Shown piece by piece: positions 1-64,000 of a stretch of DNA of 64,000 nucleotides. The DNA is taken from assembly GCF_006547045.1 (NCBI RefSeq), contig NZ_CP041242.1, forward strand, positions 2,924,001 to 2,988,000, written 5' to 3'. The position numbers were made by a program, and so were the translations under genes. Source of the DNA: Lysobacter alkalisoli (GTDB taxonomy: Bacteria; Pseudomonadota; Gammaproteobacteria; Xanthomonadales; Xanthomonadaceae). A model generated the notes under the pieces. The model had not been told where the DNA came from. It saw nothing but the letters and a program-made list of their open reading frames with translations, and made no database searches. Position 1 is the first letter of the stretch; each line of letters begins with the position of its first letter.

Positions 1-1604
1 CCATCAACCACGACGAGTGGGCGATCGGCATGCACGCGGCAAACCACCCTATGACCCGGCACTACCAGGAGGACATCTGGCACGCCGACCCGGTCGCCGA
101 GGTCGCCGGTCGCCCGGTTGGCTGGCTGCACGCCTCACCGGACTGCACGCACTTCAGCCAGGCGAAGGGCGGCCAGCCTCGCAGCCGGTCGACGCGCTCG
201 CTGTCATGGGTGGTGGTCAAGTGGGCGGGCAAACTGTCCAAGGACGGTCGCGCCCCGCGCGTCATCAGCCTGGAGAACGTCGAGCAGATCCTGAAATGGG
301 GGCCGCTGGTCGCCAAGCGCGACAAGACCACCGGCCGCGTGCTGCGCCTCGACGGCACCGTGGCTGCTCCCGGCGAACGCGTGCCCGTCGACCAGCAGTA
401 CCTGATCCCAGATCCGCGCCACGCCGGCCGCACCTGGCGACACTTCGTCGCAGCCCTGCAGGGCCTGGGCTACACAGTGGAGTGGCGCAGGCTGCGCGCC
501 TGCGACTACGGCGCCGGCACAAGCCGCACTCGGCTGTTCCTGGCCGCGCGCCGCGACGGTGAACCGATCCGCTGGCCAGAGCCGTCGCACGGCCCCGACC
601 ATACGCACCCCTACGTCACCGCCGCCGATTGCATCGACTGGTCCATCCCGTGCCCGTCGATCTTCACCCGCAAGAAGCCCCTGGCCGAAGCCACCTGCAG
701 GCGCATCGCCAAGGGCATCCAGCGGTTCGTGCTGGATGCCGAAACGCCTTTCATCTGCAACCTCACCCACGGCGTGAGGCTGGAAAGCGCCGATGAGCCG
801 ATGAGGACGATCACCGGCGCAAACCGCGGCGAGAAAGCGCTGGTAATGCCGACGCTGGTACAGACCGGGTACGGCGAGCGCGCTGGTCAGCAACCTCGCG
901 CCATGGACATCGAGGCACCGCTCGGCACCATCGTCGGCGGTGGATGCAAACACGCGGTGGCCGCCGCCCACCTGGTCAAGTTCCGCGGAGATAGCCACGG
1001 CACGCCCGCGACGGACCCAGTGCCGACCATCACCTCGGGTGCAGGCGCAGCCCGCCCCGCCGGGGCCGCGCATGCGCTGGGAATCTGTACCGCGTTCCTA
1101 GAACAAGCGGCCGGTGGCCCGAACAGCAACCCGTCGCGAAACCGCGGCGCCGATGAGCCGGTGTCCACAATCTCCACGTCCGGCAGCCAGCAGCGGTTGG
1201 TGACGGCTGACCTACAGCAGCTGAACCCCGAGCATGAAGCTGGCGCCCTGCGCGTTGCTGCATTCCTCATGCGCTACCACAGCACCGGCGGCCAGTGGGC
1301 CGACCTCGACAAGCCGCTGACTTCGGTCACCACCCGCGACCGCCTTGCGCTGGTGACTGTGTGGCTGCGCGGCACGCCCTACGTGATCGTCGACATCGGC
1401 CTGCGCATGCTCACCCCGCCCGAACTGTACCGTGCGCAGGGCTTCCCAGCCGACTACATCATCGATCGCACCGCCGACGGCCGCCCGATCACGAAGACCG
1501 CGCAGGTCCGCATGGTCGGCAACAGCGTAAGCCCGCCTCCCCTGTGCGCGATCGCACGCGCCAATCTCGACCCGGCCACGGTGCCGCTGGCGGTGGCTGC
1601 ATGA
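1..1604 (+). CDS. Phage-type DNA (cytosine-5-)methyltransferase, 5'-truncated by window edge
   Basis: Adds a methyl group to cytosine C5 in DNA. The reading frame is already open at the window's first bases, so the N-terminus and the SAM-binding motif I lie outside. Numbered from the first ATG at 30, motif IV appears as SPDCTHFS near residue 38 (PC replaced by PDC), motif VI as ENVEQI near 83, motif VIII as SRTRLFLAARRDG near 165-177, and motifs IX/X at the C-terminus (RMLTPPELYRAQGFP, then GNSVSPPP). Between VIII and IX, about residues 255-430, is a variable target-recognition region built of degenerate repeats with the core P-x-x-TI. The stop overlaps the next start as ATGA. No restriction endonuclease is visible, so an orphan phage or element self-modification enzyme is the best reading. 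The family call is solid; the target sequence is unknown. Confidence 0.88.
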   Translation, partial: INHDEWAIGMHAANHPMTRHYQEDIWHADPVAEVAGRPVGWLHASPDCTHFSQAKGGQPRSRSTRSLSWVVVKWAGKLSKDGRAPRVISLENVEQILKWGPLVAKRDKTTGRVLRLDGTVAAPGERVPVDQQYLIPDPRHAGRTWRHFVAALQGLGYTVEWRRLRACDYGAGTSRTRLFLAARRDGEPIRWPEPSHGPDHTHPYVTAADCIDWSIPCPSIFTRKKPLAEATCRRIAKGIQRFVLDAETPFICNLTHGVRLESADEPMRTITGANRGEKALVMPTLVQTGYGERAGQQPRAMDIEAPLGTIVGGGCKHAVAAAHLVKFRGDSHGTPATDPVPTITSGAGAARPAGAAHALGICTAFLEQAAGGPNSNPSRNRGADEPVSTISTSGSQQRLVTADLQQLNPEHEAGALRVAAFLMRYHSTGGQWADLDKPLTSVTTRDRLALVTVWLRGTPYVIVDIGLRMLTPPELYRAQGFPADYIIDRTADGRPITKTAQVRMVGNSVSPPPLCAIARANLDPATVPLAVAA

Positions 1605-1795
1605 GCCGCCGCACCCGCAAGCACCCCGAGAAGGGCGTCATCCGCGACCAGGTGTGCGACCTCAACGACAGCGAGCTCAGCTCCCTGATCCGTGACCTGC
1701 GCTTCTCCACCCGGCTCGACCAGGCCGCGCTGGCCGAAGCCGAGCGCGAACAACGGCGCCGCAAGCGCCGGAAGGCAGCCTCGACACCGGCATGA
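1601..1795 (+). CDS. Small basic protein of the integrative element, unknown function
   Basis: A 64-residue protein, MSRRTRKHPEKGVIRDQ..., rich in Arg and Lys at both ends with a helical acidic/basic middle (LDQAALAEAEREQRRRKRRK). Its ATG lies inside the stop region of the methyltransferase (ATGA) and its own stop overlaps the next start at 1792, so it is translationally coupled on both sides. No family is recognised. The basic ends suggest nucleic-acid contact, but this is inference. Support comes from operon position and coupling rather than homology. Confidence 0.6.
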   Translation: MSRRTRKHPEKGVIRDQVCDLNDSELSSLIRDLRFSTRLDQAALAEAEREQRRRKRRKAASTPA

Positions 1796-2010
1796 TCGGC
1801 CCCGTCCTCCAATTCCAGGACCTGCAGGAGTTGTGCAAGCCCGGCGAGCACCCGCGCCTGGCCACCGTGGAGGCGTGGGCGCGCAAGATTGGCTTGCGGT
1901 ATACCTATGACGGCCGCGGCGGCATCGTGACCACCGTGGATGCCCTGAACGCCGCCATCGGCCTGCCGGCGGCCAACGACGGCGACGCCTACCCGCCCGA
2001 CCTGGTGTAA
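1792..2010 (+). CDS. DUF4224-like small protein upstream of the integrase
   Basis: A 72-residue protein with the pattern of the DUF4224 family: LQFQDLQELCKPGEHPRL, then a WARKIGLRYTYDGRGG segment and a short C-terminal helix. Proteins of this family commonly sit directly before phage or island tyrosine integrases and resemble small winged-helix or excisionase-like proteins. Here it starts at an ATGA overlap with the preceding ORF and ends 5 nt before the integrase start, so it is very probably co-translated with it. A role in recombination directionality is plausible from position only; no experimental function is known to me. Confidence 0.7.
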   Translation: MIGPVLQFQDLQELCKPGEHPRLATVEAWARKIGLRYTYDGRGGIVTTVDALNAAIGLPAANDGDAYPPDLV

Positions 2011-2015
2011 CCGCC

Positions 2016-3146
2016 ATGGCTCCCAAACCACGCAAGCAACAACCCAACATGCCGCGCCATATAGGCGTGGCCAAGCTCCCCAAGGGTGTCTATTGGGATG
2101 CATCCGGCCGCGGCCGCTGGTACATGTTCGACACCGTGGATGGCCGCAAGCGCCGCCGCACCGTCGCCGGGCCTACCGCCACCCTCGCGGATCTACACGC
2201 GATCGCCGAGCAGTCCGTCAACCAGGGCACGGTCGAGTGGCTGTGCGAGCAGTTCGAAGCCACCGCCAAGTTCAGGGCGCGCCCCAAGTCCACCCGCAAC
2301 GACTACATCTACAGCCGCAAGCTGCTGTGCAACTACCGCACCAACGCCGGCAGCACCATCGGCAAGTCGCTGGCCAACAAGCTGCGCAACACCCACCTGC
2401 AGCGGATGATCGACAAGCTCGAGGGCGAGGGCACCCCAACCAAGGCCAACAAGCTGCTGCGCTACTCCCGCATGCTGTTCCGCTGGGCACTCAACCGCGG
2501 CCTGGTCACCCACAACCCGGCCGTCGGGCTGGAGGCCGCCACCGAGCGCCCCAGGCAACGCTACCCGAGCACCGAGACATACACCGCCCTGCTGCGCTTC
2601 GTGCAGTCCGGCGCCGCGTTGCGCGGACGTGCTGCAGGTTCCCTCCCGCCCTACCTTCCGTGGGCCATGGAAATCGGCTACCTGTGCCGGCTGCGTGGCA
2701 TCGAGACCATCACCCTCACCGAGGCCCACGCCACCGACGACGGCCTGCGCACCAACCGCAGAAAGGGCAGCCGCGACAACATCGTCCAGTGGACCCCGCG
2801 CCTGCGCGCCGCCTGGGACGCCGCCGTCGCCCACCGCCGCGCCGTGTTCGACCGCCGCAAACGCCCCGAGCTGCTGCGCCCGCAGGATCGCACCGTCTTC
2901 GTCGGCGAGAACGGCGAGCCGCTGGCCAAGTCCAGCCTCGACAGCGCCTGGCAGCGCATGATCCAGAAGGCCATGAAGGCCGGCGTGATCACCGAGGAAA
3001 CCCGGTTCAGCCTGCACGACCTCAAGCGCAAGGGCGGCACTGACACCGTCGGCACCCGCGCAGAGAAACAGGACGCCCTGGGCGTCAGCGAAGCGATGAT
3101 GAAGGTCTACGACAAGTCGGTGCCGACGACGAAGCCGTCGGCTTGA
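2016..3146 (+). CDS. Phage/island tyrosine-type site-specific integrase
   Basis: A 376-residue tyrosine recombinase that would integrate and excise the element. The N-terminal part (residues about 1-70) is a basic arm-binding region, 75-170 is a core-binding SAM-like domain, and the catalytic domain follows. The first catalytic Arg lies in LCRLRGIE (about residue 228), the HxxR box is the HxxK variant HDLKRKGG (about residue 334), and the nucleophile Tyr is in MKVYDKS near residue 365. The HDLKxKG form is common in one subgroup of phage integrases, so the enzyme is probably active. It lies about 1.1 kb from the 3' end of tRNA-Lys, its likely target. Four small ORFs separate it from the tRNA, which is farther than usual. 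Confidence 0.93.
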   Translation: MAPKPRKQQPNMPRHIGVAKLPKGVYWDASGRGRWYMFDTVDGRKRRRTVAGPTATLADLHAIAEQSVNQGTVEWLCEQFEATAKFRARPKSTRNDYIYSRKLLCNYRTNAGSTIGKSLANKLRNTHLQRMIDKLEGEGTPTKANKLLRYSRMLFRWALNRGLVTHNPAVGLEAATERPRQRYPSTETYTALLRFVQSGAALRGRAAGSLPPYLPWAMEIGYLCRLRGIETITLTEAHATDDGLRTNRRKGSRDNIVQWTPRLRAAWDAAVAHRRAVFDRRKRPELLRPQDRTVFVGENGEPLAKSSLDSAWQRMIQKAMKAGVITEETRFSLHDLKRKGGTDTVGTRAEKQDALGVSEAMMKVYDKSVPTTKPSA

Positions 3147-3172
3147 CACAAGGGAAACCACCGGATACTGAA

Positions 3173-3274
3173 ATGACCAGAGACGATATTCACAAGCGAC
3201 TGATCGGTCGCACGATCACTGCCGTCAACTTCAACTGGCGCCAGCAGCAACTGTTCACCGCCCAGGAGGCATGA
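3173..3274 (+). CDS. Possible 33-residue element protein
   Basis: A short ORF, MTRDDIHKRLIGRTITAVNF..., starts 26 nt after the integrase stop and ends at an ATGA overlap with an in-frame ATG of the next small gene. Its upstream region shows only a weak purine run (AAGGGA about 15 nt before the ATG). It begins with the residues MTRDDIH, recalling MTRDDHL at the start of the fourth small gene at 3719, which may mean shared ancestry or chance. No family is recognised. It is listed because it fills an otherwise empty gap in a tightly packed cassette and keeps the coupling pattern of its neighbours. Confidence 0.4.
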   Translation: MTRDDIHKRLIGRTITAVNFNWRQQQLFTAQEA

Positions 3275-3279
3275 TCACC

Positions 3280-3483
3280 ATGCAGTTCAAGGTAGGCTCC
3301 AAAATCAGGTGGATGAACCGGCGGCACCACGTGATCGGCTTCGCCCAGGATGGTGACCACGATCTGCTCGTAACGAAGTACTGGGCAGGTTCTCGCCTCC
3401 AGCGCTGGGAATACGCGGTGGTCCCTGTCTGGCTATACCGGGAGATGATGACGCGCACGCCGCCGCAGGAGATCAAGCCATGA
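3280..3483 (+). CDS. Small element protein, unknown function
   Basis: A protein of 67 residues from the ATG at 3280. An in-frame ATG at 3271 exists, but the strong AGGAGG at 3264-3269 would be only 1 nt from it and 10 nt from 3280, so 3280 is preferred. The sequence MQFKVGSKIRWMNRRHHVIGF looks like a small beta-rich fold: alternating hydrophobics with KVGSKIRW and a later LLVTKYW and YAVVPVWLY. No family is recognised with confidence. The stop overlaps the next ATG, so it is coupled to the following gene. Small accessory proteins of this kind are typical between an integrase and its attachment site. Confidence 0.55.
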   Translation: MQFKVGSKIRWMNRRHHVIGFAQDGDHDLLVTKYWAGSRLQRWEYAVVPVWLYREMMTRTPPQEIKP

Positions 3484-3722
3484 GCCAGTGGGGAGAAGCC
3501 CGCACCATTGACGGCATTACGATGGTGCCCCGCATCAGGACCGACACGTGGGAACCAGCCTCGCCGGCGCACGTGATCGAGTCCATCCACCTCGTGGACC
3601 GCGACCCTCTGGAGTGCAGCCTGCACATACAGGCTATCCTGGTCGACGTCGAGCGGCGGTACGTCGATCGCATGTACATCGAGTGGCTGAACATCCCCCT
3701 GCAGCTGGAGCCCGCACGATGA
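3480..3722 (+). CDS. Small element protein, unknown function
   Basis: An 80-residue acidic protein, MSQWGEARTIDGITMVPRI..., with alternating hydrophobic strands (AHVIESIHLV, ECSLHIQAILVDV, DRMYIEWLNIPL). Start and stop are both in ATGA overlaps with its neighbours, which makes translational coupling of the three small genes at 3280-4090 likely. I do not recognise a family. It contains no membrane segment or signal peptide. Its codon use and GC content look similar to the rest of the element. Confidence 0.55.
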   Translation: MSQWGEARTIDGITMVPRIRTDTWEPASPAHVIESIHLVDRDPLECSLHIQAILVDVERRYVDRMYIEWLNIPLQLEPAR

Positions 3723-4090
3723 CCAGGGATGACCACCTGTACTGGACTGCCGACCTCGAAGGAACGGAGGTCGAGCGGCTGGCCCTCAATCTCGCCGGTA
3801 TTGAGCCCGCTCTGGACACGATTCTTGAAGCGGTGGGGACGCTGGTAGACCAAGAGGTTGGCAAGGCTCTACATCACTACCTGACGCACGCGCTCGCGTC
3901 TGAGCATGCCCCAGGGCAGATCCGATGGACGCTGGACCCCTCGATCGACTGGACCGAGGAGCAGTTCCCGCCACGCACGGTGATCGACCTTACCGAGATC
4001 GCCAAGCAGGTGGCGGCCACCGGCAACCCTGACTACCAGGAGCGTTGGTGTAAGGCGCTTGAAGCCGCTGCCAAGGTCTGTCGCGGGTGA
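3719..4090 (+). CDS. Hypothetical acidic element protein
   Basis: A 123-residue protein from the ATG at 3719, chosen because it overlaps the preceding stop (ATGA). A longer frame runs upstream to 3548 but would cover most of the previous gene. The sequence is rich in acidic residues and mostly helical (EVERLALNLAGIEPALDTIL, LVDQEVGKALHHYL, WCKALEAAAKVC), with two late cysteines. No family is recognised. It is the last gene of the element before the tRNA-Lys attachment region, 138 nt away, a place where integrative elements often keep small accessory genes. Confidence 0.6.
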   Translation: MTRDDHLYWTADLEGTEVERLALNLAGIEPALDTILEAVGTLVDQEVGKALHHYLTHALASEHAPGQIRWTLDPSIDWTEEQFPPRTVIDLTEIAKQVAATGNPDYQERWCKALEAAAKVCRG

Positions 4091-4143
4091 TGTTGCTGGC
4101 ATGCGCGGCGCTGGAGCGGGCGGCCGATCCAGTCGAGTGAAGC

Positions 4144-4212
4144 CGTGGAACATCCCACGGAATTACGGAGGCAATTACGGAGGCGCCGTTTTTTAGGGTT
4201 CCGACAGCGCCT
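4144..4212 (+). repeat. Tandem 12-bp repeat and inverted repeats near the predicted att site
   Basis: Two perfect head-to-tail copies of AATTACGGAGGC lie at 4161-4172 and 4173-4184. Just before them is a 6-bp stem, CCGTGG (4144-4149) with CCACGG (4156-4161). After them AGGCGC (4181-4186) pairs with GCGCCT (4207-4212) around a T-rich loop. Short direct repeats beside an attachment site are typical of integrase arm-binding sites, so this is a candidate arm-type region of attR. The assignment is inference; the repeats themselves are seen directly. Confidence 0.5.
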
Positions 4213-4228
4213 AAGTTGTTGATGTGAT

Positions 4229-4304
4229 TGGTGGGTCGTGTTGGATTCGAACCAACGACCAGCGGATTAAAAGTCCGATGCTCTACCGACTGAGCTAACG
4301 ACCC
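4229..4304 (-). tRNA. tRNA-Lys (UUU anticodon), CCA encoded; probable integration site
   Basis: A 76-nt cloverleaf on the minus strand, starting GGGTCGTTAGCTCAG and ending with encoded CCA at 4231-4229. The acceptor stem GGGTCGT pairs with ACGACCC, the D-arm holds AGCTCAGTCGGTAGAGC, the anticodon loop is CTTTTAA, and the T-arm contains GGTTCGAATCC. It decodes AAA/AAG. The 3' end faces the integrase-bearing element, the normal geometry for an integrase that recombines into the T-arm and 3' end while keeping the tRNA intact. The other att copy would lie outside the window. Confidence 0.96.
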
Positions 4305-4447
4305 ATGGACTGCCTGCAGCACGCTGCGGGAACTTTCCGGTTGCCGTCACGGGGACGACCAGGCCCGGCCTTGCGCCGGGGGCGTGCATTCTAGCGCATC
4401 CCCAGCCCGGGATGCAGGTCGGGAACAGGCAATTTCCGCCAGGCCGT

Positions 4448-5158
4448 TCAGCGATAGCGGGTGGTGTCGACCGCGCCGGCGGCGGCGAAACCTTCCGCGC
4501 GCAGGCGACAGGCGTCGCAGTGGCCACAGGCCAGCCCTTCGGCATCGGCCTGGTAGCAGGACACGGTCTGCGAGAAGTCCACGCCCAGGCGCAGGCCCTC
4601 GCGGACGATGTCGGCCTTGCTCATGTGCTGCAGCGGCGCGTGCACGCGGATGCCGGCGCCTTCGACGCCGGCCCGGGTCGCCAGGTTGGCCAGCGCCTGG
4701 AAGGCGGCCACGAATTCGGGCCTGCAATCGGGATAGCCCGAGTAGTCGACCGCATTGACACCACAAAAGATGTCGGCCGAGCCAAGCACCTCGGCCCAGC
4801 CGAGCGCCAGCGACAACATGATGGTGTTGCGCGCCGGCACGTAGGTGACCGGAATCAGGTCCTTGTAGGCCGGATCGTTGAGCGCCGCCTCGCCGACGGG
4901 GTGGCCGTCGGCATCGGTCGGCACGTCGATGTCGTCGGTCAGGGCCGAACCGCCGATGCTGCGCAGGTCGACATCGACGGTCTTGTGCGCGGCTGCGCCA
5001 AGGCTGCGCGCGACCCGTCCGGCGGCATCCAGCTCGGAGGTGTGGCGCTGGCCATAGCGCACGCTCAGCGCATGCACGGCATAGCCCTGTTCGCGGGCGA
5101 GCGCGATGACGACGGCGGAGTCCATGCCTCCGGAAACGAGGACGACGGCTTTTTTCAT
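4448..5158 (-). CDS. queC: 7-cyano-7-deazaguanine synthase QueC
   Basis: Converts 7-carboxy-7-deazaguanine to preQ0 using ATP and ammonia, in the queuosine tRNA-modification pathway (cytosolic). The 236-residue length is normal. The N-terminal PP-loop motif SGGMDS is at residues 9-14, and the C-terminal zinc site is visible as a Cys in [10 protein letters not shown] followed by ACGHCDAC. It lies 90 nt downstream of queE on the same strand, so the two consecutive pathway enzymes are probably co-transcribed. The spacer holds a short hairpin (ATCCCGG/CCGGGAT, within 5222-5241). The order queE-queC after the tol genes is common in xanthomonads. Confidence 0.97.
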
Positions 5159-5248
5159 GAATGGTGGATTGGTAATTCGGGATTGCTGATTCGGGAAAAG
5201 CGTACCTGCTTTTGCTCGTCATCCCGGCTTTGCCCGGGATAACGGCTT

Positions 5249-5926
5249 CTATCTGCCCGGCTCGTCATTCCACAGGATCTTGTGCAGTTGCAGCTGGAAG
5301 CGCACCGGCAGGCGGTCGGCGACGATCCAGTCGGCCAGCGCGGACGGGGCGACCTCGGTGAAGCTGGGCGAGAACAATACATCGCAGGTGTCGGCCAGAC
5401 GGTGTTCGGCGACCACGCCCTTCGCCCACTCGTAATCCTCGCGCGAGCAGATCACGAACTTGACCTGATCGTGCGCGGTCAGCAGCGGCAGGTTGGACCA
5501 CAGGTTGCGATGCGATTCGGCCGAGCCCGGAGTCTTGATGTCGAGCACCCGCGAGACCCGCGCGTCGACCGCGCCGATGTCGATCGCACCGGAGGTTTCC
5601 AGCGAGACCTCGTAGCCCGCATCGCACAGCCGCTCAAGCAGGCCGATGCAGCGCTTCTGCGCCAGCGGTTCGCCGCCCGTCACGCAGACGTGGCGCGCGC
5701 CATGACGGGCGACCTCGGCCAGGATGGCGTCGATCGTCCACCACTCGCCGCCGTGGAAGGCGTAGGCGGTGTCGCAGTACTGGCAGCGCAGCGGGCAGCC
5801 GGTCAGGCGCACGAACACGGTCGGCCAGCCGATGCTGCGCGACTCGCCCTGCAGCGAAAGGAAGACCTCGGTGATGCGCAGCCGGTCCGGCGACGCGGCG
5901 GCCGCATCGGCGGTGATGGCGTTCAT
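5249..5926 (-). CDS. queE: 7-carboxy-7-deazaguanine synthase QueE (radical SAM)
   Basis: A radical SAM enzyme that rearranges 6-carboxy-tetrahydropterin to 7-carboxy-7-deazaguanine in queuosine synthesis. The iron-sulfur cluster motif is CPLRCQYC (CxxxCxxC) near residues 44-51, preceded by the typical SLQGES and GWPTVFVRLTG. VTGGEPL follows at about residue 83. The length of 225 residues is normal. It is followed by queC and preceded, after a 71-nt gap, by cpoB, so it may be transcribed from the tol-pal operon or from its own promoter. The ATG start is preceded by poor purine signals. Confidence 0.96.
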   Translation of the reverse strand: MNAITADAAAASPDRLRITEVFLSLQGESRSIGWPTVFVRLTGCPLRCQYCDTAYAFHGGEWWTIDAILAEVARHGARHVCVTGGEPLAQKRCIGLLERLCDAGYEVSLETSGAIDIGAVDARVSRVLDIKTPGSAESHRNLWSNLPLLTAHDQVKFVICSREDYEWAKGVVAEHRLADTCDVLFSPSFTEVAPSALADWIVADRLPVRFQLQLHKILWNDEPGR

Positions 5927-5997
5927 GCGGGGATTTTAACGGACAGCGGGCGGAAGACGCCGGCAGTCAACGAAATGGGCTCGACGGGAGGCGCGGT

Positions 5998-6819
5998 TCA
6001 GCGGAACCGGTTGAGCTGGATCGCACTGAGACGATCGGCGGCGGTACGGGCCGCATCGGAGCCGGGGTAACGCTCGCTCACCGTCGACAGGGTCTTCTCG
6101 GCCTCGTCGACGCGCTCCATACCGTACTGGGACAGGCCCAGCTTGAGCAGCGCACCGGGAGCCTTGTCGTGGGTCGGGTAGCGGTCCAGCAGGGCCTGGA
6201 ACTGCGTCATCGCCATCGGGTAGTTCTGGGTGACGTAGTAGCTCTCGCCCAGCCAGTAGAGGGCGTTGGGCGCATAGCTTCCGTCGGGGTGCTGCTGCAG
6301 AAAGGCCTGGAACAGACTGGTCGATTCGGCGTACTCGCCAGCCCGGAGGGCACTGAAGGCCGTGTCGTAGGCACCGCGCTCGTCGGCGCTCTGGGCGATC
6401 GCTCCCTTGTCGCCATATACCGTGGGCGGGCGGTCCTGGACCGCCGCGCGGGGCGGCGGCGTGACCGGAACGGCGGCGGACTCGTCCGATATCGCGGGAT
6501 CGACAGTGTCCCCGCCTTCGAGACGGTTCAGGCGGCCATCGAGATCCAGGTACTGCGCACGACCGCTGTCCTGTTGCTGCTTGAGCTGATGGCTGAGCTC
6601 CTCTACCTGGGAGCGCAGTGCCTGCACCTCGGCCTTGAGCTGGTTGATCTGGTTGAGCAGGTCGACCTGGGCCTGATTGTCGGCGGATCTCTGTTCGAGC
6701 ACGGCGATACGGTCGGCCAGGCTCATGCGCTGCGCGGCCGCCGGTGCGGCGGCCACGAGGGCCGCCGCGAGTACGGAACATGCGAGCAGTTGGCGCATCG
6801 GCATGATCAGCTTCGGCAT
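5998..6819 (-). CDS. cpoB: Tol-Pal accessory protein CpoB (YbgF)
   Basis: A periplasmic protein that links peptidoglycan synthesis with outer-membrane constriction at the division site, working with TolA. From the ATG at 6819 it is 273 residues. An open frame runs upstream to 6885 but overlaps pal and lacks a signal peptide, whereas 6819 gives MPKLIMPMRQLLACSVLAAALV with an AAAQ cleavage site. A coiled-coil trimerisation region follows (about residues 30-85, heptads with LNQINQLKAEVQALR), then a Pro-rich linker and C-terminal TPR repeats (from about 150: YDTAFSALRAGEYAES and further units). It starts 17 nt after the pal stop, as in the standard tol-pal operon. Confidence 0.93.
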   Translation of the reverse strand: MPKLIMPMRQLLACSVLAAALVAAAPAAAQRMSLADRIAVLEQRSADNQAQVDLLNQINQLKAEVQALRSQVEELSHQLKQQQDSGRAQYLDLDGRLNRLEGGDTVDPAISDESAAVPVTPPPRAAVQDRPPTVYGDKGAIAQSADERGAYDTAFSALRAGEYAESTSLFQAFLQQHPDGSYAPNALYWLGESYYVTQNYPMAMTQFQALLDRYPTHDKAPGALLKLGLSQYGMERVDEAEKTLSTVSERYPGSDAARTAADRLSAIQLNRFR

Positions 6820-6836
6820 GGTCTTGCCAACCGGCC

Positions 6837-7361
6837 TCAGCGGGCGGTGTAGACGATCTCGACGCGACGGTTGCGAGCCCAGCAATCTTCGTTGGACTCG
6901 GTGCAGACCGGGCGCTCTTCGCCGTAGCTGACCACGGTCTGCTGGCCGCCGGAGCCGCCGTTGGCCTGGATCGCGGAAGACACCGAGTTGCCGCGGCGCT
7001 CACCGAGGCCCTGGTTGTAGGCGCGGCTGCCGCGCTCGTCGGCGTTGCCTTCCAGGGTCATGCGCGAGGTCGGACGGTCACGCAGGTACTTGGCGTGGCA
7101 GGCGACGATGGCCTGGAACTCCGGACGCAGGTTGTCCTGGTCGAAGTCGAAGTAGACCACGCGCTGACGCAGGCAGGCGTCGGTATCGAGATCCTCGGGA
7201 CCGTAGGCACCCGGAGCAGTCGGGGTGGTGGTCGTCTGCGTGCTCGGGGTGGTGTCGGTCGGAATCTCTTCCTTGACCTTCTTCGAGCAGGCCACAACGG
7301 CCGTGCACAGGACTGCGGCGAGTGCGATCTTGCCAATGGTGGCCGGGGTGATGCTGTTCAT
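6837..7361 (-). CDS. pal: Peptidoglycan-associated lipoprotein Pal
   Basis: An outer-membrane lipoprotein that binds peptidoglycan and, through TolB and TolA, couples outer-membrane invagination to cell division. It is 174 residues, with a lipoprotein signal ending in AVVAC (lipidated Cys at residue 25), a Thr/Pro-rich linker with a run of Thr, and an OmpA-like domain from about residue 65. The peptidoglycan-binding pattern is VYFDFDQ...TLEGNADERGSRAYNQGLGERR, ending NRRVEIVY. The sequence has additional cysteines (CLRQR, ACHAKY, VCTESNEDCW) that could form disulfides. A 170-nt gap separates it from tolB and may hold a separate promoter; no further gene is visible there. Confidence 0.97.
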   Translation of the reverse strand: MNSITPATIGKIALAAVLCTAVVACSKKVKEEIPTDTTPSTQTTTTPTAPGAYGPEDLDTDACLRQRVVYFDFDQDNLRPEFQAIVACHAKYLRDRPTSRMTLEGNADERGSRAYNQGLGERRGNSVSSAIQANGGSGGQQTVVSYGEERPVCTESNEDCWARNRRVEIVYTAR

Positions 7362-7531
7362 GGTTGTTCCTCGTCGTTGCGTGGGACAGATTGTTGATGT
7401 TGGACTGCAGTTGGAACTTTGCGATTGAAACTGAACAGGTCAATCAAAGCTTGGACAAGATATCCGAAGGGCCGCGTGCTGCGAAGTGGATCCTTCCGGG
7501 GACTTCGCCCCGGCCGGACCACACTGGCAGG

Positions 7532-8872
7532 TCAGCGCGGCAACCGGTACGGGCCCCAGGCCGGTTCCCGTACATCGCCATCAGCCAGTACCAGGCGCTG
7601 CCGCACCCGCGCGTCGGCGGATACAGCGTACAGCACCCCCCTGCTGCCTTCGCGCGCAGCATAAAGGATCATGCCTCCGTTGGGGGCGAAACTCGGAGAC
7701 TCGTCCAACGAGCCGGGCGACAGCAGGCTCCAGCGCGGCGAGCCGAGGCTGCTGTCCATCAGCGCGATCCGGTAGTTGTTGCCGGCCCCTTGCGCGGTGA
7801 CCAGCTTCTTGCCGTCGAACGACACGTCGGCATTGGCGTTGTAGCGGCCTTCGAAGGTCACCCGGCTGGCGCTGCCGCCACTGGCCGGCACCTGGTAGAT
7901 CTGCGGGCGACCGCCGCGGTCGGAAGTGAAATAAATGGTGCTGCCGTCGGCGCTCCAGGTCGGTTCGGTGTCGATGGCGAAGTGGTTGGTCAGCTGGGTC
8001 AGCGCGCGGCTGCCCAGGTCCATCACGTAGATCTCGGGGTTGCCCGACTTGGACAGGGTCAACGCCAGCCGGTTGCCGTCGGGCGAGAACGCCGGTGAGC
8101 CGTTGATGCCGCGGAACTGGGCGATCCGCTCGCGGCTGCCGCTGTTGATGTCCTGGATGTAGACCGAGGAATTGCCTCCCTCGTAGCTGACGTAGGCCAA
8201 GCGGCTGCCGCCCGGGTGCCAGGACAGCGACAGCAGCGGCTCGGAGGAGCGCACCACGGTCTGTGGGTTGTAGCCATCGGAGTCGGCCACCACCAGTGCG
8301 TACTGGGTGTTGCGGCCGGTGCCGGTGGCGGTGACGTAGGCGATGCGGGTGAAGAACGCGCCGCGCACGCCGAGGATCTTCTCGTAGATGGCGTCGGCAA
8401 TCTGGTGGGCGGCATCGCGCATCGCCGCCGCGCGCGCGGTCATGGCAAAGCCGAGCAGCCGCTCCTGGGTGGCGACGTCGAACAGTTCGTACTCGACCCG
8501 GTAACCACCGCCGGCCGCATCGACGACCCGGCCGACCACCAGATAGTCCTGGTTGAGCGCGCGCCAGGTCGGGAACTCGACCTCGCTGCCACGGGTCGGC
8601 CGCTCGATGATGCGTGCGTCGGGCAGGCTGCGGAACTGGCCGGAGCGGTTGAGATCGGCGGTGATCACCGCGGAAACGTCGGTTTCCGGTGCGGATGCAC
8701 TGCCCTGATAGGGCATCGGCACCACCGCGATCGGCAGCGCCGCGGCATGGCCGCCGACGATGTCGAGTTCAAGGCCCTGCTGGGCGGATGCCGCGAACGG
8801 CAGCAGCGCGAGCAACAGGGCCAGCAGGGGCAGAACCAGCGGGGAAGCGGGCCGGCGCGGATGTCGATTCAT
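7532..8872 (-). CDS. tolB: Tol-Pal system beta-propeller protein TolB
   Basis: A periplasmic protein that binds Pal and hands it over to TolA during envelope constriction. The ATG at 8872 gives 446 residues with an N-terminal signal (PLVLPLLALLLALLPFAASAQ). The frame is open further up to 8929, but that part has no signal character. The N-terminal domain (about 30-160) is followed by a six-bladed beta-propeller with repeated WD40-like units: SPAFSPDGNRLALTLSKSG, EPTWSADGSTIYFTSDRGG, and ESPSFAPNGGMILYAAREG. Order and spacing match the tolQRAB-pal operon, with 86 nt to tolA. Confidence 0.97.
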   Translation of the reverse strand: MNRHPRRPASPLVLPLLALLLALLPFAASAQQGLELDIVGGHAAALPIAVVPMPYQGSASAPETDVSAVITADLNRSGQFRSLPDARIIERPTRGSEVEFPTWRALNQDYLVVGRVVDAAGGGYRVEYELFDVATQERLLGFAMTARAAAMRDAAHQIADAIYEKILGVRGAFFTRIAYVTATGTGRNTQYALVVADSDGYNPQTVVRSSEPLLSLSWHPGGSRLAYVSYEGGNSSVYIQDINSGSRERIAQFRGINGSPAFSPDGNRLALTLSKSGNPEIYVMDLGSRALTQLTNHFAIDTEPTWSADGSTIYFTSDRGGRPQIYQVPASGGSASRVTFEGRYNANADVSFDGKKLVTAQGAGNNYRIALMDSSLGSPRWSLLSPGSLDESPSFAPNGGMILYAAREGSRGVLYAVSADARVRQRLVLADGDVREPAWGPYRLPR

Positions 8873-8958
8873 GGGTATTCCCGGAGTGGACGTTGAGTGG
8901 TAACAGCTTCGGCGTGAACGCTGGCTCAAGGCTGAACGGGAAGAAAGCTCCCAATCCG

Positions 8959-9921
8959 TCAGCGGTCGCGAGCCTCGAAATTGAGGATCAGCTCGCGTGC
9001 GAACACGCTCTCGAAACCGGCATAGGGCAGCGGCTGGGCCTTGAGCACGGCGGCCTCGATTGAGCGCCGGCCCTGTTCATCGTAGGCACAGGGCGATGAC
9101 ACTTCCGCGCTCATCACCTCGCCGCCGGGCAGCTGGCGGATCACCAGCCGGCAGCGCGCACCGATCGGCACGGTCTCGGGGCGGGTCCATTTGGACAGGA
9201 TCGCCTGGGTCAACGCGGCCTGATAGCGGGCACGCAGGTCGGTGTCGGTGCCGCCCTGCCCGGCCGGCGCGCTGGCCGCGCCGCTGGAGGCGGTGCGCGC
9301 CTGCGCATCGGCGATCTGCTTGAGCCGTTCTTCGGCCTGCCGGGCCTCGCGCTGCGCCGCCTCGCGCTGGCGCCGGATCTCGGCCAGGCGGGCCTCGCGC
9401 TCGGCCTCGGCCTGCTGCTCGGCGAGACGGCGCTTGCGCTCGGCTTCCTCCTGCCGCTGGCGTTCGGTCAGGTCGATCTGTTCCTGGCGGCGGCGCTCCT
9501 CCTGTCGCTCGCGCTCCTCATCGGCCGGAGTCGGGGTCGGCAGGTCGGTGACCTCGTCCTGCTCGATCACGTCAGGCTCGGGGAGGAAATCCTGCGGCTG
9601 CGGTTGCGGCGTGTCCGGCGCATCCTCAGGCACCGGTGTCGGCAACGGCTGCGGCGGCGGCACGGTCTCCTCCACGTCCGGAACTACAACCTCGGGTTCA
9701 GGCAGCTCGACCGGATCCGGACGCTCGGCCAGGGTCTGCTGCATGGCCTGCGACAGCTCGTTGGCGTCGACCAGCTCGGCCGAGATCGGTGAGCCCATCG
9801 CCAGCACCTGCGGGTTGCTGCGCGTCCACCACAACCCCGAGAGCAGCAGCAGGATCAGCAACAGGTGCAGCCCGACGGCGAGGACGACCGCCAGCGCGGT
9901 ATCGGCGCGCGTTTCCCGCAT
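8959..9921 (-). CDS. tolA: Cell envelope integrity protein TolA
   Basis: An inner-membrane protein that spans the periplasm and uses the proton-motive force harvested by TolQR to pull on TolB/Pal. It has 320 residues: a single N-terminal membrane helix (about 9-31, ALAVVLAVGLHLLLILLLL, with a conserved His), then a Pro-rich stretch with many PEP/PQP units (about 65-130). Next comes a long charged coiled coil of Glu/Arg/Gln (about 130-215, ERERQEERRRQEQ and similar), and finally a C-terminal globular domain with a VVxxxPGG-type pattern (CRLVIRQLPGGEVMSAEV). The start overlaps the tolR stop (TGATG). The low-complexity centre makes internal alignment uncertain, but the identity is clear from architecture and operon. 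Confidence 0.95.
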   Translation of the reverse strand: MRETRADTALAVVLAVGLHLLLILLLLSGLWWTRSNPQVLAMGSPISAELVDANELSQAMQQTLAERPDPVELPEPEVVVPDVEETVPPPQPLPTPVPEDAPDTPQPQPQDFLPEPDVIEQDEVTDLPTPTPADEERERQEERRRQEQIDLTERQRQEEAERKRRLAEQQAEAEREARLAEIRRQREAAQREARQAEERLKQIADAQARTASSGAASAPAGQGGTDTDLRARYQAALTQAILSKWTRPETVPIGARCRLVIRQLPGGEVMSAEVSSPCAYDEQGRRSIEAAVLKAQPLPYAGFESVFARELILNFEARDR

Positions 9922-10358
9922 CAGCGACCGTCCTGCGGCTGGCTCATCAGGCCGACGCGCTCGACGCCGGCGTTCTGCAACAGGGCCATCGCGTCCATGA
10001 CCTTCTGGTAGCTGGTGGTACCGTCACCGGCGACGAACACCGGCACCTGCGGGTTCTCGGCCACGATGGCGGCCATCTTGGCCTGCAGCGCGTTCGGCGC
10101 CAGCGCCTCGTTGCTGCCGGCCTCGACGGTCAGGAAGTAGTTGCCGTCGACGTCGACGCTGACCACGATCGGGTCCTTCTTCTCCTGCATCGACTTGGCG
10201 TTGGACCTGGGCAGCTCGATGTCCACGCCCAGGTTCAACAGCGGCGCGGTGACCATGAAGATGATCAGCAACACCAGCATCACGTCGATGTAGGGAACGA
10301 CGTTGATTTCGGCCTTGAGTTTGCGCTTGCGCAGTCTGCGCGCGGCGATGCCTGCCAT
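9921..10358 (-). CDS. tolR: Tol-Pal proton channel subunit TolR (ExbD family)
   Basis: With TolQ it forms the proton-driven motor of the Tol system in the inner membrane. It has 145 residues with one membrane helix near the N-terminus (INVVPYIDVMLVLLIIFMVTAPLL) that carries the essential Asp in VPYIDVML, plus a periplasmic domain ending VERVGLMSQ. The stop overlaps tolA's start, which supports translational coupling. It follows tolQ by 98 nt; that gap contains a short tandem repeat described separately. Confidence 0.96.
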   Translation of the reverse strand: MAGIAARRLRKRKLKAEINVVPYIDVMLVLLIIFMVTAPLLNLGVDIELPRSNAKSMQEKKDPIVVSVDVDGNYFLTVEAGSNEALAPNALQAKMAAIVAENPQVPVFVAGDGTTSYQKVMDAMALLQNAGVERVGLMSQPQDGR

Positions 10359-10380
10359 GTGGGGATCCTCGCGTGTTCCG

Positions 10381-10424
10381 GGTTACGACGGCCTGGGGTT
10401 ATGACAGCCTGGGTTTCGATGGCC
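10381..10424. repeat. Imperfect 16-bp tandem repeat between tolQ and tolR
   Basis: Two complete units and a partial third lie head-to-tail: GGTTACGACGGCCTGG (10381-10396), GGTTATGACAGCCTGG (10397-10412) and GTTTCGATGGCC (10413-10424). They fill almost half of the 98-nt tolQ-tolR spacer, which is unusually long for this operon. No ORF or clear hairpin explains them. Confidence 0.6.
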
Positions 10425-10456
10425 AGCTATTCAACGGCGTGGAGCGGCGACCGGGG

Positions 10457-11242
10457 TCAGTCCTGGCTCTGCCGCTCGAGGATCGAGGAGAACTCCTCGG
10501 CGAAGGCGTCGTAGCGGCCGCTGATGCGTTCGACCTTGGTCGCGTAGCGGTTGTAGGCCCAGACCGCCGGGATCGCGGCGAACAGGCCCATCGCGGTGGC
10601 GATCAGCGCCTCGGAGATGCCCGGCGCGACGGTGGCGATGGTCGCCTCCTTCATGTTGGCCAGGCCCTGGAACGAGATCATGATGCCCCAGACGGTGCCG
10701 AACAGGCCGATGTACGGGCTGATCGAGCCGACACTGGCAAGGAACTCCAGGTTGTGTTCGAGCCCGTCGAGCTCGCGCGAGGCGGCTACGCGCATGCCGC
10801 GCTGGGCGCCTTCGAGCTGGGTCTTGCTGTCGATGCCGCGGCGCTGGCGCTGGCGGCCGTACTCGCGGAAGCCGGCCTCGAAGATCGCCTCCATGCCGGC
10901 GATGTCGCGGTGGCGCTCGGTGGTGCCGGTGTAGAGCTTGGTCAGCTCGGCGCCTGACCAGAACTTCTCCTCGAACTGGTCGGCCTCGCGCATGGCGCGG
11001 TCGAGCATCTTCTTCTTGCGGAAGATGATGACCCACGACGCGATCGAGGCGAACAGCAGGATCAGCATCACCGCCTGCACCGGCAGGCTGGCGTGCAGGA
11101 TCAGCTGGAAGATGTCGAGTTCGCCACCGATCGCGGTGGCCGCACCGGCGGCTTGCGAGGCGGCCTGACTGGCGGCGTCGATGGCCTCCGACGGCAGTGG
11201 TTCGATGACGGTGGCCAGCAGCGTGCTCGGCATTGGGGTCAT
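10457..11242 (-). CDS. tolQ: Tol-Pal proton channel subunit TolQ (MotA/TolQ/ExbB family)
   Basis: The large subunit of the TolQR proton channel that energises TolA. It has 261 residues and three membrane helices: about 47-70 (SLPVQAVMLILLFASIASW), about 165-190 (GSISPYIGLFGTVWGIMISF) and about 200-225 (GISEALIATAMGLFAAIPAVWAYN). The family signature GLFGTVWGIM and the Thr/Pro-lined helix 3 are present. The N-terminus is Ala/Ser rich and longer than in E. coli. The ATG at 11242 has GGAG 9 nt upstream. It lies 36 nt after ybgC in the same direction, as in the standard ybgC-tolQ order. Confidence 0.96.
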   Translation of the reverse strand: MTPMPSTLLATVIEPLPSEAIDAASQAASQAAGAATAIGGELDIFQLILHASLPVQAVMLILLFASIASWVIIFRKKKMLDRAMREADQFEEKFWSGAELTKLYTGTTERHRDIAGMEAIFEAGFREYGRQRQRRGIDSKTQLEGAQRGMRVAASRELDGLEHNLEFLASVGSISPYIGLFGTVWGIMISFQGLANMKEATIATVAPGISEALIATAMGLFAAIPAVWAYNRYATKVERISGRYDAFAEEFSSILERQSQD

Positions 11243-11278
11243 GCTTGTGTTCTCCGTGCCCTGGATCCGGGCGTCGAT

Positions 11279-11689
11279 TCAGGATGTTGTCTGTTCGAGT
11301 GATTTCAGGTGGTCGTACACGGCCGGCGGCATCGCGCAGGGGCGGAACCGTGCGGCATCGAGCGCCGCGACGCGCACCTGCGCGGTCAGCAGCAACTCCC
11401 CGTCGCGGCGGATCTCCTGCGCGAACACCGCACTGGCCTTGCGGCAATCGCGCAGGACGACACCGACCTGCAGCAGGTCGTCCATCCGCGCAGGCTTGAG
11501 GAAGTCCAGTTCCATCGACCGCACGACGAACAGAAGGTTCTGCTCATCGCGCATGGTCGCCTGGCCGTGCCCGTGCGCCCGCATCCATTCGGTTCGCGCG
11601 CGCTCCAGGAACGCCACGTAGCGGGCGTGGTAGACCACGCCGCCAGCGTCGGTATCTTCCCAGTAAATCCTGACAGGTAGGCTGAACAT
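11279..11689 (-). CDS. ybgC: Tol-Pal-associated acyl-CoA thioesterase YbgC
   Basis: A hotdog-fold thioesterase of the 4-hydroxybenzoyl-CoA thioesterase group that hydrolyses short or medium acyl-CoA/ACP and is genetically tied to the tol operon. It has 136 residues. The active-site motif is YWEDTDAGGVVYHARYVAF near residues 9-27, with Asp in DTDAGG, followed by LERARTEW. It starts 5 nt after the ruvB stop, so ruvB, ybgC and tolQ form a run on one strand. Its physiological substrate in this organism is not shown by the sequence. Confidence 0.95.
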   Translation of the reverse strand: MFSLPVRIYWEDTDAGGVVYHARYVAFLERARTEWMRAHGHGQATMRDEQNLLFVVRSMELDFLKPARMDDLLQVGVVLRDCRKASAVFAQEIRRDGELLLTAQVRVAALDAARFRPCAMPPAVYDHLKSLEQTTS

Positions 11690-11694
11690 TGGCT

Positions 11695-12714
11695 TTAGAA
11701 CAGATCCGCTTCGCGCGCGCGCGGCTGCAGGCCCAGGTGGCGGTAGGCCTTCGCGGCCGCCATCCGGCCGCGGGCGGTGCGGACCAGGAAGCCCTGCTGG
11801 ATCAGGTAGGGCTCGATCACATCCTCCAGCGTGCCGCGCTCCTCGCTGAGCGCGGCGGCCAGCGACTCGACCCCGACCGGGCCACCGTCGAAACTCTCGA
11901 TGATGGTCAGCAGCAGCCGCCGGTCGAGCTCGTCGAAGCCCTGCGCGTCGATCTTGAGCATGACGGTGGCGGCATCGGCGACCTCACGGGTGATCGCGCC
12001 GTCGGCCTTGACCTGGGCGTAGTCGCGTACCCGCCGCAGCAGGCGGTTGGCGATGCGCGGGGTGCCACGCGAGCGGTTGGCGATCCCGGCCGCGCCCTCT
12101 GGCGCACAGTCGATGCCGAGGATCCGCGCCGAGCGGCGCACGATCTTCGTCAGCTCTTCCGGGGTATAGAACTCCAGCCGCTGGACGATGCCGAAGCGGT
12201 CGCGCAACGGCGCGGTCAGCAGGCCGGCGCGGGTGGTGGCTCCGATCAGGGTGAACGGCGGCAGGTCGAGCTTGATCGAGCGCGCGGCCGGGCCTTCGCC
12301 GATCATGATGTCGATCTGGAAGTCCTCCATCGCCGGGTACAGCACCTCCTCGACCACTGGCGACAGACGGTGGATCTCGTCGACGAACAGCACGTCGTGC
12401 GGCTGCAGGTTGGTCAACAGCGCGGCCAGGTCGCCGGCCTTCTCGATCACCGGGCCGGAGGTGACGCGCAGGTTGACCCCCAGCTCGTTGGCGATGACAT
12501 GACTGAGGGTGGTCTTGCCCAGGCCCGGCGGGCCGAAGATCAGCACGTGATCGAGCGCCTCGCCGCGCCCCTTGGCGGCATCGATGTAGATCTTCATCTG
12601 CTCGCGCACGGGCTGCTGGCCGAGGTATTCGTCCAACCGCTTCGGGCGGATGCTGGCCTCGACGGCGTCGTCTTCGCGAGTGGCGTCGGGGGCGATGATG
12701 CGGTCTTCGCTCAT
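11695..12714 (-). CDS. ruvB: Holliday junction branch migration ATPase RuvB
   Basis: A hexameric AAA+ motor that drives branch migration with RuvA, preparing junctions for RuvC. It has 339 residues from the ATG at 12714 ([19 protein letters not shown]); the frame is open to 12828 but the extra 38 residues do not resemble RuvB. Walker A is GPPGLGKTT near residue 67, Walker B VLFVDEIH near 119, sensor 1 LIGATTRAG, and the C-terminal winged helix carries [16 protein letters not shown]. The partners ruvA and ruvC are 4-5 kb away on the same strand, separated by the K+ transporter genes. Confidence 0.98.
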
Positions 12715-12812
12715 CCGCGCATGGTCGCATGGGAGTGGCCCCGCGCGCAGCCCGGATCGACGCTCCCTCGCTGCCGCCTGTGGCAGAATGCGCGCCACGC
12801 GGCATACTTGCG

Positions 12813-14165
12813 ATGCCGGCCGGGACACTCAAAGTGCAGCGACAAGGTCTACGCCACCCAGCCCGCCTGATCCCGATCGGCTTCCTCTGCGTCATCCTGG
12901 CCGGCACCGGCCTGCTGATGTTGCCGGCGGCCACGACCGGGGACGGATCGGCGCCGCTGCTGACCGCGCTGTTCACCTCGACCTCGGCGGTGTGCGTGAC
13001 CGGACTGGTGGTGGTGGACACGCCCACCTATTGGTCGACCTTCGGCCTGGTGATCATCATGGGCCTGTTCCAGATCGGCGGCTTCGGCATCATGGCCGGC
13101 GCGACGCTGATGGGGTTGCTGGTTGCCGGGCGGCTGAACCTCGGCACCCGCCTGGCCGCACAACACGACACCCGGCTCGGGCTGGGCAGCGTCGGTGGCG
13201 TGGTCCGGATCGTGCTCACCGCGACAGTGCTGGTCGAGTTCTTGACCTTCATCGTGCTGACCCTGCGCCTGCACTTCGGCTACGGATTCGACTGGGGCGA
13301 GGCGCTCTGGCACGGCGGCTTCCAGGCCGTTTCGGCGTTCAACAACGCCGGTTTCTCGACCTGGTCGGACAGCCTGATGGGCTTCGCCAGCGACCCGTGG
13401 ATGATTGGTTCGATCAGTTTCGCGGTGGTGCTGGGCGGGCTCGGCTTCCCGGTGCTGTACGAGCTGCGGCACAAGGGGTTCAGCTACCGGCGCTGGTCGG
13501 TGCACGCCAAGATCACCCTGCTCGGCAGCGCCGTGCTGGTAGCCGGGGGCGCTGTCCTGATCGCACTGTTCGAATGGAACAACCCGGCCACCCTGGGCGA
13601 CAAGAACCTGGTCGGCAAGCTGCTGAGCGTGTTCTTCGAGGCGGTGACCGCGCGTACCGCCGGTTTCAATTCGATCGACACCGGCGGCATGACGTTGGAA
13701 AGCCAGTCCGCGAACTGGGCGATGATGTTCATCGGCGGCGGCAGCGCCGGCACCGCCGGCGGGATCAAGATCACCACCTTCTTCCTGCTCGGCTTCGCGG
13801 TGTGGTCGCAAATCCGCGGCGAGAGCGACACCATCGCCTTCAACCGGCGCATTCCCAACGAGACCATCCGTCTCGCCCTGACCGTGGTGCTGCTGGCGCT
13901 GACCCTGCTTGCGTTCGGCACCCTGGCACTGATGAGCGTGACCGATTTTCCGTTGAACGACGTGATTTTCGAGGCGGTATCCGCCACCGCCACCGTCGGC
14001 CTGTCCACCGGCATCACCGGCGACCTGCCACCGGCCGGGCAGGTGATCATCATCCTTTTGATGTTCATCGGCCGGGTCGGCTCGGTGACTGTCGCCACCG
14101 CCCTGGCGCTGCGCGCGCGCAGCCGCCTGTACCGCTACCCAGAGGAGCGCCCAATCGTTGGCTAG
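12813..14165 (+). CDS. TrkH/KtrB-type potassium uptake channel subunit
   Basis: A membrane subunit of a Trk/Ktr potassium uptake system, with four M1-P-M2 repeats. It has 450 residues from the ATG at 12813; an upstream open frame to 12729 looks non-coding. Selectivity-filter segments are visible in each repeat: TSAVCVTGL (about 60), FNNAGFS (about 185), TARTAGFNS (about 300) and TATVGLSTG (about 400). The length is close to KtrB (about 450) rather than the longer E. coli TrkH. The next gene, a regulatory RCK subunit, overlaps its 3' end by 8 nt, so the pair forms a complete transporter. Confidence 0.93.
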
Positions 14166-14829
14166 CAAACCTGTAACCCATAGCGACAGCGTCGTGGTGA
14201 TCGGCCTGGGCCGCTTCGGCGGTGCGGTGGCCGAATCGCTGATGCGCCTCGGCCACGAAGTGCTGGCCATCGACACAAACGCCGAGCTCGTGCAGAAATG
14301 GGCCGACCGCCTGACCCACGTGGTGCAGGCCGACGCCACCGACAGCGACGCAATGCGCCAGCTCGGGCTGAACCACATCGAACATGCGGTGGTCAGCATC
14401 GGCAGCGACATCGAAGCCAGCGTGCTGACCGTACTGGCGCTGGAGGAACTGGGCGTCCCCGACATCTGGGCCAAGGCCACCGGTACCCGCCACGGCCTGA
14501 TCCTGGAACGCACCGGCGCCCACCACGTGGTGCACCCGGAAGCGGCGATGGGCGAGCGCGTGGCCCACCTGGTCACCGGCAAGATGATGGACTTCCTCGA
14601 ATTCGAGGACGGCTTCGCGATCGCCAAGACCAAGGCGCCGGAAGAAGCACTGGAAAAAACCCTGAGCGAGTCCAACCTCCGCCAGAAGCACGGCATTACC
14701 GTGGTCGGCATCAAGCGCCGCCATGCCGACTTCATCTATGCCCAGGCCGACAGCTATATCGAGCCCGGCGACATCCTGGTCATCTCCGGCCCGACCGATC
14801 TGGTGGAGAAGTTCGCGGCGTTGACGTGA
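14158..14829 (+). CDS. KtrA/TrkA-type K+ uptake regulatory subunit (RCK domains), TTG start
   Basis: A cytosolic gating ring subunit that binds nucleotide and controls the K+ channel encoded just upstream. It has 223 residues: an N-terminal Rossmann RCK domain (VVVIGLGRFGGAVAESLMRLG, the GxGxxG motif near residues 14-20, with an acidic residue ending strand 2 in AIDTNAE) and a C-terminal TrkA-C domain (from about 145: HGITVVGIKRR...YIEPGDILVISGP). The start is taken as TTG at 14158 because AGAGGAG lies at 14141-14147, 10 nt upstream, and no ATG occurs before the Rossmann fold. It overlaps the channel gene by 8 nt. Confidence 0.92.
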   Translation: MASKPVTHSDSVVVIGLGRFGGAVAESLMRLGHEVLAIDTNAELVQKWADRLTHVVQADATDSDAMRQLGLNHIEHAVVSIGSDIEASVLTVLALEELGVPDIWAKATGTRHGLILERTGAHHVVHPEAAMGERVAHLVTGKMMDFLEFEDGFAIAKTKAPEEALEKTLSESNLRQKHGITVVGIKRRHADFIYAQADSYIEPGDILVISGPTDLVEKFAALT

Positions 14830-14839
14830 CAGGACAGTG

Positions 14840-14910
14840 GAGAGTGGAGAGGAGTGAGAAACGAGTAAGCACCAAATGCTTTCACTCTTTTCTCACTCCT
14901 CTCCACTCTC
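14840..14910. terminator. Perfect 21-bp inverted repeat between convergent trkA and kup
   Basis: GAGAGTGGAGAGGAGTGAGAA at 14840-14860 is exactly complementary to 14890-14910, with a 29-nt loop that can itself pair partly (GAGTAAGC with GCTTTCACTC). It fills the 90-nt gap between two convergent genes, the classic place for a bidirectional terminator, though there is no strong T-tract. The purine/pyrimidine-strand bias and perfect arms also suit a mobile palindromic element. Confidence 0.65.
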
Positions 14911-14919
14911 AACTCGCTC

Positions 14920-16827
14920 TCAGATCTCGACCTGGGTGCCCAGCTCCACCAACCGGTTGCCCGGAATATGGAAATACCCCGCCACCGGCGCCGCGTTGCG
15001 ATGCATGGCGGCGAAAAGCTTGTCGCGCCAGATCGGCATGCCATCACGGCGGGCGCAGGCGACGACGCTCTCGCGGCTGAGAAAATAGGTGGTGTCCATC
15101 GGATCCAGGACCAGATCGCAGACGTCGCAGGTCTGCATCAGCGCCTGCGGCACGTCGGGCGTCTCCATATAGCCGAAGCGCAACAGCACCTTGTAGAAGC
15201 CCTCGCCCATCTGCTCGACGATGATCCGCTTGTGCGAATACGGCACGTTGAGCGTGGCCACGGTCAGGAACACGTTCTGCTCGTGCAGCACCTTGTTGTG
15301 CTTGAGATTGTGCAGGAAGGCGTGCGGCACCACGCTCTTGTCCGCGGTCAGGAACACCGCCGTGCCCGGCACCCGCACCGGCGGGGCCAGCATCAGGCTG
15401 GGCAGGAAGGTCTTGAGATCGATGCCTTCCTTCTGGATTTCCGCGCGCAGCAGCTTGCGGCCGCGGCGCCAGGTCCGCAGCATGGTGAACAGCACGATGC
15501 CCAGCGCCACCGGGAACCAGCCGCCCTGCGGGATCTTGACGAAGTTGGCCACGAAGAAGGCCAGGTCGATCAACAGCAGCACGATGCACAGCGGCAGCAC
15601 CCACACCCGCCAGCGCGGCCACAGCGCGCGGGCGACGATGGCGAGCAGCACGGTGTCGATCAGCATCGTCATCGACATCGACACGCCATACGCGCTGGCC
15701 AGTGCCGAGGAGCTGCCGAAGCCGATCACCAGCCCGATCACGATCACCATCATCGACCAGTTGATCGCCGGGATGTAGATCTGGCTGATGTTCTGGCTGG
15801 AGGTGTAGTGCACCGACATGCGCGGGATGTAGCCCAGCTGCATGGCCTGCTGGGCGACCGAAAAGCCGCCGGTGATCACCGCCTGCGAGGCCATCACCGT
15901 GGCCGCGGTGGACAGCACGATCAGCGGGATCAGCCCCCAGTCCGGCACGCCCATGTAGAACGGGTTGCGCGCCGCGGCAGGATTCTCCAATACCAGCGCG
16001 CCCTGCCCGAGATAGTTGAGCATCAACGCCGGCAGCACGAAGAAGTACCAGGCCCGGCGGATCGGACGGGCACCGAAACGGCCGAGATCGGTGTAGATGG
16101 CCTCGCCACCAGTGACGGCCAGGATCACCGCGCCAAGGATGAAAATGCCGCCCCAGGTATGCTCGGCGAAGAACCGCGCCGCCCACAACGGGTTGACCGC
16201 CTTCAGCACCTCCGGCTCGTGGAGGATGTCGGCCACGCCGAGCACCGCGAGGACCAGGAACCACAGCCCGGCGACCGGCCCGAACAGCAGCCGCGCGAAG
16301 CGGGTGGTGTCGTAACGCTGGATCGCGAACAGCGCGACCAGCACCACCAGGGTCACCGGGATCACCGCCGCATGCAGCCTCGGCGACACCACCTCCAGGC
16401 CTTCCACCGCCGCCAGCACCGAGATCGCCGGGGTGATCACGCCGTCGCCGAAGAACAGGGCCGCACCGAAGATGCCGACCACGCCGATCACGTAGGCGGA
16501 GCGAGAGCCCTTGGCCACGTGGCGTTGCGCCAGGGTCATCAGCGCCATGATGCCGCCCTCGCCCTCGTTGTCGGCGCGCAGGATCACGGTCACGTACTTG
16601 AGCGCGACCACCAGCATCAGCGACCAGAACACCAGCGACAGCAGACCGAGCACGGTGTCGTGATTGGGCTGCAGGCCGTACTGCGGCGAGAACGCCTCCT
16701 TGATCGTGTACAGCGGACTGGTGCCGATGTCGCCGAAGACGACGGCCATGGCACCGATCATCAGGCCACGCAGGCTGATCTCCTGATCGCTTTTCCGCTG
16801 CATTGAGGGAGTCGAGGAGCTGGTCAT
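14920..16827 (-). CDS. kup: Low-affinity potassium uptake protein Kup
   Basis: A K+/H+ symporter of the KUP/HAK/KT family in the inner membrane. It has 635 residues from the ATG at 16827, chosen because AAGG lies 8 nt upstream and the longer frame to 16881 adds an unrelated Pro-rich leader. The family signature [18 protein letters not shown] lies near the N-terminus, followed by about 12 membrane helices (up to about residue 440) and a hydrophilic C-terminal domain ending ETPDVPQAL... and VELGTQVEI. It converges on the Trk/Ktr-type pair, so this locus holds two different K+ importers. A large hairpin separates them. Confidence 0.97.
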
Positions 16828-16877
16828 GGTATTGCCTTGGACTGGCGGGTCAGGTGCCGGTTGCGCGCTGGGCAGCG

Positions 16878-17465
16878 TCAACGAAGCGCGGACTTCAGCG
16901 CCTTGCGGATGATGGTGGCGGCGTCGTCGCCGGCTTCGACGGCCGCCCTGGCCATACGCGCGGCCTCGGCCGGCTTGTAGCCGAGCTGCTGGAGGGCGAC
17001 GGTCGCCTCGCTCTGGGGATCGGCGGGCGCGCCGGCGGCGAATGCCGTCCCGGTACCTGCCAGATCGGCGGCGCGGTCGCGCAGCTCCACGACCATGCGC
17101 TCGGCGGTCTTCTTGCCAATGCCGGGGATCCGGGTCAGCGCGGTCACGTCGCTGGCCTGCACCAGCCGCGCGAACTCATCGACGCTCACCCCCGACAGTA
17201 CCGCCAGCGCGATCTTCGCGCCGATACCGGAGACCTTCTGCACGTCGCGGAACAGGCGCCGCTCGGCCTCGCTGAGGAAACCATACAGCGAGACGCTGTC
17301 TTCTTTCTGTGCGTAATGGGTGAACAGCGACACCTCGCGACCGACCTCGGGCAGGTCGTAGAAGGTGCTCATCGGCGCTTCCAGCTCGTAGCCGACGCCG
17401 TTGACGTCGATCATCAGCCACGGCGGCTGTTTGTGGATCAATACTCCCTTCAAACGCCCGATCAT
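16878..17465 (-). CDS. ruvA: Holliday junction DNA helicase subunit RuvA
   Basis: A tetrameric junction-binding protein that loads RuvB. It has 195 residues from the ATG at 17465 ([20 protein letters not shown]). The frame is open to 17915 but that part overlaps ruvC. Domain I is an OB fold (1-65), domain II holds two helix-hairpin-helix motifs ([20 protein letters not shown] near 75 and [20 protein letters not shown] near 110), and domain III is the mobile RuvB-binding part ending [13 protein letters not shown]. The start overlaps the ruvC stop (ATGA). Kup follows downstream after 50 nt. Confidence 0.97.
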
Positions 17466-17992
17466 CGTGAACTGCGCCTCCGCAACTGGTTCACCGCGAT
17501 GCCGGTCCGGCCCGCGGTCGCGCTCATGTGCGCATGGGTCAGGGCGATCGCCAGCGCGTCGCCGGCGTCGGCCTGCAGCTTCGCGTCGCCCAGGTTCAAC
17601 AGCAGCCGCACCATGTGCTGGACCTGCTGCTTGTCGGCCGCGCCGCGCCCGACCAGCGATTGCTTGATCACCCGCGGCGCGTACTCGCTGACCGGCAGGC
17701 GCCGGCGCACCACCGTGGCCAGCGCCGCGCCACGCGCATGGCCGAGCTTCAGCGCCGATGTCGCCGACTTGTCCATGAATACCGTCTCGATCGCGACCTG
17801 TTGCGGCTGCCATTCGTCGAGCGCGGCCTCCAGCCCTTCGCAGAGCAGGCCGAGCCGGGCCGGGAAGTCCTCGGCATCGAGCAGTTTCAGCACCCCGGCA
17901 TGCACGTAGCGGCAACGGCCGTCGTTACCGACGTCGATCACGCCGAGTCCGGTGCGCTGCGATCCCGGGTCGATGCCGAGGATTCGAATCAC
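17462..17992 (-). CDS. ruvC: Holliday junction resolvase RuvC
   Basis: An endonuclease that cuts Holliday junctions symmetrically. Its RNase H-like fold shows the first catalytic Asp in [17 protein letters not shown] and later acidic residues in [23 protein letters not shown] and in [16 protein letters not shown] chose the GTG at 17992, which puts four residues before LGIDPGS as in other RuvC proteins (176 aa). A GTG at 18001 adds three residues and cannot be excluded. Translation is coupled to ruvA by ATGA. The yebC-ruvC-ruvA order is widespread in gammaproteobacteria. Confidence 0.96.
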
Positions 17993-18067
17993 CGCGCACA
18001 CCCCGACGAGCAGGCATGAGCATGATGCGGGAGGAAAGCGCGGGTCACGACGTGGAGCCTACGCGCT

Positions 18068-18799
18068 TTACGCGTAGGCGTCCTCACCCAGGTCGGCGTT
18101 GGAATAGACGTTCTGGACGTCGTCCAGGTCTTCCAGCCAGTTCAGCAGCTTGACCACCTGTTGAGCGGTCTCGCCGCTGACCGCGATGTCGTTGTCGGCA
18201 CGGTAGGTGACTTCAGCCAGGTCCGGCTTCAGGCCGGCGGCCTCCATCGCCGCCGCCACGCCCGCGAACGTATCCGGCGCGGTCAATACGTCGATCGAGC
18301 CGTCGTCGGGATAGGCCACCACGTCATCGGCGCCGGCCTCGATCGCTGCCTCGGTGATTGCGTCCTCGTCCGAACCCGGGGCGTAGCTGAGCACGCCGAG
18401 CTTTTTGAACATGAAGGCGACCGAACCGTCGGTGCCCAGGTTGCCGCCGAACTTGCCGAACGCATGGCGCACGTCGGCGACGGTACGGACCTTGTTGTCG
18501 GTCAGGCAGTCGACGATCACGGCGACGCCGCCGGGCGCGTAGCCTTCGTAGCGGATCTCCTCGTACTCGACGCCTTCCAGCTCGCCGGTGGCCTTCTTGA
18601 TCGCCCGCTCGATCACGTCCTTGGACATGTTCGAGGCCAGACCCTTGTCCATCGCCGCGCGCAGGCGCGGATTGTTGCCTGGATCTCCGCCGCCGGCACG
18701 GGCGGCGACGCCGATCTCGCGGATGATCTTGGTGAAAATCTTGCCGCGCTTGGCGTCGGATGCGTTCTTGCGCGCTTCGATGGAGGGGCCACGACCCAT
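18068..18799 (-). CDS. yebC: YebC/PmpR family protein (TACO1 family)
   Basis: A 243-residue member of the YebC/PmpR/TACO1 family, whose members are reported as transcription regulators and, more recently, as translation factors relieving stalls at proline stretches. Landmarks are [50 protein letters not shown], and [18 protein letters not shown] (each written here only in part as the family core). The N-terminus [14 protein letters not shown] replaces the usual MAGHSKWANIKHRK and is typical of xanthomonads. The ATG at 18799 is the sensible start, as the longer frame overlaps the hydrolase gene. It lies upstream of ruvC on the same strand. Confidence 0.95.
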
Positions 18800-18849
18800 G
18801 TCTTTGTTCCGCCGGGTGATTTGCTGCAGCGCGCAATTATAGGCAAGGC

Positions 18850-19542
18850 TCAGCTTGCGTGCAGGGCGACCGGCGCGAACCGGCCATGGGCCAGGAAATG
18901 GGCGCCCTGGCGGGCCGCCTCGGCCGAGAACAGCAGCCCGGTGTGGCTGGCATGGATCACCACATGATCGCGCAGGCCTGGCGGACGGGTTTCGGCCAGC
19001 GCCACGGTGCCGTCGTGTGGCCCGTCCACCCGGCCGAACAGCTGCCCCAGGCCCAGCGGCAGGTCGCCGGCAACCATGCCGACCTCGACCCCGGCCGGCA
19101 ACTCCGGACAGCCGCGCTGCAACAGGGCCGCACTGCGCCCCACGGTCAACAGCCGCAGCGAGCGCCGCGCGGCATCGCGGGCCACCCCGCTCCCGCACAG
19201 CGGCGAGCCGAGGCAGACCACGCGCCCCACCGGCAGGCCCGGATGGCGCTTGAGGGTATCCATGACCAGCAGGCCACCGAGGCTGTGCGCGACCACGTGT
19301 ACCGGGCCACGCGCCAGCCGTGCGGCCAGCCGTGGCCCGGCCGCCTCGGGTTCGCCGAGCACGCTGGCGTAGTCGAACAGTTCGGTGTCGAAACCGGCCT
19401 TGCGGAACCGGTGTGCCAGCCAGCGCATCGAAAGCCCGCGCATCCACAGGCCGTGCAGGAACAGCACGCGGCGACGGGGGCGGCCCGCCACGTCCCGGAT
19501 TGCAGCGCGGGCGTCGCTGTCCGGGTCAGGCCGGTCAGCCAC
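18850..19542 (-). CDS. Alpha/beta hydrolase (lipase/acyltransferase-like)
   Basis: A 230-residue alpha/beta-hydrolase. The oxyanion-hole segment is [10 protein letters not shown] near residue 28, and the nucleophile elbow is VAHSLGGLL near 87, where Ala replaces the first Gly of GxSxG. The likely catalytic Asp is in [15 protein letters not shown] and the His in [14 protein letters not shown] near 205. This pattern is that of small triacylglycerol-lipase or PGAP1-like esterases. No signal peptide or membrane segment is evident, so it is probably cytosolic. The substrate is unknown. Its start overlaps the stop of the DUF3016 gene by 8 nt, suggesting a small operon of the two. Confidence 0.85.
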
Positions 19543-20098
19543 CGGCTGTGGTCATCTCGCGGCGCACCCATTCATCGATCATGCGCTTCTCGTAGGCCAG
19601 CTTGTCGGAGTCGAAACGTGTCGTCGAACGCGACAGGTAGCCCATGTCAGACAGCTTGCGTTCGCCCTGGGCGATGATCTGGCCATTGGCGTCGTAACGG
19701 GTGTAGTCGAAGCGCATCCGTGGCGGATAGATGTCGCGCATCATCCGGATGTGGTCGGTGTTCATGCCTTGGCCTGGCCGATAATCGCCGGCCAGATCGA
19801 TGTCGGTGATGTGGATTTCGACGCGCTGCCCCTCCGGCAGCGCCTTGCCGACCTGCTTGCGCAGGTGCTCGGCCAGCTGCATGACCCAGTTGCCACGCTG
19901 GGCCTCCCAGCGATTGCCGCTGTAGCGGATCTCGGTGAAGTCGGCCGGGTCATCCCAGCTGACGCTGACCGGACTGTCGCCTTCCAGCTGGCGCGGCCGC
20001 TCGGGATCGGTGACCGTGGTGACGCGCGCCATGGCCTGGCTGGCGCCAACCAGCAGCAGGGCCATGCAGGCGATGCGGAAGAAATTGCGGATGTTCAT
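19535..20098 (-). CDS. DUF3016 family periplasmic protein
   Basis: A 187-residue secreted protein with a signal peptide (MNIRNFFRIACMALLLVGASQAMA). The body matches the DUF3016 pattern: VSWDDPADFTEIRYSG, WVMQLAEHLRKQVGKALPEGQ, then VEIHITDIDLAGDYRPG and a strongly basic/aromatic segment IYPPRMRFDYTRYD. The family is common in xanthomonads and related bacteria, and its function is unknown. It is coupled to the downstream hydrolase by overlap and lies about 100 nt downstream of aspS, possibly with its own promoter. Confidence 0.85.
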   Translation of the reverse strand: MNIRNFFRIACMALLLVGASQAMARVTTVTDPERPRQLEGDSPVSVSWDDPADFTEIRYSGNRWEAQRGNWVMQLAEHLRKQVGKALPEGQRVEIHITDIDLAGDYRPGQGMNTDHIRMMRDIYPPRMRFDYTRYDANGQIIAQGERKLSDMGYLSRSTTRFDSDKLAYEKRMIDEWVRREMTTAGG

Positions 20099-20197
20099 GT
20101 CGATGCTCCGCGGGCCAGGAATACCCGCTCATTGTGCATCTACGTGGGACCGGGGCAGAAGCGTCGCACCCACCGCCGGTCAGGATCCACATGGGAT

Positions 20198-21958
20198 TCA
20201 GCTTTTCGGCCGCACCGCTACGTGCACCTCGGCCAGCTGCGCGTCCGCGATGGGCGAAGGCGCACCGGTCATCGGGCACTGCGCGGTGGTGGTCTTGGGG
20301 AAGGCGATCACGTCGCGGATCGACTCGGTGCCGGCCATCAGCGCGGCGATGCGGTCGACGCCGAAGGCGATGCCGCCGTGCGGCGGGGCGCCGTACTTCA
20401 ACGCGTCGAGCAGGAAGCCGAACTTGGCCTGCGCCTCCTCGGCGCCGATGCCAAGCAGCTCGAACACCGCCGACTGCATCGCGGTGCGATGGATGCGGAT
20501 CGAACCGCCGCCGATCTCGTTGCCGTTGAGCACCATATCGTAGCCGCGCGAGACCGCGGTCTTCGCATTCGCGCGCAGGTCGTCGATGCTGTCGACCGCC
20601 GGCGCGGTGAACGGATGATGCAGGGCGACGTAGCGGCCTTCCTCGGCATCCCACTCGAACATCGGGAAGTCGGTGACCCACAGCGGCTTCCAGCCCGCCT
20701 CGACCAGGCCGAAGTCCCTGCCGGCCTTGAGCCGCAGCGCGCCCATGAAGTCGCTGACGGTGGCGTACGCACCGGCACCGAAGAAGACGATGTCGCCGTT
20801 GCCGGCGCCAACGTGCGCCACCAGCGCGGCGAACTGCTCTTCGGAGAAGAACTTGGCGATCGGCGACGACACCTCGCCGCTCTCCGACAGCTTGATGTAG
20901 GCCAGCCCGCGCGCACCATACTTGGCGGCGTGGGCGGCGTACTCGTCGATCTGCTTGCGGCTCAGCGTCGCGCCACCCGGTATGCGCAGCGCGCAGACGC
21001 GGCCGCCGTCGACGCCGGCCCAGTCGGTGAATACCTTGAACTCCGAATCCTTGACCTGCGCGTCGACGTCGACCAGCTCCAGCGCGATGCGCAGGTCGGG
21101 CTTGTCGGAACCGTAGCGGCGCATCGCCTCGGCGTAGGTCATGCGCGGGAAGTCACCGAGGTCGACATCGATGACCTCCTTGAACACCTCGCGGATCATC
21201 GCTTCGGTAGCGTCCTGCACGTCGCGCTCGGACACCCACGCGAACTCCATGTCGAGCTGGGTGAACTCGAGCTGGCGGTCGGCGCGCAGGGCCTCGTCGC
21301 GGAAGCAGCGCGCGATCTGGTAGTAGCGGTCGAAGCCGGCCACCATCAGGATCTGCTTGAACAGTTGCGGCGACTGCGGCAGCGCGTAGAACTCGCCCGG
21401 GTGCATGCGCGCCGGGACCAGGAAGTCGCGCGCGCCCTCGGGCGTGGCCTTGGTCAGGATAGGGGTCTCGATGTCCTGGAAGCCGCGTGCGTCGAGCCAG
21501 CGGCGCAACGCCTGGACGAGCTTCGTCCGGGTGCGCATCCTGCGCTGCATCTCCGGCGTACGCAGGTCGAGGTAGCGGTATTGCAGGCGGATGTCCTCGC
21601 CCGGGTTCTCGTGGGCGTGGAACGGCAGCGGCTCGGCCTTGTTGAGCACCTCGATGCGGCGCGCGACCACCTCGACCTGGCCGGTCGGAATCTTCGCGTT
21701 CGGCGACTCGCGGCGGCGCACTTCGCCGGTCACGCGCAGGCAGTCCTCGTAACCGACCCTGGCCGCGGCGGCGATGACCTCGGCATTGCCCTCCACGCCC
21801 GGCTCCGGCTCGGCGACGACCTGGACGATGCCCTCGTGGTCGCGCAGGTCGATGAAGCACAGACCGCCGAGGTCACGGGCGACATCGGCCCAGCCACACA
21901 GGGTCACGGTCTGGCCGATCAGCGCCTCGTCGATCAAGCCGCAGAAATGGGTACGCAT
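20198..21958 (-). CDS. aspS: Aspartate-tRNA ligase AspS
   Basis: A class IIb aminoacyl-tRNA synthetase that charges tRNA-Asp; bacterial forms without a partner AsnRS may also charge tRNA-Asn. It has 586 residues from [15 protein letters not shown] (ATG 21958); a second in-frame ATG lies 15 nt upstream at 21973. An OB-fold anticodon domain (1-105) includes [16 protein letters not shown]. Motif 2 is seen in [21 protein letters not shown] near 220, the bacterial GAD insertion lies at about 290-420, and motif 3 is [15 protein letters not shown] near 545. A repeat-bearing 244-nt spacer separates it from fmdB upstream. Confidence 0.98.
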
Positions 21959-22074
21959 GGAAACTCCGGACATTGAGGCCGCGGGAGGGGCCGCGGAAAG
22001 CAGGCAAGTTTAACGGTTTGACCGCCGAGGGTTGGGCCATGACGGGTTTCAAACGTGTGCCGACCACCTATCCA

Positions 22075-22182
22075 GAAGCCGACGGCCATGCCTTTGCGGG
22101 ACCTTCGAAGGCATGGATGCCGACGATGAGCCCCCAGGGATGGGTTTACGGCGTGTCCCGCAAAGGCATGGCCGTCGGCTTC
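22075..22182. repeat. Dispersed hairpin element, copy A
   Basis: Perfect 28-bp inverted arms lie at 22075-22102 and 22155-22182, starting GAAGCCGACGGCCATGCC. The 52-nt centre carries a smaller hairpin (GGCAT-GG-ATGCC) and the conserved motif GATGAGCCCCCA followed by GGGTTTACGGCGTGTCCC. Copy B at 32785-32892 has the same centre but different arm bases that still pair. It fills most of the fmdB-aspS spacer, where no gene is visible. Confidence 0.85.
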
Positions 22183-22202
22183 CTCGCGAAACCTTGCTTC
22201 GT

Positions 22203-22499
22203 TCAATCCGTCTTGCTGGAAGCCGCAGGCCTGCTCCCGGACTTCTCCGCCGGCTTGTCCGGCTTGTCCGGCTTGGCCGCCCCGCCATCACCGGCCAGGT
22301 TGCGTTTCCTGTCGCCGTCCTTCTTGAAATCGGTCTCGTACCAGCCGCCGCCGGCAAGGCGGAACTGCGGCGCGGTCAGCTGGCGGCGCACCCGGGGCTC
22401 GCCACAGGATGGGCATTCGGCCGGATCGGCATCGGAAATCTTCTGCAGACGGTCGAAACTATGGCCGCAGGCGGCGCATTCGAAGGCATAGATCGGCAT
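22203..22499 (-). CDS. FmdB-family zinc ribbon protein
   Basis: A 98-residue putative regulatory protein of the FmdB/CxxC family. From the ATG at 22499 it begins MPIYAFECAACGHSFDRLQK and carries a zinc ribbon formed by CAAC and CPSC (residues about 8-11 and 31-34). It continues with the QLTAPQFRLAGGGWYETDFKK segment usual for this group, and ends in a Lys/Pro/Ser-rich low-complexity tail. It is the usual upstream neighbour of aspS in xanthomonads. Function is poorly defined in the family; a regulator or RNA-binding role is only suggested by the zinc ribbon. Confidence 0.9.
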   Translation of the reverse strand: MPIYAFECAACGHSFDRLQKISDADPAECPSCGEPRVRRQLTAPQFRLAGGGWYETDFKKDGDRKRNLAGDGGAAKPDKPDKPAEKSGSRPAASSKTD

Positions 22500-22646
22500 G
22501 GCGGTGTCGGAGTACCGAAACGGGCGGTTGGAGCACAAAGGATTAAAAGTACGAACGAATTGGAGCAGGGCCGGGCGGTACCGGACCCGCGCCAGTGTGG
22601 GGCCGCGGCCGGCCGATTCAAGCCGCGACGACGACCGCCGCGCGCC

Positions 22647-22685
22647 GGAATACTCAATATTCCTGATTTTTCAATGTGTTAGAAT
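22647..22685 (+). promoter_or_regulatory. Putative promoter with palindromic operator before the MFS/ggpPS operon
   Basis: A good -10 hexamer, TAGAAT, lies at 22680-22685, 28 nt before the MFS start. The -35 region has no clear TTGACA but contains a perfect 6-bp palindrome, GGAATA-CTCAA-TATTCC (22647-22663), a plausible operator. The local drop in GC over 22640-22690 is marked compared with the surrounding sequence. Salt-dependent control would fit the downstream genes but is not shown. Confidence 0.42.
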
Positions 22686-22712
22686 TTCGCGCTTGCCCAG
22701 GAACGCCGGACC

Positions 22713-23999
22713 ATGATTGCGACCGTACGTCCCCTGGCCGCGTTACTCGCAGGCGTGGCCCTCCTGCTGATGGGCAGCGGCCTGCTGGGCACGCTGCTGG
22801 CGGTGCGTGGGCGGATCGAAGGCTTCGACGACCAGACCCTCGGCCTGGTGATGTCGGCCTACTTCGTCGGCTTCTTCCTCGGCACCTATGCCGCACCGGG
22901 CCTGATCCAGCGGATCGGCCATATCCGCGCCTTCGCGTTCTACACCTCGCTCTGCGCGGCCACCGTGCTGCTACACGCGATATTCGTTTCGCCATGGGCC
23001 TGGGCCGTGCTGCGGCTGTTTACCGGCATCGCCCTGGTCGGCCTGTACACGGTGATCGAGAGCTGGCTCAACGTACAGGCACCTCCGGGGCAACGCAGCC
23101 AGCTGTTCGCGATCTACATGGCAGTCAACCTGCTCGCACTGGCGGCCGGCCAGTGGCTGATCGGGTTGTATCCGCAGGAGACCTTCACGCTGTTCAGCCT
23201 GGTCGCGATCCTGATCTGTCTGGCCGGACTGCCGGTCACCGCCAGCCGGATGGTCCAGCCGGAGTTGCCGCCAATGCCACGGCTGGCGTTGAAGGCACTG
23301 TTCAGGGTCGCCCCGGCGGCAACGCTGGGCGCGCTGCTGGCCGGGCTGGCGATGGGCGGCTTCTGGGGACTGGCCGCGGTATACGCGACCCGGATCGGGC
23401 TGGACGTCACCGGAGTGGCGATGCTGATGAGCATCACCATCATCGGCGGCGCAGCGCTGCAGTGGCCGATCGGCCGCCTGTCCGATGGAGGCGACCGCCG
23501 CACCACGCTGGCCGTGGTCTGCCTGCTCGCCGCCGGGACCGCGATGGCGATGCTGCTGCCCTCCGTGCCACGGATTCCTTCCGACCTGCTGCTGTACGGA
23601 CTCTGGTTCGCATTCGGCGGGTTGTCGTTTGCGATCTACCCGATCTGCATGGCCCACCTGCTCGACCACCTGCCACCCGAGGACACCCTCTCGGCCGGTT
23701 CCAGTCTGCTGCTGCTCAACGGTGTGGGCTCGGCGTTCGGACCGGCACTCGCCGGCATTGCGATGACCCGCTTCGGCCACGAGGCATTGCCGGTGTTCTT
23801 CGCCATCACCCTCGTCCTGGCCGCGCTGGTCGCTGGCGGGCGCCGCCTGCTGCGGCGCCGCGACACCGACCACCCGACCGCCTTCCACGTGATGCTTCGA
23901 ACTACCCCGACCGCGATCGAGCTGTTGCCCGAGACCGGGTCTGCCGACGACGACACCACCCACCTTCCCGACACCATCCCTGCCAAGGAAAACCATTGA
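22713..23999 (+). CDS. MFS transporter, YcaD-like, next to glucosylglycerol synthesis
   Basis: A 428-residue inner-membrane major facilitator with about 12 helices. The motif A-like loop after TM2 reads LIQRIGHIRAFAFY, TM4 follows in LRLFTGIALVGLYTVIESWLN, and the central loop is short. A second-half motif is seen in QWPIGRLSDGGDRRTTL. The C-terminal 40 residues are hydrophilic. The pattern ESWLN with NLLALAAGQWL is that of the YcaD subgroup. Its stop overlaps the TTG start of the glucosylglycerol-phosphate synthase gene, so both are one operon. A YcaD-like gene is also linked to ggpPS in Stenotrophomonas, which suggests export or recovery of glucosylglycerol or a related solute. Confidence 0.88.
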   Translation: MIATVRPLAALLAGVALLLMGSGLLGTLLAVRGRIEGFDDQTLGLVMSAYFVGFFLGTYAAPGLIQRIGHIRAFAFYTSLCAATVLLHAIFVSPWAWAVLRLFTGIALVGLYTVIESWLNVQAPPGQRSQLFAIYMAVNLLALAAGQWLIGLYPQETFTLFSLVAILICLAGLPVTASRMVQPELPPMPRLALKALFRVAPAATLGALLAGLAMGGFWGLAAVYATRIGLDVTGVAMLMSITIIGGAALQWPIGRLSDGGDRRTTLAVVCLLAAGTAMAMLLPSVPRIPSDLLLYGLWFAFGGLSFAIYPICMAHLLDHLPPEDTLSAGSSLLLLNGVGSAFGPALAGIAMTRFGHEALPVFFAITLVLAALVAGGRRLLRRRDTDHPTAFHVMLRTTPTAIELLPETGSADDDTTHLPDTIPAKENH

Positions 24000-26341
24000 C
24001 CCAGAAAGAAGCACAGATTCTTCCTCCCGCATCCATGCAGGACACCATCAGACTGCCCAAACTGATGCTGGCCACCGACCTGGATGGCACCTTCCTCGCC
24101 GGCACCCCGGAACATCGCCAGCACCTCTACCGGCTGGTCGATCGCCACCCCGAGATTCAGCTGGTGTTCGTCACCGGCCGCGGGCTGGAGGCGGTGATGC
24201 CGTTGCTGTCGGATCCGACCCTGCCGAACCCGGACTACGTGATCTGCGACGTTGGCGCGACCGTGGTCGATGGGCACAGCCGGCAACCGGTGCAGCCGCT
24301 GCAGGCCGCGATCGACGCCCGCTGGCCGGGCGAACATGCGGTCGCCGACCTGATCGACGACTTCCCCGGCCTGATCCGGCAGGACGTGCCGCAAGAGCGC
24401 CGCTGCTCGTACTTCTGCGATCCGAAGGCGCTGAAAAAAGTCCGCGGCGACATCGAGGCCGCGGCCGCCACACTCGACTGCTCGGTGCTCTATTCGGCCG
24501 ACCGCTATCTCGACATCCTGCCGTCGGACACCGACAAGGGCCGCACCCTGGCGGCGCTGGCCGTCCAGCTGGGCATCCCGCGCGAGCGTGTGCTGGTCGC
24601 CGGCGACACACTCAACGACCTGTCGATGTTCAGCGCCGGCTTCCAGGGCGTCGCGGTGGGCGAATCGGAAAAGGCGCTGACCCGCGCGACCCGCCAGCTG
24701 GCCAACGTGCTGCACGCCAAGGCACCGGGCTGCGGTGGAATACTGGAAGCGATCCGCCACTTCAGGCTGCTGCCGGAAGAGGAGCTGCAGCTGAGCACGC
24801 CGGCCTCGTTGAAGTTCGGCAAGTCGGACCTGGTGATGGTCTATCACCGGCTGCCGTACGAAGAGTATGTGGAGGACGGCCAGCTCAAGCGTCGCCAGCC
24901 GCGCTCGCCCAACGGCATCATCCCCAGCCTGCTCGGCTTCTTCAGCAGCGGACGCAAGGGCTCATGGGTGGCGTGGAGCATCGACGATCCGAAGTCGGGA
25001 CGCGCGTTCGAGACCCACACCGCCGTCGACACCGAGCTCTACCCCAACCTCGTCGCCTCGCGGGTGAAGCTGACCAAGGGCGAGGTGGATGCGTTCTACA
25101 AGCGCTTCTCGAAGGAAGCGTTCTGGCCGATGCTGCACACCTTCTGGGAGCGTGCGCGCTTCCGCGAGGAGGACTGGAACATCTTCCTCAAGGTCAACCG
25201 CAAGTTCGCCGAGGCCACCGCCGCCGAGTCCGCGCACGGCGCGACCGTGTGGCTGCACGACTACAACCTGTGGATGGTGCCGGCGTTCCTGCGCGAAATG
25301 CGCCCGGACCTGAAGATCGCGTTCTTCCACCACACCTACTTTCCGTCCGCCGACGTGTTCAACGTGGTGCCGTGGCGGCGCGACATCCTCGGCAGCCTGT
25401 TGCAGTGCGATTACATCGGCTTCCACATCCCGCGCCAGGTCGAGAACTTCGTCGATGTGGTGCGCGGCGCGATGCCGATCGAGACGGTCTCGCGCGAGGG
25501 CTGCGCGCCGCGCTTCCTGACCTACGGCTGCGCGGTGGGGCTGGACCGGATGACCACCGCGATCCGGGTCGGCGACCGCCAGATCGCGCTCGGTGCGCAC
25601 CCCGTCGGCACCGACATGGGCCGGATCCGCGGCATGCTCGCGCGCGAGGACGTGCGCGAGCGCATCGGCCAGATCCGCAAGGAATTCCATGGCCGCAAGC
25701 TGGTGTTGTCGGTCGAGCGCCTCGACTACACCAAGGGTTCGCTGGAGAAGCTGCTGGCATTCGAACGCATGCTCGCCGACCGGCCCGAACTGCGCGGCAC
25801 CGTGACCCTGCTGATGGTGTGCGTGCCGGCGGCGCAGGAGATGACCATCTACCGTCAGTTGCAGACCCAGATCGAACAGGCGGTGGGACGCATCAACGGC
25901 CGCCATGCGCAGCTGGACTGGACCCCGATCCGCTTCTTCGCCCGCGGCCTGCCATTCGACGAGGTCGTCGCCCACTACGCCGCCGCCGACGTGATGTGGA
26001 TCACTCCGCTGCGCGACGGCCTGAACCTGGTGTCGAAGGAGTTCATCGCCGCGCACGGCGTGGAGGACAGCGCCGGCGTGCTGGTGCTGTCTGAGTTCGC
26101 CGGCGCCGCGGCCGAGCTCAAGGGCGCGGTGCTGACCAATCCGCACGACCCGGCCGACCTGATCGTCGGCCTGGAGCAGGCGCTGGCGATGCCTCCGGAC
26201 GAGGCGGAATCGCGCCAACGGCAGCTGTTCGACATCGTCAGCCGCTACGACGTCGAGCGCTGGGGCCGCGACTTCCTGGAGGCGGTCGAGACTGCCGGCA
26301 GCGGGTTGCGGCGGCATGTGTATGAGCTGGAGCGGGACTAG
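23996..26341 (+). CDS. ggpPS: Bifunctional glucosylglycerol-phosphate synthase/phosphatase (GgpPS)
   Basis: Makes the compatible solute glucosylglycerol: the synthase part joins ADP-glucose and glycerol-3-phosphate and the phosphatase part removes the phosphate. The 781-residue protein has an N-terminal HAD phosphatase (LATDLDGTFLAG near 25, VTGRG near 60, GDTLNDLSMF near 205). A C-terminal GT20 domain follows from about 290 (ATVWLHDYNLWMVP, FFHHTYFPSADVFN, LSVERLDYTKGSLEKL, PLRDGLNLVSKEFIAAHG). The order phosphatase then synthase is that of the proteobacterial fusion enzyme and opposite to typical trehalose fusions. The TTG at 23996 is chosen because AAGGA lies 7 nt upstream; an ATG at 24035 is the alternative. 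Confidence 0.9.
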   Translation: MTQKEAQILPPASMQDTIRLPKLMLATDLDGTFLAGTPEHRQHLYRLVDRHPEIQLVFVTGRGLEAVMPLLSDPTLPNPDYVICDVGATVVDGHSRQPVQPLQAAIDARWPGEHAVADLIDDFPGLIRQDVPQERRCSYFCDPKALKKVRGDIEAAAATLDCSVLYSADRYLDILPSDTDKGRTLAALAVQLGIPRERVLVAGDTLNDLSMFSAGFQGVAVGESEKALTRATRQLANVLHAKAPGCGGILEAIRHFRLLPEEELQLSTPASLKFGKSDLVMVYHRLPYEEYVEDGQLKRRQPRSPNGIIPSLLGFFSSGRKGSWVAWSIDDPKSGRAFETHTAVDTELYPNLVASRVKLTKGEVDAFYKRFSKEAFWPMLHTFWERARFREEDWNIFLKVNRKFAEATAAESAHGATVWLHDYNLWMVPAFLREMRPDLKIAFFHHTYFPSADVFNVVPWRRDILGSLLQCDYIGFHIPRQVENFVDVVRGAMPIETVSREGCAPRFLTYGCAVGLDRMTTAIRVGDRQIALGAHPVGTDMGRIRGMLAREDVRERIGQIRKEFHGRKLVLSVERLDYTKGSLEKLLAFERMLADRPELRGTVTLLMVCVPAAQEMTIYRQLQTQIEQAVGRINGRHAQLDWTPIRFFARGLPFDEVVAHYAAADVMWITPLRDGLNLVSKEFIAAHGVEDSAGVLVLSEFAGAAAELKGAVLTNPHDPADLIVGLEQALAMPPDEAESRQRQLFDIVSRYDVERWGRDFLEAVETAGSGLRRHVYELERD

Positions 26342-26363
26342 AGCTGGTCAAGACACCGTCATC

Positions 26364-26460
26364 CCAACCCCTCTCCCGCACGCAGGAGAGGGGCTGAAAC
26401 GGCGCTCCTGCTTTGAAAGCCCCTCTCCCGTTCACGGGAGAGGGGTTGGGGTGAGGGCGC
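26364..26460. repeat. REP doublet (CCAACCCCTCTCCCG type)
   Basis: Two palindromic units lie head-to-head: CCCAACCCCTCTCCCGC...GGAGAGGGGCT at 26364-26395 and GCCCCTCTCCCGTTCACGGG...TTGGGGTGAGGGCG at 26420-26460. Outer arms are complementary to each other and each unit forms its own hairpin. It lies between the 3' ends of the convergent ggpPS and symporter genes. Five further members of this family occur in the window. Confidence 0.85.
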
Positions 26461-26475
26461 GGCGGAGCCGCAAGC

Positions 26476-28023
26476 TCACCAGAACGCCAGGATCACAACC
26501 GCCGTCAACAGCGCCACCACAGCCGCTCCCCAACGGATCGGAGCCGGCACCCGCGGTGCCTTCGACATATCCACGACCAGCAGTTGCTCTCTGGAGGGCC
26601 GCGCCGTGCTGGCGACCTGCCATAGCAATGCCGCCATCAGGGTCACCGCCAGCAGCACGCCGGCGACGATGGTGAAGTGCAAACCGATCCAGCCCAGCTG
26701 GCTGGCGACGAACCACGCCACGCTGACGGCATGGCCGGTGACCAGCGCACGCAATGCGGGGCCGGCGGCCAGCTTTTTCCACCACAGGCCCAACAGGAAC
26801 ACCGCCACCAGCGGCGGGGTGACGTAGGCGAAGGTCTGCTGCAGGTAGGCGAACAGTCCGGGGAAGCGGTCGATCATCGGCGCCCACGCCGCCGCCAGCG
26901 CCATCAGCAGCAGGGTGGTGATGCGGCCGATGCGGGCCAGCGCACGGGTATCGAGGTTCGGCCGGCGTGGCTTGATGAAGTCGAGGGTGATCAGGGTCGA
27001 GGCCGAATTCAGCGCCGAATCCACGCTCGACATGATCGCCGCCAGCAGGCCAGCCAGCACCAACCCGACCACGCCGACCGGTGCGTACTCGGCCAGCAAT
27101 CGCGCGAACACCTCGTCGCCGCGCTCCAGGTCCGGCAACAACGCGATCGCCATCGCGCCGGGCAGCACCATCAGGAACAACGGCAGCAGCTTGAGCGCCG
27201 CAGCGATGATCGCGCCCTTGCCGGCGGCCTCCACGTTGCGCGCGCCGAGCAGGCGCTGGCTGACGTACTGGTTCATGGTCCAGTAGTAGAAGCCGAGGAT
27301 CGGCAGGCCGATCAGTGTCCCGAGCCACGGCAGGTCGGGATCGTCGAGCGGGCGGATCAGCGACATGTGGTCGGCCGGCACCGCCGCCACGACCTTGCTC
27401 CACGAATAGTCGAACTCGCCGAACACCATCACCGCCAACACCGCCGAGCCGAGCAGCAGCACGATCGACTGCAGCACGTCGGTATAGACCACCGCGCGCA
27501 GGCCGCCGGCAGCGGTGTACAGACCGGCGAACAGGGCGATCGCGGCGATGGTCTCGACCAGCGGCAGCATCGGAAAGAACACCTTCAGCACCACCGCGCC
27601 GGCGAACAGGCTGCCGGCGGTGTCGAGCACGATCGACAGGAACACGCTGACGCCCGACAGGTACTTGCGCAGGCGTGCGTCGAAGCGGCGTTCGAGCAGT
27701 TCCGGGATCGTGGTCAGGCGATTGCCGAGCAGTACCGGCACCACGAACAGCGCCGAGAACAGCAGCACCAGCGCGGCCATCCATTCGTAGTTGGCGACCG
27801 CGATGCCCGACGTCCATGCCGCCCCAGGCAGACCGATCAGGGTGGTCGAGGAGATGTTCGAGGCGAACAGCGACAGTCCGACCACGCCCGCGCCCAGGGT
27901 GCGGCCGGCGAGGAACAATTCATCCGAATCCGGGCTGCGGCGCGCCACTCGCGCGCAGACCACGATGACCACCAGTGCATACGCCGCCAATACGGCGTAA
28001 TCGAACGTGTGCAGCGTTCCCAT
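26476..28023 (-). CDS. Sodium:solute symporter (SSS family)
   Basis: A 515-residue inner-membrane Na+-coupled symporter with about 14 helices. Family landmarks are the N-terminal FLAGRTLGAGVVGLSLFASNISSTTLIGLPG segment (SSS signature, given here as its recognised core FLAGRTLG and SNISSTT), the VVYTDVLQ region near 180, and PILGFYYWTMNQYVSQRLLGARN near 250. The Na+ site helix AGLLAAIMSSVDSALNSAS follows near 325. This pattern is closest to the sugar (SGLT-like) branch, but the substrate cannot be fixed. It is monocistronic, 150 nt downstream of the ABC-F gene on the same strand. That gap shows no ORF of note. Confidence 0.93.
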   Translation of the reverse strand: MGTLHTFDYAVLAAYALVVIVVCARVARRSPDSDELFLAGRTLGAGVVGLSLFASNISSTTLIGLPGAAWTSGIAVANYEWMAALVLLFSALFVVPVLLGNRLTTIPELLERRFDARLRKYLSGVSVFLSIVLDTAGSLFAGAVVLKVFFPMLPLVETIAAIALFAGLYTAAGGLRAVVYTDVLQSIVLLLGSAVLAVMVFGEFDYSWSKVVAAVPADHMSLIRPLDDPDLPWLGTLIGLPILGFYYWTMNQYVSQRLLGARNVEAAGKGAIIAAALKLLPLFLMVLPGAMAIALLPDLERGDEVFARLLAEYAPVGVVGLVLAGLLAAIMSSVDSALNSASTLITLDFIKPRRPNLDTRALARIGRITTLLLMALAAAWAPMIDRFPGLFAYLQQTFAYVTPPLVAVFLLGLWWKKLAAGPALRALVTGHAVSVAWFVASQLGWIGLHFTIVAGVLLAVTLMAALLWQVASTARPSREQLLVVDMSKAPRVPAPIRWGAAVVALLTAVVILAFW

Positions 28024-28173
28024 CGTTCCCCGTTCGTCCGGACCGCTTTTTACCCAAACATGCGGCGAGGCGATGAGTCAAACCGCAGGTCGGGCAACAA
28101 CAGATCCCTTACCCCGACCGGGATGACGAAACTCCGGCGACGAAATTCCGGCTGTGAATCGCAGCGGCAACGG

Positions 28174-30045
<1,872 letters not shown>

Positions 30046-30119
30046 GAAAGAACCCGAGGGCCTGAATACGGGCGGGCAGTTTATCGGCTGCGCGTCGCAG
30101 ACTGGTTGTTAAAAAAGTG

Positions 30120-30148
30120 TTGACATGCCTGTCATGTCGCTGTAATCG
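30120..30148 (+). promoter_or_regulatory. Putative promoter/operator of the TonB-dependent receptor gene
   Basis: A perfect TTGACA -35 box lies at 30120-30125, with a weak TAATCG at 30143-30148 after 17 nt. GACATG-CCTGT-CATGTC (30122-30138) is a perfect 6-bp inverted repeat that overlaps the -35 box, so a repressor could bind here. It sits 60 nt before the receptor start. No Fur-box-like GATAAT hexamers are seen. The sequence facts are direct and the regulatory role is inferred. Confidence 0.45.
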
Positions 30149-30209
30149 AATAATGCCGCATCGCAACACGACCTTCCTCCCCTTGTTCCAGGACCCAGCC
30201 GGAGTTGCC

Positions 30210-32600
30210 ATGAACCCATCGTTTTCCCCCCTCGCCCTCGCCGTTGCGCTCGCCCTCGTCGTTCCACCGGCCCTCGCCCAGGACGCAGGCGGCGACGCCC
30301 GCACCACCCTCGACACGCTGATCGTCACCGGTACCCGCGTGGCCGACCGCACAGTGGCCGAGTCGACTGCGCCGATCGACATCATCACCCCGGAAGCGCT
30401 CGAGGCCACCGGCACGGTCGAACTGGCCACCGCACTATCGCGCGCGGTGCCCTCGCTGAACTTCCCGCGCCCGGCCATCTCCGACGGCAGCGATGCGGTG
30501 CGCCCGGCGCAGCTGCGTGGCCTCGCCCCCGACCACGTGCTGGTGCTGGTCAACGGCAAGCGCTACCACCCCGGCGCGCTGGTCAACGTCAATGGCACCC
30601 AGGGCCGCGGCTCCTCGCCGGTCGACCTGAACTCGATCCCGATCTCCGCCATTGCCCGGGTCGAGGTCCTGCGCGACGGCGCATCGGCGCAGTACGGCTC
30701 CGATGCCATCGCAGGCGTGATCAACGTCGTGCTCAAGGGCAGCGACAGCGGCGGCGGAGTCACCGCCACCGTCGGCCAGTACAGCGCCGGTGACGGCAGG
30801 CAGTACCAGCTCGGTGCCGATGCCGGCTTCGCGCTGGGAGCCGACGGCTTCATCCACTTCGCCGCGCAGGGCGGCCACCAGGACCAGACCGACCGTGCGC
30901 GCCCGTTCATCGGCACCCCCACCCCCAGCTCGGCGCCGCTCGGCGAGGTCGTGCAGCGCTACGGCGATCCTGAAGTCGACAACGGCTCGTTTTCCTACAA
31001 CGCCGAATACGCCGTCATCGATGACCTGGCCTTCTATTCCTACGGCATCTTCACCAAGCGCGAGGTGCTGTCGAACGGCTTCTACCGGCCGGCCGGCGAT
31101 TCGCGCAACATCCCGGAGATCTATCCGGACGGCTTCCTGCCGCAGATCTACAACGAGTCCGAGGACGTCGGTTTGGTCGCCGGGCTCAGGGCCACCACCG
31201 CGGGCGGCACCGACGTCGACTTCAGCTACGCCTACGGCCACAACGAGCTGAGCTTCGACGTCCGCAACTCGCTCAACCGCAGCATGGGGCTGGATTCGCC
31301 GACCGACTTCTACGCCGGCGCGTTGGAACTCAAGCAGCACGTGTTGAACCTCGACTTCAACAAGCTGCTCGACTGGGGCCTGGCCTACCCGCTGACCCTT
31401 TCCTACGGCGCCGAGTGGCGCGGCGAGCAGTTCACCCAGTCGCCGGGCGAGCCGGCTTCCTACATCAATGGCGGCGTGCTGCTGCCCGGCGACGCGCCGG
31501 CACCTTCCGGTTCACAGGTATTCCCCGGATTCCGCCCAAGCGACAGCGGCAGCTTCGACCGCCACAGCTTCTCGTTCTACGCCGGCCTGGAAGGCGACCT
31601 GACCGACAGGCTTTCACTGGGCGTGGCCGCGCGCTACGAGGACTACAGCGACTTCGGCGATACCACCACCGGCAAAGTCACCGCACGCTATGCGTTCACC
31701 GACCGGGTCGCGCTGCGTGGCACCGTCTCCACCGGCTTCCACGCACCGTCGCTGCAGCAGCAGTTCTACCAGACCACCTCGACCAACTTCATCGGCGGTG
31801 TGCCGTTCGACATCGCCACCTTCCGCACCAACCATCCGGCCGCGATCGCACTGGGCGCGGAACCGCTGAAGGCCGAGGAATCGACCAACTACAGCCTGGG
31901 CCTGGTGCTGCAGCCGATCGACGATCTGTACGTCACCATCGATGCCTACCGGATCGAGGTCGACGACCGCATCACCCTGTCCGAGAACCTGGTCAGCACG
32001 CCGGTGCGCGAATACCTCAATGCCAACGGGTTCCCGGCCGTGGCCGGCGGTCGCTACTTCACCAATGCCATCGACACCACGACCGACGGTGTCGACGTTG
32101 TCGCGACCTACGGTTGGACGCTGGCCAACAGCACCCTCGACCTGACCACCGGCTACAACTACAACAAGACCAGCATCGACAAGGTCGCGCCCAATCCGCC
32201 GGCGCTGGAAGCCATCGACCCGGACGCGGTGCGCTTCGGCCGCCTGGAACTGGGCCGCTTCGAAGTCGGTGCGCCGCGCGACAAGTTCTTCCTCGGCGGC
32301 ACATGGAACGTCGGCGCGTTCAGCCTCGGCGCCACTGCGACCCGCTATGGCGAGTTCAGCGTGCTCAACGCCGACCCGGCGCGCGACCAGACCTTCGATC
32401 CGAAATGGACACTGGACCTGGCCGCGACTTACCGGCTCGACAGCTGGGAGTTCACGGTCGGCGGCGACAACGTGCTGAACGAGTACCCGGATGAAGTGAT
32501 CTTCGCCAACTCCTCGTCCGGCCAGTTGCCGTACAGCAGCTCGTCGCCGTTCGGCTTCAATGGCGCCTACGCCTACGCCCGGATTGGCTACAAGTGGTAA
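30210..32600 (+). CDS. TonB-dependent outer-membrane receptor, substrate unknown
   Basis: A 796-residue outer-membrane transporter energised by TonB. The ATG at 30210 has GGAG 6 nt upstream and gives a clear signal peptide (LALAVALALVVPPALAQ); the frame open to 30117 is rejected as it lacks one. A TonB box-like TLIVTGTRVADR is at about residues 36-47. The plug domain has RGLAPDHVLVLVNGKRYHPGAL and VEVLRDGASAQYGSDAIAGVINVVLKG (family core: DGASAQYGSDAIAG). The beta-barrel ends in the aromatic YARIGYKW. No siderophore or sugar gene is adjacent, so the ligand is open. A strong terminator follows. Confidence 0.92.
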   Translation: MNPSFSPLALAVALALVVPPALAQDAGGDARTTLDTLIVTGTRVADRTVAESTAPIDIITPEALEATGTVELATALSRAVPSLNFPRPAISDGSDAVRPAQLRGLAPDHVLVLVNGKRYHPGALVNVNGTQGRGSSPVDLNSIPISAIARVEVLRDGASAQYGSDAIAGVINVVLKGSDSGGGVTATVGQYSAGDGRQYQLGADAGFALGADGFIHFAAQGGHQDQTDRARPFIGTPTPSSAPLGEVVQRYGDPEVDNGSFSYNAEYAVIDDLAFYSYGIFTKREVLSNGFYRPAGDSRNIPEIYPDGFLPQIYNESEDVGLVAGLRATTAGGTDVDFSYAYGHNELSFDVRNSLNRSMGLDSPTDFYAGALELKQHVLNLDFNKLLDWGLAYPLTLSYGAEWRGEQFTQSPGEPASYINGGVLLPGDAPAPSGSQVFPGFRPSDSGSFDRHSFSFYAGLEGDLTDRLSLGVAARYEDYSDFGDTTTGKVTARYAFTDRVALRGTVSTGFHAPSLQQQFYQTTSTNFIGGVPFDIATFRTNHPAAIALGAEPLKAEESTNYSLGLVLQPIDDLYVTIDAYRIEVDDRITLSENLVSTPVREYLNANGFPAVAGGRYFTNAIDTTTDGVDVVATYGWTLANSTLDLTTGYNYNKTSIDKVAPNPPALEAIDPDAVRFGRLELGRFEVGAPRDKFFLGGTWNVGAFSLGATATRYGEFSVLNADPARDQTFDPKWTLDLAATYRLDSWEFTVGGDNVLNEYPDEVIFANSSSGQLPYSSSSPFGFNGAYAYARIGYKW

Positions 32601-32627
32601 GCATCCATCGCCGCAGGTGATGGGAAC

Positions 32628-32662
32628 GACGCCCCGCCAAGCGCGGGGCGTCTTCGTTTTTT
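32628..32662 (+). terminator. Rho-independent terminator after the TonB-dependent receptor
   Basis: GACGCCCCGC (32628-32637) pairs perfectly with GCGGGGCGTC (32643-32652) around the loop CAAGC, followed by TTCGTTTTTT. It begins 27 nt after the receptor stop codon. Confidence 0.93.
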
Positions 32663-32674
32663 GGCTCTTCTTGC

Positions 32675-32746
32675 GTTTCCAGGGATAGCGGTTTCCGGGG
32701 ATAGCGGCTCCGGAAGATGTCGACACCCCACCGGGTGGGGGTGTCG
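32675..32746. repeat. 16-bp tandem repeat followed by a GC-rich hairpin
   Basis: GTTTCCAGGGATAGCG (32675-32690) and GTTTCCGGGGATAGCG (32691-32706) are head-to-tail copies with one mismatch. A hairpin, CGACACCCC (32721-32729) with GGGGTGTCG (32738-32746), follows. The 427-nt gap from 32663 to 33089 also holds the hairpin element described next, and no gene is visible in it. Confidence 0.6.
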
Positions 32747-32784
32747 CTTCGGGTGTTTCTCAGGGAACGCCAGCAACCTGTCCA

Positions 32785-32892
32785 GAAGCCGATGGTCGTG
32801 GGTGTGCGGGGCCTTCCGAAACATGGATGTTTCGGATGAGCCCCCATGGACGGGTTTACGGCGTGTCCCGTACACCCACGACCATCGGCTTC
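32785..32892. repeat. Dispersed hairpin element, copy B
   Basis: 28-bp arms at 32785-32812 and 32865-32892 start GAAGCCGATGGTCGTGGG. They pair along their length with two G-T wobbles. The centre has a perfect 9-bp hairpin, CCGAAACAT-GG-ATGTTTCGG, and the motif GATGAGCCCCCA followed by GGGTTTACGGCGTGTCCC that is shared with copy A (22075-22182). It lies between the TonB receptor and the antiporter gene. The apparent minus-strand ORF through it is an artefact of the repeat. Confidence 0.85.
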
Positions 32893-33089
32893 CTCGCAGA
32901 ATCAACGCACCGGGACAATGACCCAAACCAGCGTCGGCCCCTTGGGCGCGGCCGGCGCCTCCCCGCAGCCCACCTGTCCATGACGTCGGCTGGCGTAGTC
33001 TGGCGTTTCCGTCATGTGGCGCTTCAGGCGGGTTGCGTCCCTTCCCGGCGGCCCACATCCTGCGTTGAGCCCTTGCCTCCGGAGCGTCG

Positions 33090-34772
33090 ATGCACCACAC
33101 CTCGCTGATCGCCATCCTCGTCGCCGGTTTCGTGCTTGCGTTCGTGTTCGGGGCACTGGCGCAGCGTCTGCGGCTCTCGCCGCTGGTGGGCTATCTGGTC
33201 GCCGGCATCGTCGCCGGTCCGTTCACGCCCGGCTTCGTCGCCGACCAGGAGCTGGCGCCGCAGCTGGCCGAGATCGGCGTGATCCTGCTGATGTTCGGCG
33301 TCGGCCTGCATTTCTCGATGCGCGACCTGCTCTCGGTCAAGGCGATTGCGCTGCCGGGCGCGGTCGTGCAGATCACGGTGGCCACCGTGCTGGGCTGGGG
33401 GCTTTCGCAGCTGCTGGGCTGGTCGCACGCCGCCGGCATCGTGTTCGGGCTGGCGCTGTCCGTGGCCAGCACGGTGGTCCTGCTGCGGGCACTGGAGGAA
33501 CGCCGCCTGGTCGAAACCGAACGTGGCCGCATCGCGGTGGGCTGGCTGATCGTCGAGGACCTGGCGATGGTGCTGGCGCTGGTGCTGCTGCCGGCGCTGG
33601 CCGAGATCATCGGCGGCGGCGGCGAAGAGGCACCTTCGGTTTCGATCGTGCTGCTGAAGACCTTCACCAAGGTCGGCGGCTTCGTCGCCTTCATGCTGAT
33701 CATCGGCCGGCGGGTGATCCCGTGGATCCTCGAACGCGTCGCTGGCACCGGTTCTCGCGAACTGTTCACCCTGTGCGTGCTGGCGATCGCGCTGGGCGTG
33801 GCGTTCGGCTCGGCGCACTTGTTCGGGGTCTCGTTCGCGCTGGGTGCGTTCTTCGCCGGCATGCTGCTCAACGAATCGGAGTTCAGCCACAAGGCCGCCA
33901 GCGAGACCCTGCCGCTGCGCGATGCGTTCGCAGTGCTGTTCTTCGTCTCGGTGGGCATGCTGTTCAACCCGATGATCCTGGTCGAACATCCGTTCGAGGT
34001 GATCGCGACCTTCCTGATCATCGTGCTGGGCAAGTCGATCGCCGCCTACGCGATCGTGCGTGCGTTCGGCAAGCCGGACTCCACCGCGCTGCTGATCTCG
34101 GCCAGCCTGGCGCAGATCGGCGAGTTCTCCTTCATCCTCGCCGGCCTCGGCCTGCAGCTGGACATCCTGCCCCAGCGCGGCCAGGACCTGATCCTGGCCG
34201 GCGCCCTGCTTTCGATCGTGATCAATCCGTTGCTGTTCCAGTGGCTGGACAGCCGAACCCGCAGGGAAGCTTCCGCCACGCCGCCGGAGCCGCCCCGGGT
34301 GATTCCCGGCATTCCCGACGACCTGTCCGGGCACGTCATCCTGATCGGCTTCGGCCGCGTCGGCAGCGAGCTTGGCCGACTGCTGAAGGCGCAGGACGTG
34401 TCGCTGGTGGTGATCGATGGCGAGGATGACCTGGTCGAACATGCACGTGCCGCCGACCTGCCCGCGATCCGCGGCAATGCCGCCAACGAAAAGGTGCTGG
34501 CGGAAGCGCGTCCCGAAACCGCCAACACCGTGATGCTGGCGATCCCGAACGTGCTGGAAGCCGGCGAAATCATCGCCCGCCTGCGCGAGATCAACCCGGG
34601 CCTGACCATCGTCGCCCGCGCCCACAGCGACGCCGAGGTGAAGCACCTGCTCGAGCACGGCGCGGATGGCGCGGTCATGGCCGAACGCGAGCTGGCTCAC
34701 AGCCTGGCCGAGATGGTACTGGCCACCCCTGCGTTCCGCGGCGACCGTCGGCTGCCACCCGCCGGTGCCTGA
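33090..34772 (+). CDS. CPA2 cation:proton antiporter with TrkA-N domain (YbaL/KefB-like)
   Basis: A 560-residue inner-membrane protein. The first 390 residues form about 12 helices of a Na+/H+ exchanger fold, with LRLSPLVGYLVAGIVAGP near the N-terminus, ALSVASTVVLLRALEER near 130 and GVSFALGAFFAGMLLNESEFSHKA near 250. The C-terminal cytosolic RCK/TrkA-N domain begins at about 408 with HVILIGFGRVGSELGRLL (GxGxxG), as in YbaL. It probably exports K+ in exchange for H+. It is separated from the convergent cobS gene by 85 nt without a clear terminator. It is a further K+-linked system in this window. Confidence 0.92.
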   Translation: MHHTSLIAILVAGFVLAFVFGALAQRLRLSPLVGYLVAGIVAGPFTPGFVADQELAPQLAEIGVILLMFGVGLHFSMRDLLSVKAIALPGAVVQITVATVLGWGLSQLLGWSHAAGIVFGLALSVASTVVLLRALEERRLVETERGRIAVGWLIVEDLAMVLALVLLPALAEIIGGGGEEAPSVSIVLLKTFTKVGGFVAFMLIIGRRVIPWILERVAGTGSRELFTLCVLAIALGVAFGSAHLFGVSFALGAFFAGMLLNESEFSHKAASETLPLRDAFAVLFFVSVGMLFNPMILVEHPFEVIATFLIIVLGKSIAAYAIVRAFGKPDSTALLISASLAQIGEFSFILAGLGLQLDILPQRGQDLILAGALLSIVINPLLFQWLDSRTRREASATPPEPPRVIPGIPDDLSGHVILIGFGRVGSELGRLLKAQDVSLVVIDGEDDLVEHARAADLPAIRGNAANEKVLAEARPETANTVMLAIPNVLEAGEIIARLREINPGLTIVARAHSDAEVKHLLEHGADGAVMAERELAHSLAEMVLATPAFRGDRRLPPAGA

Positions 34773-34857
34773 GCCGGCCCGGGACCTGGCCAGAACGCCC
34801 TCGCAGCCGATCTCGCCGGGCTGCGCCAGACAGGCGAGGCGACCGCCGCGACTGTGC

Positions 34858-35601
34858 TCATGCGATTGAGGCGAACGCCAGTACCACCAGTACGGCGGTC
34901 TCGACCAGTTCCGTCAGCGCGCCGCAGGTGTCGCCGGTCATTCCACCCAGGCGCCGCCGACAGGCCCGGCGCCAGGCGAAGAACAGCAAGGTCGCCGTCA
35001 CCAGCGCGAGCGATCCCATGCCGCCGGCAACGATGCATGCTCCCGCCGTCATCGCCAACGACACGACACAGGCTGTGCGCGAAGCACCGGCCAGGCCAGT
35101 GCCGATTCCGTTCGCACGCACGTACGGCAACGCAAGGAAGGCAGCGGTCAGCGTAGCCCGCGCCAGCAACGGCGCCAGTACCAGCGCCATTCCCGCATCC
35201 GGCAGCAGCGTCGCCAGCGCGGCGAACTTGAGCAGCAGCACCAGCACCACCGCCGTCACCCCGGCCGGACCGCTGCGCGGATCCTTCATGATCGCGAGGG
35301 TGCGCTCGCGGTCGCCCAGCCCACCAACCCACGCATCGGCACTGTCGGCCAGTCCGTCGATATGCAACGCCCCGGTCAACGCGACCCAGGCCACCAGCAC
35401 CACCGCCGCGACCAGCATCGGTGCGCCGGCCGGCAGCAGGCAAGCGAGTCCCCACAACAGCAGGCCGATGAAGGCGCCGACAACGGGATACCACGGCAGC
35501 GAATGCGCCTGCGCGCCGGGCCGCGCAAACGCGCCGGCCGGTACCGGAATTCGGGTCAGGAAGCCGAATGCGGCCAGCAGGCCACCCAGCCAGCCGGACA
35601 T
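34858..35601 (-). CDS. cobS: Adenosylcobinamide-GDP ribazoletransferase CobS
   Basis: Joins adenosylcobinamide-GDP with alpha-ribazole to make adenosylcobalamin (phosphate), the final assembly step, in the inner membrane. It has 247 residues with the family motif ALHIDGLADSADAWVGG near residue 72 and MKDPRSGPAG near 101, and six or seven membrane segments. The ATG at 35601 shares its last base with the cobC stop (TGATG). It is the last gene of the corrinoid operon. The frame remains open far upstream, but that part is inside cobC. Confidence 0.95.
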   Translation of the reverse strand: MSGWLGGLLAAFGFLTRIPVPAGAFARPGAQAHSLPWYPVVGAFIGLLLWGLACLLPAGAPMLVAAVVLVAWVALTGALHIDGLADSADAWVGGLGDRERTLAIMKDPRSGPAGVTAVVLVLLLKFAALATLLPDAGMALVLAPLLARATLTAAFLALPYVRANGIGTGLAGASRTACVVSLAMTAGACIVAGGMGSLALVTATLLFFAWRRACRRRLGGMTGDTCGALTELVETAVLVVLAFASIA

Positions 35602-36245
35602 CAACCCGCTGCCCCGGTTTCGCAATCGGTCGCGGCGATGACCGGTGCCGGCATCGGCCAGTCGAGTACATGCCGCGACGCGTGCGGCACCTCGAGCCCG
35701 GCCATCGCCGACCACGGCAGGCCACGTTGCCGGCACAGCAGCAGGCGGATCACCCCGCCATGGGTCACCACCAGCACGCGACGACCGGCGAAACGCGATG
35801 CGGCCTCGGCGAGCGCGGCGGCGACGCGCGCCTCGAACCGCTCCAGGGTTTCGGCGCCGGGTGGGGGATGGACGGACGGGTCGGCCCAGAACCGCGCCAG
35901 CGCTTCGCCCTCGGTGCGCGCAAGCGCGTCCATCGGCACGCCCTGCCAGCGGCCGAAGCGGTACTCGGCCAGGCGCGGTTCCAGCACCAGCGGCAACCCG
36001 CGCACCGATGCAAGCTCGCGCGCGAACGCCGCGCAGCGCCGCAGCGGCGATGACACCAGCGCATCCCAGCTGCCGTCGGCGACAGCCGCCCGCATCTGCC
36101 CGAATCCATCCGCGGTCAACGGATCGTCGAGCTGGCCACGGAAACCCTGCCGCCCGGTATCGCCGTGCCGCAGCAGCTCGATGAAGGTCGCAGCCGTGCT
36201 GGCATGCGCCCTGCCGGCGCCGGTATCGATGCCGTCGGCGCTCAC
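35601..36245 (-). CDS. cobC: Alpha-ribazole phosphatase CobC (histidine phosphatase family)
   Basis: Dephosphorylates alpha-ribazole-5'-phosphate (or adenosylcobalamin phosphate) in the nucleotide-loop pathway. It has 214 residues. The catalytic His motif is [15 protein letters not shown] near residue 25 and the second His is in [13 protein letters not shown] near 150; [11 protein letters not shown] gives the conserved Arg region. I place the start at GTG 36245 because GTGA overlaps the cobT stop and the upstream frame is inside cobT. The operon position between cobT and cobS supports the role. CobC is used in the Salmonella sense. Confidence 0.92.
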
Positions 36246-37333
36246 GCGGTCGAGACTCCTGCCTGCTCGAAGGTCGCCATGCCGTTGTGCAGCGCACAGG
36301 CCAGCCGCAGCAGCGGCACGCAGGCGGCGGCGCCGCTGCCCTCGCCCAGGCGCATGCCCAGATCCAGCAGCGGCCGCGCGTCCAGCGCATCGAGCAGGCG
36401 GCGGTGGCCGCGCTCGTGCGAGCAGTGCGAGAACAGCAGCCAATCGCGCACGCCGGGGTTGATCCGCACCGCCGCCAGCGCCGCCGAAGTGGCGATGAAG
36501 CCGTCGACGATCACCGGCAACTCCTGCTGCGCGGCGGCGATGTAGGCACCTGTCAGTGCGGCGATCTCGAAGCCGCCGAGGCAGCGCAGGCATTCGGCCG
36601 GATCGGCGATACCGGCGTGACGGTCCAGTGCCCGCCGGACCACCGTCTGCTTGCGGGCGATGCCGGCCGCATCCAGCCCGGTGCCCGCCCCCGACAACAT
36701 CGCCGGAGCCTCGCCCAGCAGGGCACAGGCCAGCGCGGTCGCCGCGGTGGTGTTGGCAATGCCCATCTCACCACCGACGAAGGCCTGCGCACCCGCCGCG
36801 ACCGCGCGTGCGACGCTGTCGGCGCCGGCCTGCAACGCCGCTTCGAGCTGTGCCGCGGTCATCGCCGGCTGTTCGCAGAAGTTCGCGGTGGACGGTGCGA
36901 TCAACACCCGCCGTACGCCGGGCAGTTCGCCGGGATCGTTGACGGTACCGAGTTGCACGACCTCGAGGGTCGCGCCCAGTCCGCGCGCGAGCACGCAGAT
37001 CGCCGCACCGCCGGTGGCGAAGTTGCGCACCATCTCGCCGGTGACCGCCTGCGGGAATGCCGACACGCCCTCGGCAGCGACGCCGTGGTCGCCGGCGAAC
37101 ACGCTGATCCAGACCCGGTCGAGCGTCGGCTGTGGCGTGCGTTGCAGCCCGGCCAGCATGACCGCGGCGTCCTCCAGCACGCCCAGCGAGCCCGGTGGCT
37201 TGGTCAGCACGCCCTGTCGTGCCCGTGCGGCTTCGGCCATCGCCGCATCCGGCATCGCGCAGCGCCCCTGTAGATCGAATTTCCGGTTCAAAGCTTCCTC
37301 CCACGAATTCGTTGCCTGCCCGATTGCATTCAT
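36242..37333 (-). CDS. cobT: Nicotinate-nucleotide:dimethylbenzimidazole phosphoribosyltransferase CobT
   Basis: Activates the lower-ligand base (dimethylbenzimidazole) as alpha-ribazole phosphate. It has 363 residues from the ATG at 37333, which overlaps the cobU stop (ATGA). Landmarks are [21 protein letters not shown] near residue 45, [17 protein letters not shown] near 78, [16 protein letters not shown] near 165, GAGTGLD near 190 and the C-terminal [19 protein letters not shown] that holds the catalytic Glu. It is slightly longer at the N-terminus than the E. coli enzyme. No base-synthesis gene is nearby, so the lower ligand must be made or imported elsewhere. Confidence 0.96.
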
Positions 37334-37851
37334 GGCGACGGCCCCTTGAGCGCCATCGGCAACCCCGCCGCGACGAACAGCACCTGTCCGCAGCGTTGTG
37401 CCAGCGCCTGGTGCAGGCGGCCGGCCTCGTCGACGAAGCGGCGGCTCAATTCGCCCATCGGCACCACGCCGAGGCCGACTTCATTGCTGACCAGCAGGAT
37501 TCGCCCGGGCAGTTCCGGCAGCACTTCGAGCAGCGCCTCGCGCTCAAGCCCGAAGCGCTCGCCGCCGGGATCGGCCAGCAGATTGCTCAGCCACAGGGTC
37601 AGGCAGTCGACCAGCAGGCAACGGTCGGCCGCGGCATGTGCGTGCAGGGTCGCGGCCAGCGCCAGCGGTTCTTCCACGCAGCCCCAGTGCGCGGGCCGGC
37701 GCGCACGGTGGTGGGCGATGCGCGTGGCCATCTCGCCGTCGCCTGCCTGTGCGGTGGCGATGTAGGTCACCGCCAGGCCGCTGTCGAGTGCGAGTCGCTC
37801 GGCCAGCGCGCTCTTGCCTGAGCGGGCACCTCCCAGAATCAGGCTATGCAT
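37330..37851 (-). CDS. cobU: Adenosylcobinamide kinase / adenosylcobinamide-phosphate guanylyltransferase
   Basis: A bifunctional enzyme (CobU/CobP) that phosphorylates adenosylcobinamide and transfers GMP to it. It has 173 residues with the P-loop [13 protein letters not shown] at residues 6-18, [14 protein letters not shown] near 78 and [20 protein letters not shown] near 122, all family hallmarks. It overlaps cobQ upstream by 13 nt and cobT downstream by ATGA. It acts after CbiB and before CobS. Confidence 0.96.
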
Positions 37852-39389
37852 GCCGATGGCTCCAGCAATTCAGATAGCAATGCGGTATCGAGATGGGCCT
37901 CGACCATGTCGGCGAGGCGCTCGAGCGACGCCTCGCGCAACGCCGCAATATCGAGCGTCTGCGCGTCATGCAGGCCGGCCCAGCGCAGCAGCGCAGCGAG
38001 CGCGTCGGGATGATCGAACAGGCCATGCAGGTAGCTGCCGAGGACCTGCCCGTCCGCCGACAACGCGCCGTCGGCGCGACCATCGTCGAGCAGGACAACC
38101 GGCCGTGCCAGCGCGGGTCCTGCACTGACACCGCAATGGATTTCATAGCCGCGTACCGTGACATCGTAGATACAGCCATCACTGATACAGAGCTTGCCGC
38201 CGACGTTGCGCAACTGTTTGTCCGGACGCAGCGTGGTTTCGAAATCAAGCCAGCCCAGCCCCGCGCTCGACCCGCGCGCGCCCTCGATGCCGTCCGGATC
38301 GTGCACCGCACGACCGAGCATCTGCAGGCCGCCGCAGATGCCGATCAGCTTGCCGCCATAGCGCAGGTGACGGGCGATGGCGGCCTCCCAGCCGTGTTCA
38401 CGCAGCCATGCGAGATCGGCGCGGGTCGCCTTGCTGCCCGGCAGCACGATCAGATCGCAGGCCGGCGCTGTTTCACCGGGGCCGATGAAACGAAGGTCGA
38501 CCTGCGGATGCGCGCGCAGCGGATCGAGGTCGGTGTGGTTGCTGATCCTCGGCAACACCGGCACGACCACGCGCAGGGCCGCGTCCGGCCTTGTTTCGCC
38601 GACACCCGGCAATGCATCCTCCGCCTCCAGATGCAGCCCGTGCAAGTACGGCAGCACGCCAAGCACGGGCTTGCCGGTCTCGCGCTCCAGCCAGTCGAGA
38701 CCGGGCTGCAGCAACGCGATGTCGCCGCGGAACCGGTTGATGACGAAGCCGCGCACACGGGCGCACTCGCTTTCGGACAGCAACGCGAGCGTGCCGACCA
38801 GATGCGCGAACACGCCGCCGCGGTCGATGTCGGCGACCAGGACCACCGGGCAGTCGACCGCCTCGGCATACCCCATGTTGGCGATGTCGTTGGCGCGCAG
38901 GTTGATCTCGGCCGGGCTGCCGGCGCCCTCGACGACCACGGCGTCATACGTCTCCACCAGCCGCGCGTGCGAGGCCAGCACCGCGTCCATCGCGACGCGT
39001 TTGTAACCGTGGTAGTCGACTGCATCCATCTGCCCGATCGCGCGGCCGTGCAGGATCACCTGTGCGCCCCTGTCGCTGCTCGGCTTGAGCAGCACCGGGT
39101 TGAAATCGGTGTGCGGCGCCAGCCGGCAGGCCTGCGCCTGCACCGCCTGGGCGCGGCCGATCTCGCCGCCGTCGGCGGTCACCGCCGCGTTCAGCGCCAT
39201 GTTCTGCGGCTTGAACGGCGCGACCCGCACCTCGCGACGCCGCAGCCAGCGGCACAGCGCAGCGACCACGGTGCTCTTGCCGGCATCGGAGGTGCAGCCC
39301 TGCACCATCAGGACACGGGCGACCGAAGCCGGCGCATTGCAGGCGCCAGCCCCGCGGTGGCCCGCATTCGTTCCCGGCAAGCGCGTCAT
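37839..39389 (-). CDS. cobQ: Cobyric acid synthase CobQ (CbiP)
   Basis: A glutamine-dependent amidotransferase that amidates side chains b, d, e and g of adenosylcobyrinate a,c-diamide to cobyric acid. It has 516 residues from MTRLPGTN (ATG 39389); the longer frame lies within cobD. The N-terminal synthetase domain shows [20 protein letters not shown] near 30 and [10 protein letters not shown] near 60. The C-terminal class I-like amidotransferase has [10 protein letters not shown] (nucleophile Cys, about 353) and [11 protein letters not shown] (His, about 460). The N-terminal 20 residues are variable. The ATG overlaps the cobD stop (ATGA). Confidence 0.96.
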
Positions 39390-40396
39390 GCCGGCACCTC
39401 GCACAACACTTCGCCCAGCGCGGCACCGAGGCGGTCGAATGCGTCGGCGTCCGGCGGCAGGCCGAAGCGCAGGCTGGCCGGTGTGTGCCCGTCGGCTTCG
39501 AACAGCCGGGTGAGGATGCCGCGCCGGGCCAATGCCCGATGCAGCGCCGGCGCATGGGGATGCCGCCGCCACTGGAAGAAATCGCAGCCGGCGCCATCGC
39601 CCAGGCCGTTGCGGTCGAGCAGCTGCTGCAGGCGCTCGCCGGCCATGATCAGCCGCTGGCGCGCGACCGCATGCCATTCGCGATCGGCAAATGCATGCCT
39701 CAGCACATGCCGGCCTGGACCGGTCAGCGTCCACGGTCCAAGGGACTCGCGCAGCATGTCGAGCAACGCCGGCGCCGCGCAGACGAACCCCGCACGTGCA
39801 CCGGCCAGACCGAAGAACTTGCCGACCGAGCGCAGCACGACCAGGCCATCGCGACCGCTGTGCGGACACAGGCTGCGCTCCGGGGTGGTGTCGATGAACG
39901 CCTCATCGACGATGAGCCAGCCGCCGCGCGCGGCCAGCCGCGCATGCAGGCCGAGCAGTTCATCGTGCCGGAATCGCTCGCCGCCGGGATTGTTGGGGTG
40001 GATCAGCACGACCACGTCGAAGCGCTCGGCCTCGTCGAGCAGGCGTGCGGCCGGCAGAGTCTCGACCGCATGCCCGGCCTGTCGCCAGGCGTGTGCATGT
40101 TCGGCATAGCCCGGCGCGATCACGCCAACGCGGGATGACGCGGCACGCAGCCGCGGCAGCGCCTGGATCGCGGCCTGCGAGCCGGCGACCGGCAGCAGCG
40201 ACGGCGCGCGGTAGTAGTCGCGCGCGGCATCGATCAGACCATCGTCATCCTCCGGCAACCGCTGCCACGCCGACGCCGGCACCGGCGACACCGGCCACGC
40301 GAACGGGCTGATCCCGGTCGACAGGTCGAGCCATTGTTCGAGCGCGATGCCATGCTCGCGTGCCGCGCGCCGCAGCCGTCCGCCGTGCTCAAGCAT
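39386..40396 (-). CDS. cobD: L-threonine-O-3-phosphate decarboxylase CobD (PLP)
   Basis: A fold-type I PLP enzyme that makes (R)-1-amino-2-propanol phosphate, the aminopropanol linker of cobalamin (called CobC in Pseudomonas). It has 336 residues from [11 protein letters not shown] (ATG 40396); an in-frame ATG upstream at 40417 lies inside cbiB. The N-terminal [13 protein letters not shown] replaces the usual LDFSANINP pattern. [11 protein letters not shown] is at about 140, and the PLP lysine is in [18 protein letters not shown] near 200. It overlaps cbiB by 8 nt. The assignment as CobD rather than HisC rests on the N-terminal motif and the operon. Confidence 0.92.
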
Positions 40397-41318
40397 GACG
40401 CAACACCTCCACCGCAAACGCCAGTACCAGGCCGATCAGCAGCCAGACCGCGACCCCGTTGCGCACCAGCGCCAGCGCGCGGTCGATCGAGGTCGCCTCC
40501 GCCGCGGCGCCTTCTCCCAGATGCGGTCGCGTTTCCCAGCGGCCGTGGTACGGCGCCGGGCCGCCGAGGCGGACCTGCAATGCGCCGGCACCGGCCGCCA
40601 TCACCGGACCGGCGTTGGGACTGTCCCAGGCCGGCGCCTGCACGCGCCAGCAGCGCCACGCCGGGGCAAAGCGCCCGCAGAATGCATAGGTCAACGCGGT
40701 CAGCCGCGCCGGCAGGTAGTTGAGCAGGTCGTCGATGCGGGCCGCGGCCCAGCCGAAACGTTCGAAGCGCGGCGTGCGGTAGCCCCACATCGCATCCAGG
40801 GTGTTGGCCAGCCGGTACAGCACGACGCCGGGAACGCCCAGCAGCGCGAACCAGAACAGCGCGCCGAATACCGCATCGTTGCCGTTCTCCAGTACCGACT
40901 CGGTCGCCGCCGCCGCGACCTGCGATTCCGACAATGCGCCGGTATCGCGGCTGACCATGCGACCGACCGCGGCTCGCGCACCGTCGGGATCGCCCGCCTC
41001 CAGCGCCCGCGCCACCGGGCGCGCATGGTCGCCGAGGCTGCGAAGCCCGATCGCGAGGTACAGCACGACTGCCGATAACCCGGCCGAAAGCCATGGCGAA
41101 ATCCGGGCCGCGCCGACGGAGAGCAGTACCGCCAGCCCGAGCCAAGGCAGGACCACCAGGCCCCACGCCAGCATCCCGGCGCCGCGCCGGTCCGCGTGCA
41201 GCCGGCGCTCCAGCCATGCTGCCCAACGGCCGAATGCGACCAACGGATGCGCGCGCCGCGGCTCGCCGAGCACGGCATCGAGCAACACGGCGGCCAGCGC
41301 GACCAGCGCCGCCGTCAT
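40389..41318 (-). CDS. cbiB: Adenosylcobinamide-phosphate synthase CbiB (CobD of Pseudomonas)
   Basis: A membrane enzyme that attaches aminopropanol phosphate to adenosylcobyric acid. It has 309 residues and several membrane helices. Family motifs are [21 protein letters not shown] at the N-terminus, [28 protein letters not shown] near 133 (recognised core [11 protein letters not shown]), and [26 protein letters not shown] near 170 (core [12 protein letters not shown]). It starts at ATG 41318, overlapping the cobB stop by ATGA. It follows cobB and precedes cobD in the biosynthetic operon. Confidence 0.95.
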
Positions 41319-42613
41319 GGCCGGAACAACCGGGTCGCGGCTTCGGGATTCGAGGCGAAGTACAGATGCACGAAGCTCGCGGTCATCGCGCGATCGCGGT
41401 AGACCGCTTCGGCGGTCGGTCCCCCGTTCGGGTTGCGTGCCGTGGCCAGCGGTTCGGCGGCGATGTCGGCGCGGGCGTAGTGGAAGCTGTGGCCGCGCAA
41501 GGTGCCTTCCGGCAGTGAAACCTCCTGCATGCCCAGCGCGGCGAAGCGGCGCTGCATCACCGCGCTGCCCGGCAACAGCGCGGCCATCGCGGCGCCGTGT
41601 CCGTCGCGATCGGTCAGGGTTTCCAACGCGAACAGCAGGCCGCCGCATTCGGCCAGCAGCGGCTTGCCGGCATCGCGGTGCGCGCACAGGGCGGCATGCA
41701 GCGCGGTGTTGTTCGACAGCGCCTCCAGGTGCAGCTCGGGATAGCCGCCTGGCAGCCAGGCCGCGTCGCATTCCGGCAACGCATCGCCAGCCACCGGCGA
41801 GAAGAACCGCAGCTCGGCCCCGGCCTCGCGCAGCAACTCGAGGTTGGCCGGGTACAGGAAACAGAACCCGGCATCGCGCGCGACCGCAATCCGCCACCCG
41901 TCCAGCCGGCGCGGCACCGCCAGCGGAGCCGCCGCCGGAAATGCCAGCGGCGGCGGCAGCGCGGTTTGCGCATGCTCGCCCCAGGCATCGGCCAGCGCGT
42001 CCAGGCGTGCATCCAGGTCGTCGAGCTCGCCGGCCGCCACCAGGCCCAGGTGGCGCTCGGGCAGTGCCAGTTCCGCGCGGCGCGGCAGCGCACCCAGCCA
42101 CGCCAGGTCCGGCGGCAGGCTTTCGCGCAGCAACCGGGCGTGGTGCGCACTGCCGATCCGGTTGGCCGCCACGCCATGCACCTTCAGCCCATCGCGGTAC
42201 CTCGCCAGCCCGGTCGCCAGCGCACCGAAGGTCTGCGCCATCGCCGAACCATCGATCACCGCCAGCACCGGCAGGCCGAGCGCGATGGCGAGGTCGGCGC
42301 TGGACGGCTCGCCATCGAACAGTCCCATCACGCCCTCGACCAGGATCAGGTCGGCCTCGTCCGCGGCGGCGTACAGGCGTGCGCGCACGTCGGCCTCGCC
42401 GCACATCCACAGATCGAGCTGCTGCACGGCTGCGCCGCTGGCGCGTTCGAGCACCATCGGGTCGAGGAAATCCGGGCCGGTCTTGAACACCCGCACCCGC
42501 CGACCCTGCCGCAGGTGCCAGCGTGCCAGCGCGGCGGTCACGCTGGTCTTGCCCTGCCCCGACGCGGGCGCCGACACCAGCAACGCGGGGCACGAGCGCA
42601 TGGCGCCGCCCAT
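41315..42613 (-). CDS. cobB: Cobyrinate a,c-diamide synthase CobB (CbiA)
   Basis: A glutamine-dependent enzyme that amidates the a and c acetate side chains of (hydrogeno)cobyrinic acid. It has 432 residues. The ATP-binding DTBS-like domain begins [19 protein letters not shown] and has [10 protein letters not shown] near 50 and [13 protein letters not shown] near 94. The amidotransferase domain has [13 protein letters not shown] (Cys, about 328) and RGHSFHYA (His near 385). The ATG at 42613 shares a base with the cobO stop (TGATG); an ATG 12 nt downstream is the alternative. Its presence lets the cell use cobyrinate-level corrinoids. Confidence 0.95.
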
Positions 42614-43251
42614 CAGAGTTCTATCCCGTGCTGGGCCTTGATGCCGGCCTTGAACGCGTGCTTGACCAGGCGCATCTCGGTCACAGTGTCGGCCGCCTCC
42701 ACCAACGCGTCCGGCGCGCCGCGGCCGGTGACGACCACATGCTGGCGCTGCGGCCGCGCCGCGAGCGCGGACAGCACCGCATCGAGCGGCACGTAGTCCT
42801 TGTTGAGCGCGATGTTGAGTTCGTCCAGCAAAACGAAGTCGAACGCCGGATCCGCCAGCATGCGCGCGGCCACGTCCCATGCGGCGCCGGCCGCGGCGAT
42901 GTCGCGCTCGCGGTCCTGGGTCTCCCAGGTGAAGCCCTCGCCCATCACGTGGTACTCGAGGCGATCGGCAAAGGCATCGCCCATCGTGCGGAAGAACAGA
43001 TCCTCGCCGGTACTGAAACTGCCCTTGATGAACTGCACCACGCCGCAGCGGAAACCATGCCCGAGCGAACGCGCGAGCATGCCGAAGCCGGATGAGCTCT
43101 TGCCCTTGCCGTTGCCGGTGTTGACCACCAGCACACCGCGGTCGATGGTCGCCCGCGCGATCCGGCGGTCGACCAGTTCCTTCTTGCGCCGCGCCCGCTC
43201 GCGGTAGTGCTCCTCTTCGGTACGGCCGAGACGCTCGGAACCGCGGCTCAC
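42613..43251 (-). CDS. cobO: Cob(I)alamin adenosyltransferase CobO (BtuR)
   Basis: An ATP:corrinoid adenosyltransferase that adds the upper adenosyl ligand. It has 212 residues. The P-loop is [18 protein letters not shown] near 40, VVQFIKGSF follows, and the C-terminal part shows [16 protein letters not shown] and [18 protein letters not shown]. The GTG at 43251 is chosen as the start because GTGA overlaps the stop of the preceding membrane protein gene and gives the usual N-terminal helix ([20 protein letters not shown]). It is the first biosynthetic gene after the uptake genes. Confidence 0.95.
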
Positions 43252-43850
43252 GACACCACCTCCTCCACGCGACGGACCCTCAGGGTCGCGCCACGCCATG
43301 CCGCGCGCAAGGCGAAGGCGATGCCGGCATAACCGGCCAGCGTGCCCAGCGAACGCGGATAGTACGTCGGGACGCGGGCGATGAAGCCCTGCCATGTCGG
43401 TTCCGGATAGCGTCCGGAAAAGAACCAGTAGCCGCCCTTGGACAGCAGGTAGGCCACGCTGGCGGTCGCGACCAGCACCAGCGCCAGCCGCGGCACCATC
43501 CGCCAGTCATCGACATGCAGGTTCCGGTAGACGTGCCCGCCCAGCCACAACGCGGCATAGGCGAAGGCCAGCGCCCAGTACGCCGGCGACAGGCACCAGT
43601 CGCTGATCGTGCCGGCCGCGTAGCTGCCCAGATCGAGCGCGGTCGCGAGCACGAAGAACGCCGGCAGCGCCCACATCGGCCGCAGCAGTGCGCCGGCAAG
43701 GAAGAACACCGCCCACGACGCGCTCGGCAGGGCATCGACGCTGGCGAAATGCTGGCCGCGGGTGGCGATCATCAACGCCGCGAGCGCGAGCCCGACGAGC
43801 CACTGGTCGCGCGTGGACGCCAGTGGCAATGGTTGTGCATGTGCTTGCAT
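43248..43850 (-). CDS. BtuM-like predicted cobalamin transporter (paralogue 1)
   Basis: A 200-residue inner-membrane protein with six predicted helices and no recognised ATPase partner. The start at ATG 43850 has a strong AGGAGG 9 nt upstream; an ATG at 43886 lacks one. It shares with its neighbour at 43898-44479 the patterns ATRxxHFxxxxxLPxAS followed by FFLxG, and SDWC with a nearby PAY, with a conserved Cys at residue 86. Size, topology, this Cys and the location between btuB and cobO fit the BtuM family, solitary relatives of ECF S-components in which a Cys near residue 80 coordinates cobalamin cobalt. The family call is from memory of these traits, so it is moderate. Confidence 0.62.
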   Translation of the reverse strand: MQAHAQPLPLASTRDQWLVGLALAALMIATRGQHFASVDALPSASWAVFFLAGALLRPMWALPAFFVLATALDLGSYAAGTISDWCLSPAYWALAFAYAALWLGGHVYRNLHVDDWRMVPRLALVLVATASVAYLLSKGGYWFFSGRYPEPTWQGFIARVPTYYPRSLGTLAGYAGIAFALRAAWRGATLRVRRVEEVVS

Positions 43851-43897
43851 CGGTACATCCCTCCTGTCGGATGTCGGATCGGACATGAAGATCCGGA

Positions 43898-44479
43898 TCA
43901 GTGCTGGCCGGCGCCCTGCGGGGCCCTGCGACGCATCGCATATGCCACGACCGCGTGCACCGCGAGCGCCACCACGATGTAGGCGAGCGTCGTACGCACG
44001 AACAACGGCCCCCACTGCCAGACACGTGCGATGTATTCGGCGAAGTGCGGATCGGCATAGCGCCCGCCGAGCCAGTAGAACGCGCCGTTGGAGATCAGGA
44101 ACGACAGGCTGGCGGACACCAGGCCGGCCCCGGCCGCGCCCAGCATCGGCAGCCACGCCGGCTGCAGCTGACCGGAATACAGCCGACCGCCGTACCACAG
44201 CACCGCATAGGCCGGCAGCAGGAACGCGTAGGACGGCGTCACGCAGAAATCGCTGACCCCGGCGTATTCGATCGAAACCCAGTCGATCGTCACCGCCAGC
44301 GCCAACATCGCCACGAACTGCCAGTGACGGCGCAGGTACAGGCCGCCGAGGAAGAACAGCGCCATCGATGCATCCGGCAAATGCAGGGCATCGCCAAAAT
44401 GGTTGAAGCGCGTGGCGACCATGAACGCCGCGAAGGCGGCGAACAGGCCGAGGTTCATGGATCCGGAGAGCGGTTTCAT
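43898..44479 (-). CDS. BtuM-like predicted cobalamin transporter (paralogue 2)
   Basis: A 193-residue inner-membrane protein with six helices, a tandem paralogue of the next gene. Aligned features are MVATRFNHFGDALHLPDASMALFFLGG at residues 20-46 (core ATRFNHF and LPDAS), a VTIDWVS segment near 63, and SDFCVTPSYAF with Cys 79. This Cys position is close to the cobalt-ligating Cys of characterised BtuM. It lies 38 nt after btuB and 47 nt before paralogue 1, so it belongs to the riboswitch-led operon. It would move corrinoid across the inner membrane after BtuB; no BtuCDF genes are seen here. Transport function is inferred. Confidence 0.62.
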   Translation of the reverse strand: MKPLSGSMNLGLFAAFAAFMVATRFNHFGDALHLPDASMALFFLGGLYLRRHWQFVAMLALAVTIDWVSIEYAGVSDFCVTPSYAFLLPAYAVLWYGGRLYSGQLQPAWLPMLGAAGAGLVSASLSFLISNGAFYWLGGRYADPHFAEYIARVWQWGPLFVRTTLAYIVVALAVHAVVAYAMRRRAPQGAGQH

Positions 44480-44517
44480 CGGCAGGCCTCGTCGGGAAGG
44501 GAATGGAACCGGGACGC

Positions 44518-46371
44518 TCAGCGGCCCGGCCGGTAACGGACGCTCAGCAGCCAGTTGCGGCCGGGCTGGTTGTAGAGCGCGGCGGTTTCGTACTGCTTGT
44601 CCAGGACGTTGTTGAGCGACAGCCGCAGCTGCCAGTCGTTCGAGAGCGCATAGCCCACGCGCAGGTCGGCCAGGCCGTAGCCACCCATGCGGGTGGTGTT
44701 GGACAGGTTGTCGAAACGCTCGCCGACGCCAGTCACCGAGGCCCCGGCGCTGAAGTCGCCGAAACGCCGGTCCAGGTCGATGCGCGCACTGCGCCTGGCC
44801 CGGCGCGGCAGCACCTTGCCGGCGTTGCCGGCGCGGTTCTCCGGGTCCAGCCAGCCCAGGCTGCCGCTCAGGTCCCAACCCAGCACGGTGGTGTCGAACG
44901 TCGCCTCGACGCCGCGGATGCGGGCGCGGTCGATGTTGTTGGGACCGCCGAAATCGCCGAGGTCGGCGTCGTAGGCGATCATGTCGTCGATGCGGGTGTC
45001 GTAGGCGTTCAACGACCACACGCCCCAGCCATGCGCGCCACGCAACCCCAGCTCGACGCTGCGCGACGTTTCCGGCCCGAGTGCCGGATTACCGTAGCCG
45101 GGGAAGTACAGCTCATTGAAGGTCGGTGCCTTGAACGCGGTGCCGTAGCTCGCGGTCAGGCGCAGTGCGTCGGTGAAGTCCCAGCCCCACAGCACGCTGC
45201 CGGTGGTCTCGCCGCCGAACTGGCTGTCGTCGTCACGGCGCAGGCTGGCCTGCAGCGACTGCGCACCGAACGCCTGCTGCCACTGGCCGAACACGCCGCG
45301 GTTGATGCGGCGGTCGACGGCATAGGCGGTGGTACCGTCAATCTCGTCGCGCTGCCAGTCGAAGCCCAGGGTCAGCAGGCCGGCACCGATGCCCAGGTCG
45401 GCCTGCAGCCCGCCGACCTTGCGGCGGGTGTCGAAGCGCGAGCTGAACACGCCGTCGAAAAAGTTGTCGCTGAGATCGGCGCTGCCGCCGGCGCTGGCGG
45501 TGAACGTCACGCGCTCGTTCGGCGCATGCCGCAGGCGCCCGCCGAGGACCTGCTGCACGCTGTCAGCCTCGCTGGCCGGACCGCCGTCGTACTCGTTGCG
45601 GCCCTCGGCACGGAACACGCGCAGCTCGCCGTCCCAGCGCTCGTTGAAGCGGTATCCACCCTGTGCGGTCAGCGACGTGTTGCGGTAACCATCGAGGTCG
45701 GGATCGAAATTGCGGGTGCCGCGGTAGGCGTTGATGCCCTCGGTGGTCTCGTGCGCGGCCTGCAGCGAGTACCAGCCGCCGCGCGTGTCGTCGCCGCGGC
45801 GTCCGGCCAGGCCGGCGGATGCCCGGCGGGTCTTCTCGCTGCCGATGGCCAGCATGGCGTTGGGCTCGAACGGCCCCTGCGGGCGACGGGTGAAGATCTG
45901 CACCACCCCTCCGATCGCTTCGGAACCGTACAGGCTGGAGAACGGGCCGCGCACGATCTCGATGCGCTCGACCTGTTCGACCGGGATGTCCTGCAGCGCC
46001 GCGCTGCCGTTGGTGGCGGAGCCGAGCTTGATGCCGTCGACCAGCACCAGCACGTGGTCGGACTCGGTGCCGCGCAGGAACAGCGAGGTCGACTTGCCCG
46101 GGCCACCGTTGTTGGCCAGCGAGATGCCGGCACGGCCGCGCAGCAGGTCCGGCACGGACGGCGCCTGCAGGCGCTCGATCTCGGCACGGTCGATCACGGT
46201 CACCGCGGCCAGGGTCTGGTCCTGGGTCCTGGCGGTACGGGTAGCGGTGACCACGACCTGGTCGAGGTCGACCGCGGCACCGGTGGCGAACGCCGGGATG
46301 GATGGGAAAAGAATCAGGGAAAGCGTCGATGCCAGCGTGGCACGACGAAACACGACTGCATGGCGATGCAC
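44518..46371 (-). CDS. btuB: TonB-dependent vitamin B12 receptor BtuB
   Basis: An outer-membrane cobalamin transporter of 617 residues. The GTG at 46371 has GGAG 5 nt upstream and yields a signal peptide (ATLASTLSLILFPSIPAFA). The TonB box is in VDLDQVVVTATRTARTQ. The plug contains LLRGRAGISLANNGGPGKSTSLFLRG (core GGPGKSTSLFLRG), HVLVLVDGIKLGSA and VERIEIVRGPFSSLYGSEAIGGV (core RGPFSSLYGSEAIGG), a strong BtuB pattern. The barrel ends LLSVRYRPGR. It is the first gene after the cobalamin riboswitch and heads the corrinoid operon. Confidence 0.95.
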   Translation of the reverse strand: MHRHAVVFRRATLASTLSLILFPSIPAFATGAAVDLDQVVVTATRTARTQDQTLAAVTVIDRAEIERLQAPSVPDLLRGRAGISLANNGGPGKSTSLFLRGTESDHVLVLVDGIKLGSATNGSAALQDIPVEQVERIEIVRGPFSSLYGSEAIGGVVQIFTRRPQGPFEPNAMLAIGSEKTRRASAGLAGRRGDDTRGGWYSLQAAHETTEGINAYRGTRNFDPDLDGYRNTSLTAQGGYRFNERWDGELRVFRAEGRNEYDGGPASEADSVQQVLGGRLRHAPNERVTFTASAGGSADLSDNFFDGVFSSRFDTRRKVGGLQADLGIGAGLLTLGFDWQRDEIDGTTAYAVDRRINRGVFGQWQQAFGAQSLQASLRRDDDSQFGGETTGSVLWGWDFTDALRLTASYGTAFKAPTFNELYFPGYGNPALGPETSRSVELGLRGAHGWGVWSLNAYDTRIDDMIAYDADLGDFGGPNNIDRARIRGVEATFDTTVLGWDLSGSLGWLDPENRAGNAGKVLPRRARRSARIDLDRRFGDFSAGASVTGVGERFDNLSNTTRMGGYGLADLRVGYALSNDWQLRLSLNNVLDKQYETAALYNQPGRNWLLSVRYRPGR

Positions 46372-46479
46372 GGAAACTCCTTCACCGCGCCTGCCCGCGC
46401 GGATGGCATGGAAACGAACAGGCGGAAGGAGGGTGCAAGACGGCACGCGGTGCGTGCAGCCCGTGACATCGCCCACCGC

Positions 46480-46715
46480 ATGTCGGGTCATGCCTGGGGC
46501 CGGTCTCCGGGCTTGCGAGCGGAACCGGCGGATCGCCGTGGGCTCCCGGTCCGCGCCTTCCCATGCATCAGGCACAGTGGCTGCGTGCGGACCTTGTCTC
46601 GCCTACCGTTGCGGGGGCAGCTCCGGAATTGCCGATCGCGATGCCACATGTCGTGGCCCGCGACCCGGCGCACCGGATTCCCGTTTCAACCACCGTCCCG
46701 GACGGGAGCGGCAGT
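46480..46715 (-). promoter_or_regulatory. Cobalamin (AdoCbl) riboswitch controlling btuB and the cob operon
   Basis: On the minus strand the B12 box reads AAGCCCGGAGACCGGCC (46514-46498), matching the conserved consensus. The other conserved blocks are GGAGCTGCCCCCGCAACGGT (around 46624-46605) and GGTTGAAACGGGAATCCGGTG (46691-46671). The order and spacing are those of the class I riboswitch. Downstream, before btuB, GCACGC-ACC-GCGTGC (46457-46443) could serve as the expression-platform hairpin. Cobalamin binding would lower expression of btuB and the eleven genes behind it. Exact ends are approximate. Confidence 0.93.
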
Positions 46716-46832
46716 CACCTCAGGCGGGACGGAGTCTAGCAGTTTGCCGCAGCCCTGAGCGGCGCGACGTCATGACATGTGGGCATGTCGCCCTCGTTAC
46801 CACGGGAGCTAAGGAGCACAAGCCCATGAATT

Positions 46833-46954
46833 CGCCCCTCTCCCGCACACGGGGTGAAGAGGCACGTTTGCGAGCCACTGGCTCGCGTGCCGATGAACGC
46901 CCGAGCGCTATGCGCTATGCGCGAGGGCCGGGGCGCGGGTTGGGGTGAGGGCGC
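46833..46954. repeat. Diverged composite REP element with an inner repeat
   Basis: The outer ends resemble the REP family (CGCCCCTCTCCCGCACACGGGG on the left, GGGTTGGGGTGAGGGCG on the right). The centre, 46869-46934, is a different repeat, starting TGCGAGCCACTGGCTCGC and continuing CCCGAGCGCTATGCGC, that recurs at 55972-56029. It lies downstream of clpB and upstream of the riboswitch; no gene is visible from 46741 to 46957. Confidence 0.65.
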
Positions 46955-46957
46955 TTT

Positions 46958-49546
46958 TCAGGCGCCCTTGCGGAACACCAGCACGCCACCCTCGGCATCG
47001 GCGGCGATGGTGTCGCCGGCGGTGAACTCGCCGGCCAGGATGCGTTGCGCCAGCGGGTTCTCCAACTGCTGCTGGATCGCGCGCTTGAGCGGCCGCGCGC
47101 CGTACACCGGATCGAAGCCCACGTTGCCGAGCAACACCAGCGCGTTGTCGCTCAATTCCAGCTTCAGGCCGCGCTCGGCCAGCCGCTTGTCGAGCCCGGC
47201 CAGCTGGATCTTCGCGATTTCGCGGATCTGCGCCTTGTCGAGCGGGTGGAACACCACGATGTCATCCAGCCGGTTGATGAACTCGGGGCGGAAGTGGTTC
47301 TGCACCACGCCCATCACCGCCGCCTTCATCTGCGTGTAGCCTTCCGGCGAATCGGTGTCCGACAGCTCCTGGATCATCTGGCTGCCGAGGTTCGAGGTCA
47401 TCACGATGACCGTGTTGCGGAAGTCGACCGTGCGGCCCTGGCCATCGGTGAGGCGGCCGTCGTCGAGCACCTGCAGCAGGATGTTGAACACGTCCGGGTG
47501 CGCCTTCTCGACCTCGTCGAGCAGGATCACGCTGTACGGACGCCGCCGCACCGCCTCGGTCAGGTAACCGCCCTCCTCGTAGCCGACATAGCCCGGGGGC
47601 GCGCCGACCAGCCGCGACACCGCGTGCTTCTCCATGAACTCGCTCATGTCGATGCGGACCATCGCGTCGGGCGAATCGAACAGGAACTCGGCCAGTGCCT
47701 TGCACAGCTCGGTCTTGCCGACGCCGGTCGGGCCGAGGAACAGGAACGAACCGCTCGGCCGGTTCGGATCGGACAGGCCGGCGCGCGAACGGCGCACCGC
47801 GTCGGACACGACCTTGATCGCTTCCTCCTGGCCGACCACACGCGTATGCAGGTGGCCCTCCATCTGCAGCAGCTTCTCGCGCTCGCCTTCGAGCATCTTG
47901 CTGACCGGGATGCCGGTCCAGCGCGCGACCACCTCGGCGATCTCCTCGGCGGTGACCTTGTCCTGCAACAGGGTGAAGCCCTGCTGCTCGGCTTCCTGCG
48001 CCACCTGCAGCTGCTTCTCCAGTTCCGGCAACGTGCCGTACTGGATCTCGCTCATGCGGCCGAAGTCCTGCTTGCGCTGCGCGGCCTCCAGTTCCAGCTT
48101 GGCGGCCTCGATCTGCTCCTTGATCTTCGTCGCGCCCTGCAGGGTCGCCTTCTCCGCCTTCCAGATTTCCTCCAGGTCGTTGAACTCGCGCTCCAGCGTG
48201 GCGATCTCGGCTTCGAGGTCGGCCAGGCGCTGCTTCGACGCGTCGTCCTTCTCCTTCTTCAACGCCTCGCGCTGGATCTTGAGCTGGATCAGCCGACGCT
48301 CCTTGCGGTCGAGCTCCTCCGGCTTGGAATCGATCTCCATGCGGATGCGCGACGCGGCCTCGTCCATCAGATCGATCGCCTTGTCCGGCAGCTGGCGATC
48401 GGCGATGTAGCGGTTGCTCAGCGTGGCCGCGGCGACGATCGCCGGGTCGGTGATCTCGACGCCGTGGTGGACCGCGTACTTCTCCTTCAATCCGCGCAGG
48501 ATCGCGATCGTGTCCTCCACGCTCGGTTCGCCGACGAACACCTTCTGGAAGCGACGCTCCAGCGCAGCGTCCTTCTCGACGTACTTGCGGTATTCGTCGA
48601 GCGTGGTCGCGCCGATGCAATGCAGTTCACCGCGGGCCAGTGCAGGCTTGAGCATGTTGCCAGCGTCCATCGAGCCCTCGGCCTTGCCGGCGCCCACCAT
48701 CGTGTGCAATTCGTCGATGAACAGGATCACCTGGCCTTCGTTCTTGGCCAGGTCGTTGAGCACGGCCTTGAGCCGTTCCTCGAACTCGCCACGGAACTTG
48801 GCGCCGGCGATCAGTGCGCCCATGTCGAGCGAGAGCACGCGCTTGCCGCGCAGGCCCTCGGGCACTTCGCCATTGATGATGCGCTGGGCCAGGCCCTCGA
48901 CGATCGCGGTCTTGCCCACACCCGGTTCGCCGATCAGCACCGGATTGTTCTTGGTACGGCGCTGCAGCACCTGCACGGTGCGGCGGATCTCCTCGTCGCG
49001 GCCGACCACCGGGTCGAGCTTGCCGGACTCCGCGCGCGCGGTCAGGTCGATGCAGTACTTCTCCAGTGCCTGGCGCTGCTCCTCCGCATTCTCAGACTGC
49101 ACGCTCTCGCCGCCGCGGGCCTTGTCGATCGCCGCCTCCAGCCTGCCCTTGTCCGCGCCGGCGGCCTTGAGCAGCTTGCCGGCCTCGCTGCTTCCCTCGA
49201 GCGCGGCGAGCAAAAACAGTTCGGAGGCAATGAAGGCGTCGCCGCGCTGCTGCGCCAGCTTGTCGGTGACGTTGAGCAGGCGCGCCAGGTCGTTGCTGGC
49301 GGAAACGTTGCCCTCCTGCCCGCTCACCTTCGGCAGCTTGTCGAGCGCCTCGCCGAGCCGCTCGCGCAGCAGCGGCACGTTGACGCCGGCCTGGGCCAGC
49401 AGCGGCCGGGTGCCACCGCCCTGCTGGTCGATCAGCGCGGCCAGCAGGTGCACCGACTCGATCACGTTGTGGTCGCGCCCGACCGCCAGCGACTGCGCGT
49501 CGGCGATCGCCTGCTGGAAGCGCGATGTCAGCTTGTCCATCCGCAT
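46958..49546 (-). CDS. clpB: ATP-dependent disaggregase ClpB
   Basis: A hexameric AAA+ chaperone that dissolves aggregates with DnaK. It has 862 residues from ATG 49546, which has GGAG 7 nt upstream; the longer frame to 49663 has no ClpB character. The N domain has paired Clp repeats (1-145). AAA-1 has [13 protein letters not shown] near 205 and [15 protein letters not shown] near 278. The coiled-coil M domain covers about 405-525 ([19 protein letters not shown]). AAA-2 has [17 protein letters not shown] near 605 and [17 protein letters not shown] near 675. A sigma-32-like promoter lies upstream. Confidence 0.98.
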
Positions 49547-49590
49547 GGGAATTCTCCGGAATCGTGGCGGCGCCTGCCGCAATGATCTGG

Positions 49591-49618
49591 AAATGCGGGC
49601 CGGCACCGTGGATTCAAG
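49591..49618 (-). promoter_or_regulatory. clpB: Heat-shock (sigma-32-type) promoter of clpB
   Basis: On the minus strand CTTGAA (49618-49613) is followed after 14 nt by CCGCATTT (49598-49591). The sigma-32 consensus is CTTGAA, 13-17 nt, CCCCATNT, so the -35 is perfect and the -10 has one clear mismatch. It places transcription start about 35 nt before the clpB ATG. Confidence 0.7.
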
Positions 49619-49715
49619 CGTGCCGTCGACACCTCGACGGGACATGGCGCCGACAAATGGCATCGACAGATGGCGTCCACCGGATGCTTACATGGGGGTG
49701 GTCACAATCGCGTGC

Positions 49716-50494
49716 ATGATTCGCCCAGCCGCCCACCTGCCGCTGCCGCCCGCGATCTCACCCGACTGGGCGCTGTTCCTCGATGTCGATGGCAGCCTGC
49801 TGGATTTCGCCCCCACCCCGACGGTGTGCGTGTGCCGCCCGGGCTCATCGAGACACTGGAATCCCTGCACGCCGGGCTCGGCGGCGCACTGGCCCTGGTC
49901 AGCGGGCGCCGGCTGGCGTTCCTGGACGCCCTGTTCGCACCGCTGCGGTTGCCGGCGGCAGGCCTGCACGGACTGGAACGACGCGGCGGCACCCCGTGCG
50001 CGCTGCCGTCGCCACCGCCGGCGCTGGATGCCCTGCGCGAACGGGCCGGGGCGCTGTCCATGCGGTATCCCGGCGCAGTGGTGGAGGACAAGGGCGCCGC
50101 CCTGGCCCTGCACTGGCGTGGCAATCCCGCGGCGGCGGCCGGATTGCGGGCCCTGGCCGAAGCGGCCCTGGGTGAACTGTCCGGCTATCGCCTGCAATCG
50201 GGCGACCAGGTGCTGGAACTGCGTCCGGAGGGCGCCGACAAGGGCTCGGCGATCCTCGCCATGCTCGATGCATCGCCGTTCCTTGGCCGGCGCCCGGTAT
50301 TCGTCGGCGACGACCATACCGACGAACACGGTTTCGCCGCGGTGCGCGAACGCGGCGGCATCGCCGTGCTGGTCGGCGACCGCCAGCCGAGCGAAGCCCG
50401 TCATCGCCTGCCCGATGCCAGCGCGGTACGGGCATGGTTGACCGACGGCGCGGCCAGACTGCCCGGCCTGCGGCAGAAGGGAGCGCGCGCATGA
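49716..50494 (+). pseudogene. otsB: Trehalose-6-phosphate phosphatase OtsB, frameshifted at a C homopolymer
   Basis: A HAD phosphatase that releases trehalose from trehalose-6-phosphate. The N-terminus (ATG 49716, or 49692) encodes [19 protein letters not shown] with the catalytic DxD in one frame. The remainder, [16 protein letters not shown]... through VSGRR, ADKGSAI and [20 protein letters not shown], continues in another frame. The break is at the C run 49816-49819: one extra C would restore ...[13 protein letters not shown]... and a full-length OtsB of about 259 residues. No other lesion is seen, so this may be a base-calling error rather than a dead gene. It overlaps the GH15 gene by ATGA. 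Confidence 0.88.
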
Positions 50495-52287
50495 AGGACG
50501 ATGGCATGAAGCCGGCTTCGCTAGATCTCGGCCTGATCGGCAACGGCAGCGTCGCGGCCCTGGTCGATGCATACGGCCGCATCGTCTGGGGGTGCATACC
50601 ATCCTTCGATGGCGACCCCGTATTCTGCGCACTGCTCTCGCCGACCCGCCATGAAGGCGGCGACTTCGCAATCGAGCTGGAGGACTTCGCGACCGCCCGA
50701 CAGCACTACCTGACCAACACCGCGGTGCTGCGCACCGTGCTGGTGGATCATCATGGGAACGCGATCGAGATCACCGACCTGGCCCCGCGCTGGCGACAGT
50801 ACGGGCGTTTCTACCGACCGGTGATGCTGGTGCGGCGGGTACGGCGCCTGGCCGGCAGTCCGCGCATCCGCATCCGCCTGCGACCGCTCGCCGATTATGG
50901 CGAGCACGCACCCGAGATCACCTGGGGCAGCAACCACATCCGCTACCTGGTACCGGGTTTCACCCTGCGCCTGACCAGCGATGCGCCGGTGCGGCTGGTG
51001 CGCGACGGCCTGCCGTTCCGGCTCGACAGCGAGTTGAACCTGGTGCTCGGCCCCGACGAAACGCTGATCGAGCCGGTGGCGTCCTTCGTACGCCATGCCG
51101 AGGAGCAGACCATCGACTACTGGCGCGAGTGGGTGCGCTACCTGTCGATCCCGCTGGAATGGCAGGAGGCGGTGATCCGCAGCGCGATCACCCTCAAGCT
51201 GTGCCAGTGCGAGGAAACCGGTGCGATCGTCGCCGCGGTTACCTCGTCGATCCCGGAGGCGCCGCACACCGCGCGCACCTGGGACTACCGCTACTGCTGG
51301 CTGCGCGATGCGGCGTTCGTGGTGCGCGCACTCAACCGGCTGGGCGCCACGCGCAGCATGCAGGGCTATCTGCGCTACATCTCCAACCTCGCCAGCGCCG
51401 ACGGCACGCTGCAACCGGTGTACGGAATCGGCTTCGAGGCGCAACTGGCCGAACAGGAGATGCCCGCGCTGGCCGGCTATCGCGACATGGGCCCGGTGCG
51501 GCGCGGCAATCTCGCATGGCTGCAACAGCAGCACGACGTCTACGGCAGCGTGGTGCTGGCCTCGACGCAACTGTTCTTCGACCAGCGCCTGACCACGCCG
51601 GCCGGCATCGCCGAGTTCGAACAGCTCGAACCGCTGGGCGAGCACGCCCTGAAGCTCTACGACCAGCCCGATGCCGGCCTCTGGGAGTATCGCGGACGCA
51701 CCGGTGTCCATACCTATTCCAGCGTGATGTGCTGGGCCGCCTGCGACCGCCTGGCCAGGATCGCATCGCACCTGAGCCTGGATGCACGGGCCGGGCACTG
51801 GCGCGCCTGCGCCGACACGATGCATGCACGCATCCTCGACCGGGCCTACGACAGCGCACGCGGCTGTTTCGTCGACACGTTCGGTGGCGACCGTCTCGAC
51901 GCATCCCTGTTGCTGCTGGCCGAACTCGGTTTCGTCGCCCCGGGCGATCCGCGCTTCGTGGGCACGGTCGAGGCGATCGGCAACGAGTTGCGCCGCGACG
52001 ACGGCCTGTTCCGCTACAACGCGCCGGATGATTTCGGCATGCCGGAAACCAGCTTCACGATCTGTTCGTTCTGGTACATCGATGCGCTGGCCGCGATCGG
52101 CCGCGCCGACGAGGCCCGCGCGATGTTCGAGCGCATCCTGGCGCGACGCAACCCGCTCGGGCTGCTGTCGGAAGACCTCGCCTTCGACGGTGGCGAGGCC
52201 TGGGGCAACTTCCCGCAGACCTATTCGCACGTGGGCCTGATCATGGCCGCGATGCGCCTGAGCCGGCCCTGGCAGGATGCGGCGTGA
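50491..52287 (+). CDS. Glycoside hydrolase family 15 protein (glucoamylase/trehalase-like)
   Basis: A 598-residue (alpha/alpha)6-barrel hydrolase. From ATG 50491 it begins MKDDGMKPASLDLGLIGNGSVAALVDAYG, the usual N-terminal beta-sandwich start of bacterial GH15. Catalytic segments are TWDYRYCWLRDAAFVVRALNRLG near 270 (general acid region) and FGMPETSFTICSFWYIDALAAIGR near 512, which holds a likely catalytic Glu. No signal peptide is present, so it is cytosolic. It lies between otsB and otsA, overlapping otsB, an arrangement known in xanthomonads. Hydrolysis of trehalose or of maltodextrins is possible; some cytosolic GH15 relatives are trehalases. Specificity is not resolved. Confidence 0.9.
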   Translation: MKDDGMKPASLDLGLIGNGSVAALVDAYGRIVWGCIPSFDGDPVFCALLSPTRHEGGDFAIELEDFATARQHYLTNTAVLRTVLVDHHGNAIEITDLAPRWRQYGRFYRPVMLVRRVRRLAGSPRIRIRLRPLADYGEHAPEITWGSNHIRYLVPGFTLRLTSDAPVRLVRDGLPFRLDSELNLVLGPDETLIEPVASFVRHAEEQTIDYWREWVRYLSIPLEWQEAVIRSAITLKLCQCEETGAIVAAVTSSIPEAPHTARTWDYRYCWLRDAAFVVRALNRLGATRSMQGYLRYISNLASADGTLQPVYGIGFEAQLAEQEMPALAGYRDMGPVRRGNLAWLQQQHDVYGSVVLASTQLFFDQRLTTPAGIAEFEQLEPLGEHALKLYDQPDAGLWEYRGRTGVHTYSSVMCWAACDRLARIASHLSLDARAGHWRACADTMHARILDRAYDSARGCFVDTFGGDRLDASLLLLAELGFVAPGDPRFVGTVEAIGNELRRDDGLFRYNAPDDFGMPETSFTICSFWYIDALAAIGRADEARAMFERILARRNPLGLLSEDLAFDGGEAWGNFPQTYSHVGLIMAAMRLSRPWQDAA

Positions 52288-52351
52288 TGCGTGGCATCCT
52301 CCGCCATGCATGCAGGGGTGAAGCATCGCCTCGGCGATCGGGAGCCACACG

Positions 52352-53719
<1,368 letters not shown>

Positions 53720-53747
53720 GACTCGATTGCGCTCCGACGACGCCGCC

Positions 53748-54278
53748 TCATGCCGGCTCGAGCCAACCCTCATAGCGGATCAGCAGGCCCGCCAGCGGCA
53801 GCCGGGCCTCGACATGGAACTCGTAGCGGCCCTCATGCTCGCGTTCGCGGCACTGCACGCCGGAGAACAACCGGGCCGGCAACGGCAGCAGGCCGAGCAA
53901 CCGCACCTTCTCGACATTCCAATAGACCACGCTCTCCCACGTATGCAGGACGAAGCGAAACTGCACCAGCCCCAGCCGCTCGCACAACAGGCCATCACGG
54001 CAGTACAGCTTCGAGACCATCTTCCGGCCGTTGAAGTCGCGGCGCCAGATCTCGCGCTTCTCGTCGGCGATGAACTCGACCCGGGTCGGCGCGTCGCGCA
54101 TCGACGGCGGCAACCTGGTCACGACCGCGCACAGCCACGCCAGCGGATTGCGTCCGCGCTCGATCGTCGCCCGGCCGGCCCAGGTCTCACGGCCACGGAT
54201 GCCATGCAGGGCGCGCAGTGATTCAGGCATGTTGAAAAACGGTGCACGCAGCACCTGCTGGAATACGGTCGGATGCAT
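53748..54278 (-). CDS. DUF4166 domain protein
   Basis: A 176-residue protein with the DUF4166 pattern: FQQVLRAPFFNMPESLRALHG at the start, WAGRATIERGRNPLAWLCAV, LPPSMRDAPTRVEFI, WRRDFNGRKMVSKLY and a C-terminal PLAGLLIRYEGWLEP. No signal peptide or membrane helix is clear. The family is often fused or linked to SDR-type proteins, and its function is unknown. It is convergent with otsA, only 28 nt away, and lies downstream of the NCS2-like permease with a 52-nt gap, so it may be co-transcribed with that gene. Confidence 0.82.
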   Translation of the reverse strand: MHPTVFQQVLRAPFFNMPESLRALHGIRGRETWAGRATIERGRNPLAWLCAVVTRLPPSMRDAPTRVEFIADEKREIWRRDFNGRKMVSKLYCRDGLLCERLGLVQFRFVLHTWESVVYWNVEKVRLLGLLPLPARLFSGVQCREREHEGRYEFHVEARLPLAGLLIRYEGWLEPA

Positions 54279-54330
54279 TCGGATTTCCCCCTGCGCGGAG
54301 GATAGCGATCAGTTTCACGCCGGGAAGCGA

Positions 54331-55923
54331 TCAGGCTCGCGTTTCTGCCTTCTGCAATGACAGCAGGGCCAGCATGCCCGCCAACACCGCGTATCCGGCA
54401 GCGAACTGCCAGGCGATCGTCCGTGCCAGCCCGTCCAGCGCCCACGGCAGGTACACCCCACCCTGCGGATGCACCGAATGGACCACCCCGAACAGGGTCA
54501 ATACCGCCGCGACCAGCAGCCACAGCGACGCCAGCCGCATCCGCTGCTCGATCATCGCCACCAGCGCCGACGCCCACAGCATCGCGGTGATGATGAAACC
54601 GTTGCCGAGCACCACGATCGTCGCCAGATCGGGCAGGCCGTGACCTTCGACGCTCGAATACAGTTCGCCGAACCGCTGCGGTGCGATCCACGCCGGGTTG
54701 CCGAGCTTGATCACCAGCAGGTAGGCCACCGAAGGCAGGAACGCCAGCGCCACCGCGATCGCATGCTCGCGGCGCGTGCTCTGGAACGCCTGCACGGTGA
54801 TGTCGAGGCCGACGTAGACGATGATCGGCGCCAGCACCGCCAGCGGCAGCCACTGCACCAGCCCGGACACGATCCCGAGCATGCCGCCGATGCCGACGAA
54901 CAGCCCCGTCAGCAGCGTGTAGCCCATGCGCGCGCCCATGTGCTTGTAGGCCGGCTGACCGATGTAGGGCGTGGTCTGGGCGACGCCGCCGCACAGCCCG
55001 GCGACCAGGGTCGACACCGCCTCGGCCAGCAGCACGTCGCGGGTACGGTAGTCGTCGCCGGCGGCGCGCGCGCTCTCGGCCACGTTGATGCCACCGACCA
55101 CCATCAGCAGGCCGAACGGCAGCAGCAGCGACAGGTACGGCACGGTGTGCGGCAGGCCGTCGATGAAAGCCAGCGTCGGCCACGGCGGGGTGATGCCGAA
55201 TGCGACGGCTTCCGGCACCTTGAAGCCCGGCGCCCCGAGTCCGGCCAGGCCGAGCCCGTAATACAGCGTGGTGCCGACGATGAAGGCCAGCAGCACGCCC
55301 GGGATGCGTACCGGCAGCCTTCCTTTCGCGACCAGCACGTAGAGCAGCAGGCCGAACGTGGCCAGCCCGACCACCGGTGAGCGCAGGGTCTCGATCAGCG
55401 GCAGGAAGCCGAGCAGGACCAGCGCGGCGCCGCCGATCGAACCCAGCAGCGCCGCGCGCGGGACGATCCGGGTAATCGCATCACCTGCGAAGGACAGCAC
55501 CAGCTTCAGCGCGCCCATCACCATCAGCGAGGCCATGCCGAGCTGCCAGGTCGCCATTGCCGCGGCCTGTTCGTCCATGCCGCCGGCCCTGAACTGGGCG
55601 AACGCCGGTCCGAGCACCAGCAGCGCCATGCCGATGCTGGTCGGCGCGTCGAGGCCCAGCGGCATCGCGGTGACGTCGTCGCGCCCGCTGCGCAGCGCCA
55701 GCCGTCGCGCCATCGCGGTATAGATCAGGTTGCCGACCAACACGCCGAGCGCGGTGCCCGGGAACATCCGCGTGAACACCACCTCGGCCGGGAAGCCGAA
55801 GATCCCCACCAGCGCGGCGGCGATGAAACCGAGGATCGACAGATTGTCGACGACCAGGCCGAAGAAGCCGTTGAGGTCGCCGGGGACGAACCAGCGCAGC
55901 GAAGATGAGGTGGGCTTGTTCAT
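54331..55923 (-). CDS. NCS2-like permease (xanthine/uracil/sulfate-permease fold)
   Basis: A 530-residue membrane protein with about 14 helices. The N-terminal WFVPGDLNGFFGLVVDNLSIL and VGNLIYTAMARRLALRSGRDDVTAMPLGLDAPT (core GRDDVTAMPLG) mark a branch related to nucleobase permeases of the NCS2/AzgA type. LMVVGGINVAESARAAGDDYRTRDVLLAEA near 280 and GGVAQTTPYIGQPAYKHMGARMGYT near 325 carry the substrate and Na+/H+ site helices. The substrate is unknown. Upstream is a repeat-rich spacer; downstream is DUF4166. Confidence 0.87.
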   Translation of the reverse strand: MNKPTSSSLRWFVPGDLNGFFGLVVDNLSILGFIAAALVGIFGFPAEVVFTRMFPGTALGVLVGNLIYTAMARRLALRSGRDDVTAMPLGLDAPTSIGMALLVLGPAFAQFRAGGMDEQAAAMATWQLGMASLMVMGALKLVLSFAGDAITRIVPRAALLGSIGGAALVLLGFLPLIETLRSPVVGLATFGLLLYVLVAKGRLPVRIPGVLLAFIVGTTLYYGLGLAGLGAPGFKVPEAVAFGITPPWPTLAFIDGLPHTVPYLSLLLPFGLLMVVGGINVAESARAAGDDYRTRDVLLAEAVSTLVAGLCGGVAQTTPYIGQPAYKHMGARMGYTLLTGLFVGIGGMLGIVSGLVQWLPLAVLAPIIVYVGLDITVQAFQSTRREHAIAVALAFLPSVAYLLVIKLGNPAWIAPQRFGELYSSVEGHGLPDLATIVVLGNGFIITAMLWASALVAMIEQRMRLASLWLLVAAVLTLFGVVHSVHPQGGVYLPWALDGLARTIAWQFAAGYAVLAGMLALLSLQKAETRA

Positions 55924-55932
55924 TGTTCTTGT

Positions 55933-56099
55933 TCGTCATTCCCGCGAAGGCGAGGGTGAGGACGGGTTGCCTGCGAGCCACTGACTCGCACCCGGACAAA
56001 GGCCCGAGCGCCACGCGCGAGGGCTGGGGATCGAAGATCCGTGGACGTTGTTGTCGACGGCCTGAATGTCTCTGGATCCCCGCCTTTGCGGGGATGACT
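55933..56099. repeat. Composite repeat flanked by GTCATTCCCGCGAAGG / CTTTGCGGGGATGAC ends
   Basis: The left end CGTCATTCCCGCGAAGGCG (55934-55952) is nearly complementary to the right end CGCCTTTGCGGGGATGAC (56081-56098). Inside, 55972-56029 is the TGCGAGCCACTGACTCGC...CCCGAGCGC repeat seen at 46869-46934. It fills the spacer between the permease and pgeF, and no ORF is credible. Confidence 0.68.
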
Positions 56100-56125
56100 A
56101 CCGGATACGGCTTCCAGCGTTCCCC

Positions 56126-56983
56126 TCATCCTGGGGTGATCCAGATCAGGGAGCCCATGCGGCCGGTGCGGGCATCGCGGCGATGGGAGAAGAAACGGTC
56201 CGCATCGGAGATCGTGCACAGTCCCCCGCCGTGGATCTTGGCGGAAGACAATCCGGCGGCCTGCAGGCGCATCCGCGCGAGGGCGTACAGATCGACATGC
56301 CAGTGCCGGTCGCGGGTCGGGACGAAGGCTCCGGCCGCGGCCGGATCATGGGAGACGAAGGCGTCGCGCACCTCGGTACCGATCTCGTAGGCGGTGGGCC
56401 CGGCCGCCGGGCCGAGCCAGGCCATCAATCGTTCCGACGGCGTGCGCATCGCCGCAACGGTCGCTTCCAGTACACCGGCCGCCAGCCCGCGCCAGCCGGC
56501 ATGGGCGCCGCCGACCTCGCGGCCGTCGTCGGCGCAGAACAGCACCGGCAGGCAGTCGGCGGTCTGGATGGCGAGGACGGTGCCGGGGGTGGAGGTGACC
56601 GAGGCGTCGGCTTCGGGTTCAGGAGCGCCCTCACCCCAACCCTCTCCCGCAAGCGGGAGAGGGAGCAAAAGCTTCGCATCCGGTTCTTGAGCCCCTCTCC
56701 CGTTCACGGGAGAGGGGTTGGGGTGAGGGCCGGCCTCAAACCGCACTACCTCCACCCCATGCACCTGCCGCAACCACCGCGGTTCCGACGGCAGCCCAGC
56801 CAGTTCCACCAACGCCGCCCGGTTCGCCAGCGCCCGTTCCGGCACGTCACCGCAGCGTGGTCCGAGGTTGAAACTGTCAAACGGCGGCTCGGAAACCCCG
56901 GCACCATGCCGCAGCGTGGTGAACGCCCGCACGCCGGGCGGTGTCGGCCAGTCGGCTTCAAGCCACGGCTTCGCGCCAGTCAC
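56126..56983 (-). CDS. pgeF: PgeF/YfiH multicopper-oxidase-fold protein carrying an in-frame REP insert
   Basis: A member of the YfiH/LACC1 family, which hydrolyses misincorporated peptidoglycan precursors or acts on purine nucleosides; the older name is polyphenol oxidase. It has 285 residues versus about 245-255 in usual relatives. The metal/active residues are His in WLRQVHGVEVV (about 75), Cys in LAIQTADCLPVLFCA (about 143), and His in VGGAHAGWRGLAAGVLE (about 160). Residues about 85-119 (GPHPNPSPVNGRG..., LPLAGEGWGEG) are the translation of a REP doublet at 56627-56730 that keeps the frame. The insert falls in a surface loop before the EADASVTSTPG segment. It lies 1 nt from rluD downstream of it. 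Confidence 0.93.
   Translation of the reverse strand: MTGAKPWLEADWPTPPGVRAFTTLRHGAGVSEPPFDSFNLGPRCGDVPERALANRAALVELAGLPSEPRWLRQVHGVEVVRFEAGPHPNPSPVNGRGAQEPDAKLLLPLPLAGEGWGEGAPEPEADASVTSTPGTVLAIQTADCLPVLFCADDGREVGGAHAGWRGLAAGVLEATVAAMRTPSERLMAWLGPAAGPTAYEIGTEVRDAFVSHDPAAAGAFVPTRDRHWHVDLYALARMRLQAAGLSSAKIHGGGLCTISDADRFFSHRRDARTGRMGSLIWITPG
56627..56730. repeat. REP doublet inserted within the pgeF coding region
   Basis: The left unit GCCCTCACCCCAACCCTCTCCCG (from 56627) and the right unit ending GAGAGGGGTTGGGGTGAGGGC (to 56730) are inverted. Each has its own hairpin (CTCTCCCGC-AA-GCGGGAGAG and CTCTCCCGTTCACGGGAGAG). The element is 104 nt, and the host frame remains open through it, adding about 35 residues to PgeF. 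Confidence 0.88.
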
Positions 56984-56984
56984 C

Positions 56985-57960
56985 TCAGCGCCCCGCCTCC
57001 GCGGCGATACGGCTGTCGTCCTGCAGGACCTTCACCAGCGCCTGCATGTCGGCCGGCATCGGTGCGCTGCAGCGCACCGGCTCGCCGATGACCGGATGCA
57101 CGAACTCCAGCGTCTCCGCATGCAAGGCCTGGCGTTTGAAACCGCGCAACCCCTCGACCAGCGCGGGCGTCGCGCCCTTCGGCAGCCGTAACGGGCCGCC
57201 GTACATGGGGTCGCCGACGATCGGGTATTTGATATGCGCCATGTGTACGCGGATCTGGTGGGTGCGGCCGGTTTCCAGCCGGCACTCGACCAGGGTGTGG
57301 GCGCGAAATCGCTCGCGCAGGCGGTAGTGGGTCACCGCCTCGCGGCCGTCGTCGCGCACCGCCATGCGGATGCGGTCGCGCGGGTGGCGGTCGATCGGCG
57401 CGTCGACGGTGGCGCCGGCGACCATCGCTCCGACCACCACCGCGAGGTATTGCCGGTGGACTTGGCGCGCCGACAACTGCTCGACCAGCGCGGTGTGCGC
57501 GATCAGGGTCCGCGCCACCACCATCACCCCGAGGTGTCCTTGTCCAGCCGGTGAACGATGCCCGCGCGCGGCAGCTTGTCCAGCCCCGGGTCGCGGTGCA
57601 GCAGGGCATTGACCAGGGTCCCGGTCGGATTGCCGGCGCCGGGGTGGACGACCAGTCCCGGCGGCTTGTCGATGACGATGACGTGCTCGTCCTCGAACAA
57701 CACGTCCAGCGGGATGTCTTCGGGCGTCGAATGGGTCTGGACCTCCTCGATCACGCGCAGGGTCACGGTCTCGCCGCCACGGACGGAGTCGCGCGGACGC
57801 ACCTCGCGGCCGTCGAGGCGGGCGTCGCCGGACTTGATCCAGGCCGCCAGCCGGGAGCGGGAGTAGTCCGGGAACAGTTCGGCGATGACGGCGTCGAAAC
57901 GCCGGCCGGCGGCACTGTCGGGCACGGTGGCGGTCAGGGCTAGGGGGAGTCGTTCATCAT
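56985..57960 (-). pseudogene. rluD: 23S rRNA pseudouridine synthase RluD, split by homopolymer frameshift(s)
   Basis: Makes pseudouridines 1911/1915/1917 in 23S rRNA. The N-terminal part (S4 domain [23 protein letters not shown], then [16 protein letters not shown]) reads in one frame up to [13 protein letters not shown] and stops at 57524. The rest ([17 protein letters not shown]... [20 protein letters not shown]) follows in another frame. One added base in the C4 run 57527-57530 rejoins [16 protein letters not shown], the catalytic Asp box. At the 5' end, one extra base in the G5 run 57943-57947 would join ATG 57960 ([16 protein letters not shown]) to the body; otherwise the start is 58036 or GTG 57925. 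Probably an intact gene with base-calling deletions. Confidence 0.9.
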
Positions 57961-58026
57961 TCAGGCCACGGAAGTCCGGGCTGCTATTATCGACAGTTCG
58001 TGCCCCCGGCGCCCGCAAGGCTTCCC

Positions 58027-58887
58027 ATGACCCCAAGCACCACCCTCGCCCGTCCGCTGCCCCGCCTGGCCATCCTGTTGCTGATGGCGGTCTTCGTGGC
58101 CACCGGTTGCTCCCGCTTCAAGAACAAGGATGCCGACGAGGGCCAGCCGGCCGAAGCGCTGTACGAGAAGGCCAGCAAGTCGATGCGCAACGGCAACTGG
58201 GCCTCGGCCGAGGTCACCTTCAAGCGCCTGGTCGCGCAGTACCCGTACGGTCCGTACACGGAACAGGCCCTGATCGAAACCGCCTACGCCCAGTACAAGT
58301 CCGGCAAGCATGACGATGCTGTCAGCAGCATCGACCGCTTCCTGCGCACTTACCCGACCCACCGCAACGCCGCCTACATGTACTACCTGCGCGGGCTGGT
58401 GAACTCCAGCCGCGATGCGGTGTTCCTGCAGCGGGTCTGGCGCCTGGACGCAAGCCGCCGCGATCTGGCCACCCCGCGCCAGGCCTACAACGACTTCCAG
58501 ATCGTGCTGGATCGCTATCCCAACAGCCGCTATGCCGCGGACGCACGGGAGAAGATGAACGAACTGCGCGATACCTTCGCCCGCCACGAGCTCGACGTCG
58601 CCCTGTACTACCTGCGCCGCACCGCCTACGTGGCCGCCGCCAACCGCGCTCGCCTCCTGCTCGAGAACTATCCCGGCAGCCGCTACCACAACGACGCCAT
58701 CGCCACCCTGGCCGTGGCCTACGAAGGCATGGGCAACGATGAACTGGCTGCCAGTGCCCGCAGCACCCTGCAGCAGCAGTCGCCGGACCATCCGTACCTT
58801 ACTCATCGCAGTTGGCCCGACTACCCGGGCAACCTGCGCAAGCTCAACCCGTTCGCCGGCGAGAAGTCCGCGCTGGACAACATGTAG
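58027..58887 (+). CDS. bamD: Outer membrane assembly lipoprotein BamD
   Basis: An essential lipoprotein of the BAM complex that folds beta-barrel proteins into the outer membrane. It has 286 residues from ATG 58027. The lipoprotein signal [18 protein letters not shown] gives a lipidated Cys at about residue 28. Five TPR-like repeats follow: [49 protein letters not shown], and a C-terminal unit ending LTHRSWPDY. It is divergent from rluD with about 66 nt between; TATTAT at 57985-57990 may be its -10. The rluD-bamD divergent pair is common in gammaproteobacteria. A strong terminator follows. Confidence 0.97.
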
Positions 58888-58907
58888 GCCGAACCGGCTC
58901 CATGCAG

Positions 58908-58938
58908 AACGCCGCCCACCAGGCGGCGTTTTTGTTTC
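58908..58938 (+). terminator. Rho-independent terminator after bamD
   Basis: AACGCCGCC (58908-58916) pairs perfectly with GGCGGCGTT (58922-58930) around CACCA, followed by TTTTGTTT. It begins 21 nt after the bamD stop. Confidence 0.94.
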
Positions 58939-58970
58939 ATCGAATCAAAAAGCGGATACGTTTCCGGGTC

Positions 58971-59043
58971 GTAGCCCGGGTAAGCCTGACGCACCCGGGA
59001 GTGCCCAACGGCCCCGGGTGCGGCTTCGCCTTACCCGGGCTAC
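58971..59043. repeat. GTAG-type palindromic REP element
   Basis: The sequence begins GTAGCCCGGGTAAG and ends CTTACCCGGGCTAC, with inner GCACCCGGG and CCCGGGTGC; only the middle of the arms differs (CCTGAC against GCGAAGCC). The GTAG head at each end is the hallmark of REPs mobilised by RAYT transposases in Stenotrophomonas and pseudomonads. It lies between the bamD terminator and the 3' end of nadE. Confidence 0.8.
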
Positions 59044-59057
59044 CGCCTCGGCACGGT

Positions 59058-60725
59058 TCAGGTGCCGTAACCGTTGGTGATCGGATAGCGCCGCTCGCGG
59101 CTGAATGCACGCCGCGACACCTTCGGCCCGGGCGCGGACTGGTGGCGCTTCCACTCGCTGATCCGGACCAGTCGCAGCACCTTGTCGACCGTGGCCGCGT
59201 CGTAGCCGGCCGAGACGATGTCGTCGCGCGACTGTTCCTGGTCGACATGGCGCAGCAGGATCGCATCGAGCACGTCGTAGGGCGGCAACGAGTCCTGGTC
59301 CTTCTGGTCCGCGCGAAGTTCAGCCGACGGCGGGCGCTCGATCACTTCCTGCGGGATCACCATCCCGCCGTTCGGCGCGCTGCCGCCCACGGTATTGCGC
59401 CAGCGCGAGAGCGCATAGACCTCGGTCTTGTACAGGTCCTTGATCGGCGCGTAGCCGCCGCACATGTCGCCATAGATGGTCGCGTAGCCGACCGCGTACT
59501 CGCTCTTGTTGCCGGTGGTCAGCAGCAGACCGCCGAACTTGTTGCTCAGCGCCATCAACAACGCACCGCGGGTACGCGACTGCAGGTTCTCCTCGGTGAC
59601 ATCGACCGGTTGACCCGCAAAAGTTTCTTCAAGTGCGTCGAGGAAACCCTGGAAGGGCTTCTCGATCGGCAGGGTCAGCAACTCCACCCCGAGCGATGCG
59701 CACTGTATCGCCGCCAGATCGTTGGACAGGTCGGCGGTGTAGCGCGACGGCATCCGCACCGCGGTGACGTTCTCCGCACCCAGCGCATCCACCGCGATCG
59801 CCAGCACCACCGATGAATCGATGCCGCCCGACAGCCCCAGCCATACCTTCCCGAAGCCGTTCTTGCGGCAGTAGTCCTGTGTTCCGCGCACCACCGCGCG
59901 CCAGGCCAGCGCATCGCGGCTCTCGTCGCCGTCGTCCATCCACTGCACCGGCATGAAACTGCGCGTCTCGCGGTTGAAGTCGACCACCAGCCACTGATCG
60001 GTGAACGCCGCCGCGGCAGGATGCACGCTGCCATCGGCATCGGCCACCACCGAAGCGCCGTCGAACATCAACGCATCCTGCCCGCCCACCACGTTGAGGT
60101 AGGCCAGGCCGACGCCTGGCCCGTGCGCGCGGCTCTCGCGGATGCGGCGACCGATCAGCGCGTCGCGGTCGGCATGCTTGTCGCGCTCGAACGGCGAGGC
60201 GTTCGGCACCAGCATCAGCTCGGCACCGGCATCGACGGCCTCCGCCATGGGTTCGGCAAACCACAGGTCCTCGCAGATCACCAGCCCGATGCGCAGGCCG
60301 TCGACCTCGAACACGCAGGCCTCGCTGTCCGGATCGACGCTGAAGTAACGGCGTTCGTCGAACACCGCGTAATTGGGCAGCTCGCGCTTGCGGTAGGTAT
60401 GGGTGACGCGGCCGTCGCGCAGCACGCTGGCGGCGTTGTAGACCACACTGCCGGCCGCCTGCGGCCAGCCGACCACAGCGGTGATGCCCTGCACCTGACT
60501 GGCGATCTCTTCCAGTGTGTCGTGGCAATCGGCGAGAAAGCCCGGCCGCATCAGCAGATCCTCGGGCGGATAACCGCTCAGCGCCAGCTCCGGGAACAGC
60601 ACCACGTCGGCCGAATAGTCGTCGCGGGCCTCCTGGATCATCGCGAGGATGCGCTCGGCGTTCTGCCTGACCGCCCCGACGGGGAAGTCGAACTGGGCCA
60701 TGGCGATGCGTAGGGTCTTGCTCAT
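59058..60725 (-). CDS. nadE: Glutamine-dependent NAD+ synthetase NadE
   Basis: Converts nicotinate adenine dinucleotide to NAD+, with an N-terminal nitrilase-type glutaminase feeding ammonia to the C-terminal synthetase. It has 555 residues. The glutaminase triad is seen as Glu in FPELALSGYPPEDL (about 46), Lys in HTYRKRELPNY (about 114) and Cys in GLVICEDLWF (about 150). The synthetase P-loop is GLSGGIDSSVVLAIAVDALG near 294, followed by TTGNKSEYAVGYATIYGDM near 400. It ends with basic SRRAFSRERRYPITNGYG. It is followed on the left by the GTAG repeat. Confidence 0.97.
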   Translation of the reverse strand: MSKTLRIAMAQFDFPVGAVRQNAERILAMIQEARDDYSADVVLFPELALSGYPPEDLLMRPGFLADCHDTLEEIASQVQGITAVVGWPQAAGSVVYNAASVLRDGRVTHTYRKRELPNYAVFDERRYFSVDPDSEACVFEVDGLRIGLVICEDLWFAEPMAEAVDAGAELMLVPNASPFERDKHADRDALIGRRIRESRAHGPGVGLAYLNVVGGQDALMFDGASVVADADGSVHPAAAAFTDQWLVVDFNRETRSFMPVQWMDDGDESRDALAWRAVVRGTQDYCRKNGFGKVWLGLSGGIDSSVVLAIAVDALGAENVTAVRMPSRYTADLSNDLAAIQCASLGVELLTLPIEKPFQGFLDALEETFAGQPVDVTEENLQSRTRGALLMALSNKFGGLLLTTGNKSEYAVGYATIYGDMCGGYAPIKDLYKTEVYALSRWRNTVGGSAPNGGMVIPQEVIERPPSAELRADQKDQDSLPPYDVLDAILLRHVDQEQSRDDIVSAGYDAATVDKVLRLVRISEWKRHQSAPGPKVSRRAFSRERRYPITNGYGT

Positions 60726-60741
60726 CGGCTATTGCTTCGCT

Positions 60742-61125
60742 TCAAGCCCCTCTCCCGCGTGCGGGAGAGGGGTTGGGGTGAGGGCCACCGGACACCAGCG
60801 CCGCATGGATCACCTCCAGCACCACCTCGGTCCGTTCCAAGGCGTCATTGTTCCAGAATCTGAGCACGCGGTAGCCCTTCGCCTGCAGAAAACCGTCGCG
60901 GATGGCGTCTTGCGCATCGTCGGCGTGTTGGCCGCCGTCCAGTTCCACCAGCACCCACGCCTCCAAACAGGCGAAGTCGGCGATGTAGGGGCCGACGGGA
61001 TACTGGCGGCGAAACTTCCAGCCCATCAGCGCCCGGTTGCGGAGGTGATACCAGAGGCGATGTTCTGCATCGGTCATGGACCGGCGCAGCCGGCGGGCGA
61101 AGTCACGTTTCTGGCCTTGGCGCAT
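60742..61125 (-). CDS. DUF559 (VSR-like endonuclease fold) protein with REP-encoded C-terminus
   Basis: A 127-residue protein of the DUF559 family, related to the very-short-patch-repair endonuclease fold. From ATG 61125 it begins MRQGQKRDFARRLRRSMTDAE. The core pattern is AEHRLWYHLRNRALMGWKFRRQYPVGPYIADFAC, LVELDGGQHAD and KGYRVLRFWNND, with the Asp, Asp/Glu and Gln-His residues of a PD-(D/E)xK-like site (FRRQ, IADFAC, VELDGGQH). The last 14 residues (GPHPNPSPARGRGA) are encoded by the REP at 60745-60786, so the element gave the gene a new end. Functions of stand-alone DUF559 proteins are unknown. Confidence 0.85.
   Translation of the reverse strand: MRQGQKRDFARRLRRSMTDAEHRLWYHLRNRALMGWKFRRQYPVGPYIADFACLEAWVLVELDGGQHADDAQDAIRDGFLQAKGYRVLRFWNNDALERTEVVLEVIHAALVSGGPHPNPSPARGRGA
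60745..60786. repeat. Single REP unit overlapping the DUF559 gene 3' end
   Basis: A single unit reads AGCCCCTCTCCCGCGTGCGGG and continues AGAGGGGTTGGGGTGAGGGCC; the hairpin is CCCCTCTCCCGC-GT-GCGGGAGAGGGG. It lies just 5' of nadE and inside the last codons of the DUF559 gene. Confidence 0.85.
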
Positions 61126-61204
61126 CCTTGCGCTCCTGGTTGGGAGTGGACTGACAGGATGGAGCAGTGCGGGTGCGGGGGCCATAGGAAACTTCCTACA
61201 GGGC

Positions 61205-61312
61205 GGCCCTCACCCCAACCCCTCTCCCGTAAACGGGAGAGGGGCTATGGACGATGATGTCGAGGCTTTAAGCCCCTCTCCCGCTTGCGGGAGAGGGGTT
61301 GGGGTGAGGGCC
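61205..61312. repeat. REP doublet between the DUF559 gene and sucD
   Basis: Two head-to-head units: GGCCCTCACCCCAACCCCTC... (from 61205) with hairpin CTCTCCCGTAAACGGGAGAG, and a second with CTCTCCCGCTTGCGGGAGAG ending TTGGGGTGAGGGCC at 61312. The outer 20 bases at each end are complementary, so the whole can fold as one long cruciform. Confidence 0.88.
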
Positions 61313-61336
61313 GTCCTTTCGCGAGAACCCCAAACA

Positions 61337-61362
61337 GAAAGGCCACCCGAAGGTGGCCTTTC
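61337..61362 (-). terminator. Rho-independent terminator of the sucCD operon
   Basis: Read on the minus strand, GAAAGGCCACC pairs perfectly with GGTGGCCTTTC around a TTCG tetraloop (61362-61337), and TGTTTGGGG follows. It starts about 24 nt after the sucD stop. Confidence 0.88.
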
Positions 61363-61385
61363 CGCGACTCGATTCGAACGACGGC

Positions 61386-62261
61386 TTACTTCGCCAGCCG
61401 TGCCGCGATCGCCGCGCCGAGGTCGCCCGGCGACTTGACCGTGGTCACACCGGCCTTCTCCATCGCCGCGAACTTGCCCTCGGCCGTGCCCGAGCCGCCC
61501 GACGCGATCGCGCCGGCGTGGCCCATGCGCTTGCCCTTCGGGGCGCTGGCACCGGCGATGAAGCCGACCACCGGCTTGGTCACGTGCTGGGCGATGTACT
61601 CGGCCGCCTCTTCCTCGGCGCTGCCGCCGATCTCGCCGACCATGATGATGCCCTCGGTCTGCGGATCGTCCTGGAACCACTTCAGCGCGTCGATGAAGTT
61701 GGTGCCGTTGATCGGGTCGCCACCGATGCCGATGCAGGTCGACTGGCCGAGGCCGACGTCGGTGGTCTGCTTGACCGCTTCATAGGTCAGGGTGCCGGAA
61801 CGCGACACGATGCCGATCTTGCCCGGCTGGTGGATGTGGCCCGGCATGATGCCGATCTTGCACTCGCCCGGAGTGATCACGCCGGGGCAGTTCGGGCCGA
61901 CCAGCACGGTGTCGGGGTGGCCCTTGAGCACGTTCTTGACGCGCAGCATGTCGAGCACCGGGATGCCCTCGGTGATGCAGACAATGACCTTGATCCCTGC
62001 CGCGGCGGCCTCGAGGATCGCGTCGGCCGCGAACGGCGGCGGCACGTAGATGACCGAGGCGTCGGCGCCGGTCGTCTTGACGGCATCGGAAACGGTGTTG
62101 AAGACCGGCAGGCCGAGATGCTCACTGCCGCCCTTGCCCGGGGTGACGCCGCCGACGACCTTGGTGCCGTAGTCGAGCATCTGCTGGGCGTGGAAGGTGC
62201 CTTGCGAGCCGGTGAAGCCCTGCACGATGACCTTGGTGTTGCTATTGATGAGAACGGACAT
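61386..62261 (-). CDS. sucD: Succinyl-CoA synthetase alpha subunit SucD
   Basis: Alpha subunit of the TCA-cycle enzyme converting succinyl-CoA to succinate with GTP/ATP formation. It has 291 residues from ATG 62261 ([18 protein letters not shown]); the longer frame to 62339 runs through the spacer hairpins. The CoA-binding Rossmann part shows [13 protein letters not shown] near 14 and [14 protein letters not shown] near 90. The phosphorylated His lies in the C-terminal [20 protein letters not shown] (about 250; MGHAGAI). It follows sucC by 168 nt, an unusually wide gap containing three perfect hairpins. Confidence 0.98.
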
Positions 62262-62306
62262 TCTGATAGTCCCTGAATTCTTGTAGTTGACTGGCTTCGG
62301 ATGCTT

Positions 62307-62398
62307 CGGACATCGGCTTGCCGATGTCCGCCGGGACATGCTTCCAGATCCCCCACCCTGCGCTTCGCGCAGGGCAGCCCCCTTGACTCAAGGGGGCT
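62307..62398. repeat. Three consecutive perfect hairpins in the sucC-sucD spacer
   Basis: CGGACATCGGC-TT-GCCGATGTCCG (62307-62330), CCCTGCGC-TTC-GCGCAGGG (62356-62374) and AGCCCCCTT-GACTC-AAGGGGGCT (62376-62398). None is followed by a T-tract, so simple termination is unlikely. In the transcript they would separate the sucC and sucD cistrons and could control processing or stability. Confidence 0.75.
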
Positions 62399-62429
62399 GT
62401 GAAGGGCCGGACAGACGCCCCGTGCGACC

Positions 62430-63593
<1,164 letters not shown>

Positions 63594-63714
63594 GCGTCAC
63601 CGAGGGGAGTTGAACAGAAACCCACGCGGCGGCACTCCAGCCGGGCTGGAATGGGCGCGAAAGGGCCCGCCATTGTCGCCGATCGGGCGGCGGCGGGCAA
63701 AGTCGCGGGAGGGC

Positions 63715-63823
63715 GGCCCTCACCCCAACCCCTCTCCCGCAGGCGGGAGAGGGGCTTTGATCGGACGACTCGTGCTACTAGAGCCCCTCTCCCGCCTGCG
63801 GGAGAGGGGTTGGGGTGAGGGCC
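63715..63823. repeat. REP doublet between sucC and pilS
   Basis: Head-to-head units: GGCCCTCACCCCAACCCCTC... (from 63715) with hairpin CTCTCCCGCAGGCGGGAGAG, and a second with CTCTCCCGCCTGCGGGAGAG ending GGTTGGGGTGAGGGCC at 63823. It lies in the divergent promoter region of sucC and pilS. Confidence 0.88.
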
Positions 63824-63878
63824 GCTTTTCCGCGTGCCTGACACGGATGCCATACTCGTCACCAGCCACGCCCCGGGG

Positions 63879-64000
63879 ATGCCGCTCTTGCCGCTCAGAA
63901 TCGCCACCCTGCAAGTCGCCGACGCCGACAAGGCCCTCCGCCGCGAGCTGCACTTCTTCACCCTCTACCGCCTGCTCGAGGCGGCGATGCTGCTGCTGGT
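63879..64000 (+). CDS. pilS: Probable PilS sensor histidine kinase, N-terminal fragment at window edge
   Basis: The ATG at 63879 opens a frame that runs off the window. The 40 visible residues, MPLLPLRIATLQVADADKAL then RRELHFFTLYRLLEAAMLLL, match the start of PilS, the membrane histidine kinase that with PilR controls type IV pilin transcription. The basic-aromatic RELxFFxLYRxLEA pattern immediately precedes the first membrane helix of that family. The location beside sucC agrees with the xanthomonad order sucC-pilS-pilR. The kinase domain cannot be seen, so the call stays provisional. Confidence 0.65.
   Translation, partial: MPLLPLRIATLQVADADKALRRELHFFTLYRLLEAAMLLL

Follow-up and report, generated by a model that had tools for sequence, protein, structure and literature searches.

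A dispersed intergenic repeat of Gammaproteobacteria with a covarying outer stem and two predicted CsrA/RsmA-binding loops per copy

Two copies of a repeat of ∼108 nt, here termed the type A element, lie in the window (the 64,000-nt stretch of Lysobacter alkalisoli DNA that was analysed). Judging from sequence and predicted fold, we consider it probable that they belong to a mobile or once-mobile family of intergenic elements whose RNA is a predicted two-site CsrA ligand, serving probably as a decoy or as a 3′-end element. Such an element would be dispersed, non-coding and probably non-autonomous, with its core strand selected as a folded RNA in which a long outer helix, free in sequence, closes a junction bearing two CANGGANG hairpin loops 22–23 nt apart. 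Copies would be transcribed mainly within the 3′ regions of mRNAs and would titrate CsrA/RsmA as decoys, form CsrA-bound, nuclease-resistant 3′ ends, or both. A preliminary description of the two window copies had proposed an RNA- or ssDNA-recognised element whose core is fixed and whose variable stem is self-complementary, in contrast to REPs with their constant stems, and the further copies, their covariation and their presence or absence in congeners all agree with this.

Structure, covariation and strand polarity

The aligned copies are built alike: the outer stem, which varies in sequence, closes a junction from which two hairpins arise, and a UUYAC bulge is present. This plan recurs in 53 numbered families of the class. 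In the window, end-to-end pairing (28/28 in copy 1; 26 Watson–Crick plus 2 G·T in copy 2) confirmed the 28-bp arms and 52-nt middle originally described at both sites (Table 1). Besides the inner hairpin, which is capped by CAUGGAUG, the middle contains a second hairpin, GCC-CCC-ANGGAN-GGG-UUUAC-GGC, so the element is a three-way junction. The + strand fold energies of the two copies gave z scores of −8.95 and −9.99, with 0 of 200 shuffles equally good. Allowing up to 3 mismatches, the core matched twice in the window, where 0.02 matches were expected, and at 26 places in the genome, whereas the reversed core matched at 0 places genome-wide at the same threshold.

Table 1. Coordinates of the two type A elements and adjoining features in the window
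Feature	Position	Strand	Remarks
Copy 1, whole hairpin	22075..22182	+	
Copy 1, 5′ outer arm	22075..22102	+	28/28 paired with 22155-22182
Copy 1, 3′ outer arm	22155..22182	+	52 nt separate the arms
Copy 1, hairpin 1	22103..22128	+	apical C-AUGGAU-G 22112-22119, a CANGGANG match
Copy 1, hairpin 2	22130..22152	+	apical C-AGGGAU-G 22135-22142, a CANGGANG match; UUUAC bulge 22145-22149
Intrinsic-terminator-like hairpin	32628..32652	+	behind TonB-receptor gene, just ahead of 303-bp stretch
303-bp stretch containing copy 2	32659..32961	.	unmatched in congener G141
Copy 2, 5′ extension	32691..32784	+	repeated ahead of a few other copies too
Copy 2, whole hairpin	32785..32892	+	
Copy 2, 5′ outer arm	32785..32812	+	against 32865-32892: 26 Watson-Crick + 2 G.U (G.T in DNA)
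Copy 2, hairpin 1	32813..32838	+	apical C-AUGGAU-G 32822-32829
Copy 2, hairpin 2	32840..32862	+	apical C-AUGGAC-G 32845-32852; UUUAC bulge 32855-32859
Copy 2, 3′ outer arm	32865..32892	+	

The covariation first seen between the two window copies extends well beyond them. Across 26 aligned copies, 29 of 45 pairs had changed on both sides and 97.1% of cells pair, compared with 33–43% in slid controls, and 0 of 500 shuffles matched the real pairing. Double changes were found in 26 of 30 pairs in an alignment of 51 sequences and in 27 of 30 in one of 44 sequences fitted to the model, 0 of 500 shuffles matching the covariation score in either case.

Departures from Watson–Crick pairing are strongly one-sided. 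In the outer arms of L. alkalisoli, which are often perfect, G·U pairs on the core strand outnumber A·C by 38 to 3 (p=1e-8; 61 of the 63 copies, L114 and L115 being left out because their 3′ halves are replaced), and 12 of the 21 other mismatches are due to a single copy, L112, which was read out of register. Among 96 nonredundant copies (<85% identity) the outer stems gave 48 G·U and 4 A·C, while the inner hairpins of these copies showed only a slight excess and little polarity (15 and 10). Base skew in the flanks is about zero, a weak control for mutation bias. That departures in the outer stem are G·U and not A·C indicates selection on the core strand as RNA (or ssDNA). The pairing had been put down to selection or templated copying, with bases perhaps copied from one arm to the other; the strand polarity favours selection, and copying between arms, which should yield both transition mismatches equally, is disfavoured as the cause. 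Exchange between arms does occur, as the core is flipped relative to its flanks in three own-genome copies clearly and in one probably.

Apical loops and the CsrA/RsmA motif

In sequence, the loops of the element equal the published RsmA/CsrA site, given as (A/U)CANGGANG(U/A) in the accessible text of two reports (PMC4353343, PMC6692469); a CsrA SELEX consensus is given as RUACARGGAUGU, mostly in hairpin loops (PMC7652899, accessible text). The CANGGANG motif occurs in hairpin 1 of 92 and hairpin 2 of all 96 nonredundant copies, with all four bases used at the N positions, and across all 130 rows (125 distinct) in 120 and 129, respectively; this conservation is overstated to some degree, since the hairpin 2 loop (though not that of hairpin 1) belonged to the seed pattern, and models and best-match loci favour conserved columns. 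Both loops contain A(N)GGA in 93 of the 96 nonredundant copies and 125 of the 130 rows. In L. alkalisoli all 61 full copies have CA(N)GGANG in hairpin 1 and CANGGANG in hairpin 2, the exact 8-mer stands in both loops of 55, and the GGA–GGA spacing is 22–23 nt throughout. With two such loops, every copy would offer two consensus RsmA/CsrA sites, enough for a single CsrA dimer. The UUYAC bulge and the junction letters are conserved as well, and CsrA gives no explanation for either.

The genome encodes CsrA (csrA at C1:1418562). Among sampled genomes of the class at least 90% complete, CsrA was matched in 57 of 58 bearers of the element and 223 of 256 others (p=0.009), and among all sampled genomes of the class in 65 of 70 and 248 of 299 (p=0.04), both figures being uncorrected for kinship or genome reduction. 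One bearer (98% complete, 9 element matches among those listed) had no CsrA match.

A second repeat family, B, follows the same design, and the two families are little alike in sequence. In the 22 copies that were folded (of 29 aligned rows, the seven weakest being left out), hairpin 1 was CANGGATG in 21 and hairpin 2 contained GGA in 20, of which 7 were ACAGGAUGU; the motif count over all 29 rows included opposite-strand matches.

Distribution, genomic context and possible mode of spread

A search of the genome and its relatives, suggested when only two copies were known, revealed at least 61 full copies and 2 hybrids in L. alkalisoli, and matches in further genomes: at least 39 of 149 sampled from the taxonomic family, at least 70 of 369 from class Gammaproteobacteria and at least 28 of 398 in a phylum sample, these last all from the same class or closer (the share of the 398 from outside the class is not given, so confinement to the class is unproved). 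Because genome counts are among the matches listed (150 for L. alkalisoli; per genome 25 for the family, 12 for the class, 11 for the phylum and 25 for family B), and both strands were perhaps counted, copy numbers are rough and absence is unproved. A strict exact pattern scan over genome contigs found 8 stretches, and one window copy tried against each of the plasmid and phage collections gave no match. The empty sites that the preliminary description proposed to seek have a counterpart in copies present in one congener and absent from another, the congeners being too diverged for exact junctions to be read. At the site of copy 2, G141 has 29 bp between matched flanks in place of the 303 bp of the window, and may represent an empty or alternative site. 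Examples of the extension ahead of copy 2 are query 693-894 against C1:2520013-2520214 (80%) and query 692-901 against C1:2581521-2581734 (77%). The preliminary description did not include the pair of CANGGANG loops, the spread across the class or the alternating arrays described below.

Several of these features would also fit an ssDNA transposition substrate, in which the folded core strand is gripped at its GGA loops by a dimeric mobiliser (HUH/Y1-like or other), as proposed for REP/BIME units; only foldable copies would then spread, keeping structure and loops. Copies are numerous and variably present among congeners, each unit has two similar loops, near-identical copies occupy 20 places in G082 among the matches listed, within a larger repeated unit, and copies in G064, the one genome tested, alternate strictly in 33 of 34 multi-copy clusters. 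In L. alkalisoli 45 of 63 copies are head-on to replication (p=0.0009), with the origin set at position 0 by an ORF near base 85 that we take to be dnaA and the terminus assumed half way. This strand bias is absent from G064 (59/112; single copies 10/18) and is therefore not a general rule. Y1 transposase matches, moreover, are found in 29 of 39 bearers and 72 of 110 others (p=0.33), with none in G082, G106, G031 or G141, which bear 11–25 element matches each among those listed. The Y1 gene of L. alkalisoli (C1:2272942) is 35 kb from the closest copy and is not flanked by the repeat. With 10 of 39 bearers having no Y1 match, a linked RAYT, which the preliminary description had suggested looking for, is not required, and a RAYT-driven REP was rejected as a requirement. 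Selection for transposition would also end after insertion, so that A·C mismatches should accumulate, yet the own arms hold only 3 against 38 G·U. We regard the ssDNA reading as unlikely.

By the gene calls, each of the 63 own copies is intergenic, with three overlapping a called ORF by 16–31 nt. Convergent spacers outnumber divergent ones by 17 to 7 (of 63) in L. alkalisoli and by 30 to 5 (of 94) in other genomes, divergent spacers being the rarest class in both. The figures for other genomes follow removal of 34 of 128 non-window rows, of which 13 fell within a called gene, 14 lay at the edge of their locus and 7 were distant from any gene; some of the rows represent one genomic copy twice (for example L078/L129 and L191/L199), and genes were called with a home-made codon-usage caller that performs less well at G+C below 60%. 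Where the spacer is tandem, the core strand runs in the direction of the genes in 27 of 39 own cases (27 versus 12) and in 26 of 59 elsewhere (26 versus 33), from which it follows that many copies would be read by their neighbours as the wrong strand. The upstream gene is on the core strand for 44 of 63 own copies and 56 of 94 elsewhere (p=0.08). Read-through from the upstream gene, considered as a general rule, is supported by the counts in L. alkalisoli and not by those elsewhere. Window copy 1 is antisense to both neighbours and copy 2 follows a terminator-like hairpin; the scanned region has 2 such hairpins, against a mean of 1.0 in shuffles. A pattern scan of 32500-33200, around copy 2, found no sigma-70-type promoter. 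Gene orientation thus gives mixed support for the RNA reading.

These positions between genes, the rarity of divergent spacers and the very stable hairpins could also be expected of a generic 3′-end element. Elements of this kind, suggested for other repeats with long hairpins, would be bidirectional mRNA stabilisers, terminators or insulators, with loops that serve tertiary structure and not CsrA. Such an element has no need for A-N-GGA-N with a free N in two loops, nor for its recurrence in family B, and no U-run directly follows the element in the own copies inspected; we think this explanation quite improbable. Neutral palindromes, whose pairing would be maintained through template-switch repair or copying between arms, would suit the often perfect arms and the flipped cores (three clear, one probable) but not the one-sided G·U excess (38 versus 3), the fixed loops and bulge or a plan common to 53 numbered families of the class, and are very improbable indeed.

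Relation to known systems and implications

Integron attC sites have a variable stem with conserved small parts and are recognised on one strand, their conserved boxes lying at the stem foot and the variable part at the top. The type A element is the reverse, with a conserved core and a variable outer stem. ERIC and YPAL presumably differ from it in sequence. ERIC/IRU, YPAL and other MITE-like palindromes are likewise intergenic hairpin repeats, of ∼100–170 nt, in Gammaproteobacteria, but ERIC is a single long stem-loop where the type A element is a three-way junction, and CsrA is not mentioned in the accessible text of that account (PMC2267715). As with these, the copies are numerous, intergenic and non-coding, and form long hairpins. 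REPs, described as short palindromes that have a GT(A/G)G head and are found flanking a rayt gene (PMC2817692, accessible text), resemble the type A element, as do BIMEs, in their many intergenic palindromic copies and alternating arrays, and differ from it in that it is ∼108 nt long, has a variable stem and does not require a RAYT. No GT(A/G)G head was seen at the element ends in copies inspected by eye.

The CsrA/RsmA-sequestering RNAs CsrB/CsrC, RsmX/Y/Z and Aln1a–c are the products of dedicated genes, one or a few in number, each of which has a promoter of its own and encodes many sites. They share with the type A element A(N)GGA in single-stranded parts or hairpin loops; the element is set apart, by description, in having only two sites in each copy, copies dispersed by the dozen and a long variable outer stem, with no promoter pattern beside copy 2. 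Aln1a–c are described as CsrA/RsmA-sequestering sRNAs (PMC5864184, accessible text). RsmU of Xanthomonas, a plausible relative, is an RsmA-binding RNA that derives from a 3′ UTR and is reported to be processed from comEA mRNA; its accessible account gives it as conserved only in Xanthomonas, with a long form carrying four GGA motifs and a GGA mutant that still bound RsmA (PMC7694677). RsmU provides a precedent and, set apart here by description only, may itself be a copy of the type A family. In a search of the window no Rfam model reached its gathering threshold on the element, and a permissive scan of copy 1 gave ten matches, all below threshold and mostly to long-hairpin miRNA models. Core sequence strings (two of six required together) had no match in the literature searched, nor was a description of the type A family found there, most subscription papers being outside that scope.

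More tentatively, a mobile repeat class across Gammaproteobacteria, represented by families A and B, may have become a genomic CsrA/RsmA decoy set more than once. Dozens to more than 100 copies per genome, with two consensus CsrA hairpins each, would then jointly set the free regulator pool, spread or loss of the repeat would retune CsrA control, and CsrA binding may protect the element RNA and aid its spread. Palindromes dispersed in bacterial genomes are for the most part catalogued as DNA repeats without an assigned use. Here a repeat family in many lineages of one class shows, twice in every copy, the loop that a global RNA-binding regulator recognises, while the stems around those loops can vary; a second family is built to this design as well. 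Should CsrA bind, the covariance models from this analysis would define a new RNA family, which CsrA CLIP data could test directly, and the repeats would be a heritable part of a regulatory circuit, tunable by copy number.

A dispersed element with a fixed core and a variable stem

Both hairpins of the window fold as first described: the outer arms of copy 1 pair at 28/28 positions and those of copy 2 form 28 pairs, two being G.T, with both copies folding far better than 200 shuffles each (z=−8.95 and −9.99, respectively). The core occurs twice in the window against 0.02 matches expected and, allowing up to three mismatches, at 26 places genome-wide, the reversed control giving none; these matches are beyond chance. 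A covariance model built on the 26 places (R1) recovered 61 strong copies, including the two in the window, and two weak ones among 150 candidates scored in the 3.86-Mb source genome, which disposes of the possibility that only two copies exist genome-wide.

Among the 26 seeds, the outer arms are 28–29 bp long and differ in sequence from copy to copy while still pairing, in line with the fixed core and self-complementary variable stem proposed in the preliminary description. The paired changes that it noted also held beyond two copies: 29/45 pairs are altered on both sides and 97.1% of cells are paired, a level equalled by 0/500 shuffles (slid controls, 33–43%). In the element (type A), the outer arms enclose, from 5′ to 3′, hairpin 1 of at most 10 bp, a single A, hairpin 2 (3 bp, a UUYAC bulge on the 3′ side, 3 bp) and GU, a plan that constitutes a three-way junction. 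Its 80-nt core aligns without gaps across 51 chosen copies, longer variants being left out; here RNAalifold, unaided, predicted 29 of the 30 core pairs and double changes affect 26/30, as they do 27/30 among 44 class-wide copies in an alignment fitted to the model. In some source-genome copies, hairpin 2 has become shorter by a base on both sides (GAGC...ACGCG versus GAGCC...ACGGCG), a paired deletion. A subfamily (flanks of loci L010, L014, L033, L054 and others) lies within a longer palindrome, in L010 GTCGTCCCGAGCGCAGCGAGGGATCTGCTTT ... AAAGCAGATCCCTCGCTGTGCTCGGGACGAC, which may be a separate repeat that served as target, or else an outer portion of the element. The two weak copies are hybrids whose 3′ half has been replaced; the foreign half that they have in common (GGCAACGCGTTTGCGAAGCACTGCTTCG) suggests that these mosaics formed with another repeat.

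R1 matched 39/149 sampled genomes of the same bacterial family, in 16/54 genera. Across the class, a shorter 80-nt model (R2) matched 70/369 genomes (62/272 genera, 53 numbered families), and the 28/398 genomes matched in a phylum sample are every one listed as same class or closer. A strict exact pattern found eight stretches in named genomes, those of Marinobacterium, Parahaliea, Oceanisphaera, Aliiglaciecola, two Stenotrophomonas maltophilia strains, an Aeromonadaceae MAG and a proteobacterial MAG.

Strand polarity and the GGA loops

Departures from Watson–Crick pairing in the source-genome outer arms comprise 38 G.U, 3 A.C and 21 others, 12 of the latter from one copy out of register (P=1e-8, G.U versus A.C). 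The two G.U orders are nearly equal (18 and 20), copies antisense to both neighbours show the same polarity (8 G.U versus 1 A.C), and so do outer stems of a nonredundant set of 96 copies (48 versus 4), demonstrating strand polarity of the outer stem. A mutation bias between the strands is unlikely to underlie the G.U excess, since base skew in the flanks (+0.04 for C over G, −0.005 for T over A) is close to zero. Mere copying of one arm onto the other, raised earlier as a source of the pairing, is disfavoured by the same excess. These data indicate that selection acts on the strand with GATGAGCCCC in a folded, single-stranded form, most simply RNA, in agreement with the original notion of an RNA- or ssDNA-recognised element. 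The polarity of the inner hairpins is weak, however (15 G.U versus 10 A.C in the nonredundant set), which leaves a gap in the argument.

Both loops are conserved. In the nonredundant set (<85% identity, from 130 matches in 100 sources; loci are best hits and a non-random sample), CANGGANG stands in hairpin 1 of 92/96 copies and hairpin 2 of 96/96, and in 120 and 129, respectively, of all 130 rows; the base before GGA is T/G/A/C in 61/24/8/2 (hairpin 1) and 48/41/5/2 (hairpin 2) of the 96. The seed pattern included the ANGGA of hairpin 2 and excluded the loop of hairpin 1. In all 61 full source-genome copies, hairpin 1 carries CA(N)GGANG and hairpin 2 carries CANGGANG, the exact 8-mer being present in both loops of 55; the two GGA lie 22–23 nt apart.

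CANGGANG is the RsmA/CsrA consensus published in PMC4353343, PMC6849547 and PMC6692469, the last of which also has both subunits of the CsrA dimer forming its RNA-binding surfaces, and SELEX, as reported in PMC7652899, yielded RUACARGGAUGU, chiefly within hairpin loops. The source genome has one csrA. One CsrA dimer can bridge two sites. With kinship ignored, CsrA was matched in 57/58 element bearers versus 223/256 others among genomes at least 90% complete (P=0.009) and in 65/70 versus 248/299 among all genomes (P=0.04); the search of the 70 bearers gave no CsrA match in G156, G216, G247, G488 and G342, the last 98% complete. It is strongly suggested that the element functions at the RNA level and that CsrA/RsmA is the reader of its loops. 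Tertiary folding or a second partner may explain why the UUYAC bulge and the letters at the junction are conserved. 3′UTR-derived RsmA ligands do exist in Xanthomonas, as RsmU shows, with the reservation that its GGA mutant is reported to have retained RsmA binding (PMC7694677).

Genomic places and probable mobility

Each of the 63 source-genome copies occupies a spacer between called genes, with three of them sharing 16–31 nt with a called ORF. In tandem spacers, 27 copies are co-directional with the genes and 12 antisense; 17 stand in convergent spacers and 7 in divergent ones, and 94 classifiable copies elsewhere divide 26, 33, 30 and 5 in the same order; divergent (promoter) spacers are thus rare and 3′ regions favoured. 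Copy orientation relative to neighbouring genes follows no rule. With respect to replication, the strand carrying the GGA loops is head-on in 45/63 source-genome copies (P=0.0009), a bias not seen in genome G064 (59/112 matches).

Copies have been gained or lost between congeners. An empty or alternative site was found for copy 2, where congener G141 has 29 bp against 303 bp in the source genome, with flanks 86 and 90% identical. At the copy 1 site, loose alignments to six congeners gave no element match between matched flanks, the spacer being shorter in G019, G093 and G514 and longer, with other sequence, in G141. The 112 matches in G064 fall into 52 clusters, and 33/34 multi-copy clusters alternate strictly; arrays on its contig C1 (for example, L291–L294) reach six copies, several at ∼132- and ∼161-nt steps. 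Relative to the flanks, the core is reversed clearly in three source-genome copies (L051, L024 and L112) and probably in a fourth (L052), for example with TGGACA on the 3′ side, as though the centre had flipped between inverted arms. As to the suggested link to a RAYT, a Y1 transposase is neither required by nor enriched with the element (29/39 bearers versus 72/110 others, P=0.33). By the features compared with those in PMC2817692, type A is not a REP: the GT(A/G)G head was not seen and a RAYT is not needed.

Features and their positions (C1, contig coordinates of the source genome)
Feature	Position	Strand	Remarks
Type A copy 1	window 22075-22182		Antisense to both neighbours: zinc-ribbon gene; class II tRNA synthetase gene with GAD domain, presumably aspartyl type
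Type A copy 2	window 32785-32892		Follows TonB-receptor gene with terminator-like hairpin; then Na/H-exchanger gene
Cobalamin riboswitch	window 46481-46737	−	Rfam RF00174, 93.1 bits
Hybrid L114	C1:3078763		
Hybrid L115	C1:129372		
Type B	C1:624090-624203	+	Divergently adjoins type A
Type B	C1:309193-309304	−	Divergently adjoins type A
Type B	C1:1756802-1756912	−	Divergently adjoins type A
Type B	C1:2568524-2568637	+	
Further type B loci	L158-L177		5′ of type A
Further type B loci	L295-L314		

A companion repeat and relation to known families

In genome G082, another repeat (type B) stands head to head in front of 20/20 copies examined. A model from 15 of these (R3) matched 28/149 family genomes, nine without a type A match in the R1 search, and four places in the source genome. 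Type B likewise has a long variable stem and two hairpins, the first with CANGGATG and the second with GGA, and shows double changes in 35/38 pairs over 29 rows. Read by eye, CANGGATG is present in 21/22 folded copies (19 as CATGGATG), being lost in L029, and GGA in 20/22 (7 as ACAGGAUGU), being lost in L298 and L038, all three from the source genome. As R3 matches type A weakly and on the opposite strand (29–40 bits), the likeness of the two types lies in their plan more than in their sequences; they may share a remote origin.

The Rfam scan matched the element to no family at threshold, long-hairpin models matching below it, and type A matches none of the catalogued Csr sRNA families. The literature searched (mostly without subscription papers) contained neither the core strings nor a description of the type A family. 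Type A combines a dispersed palindromic repeat with an RNA that is a likely ligand of CsrA. Its copies would be transcribed within 3′ regions, where the two loops of one copy would be bound by one CsrA dimer, and may titrate CsrA/RsmA or protect the transcript.
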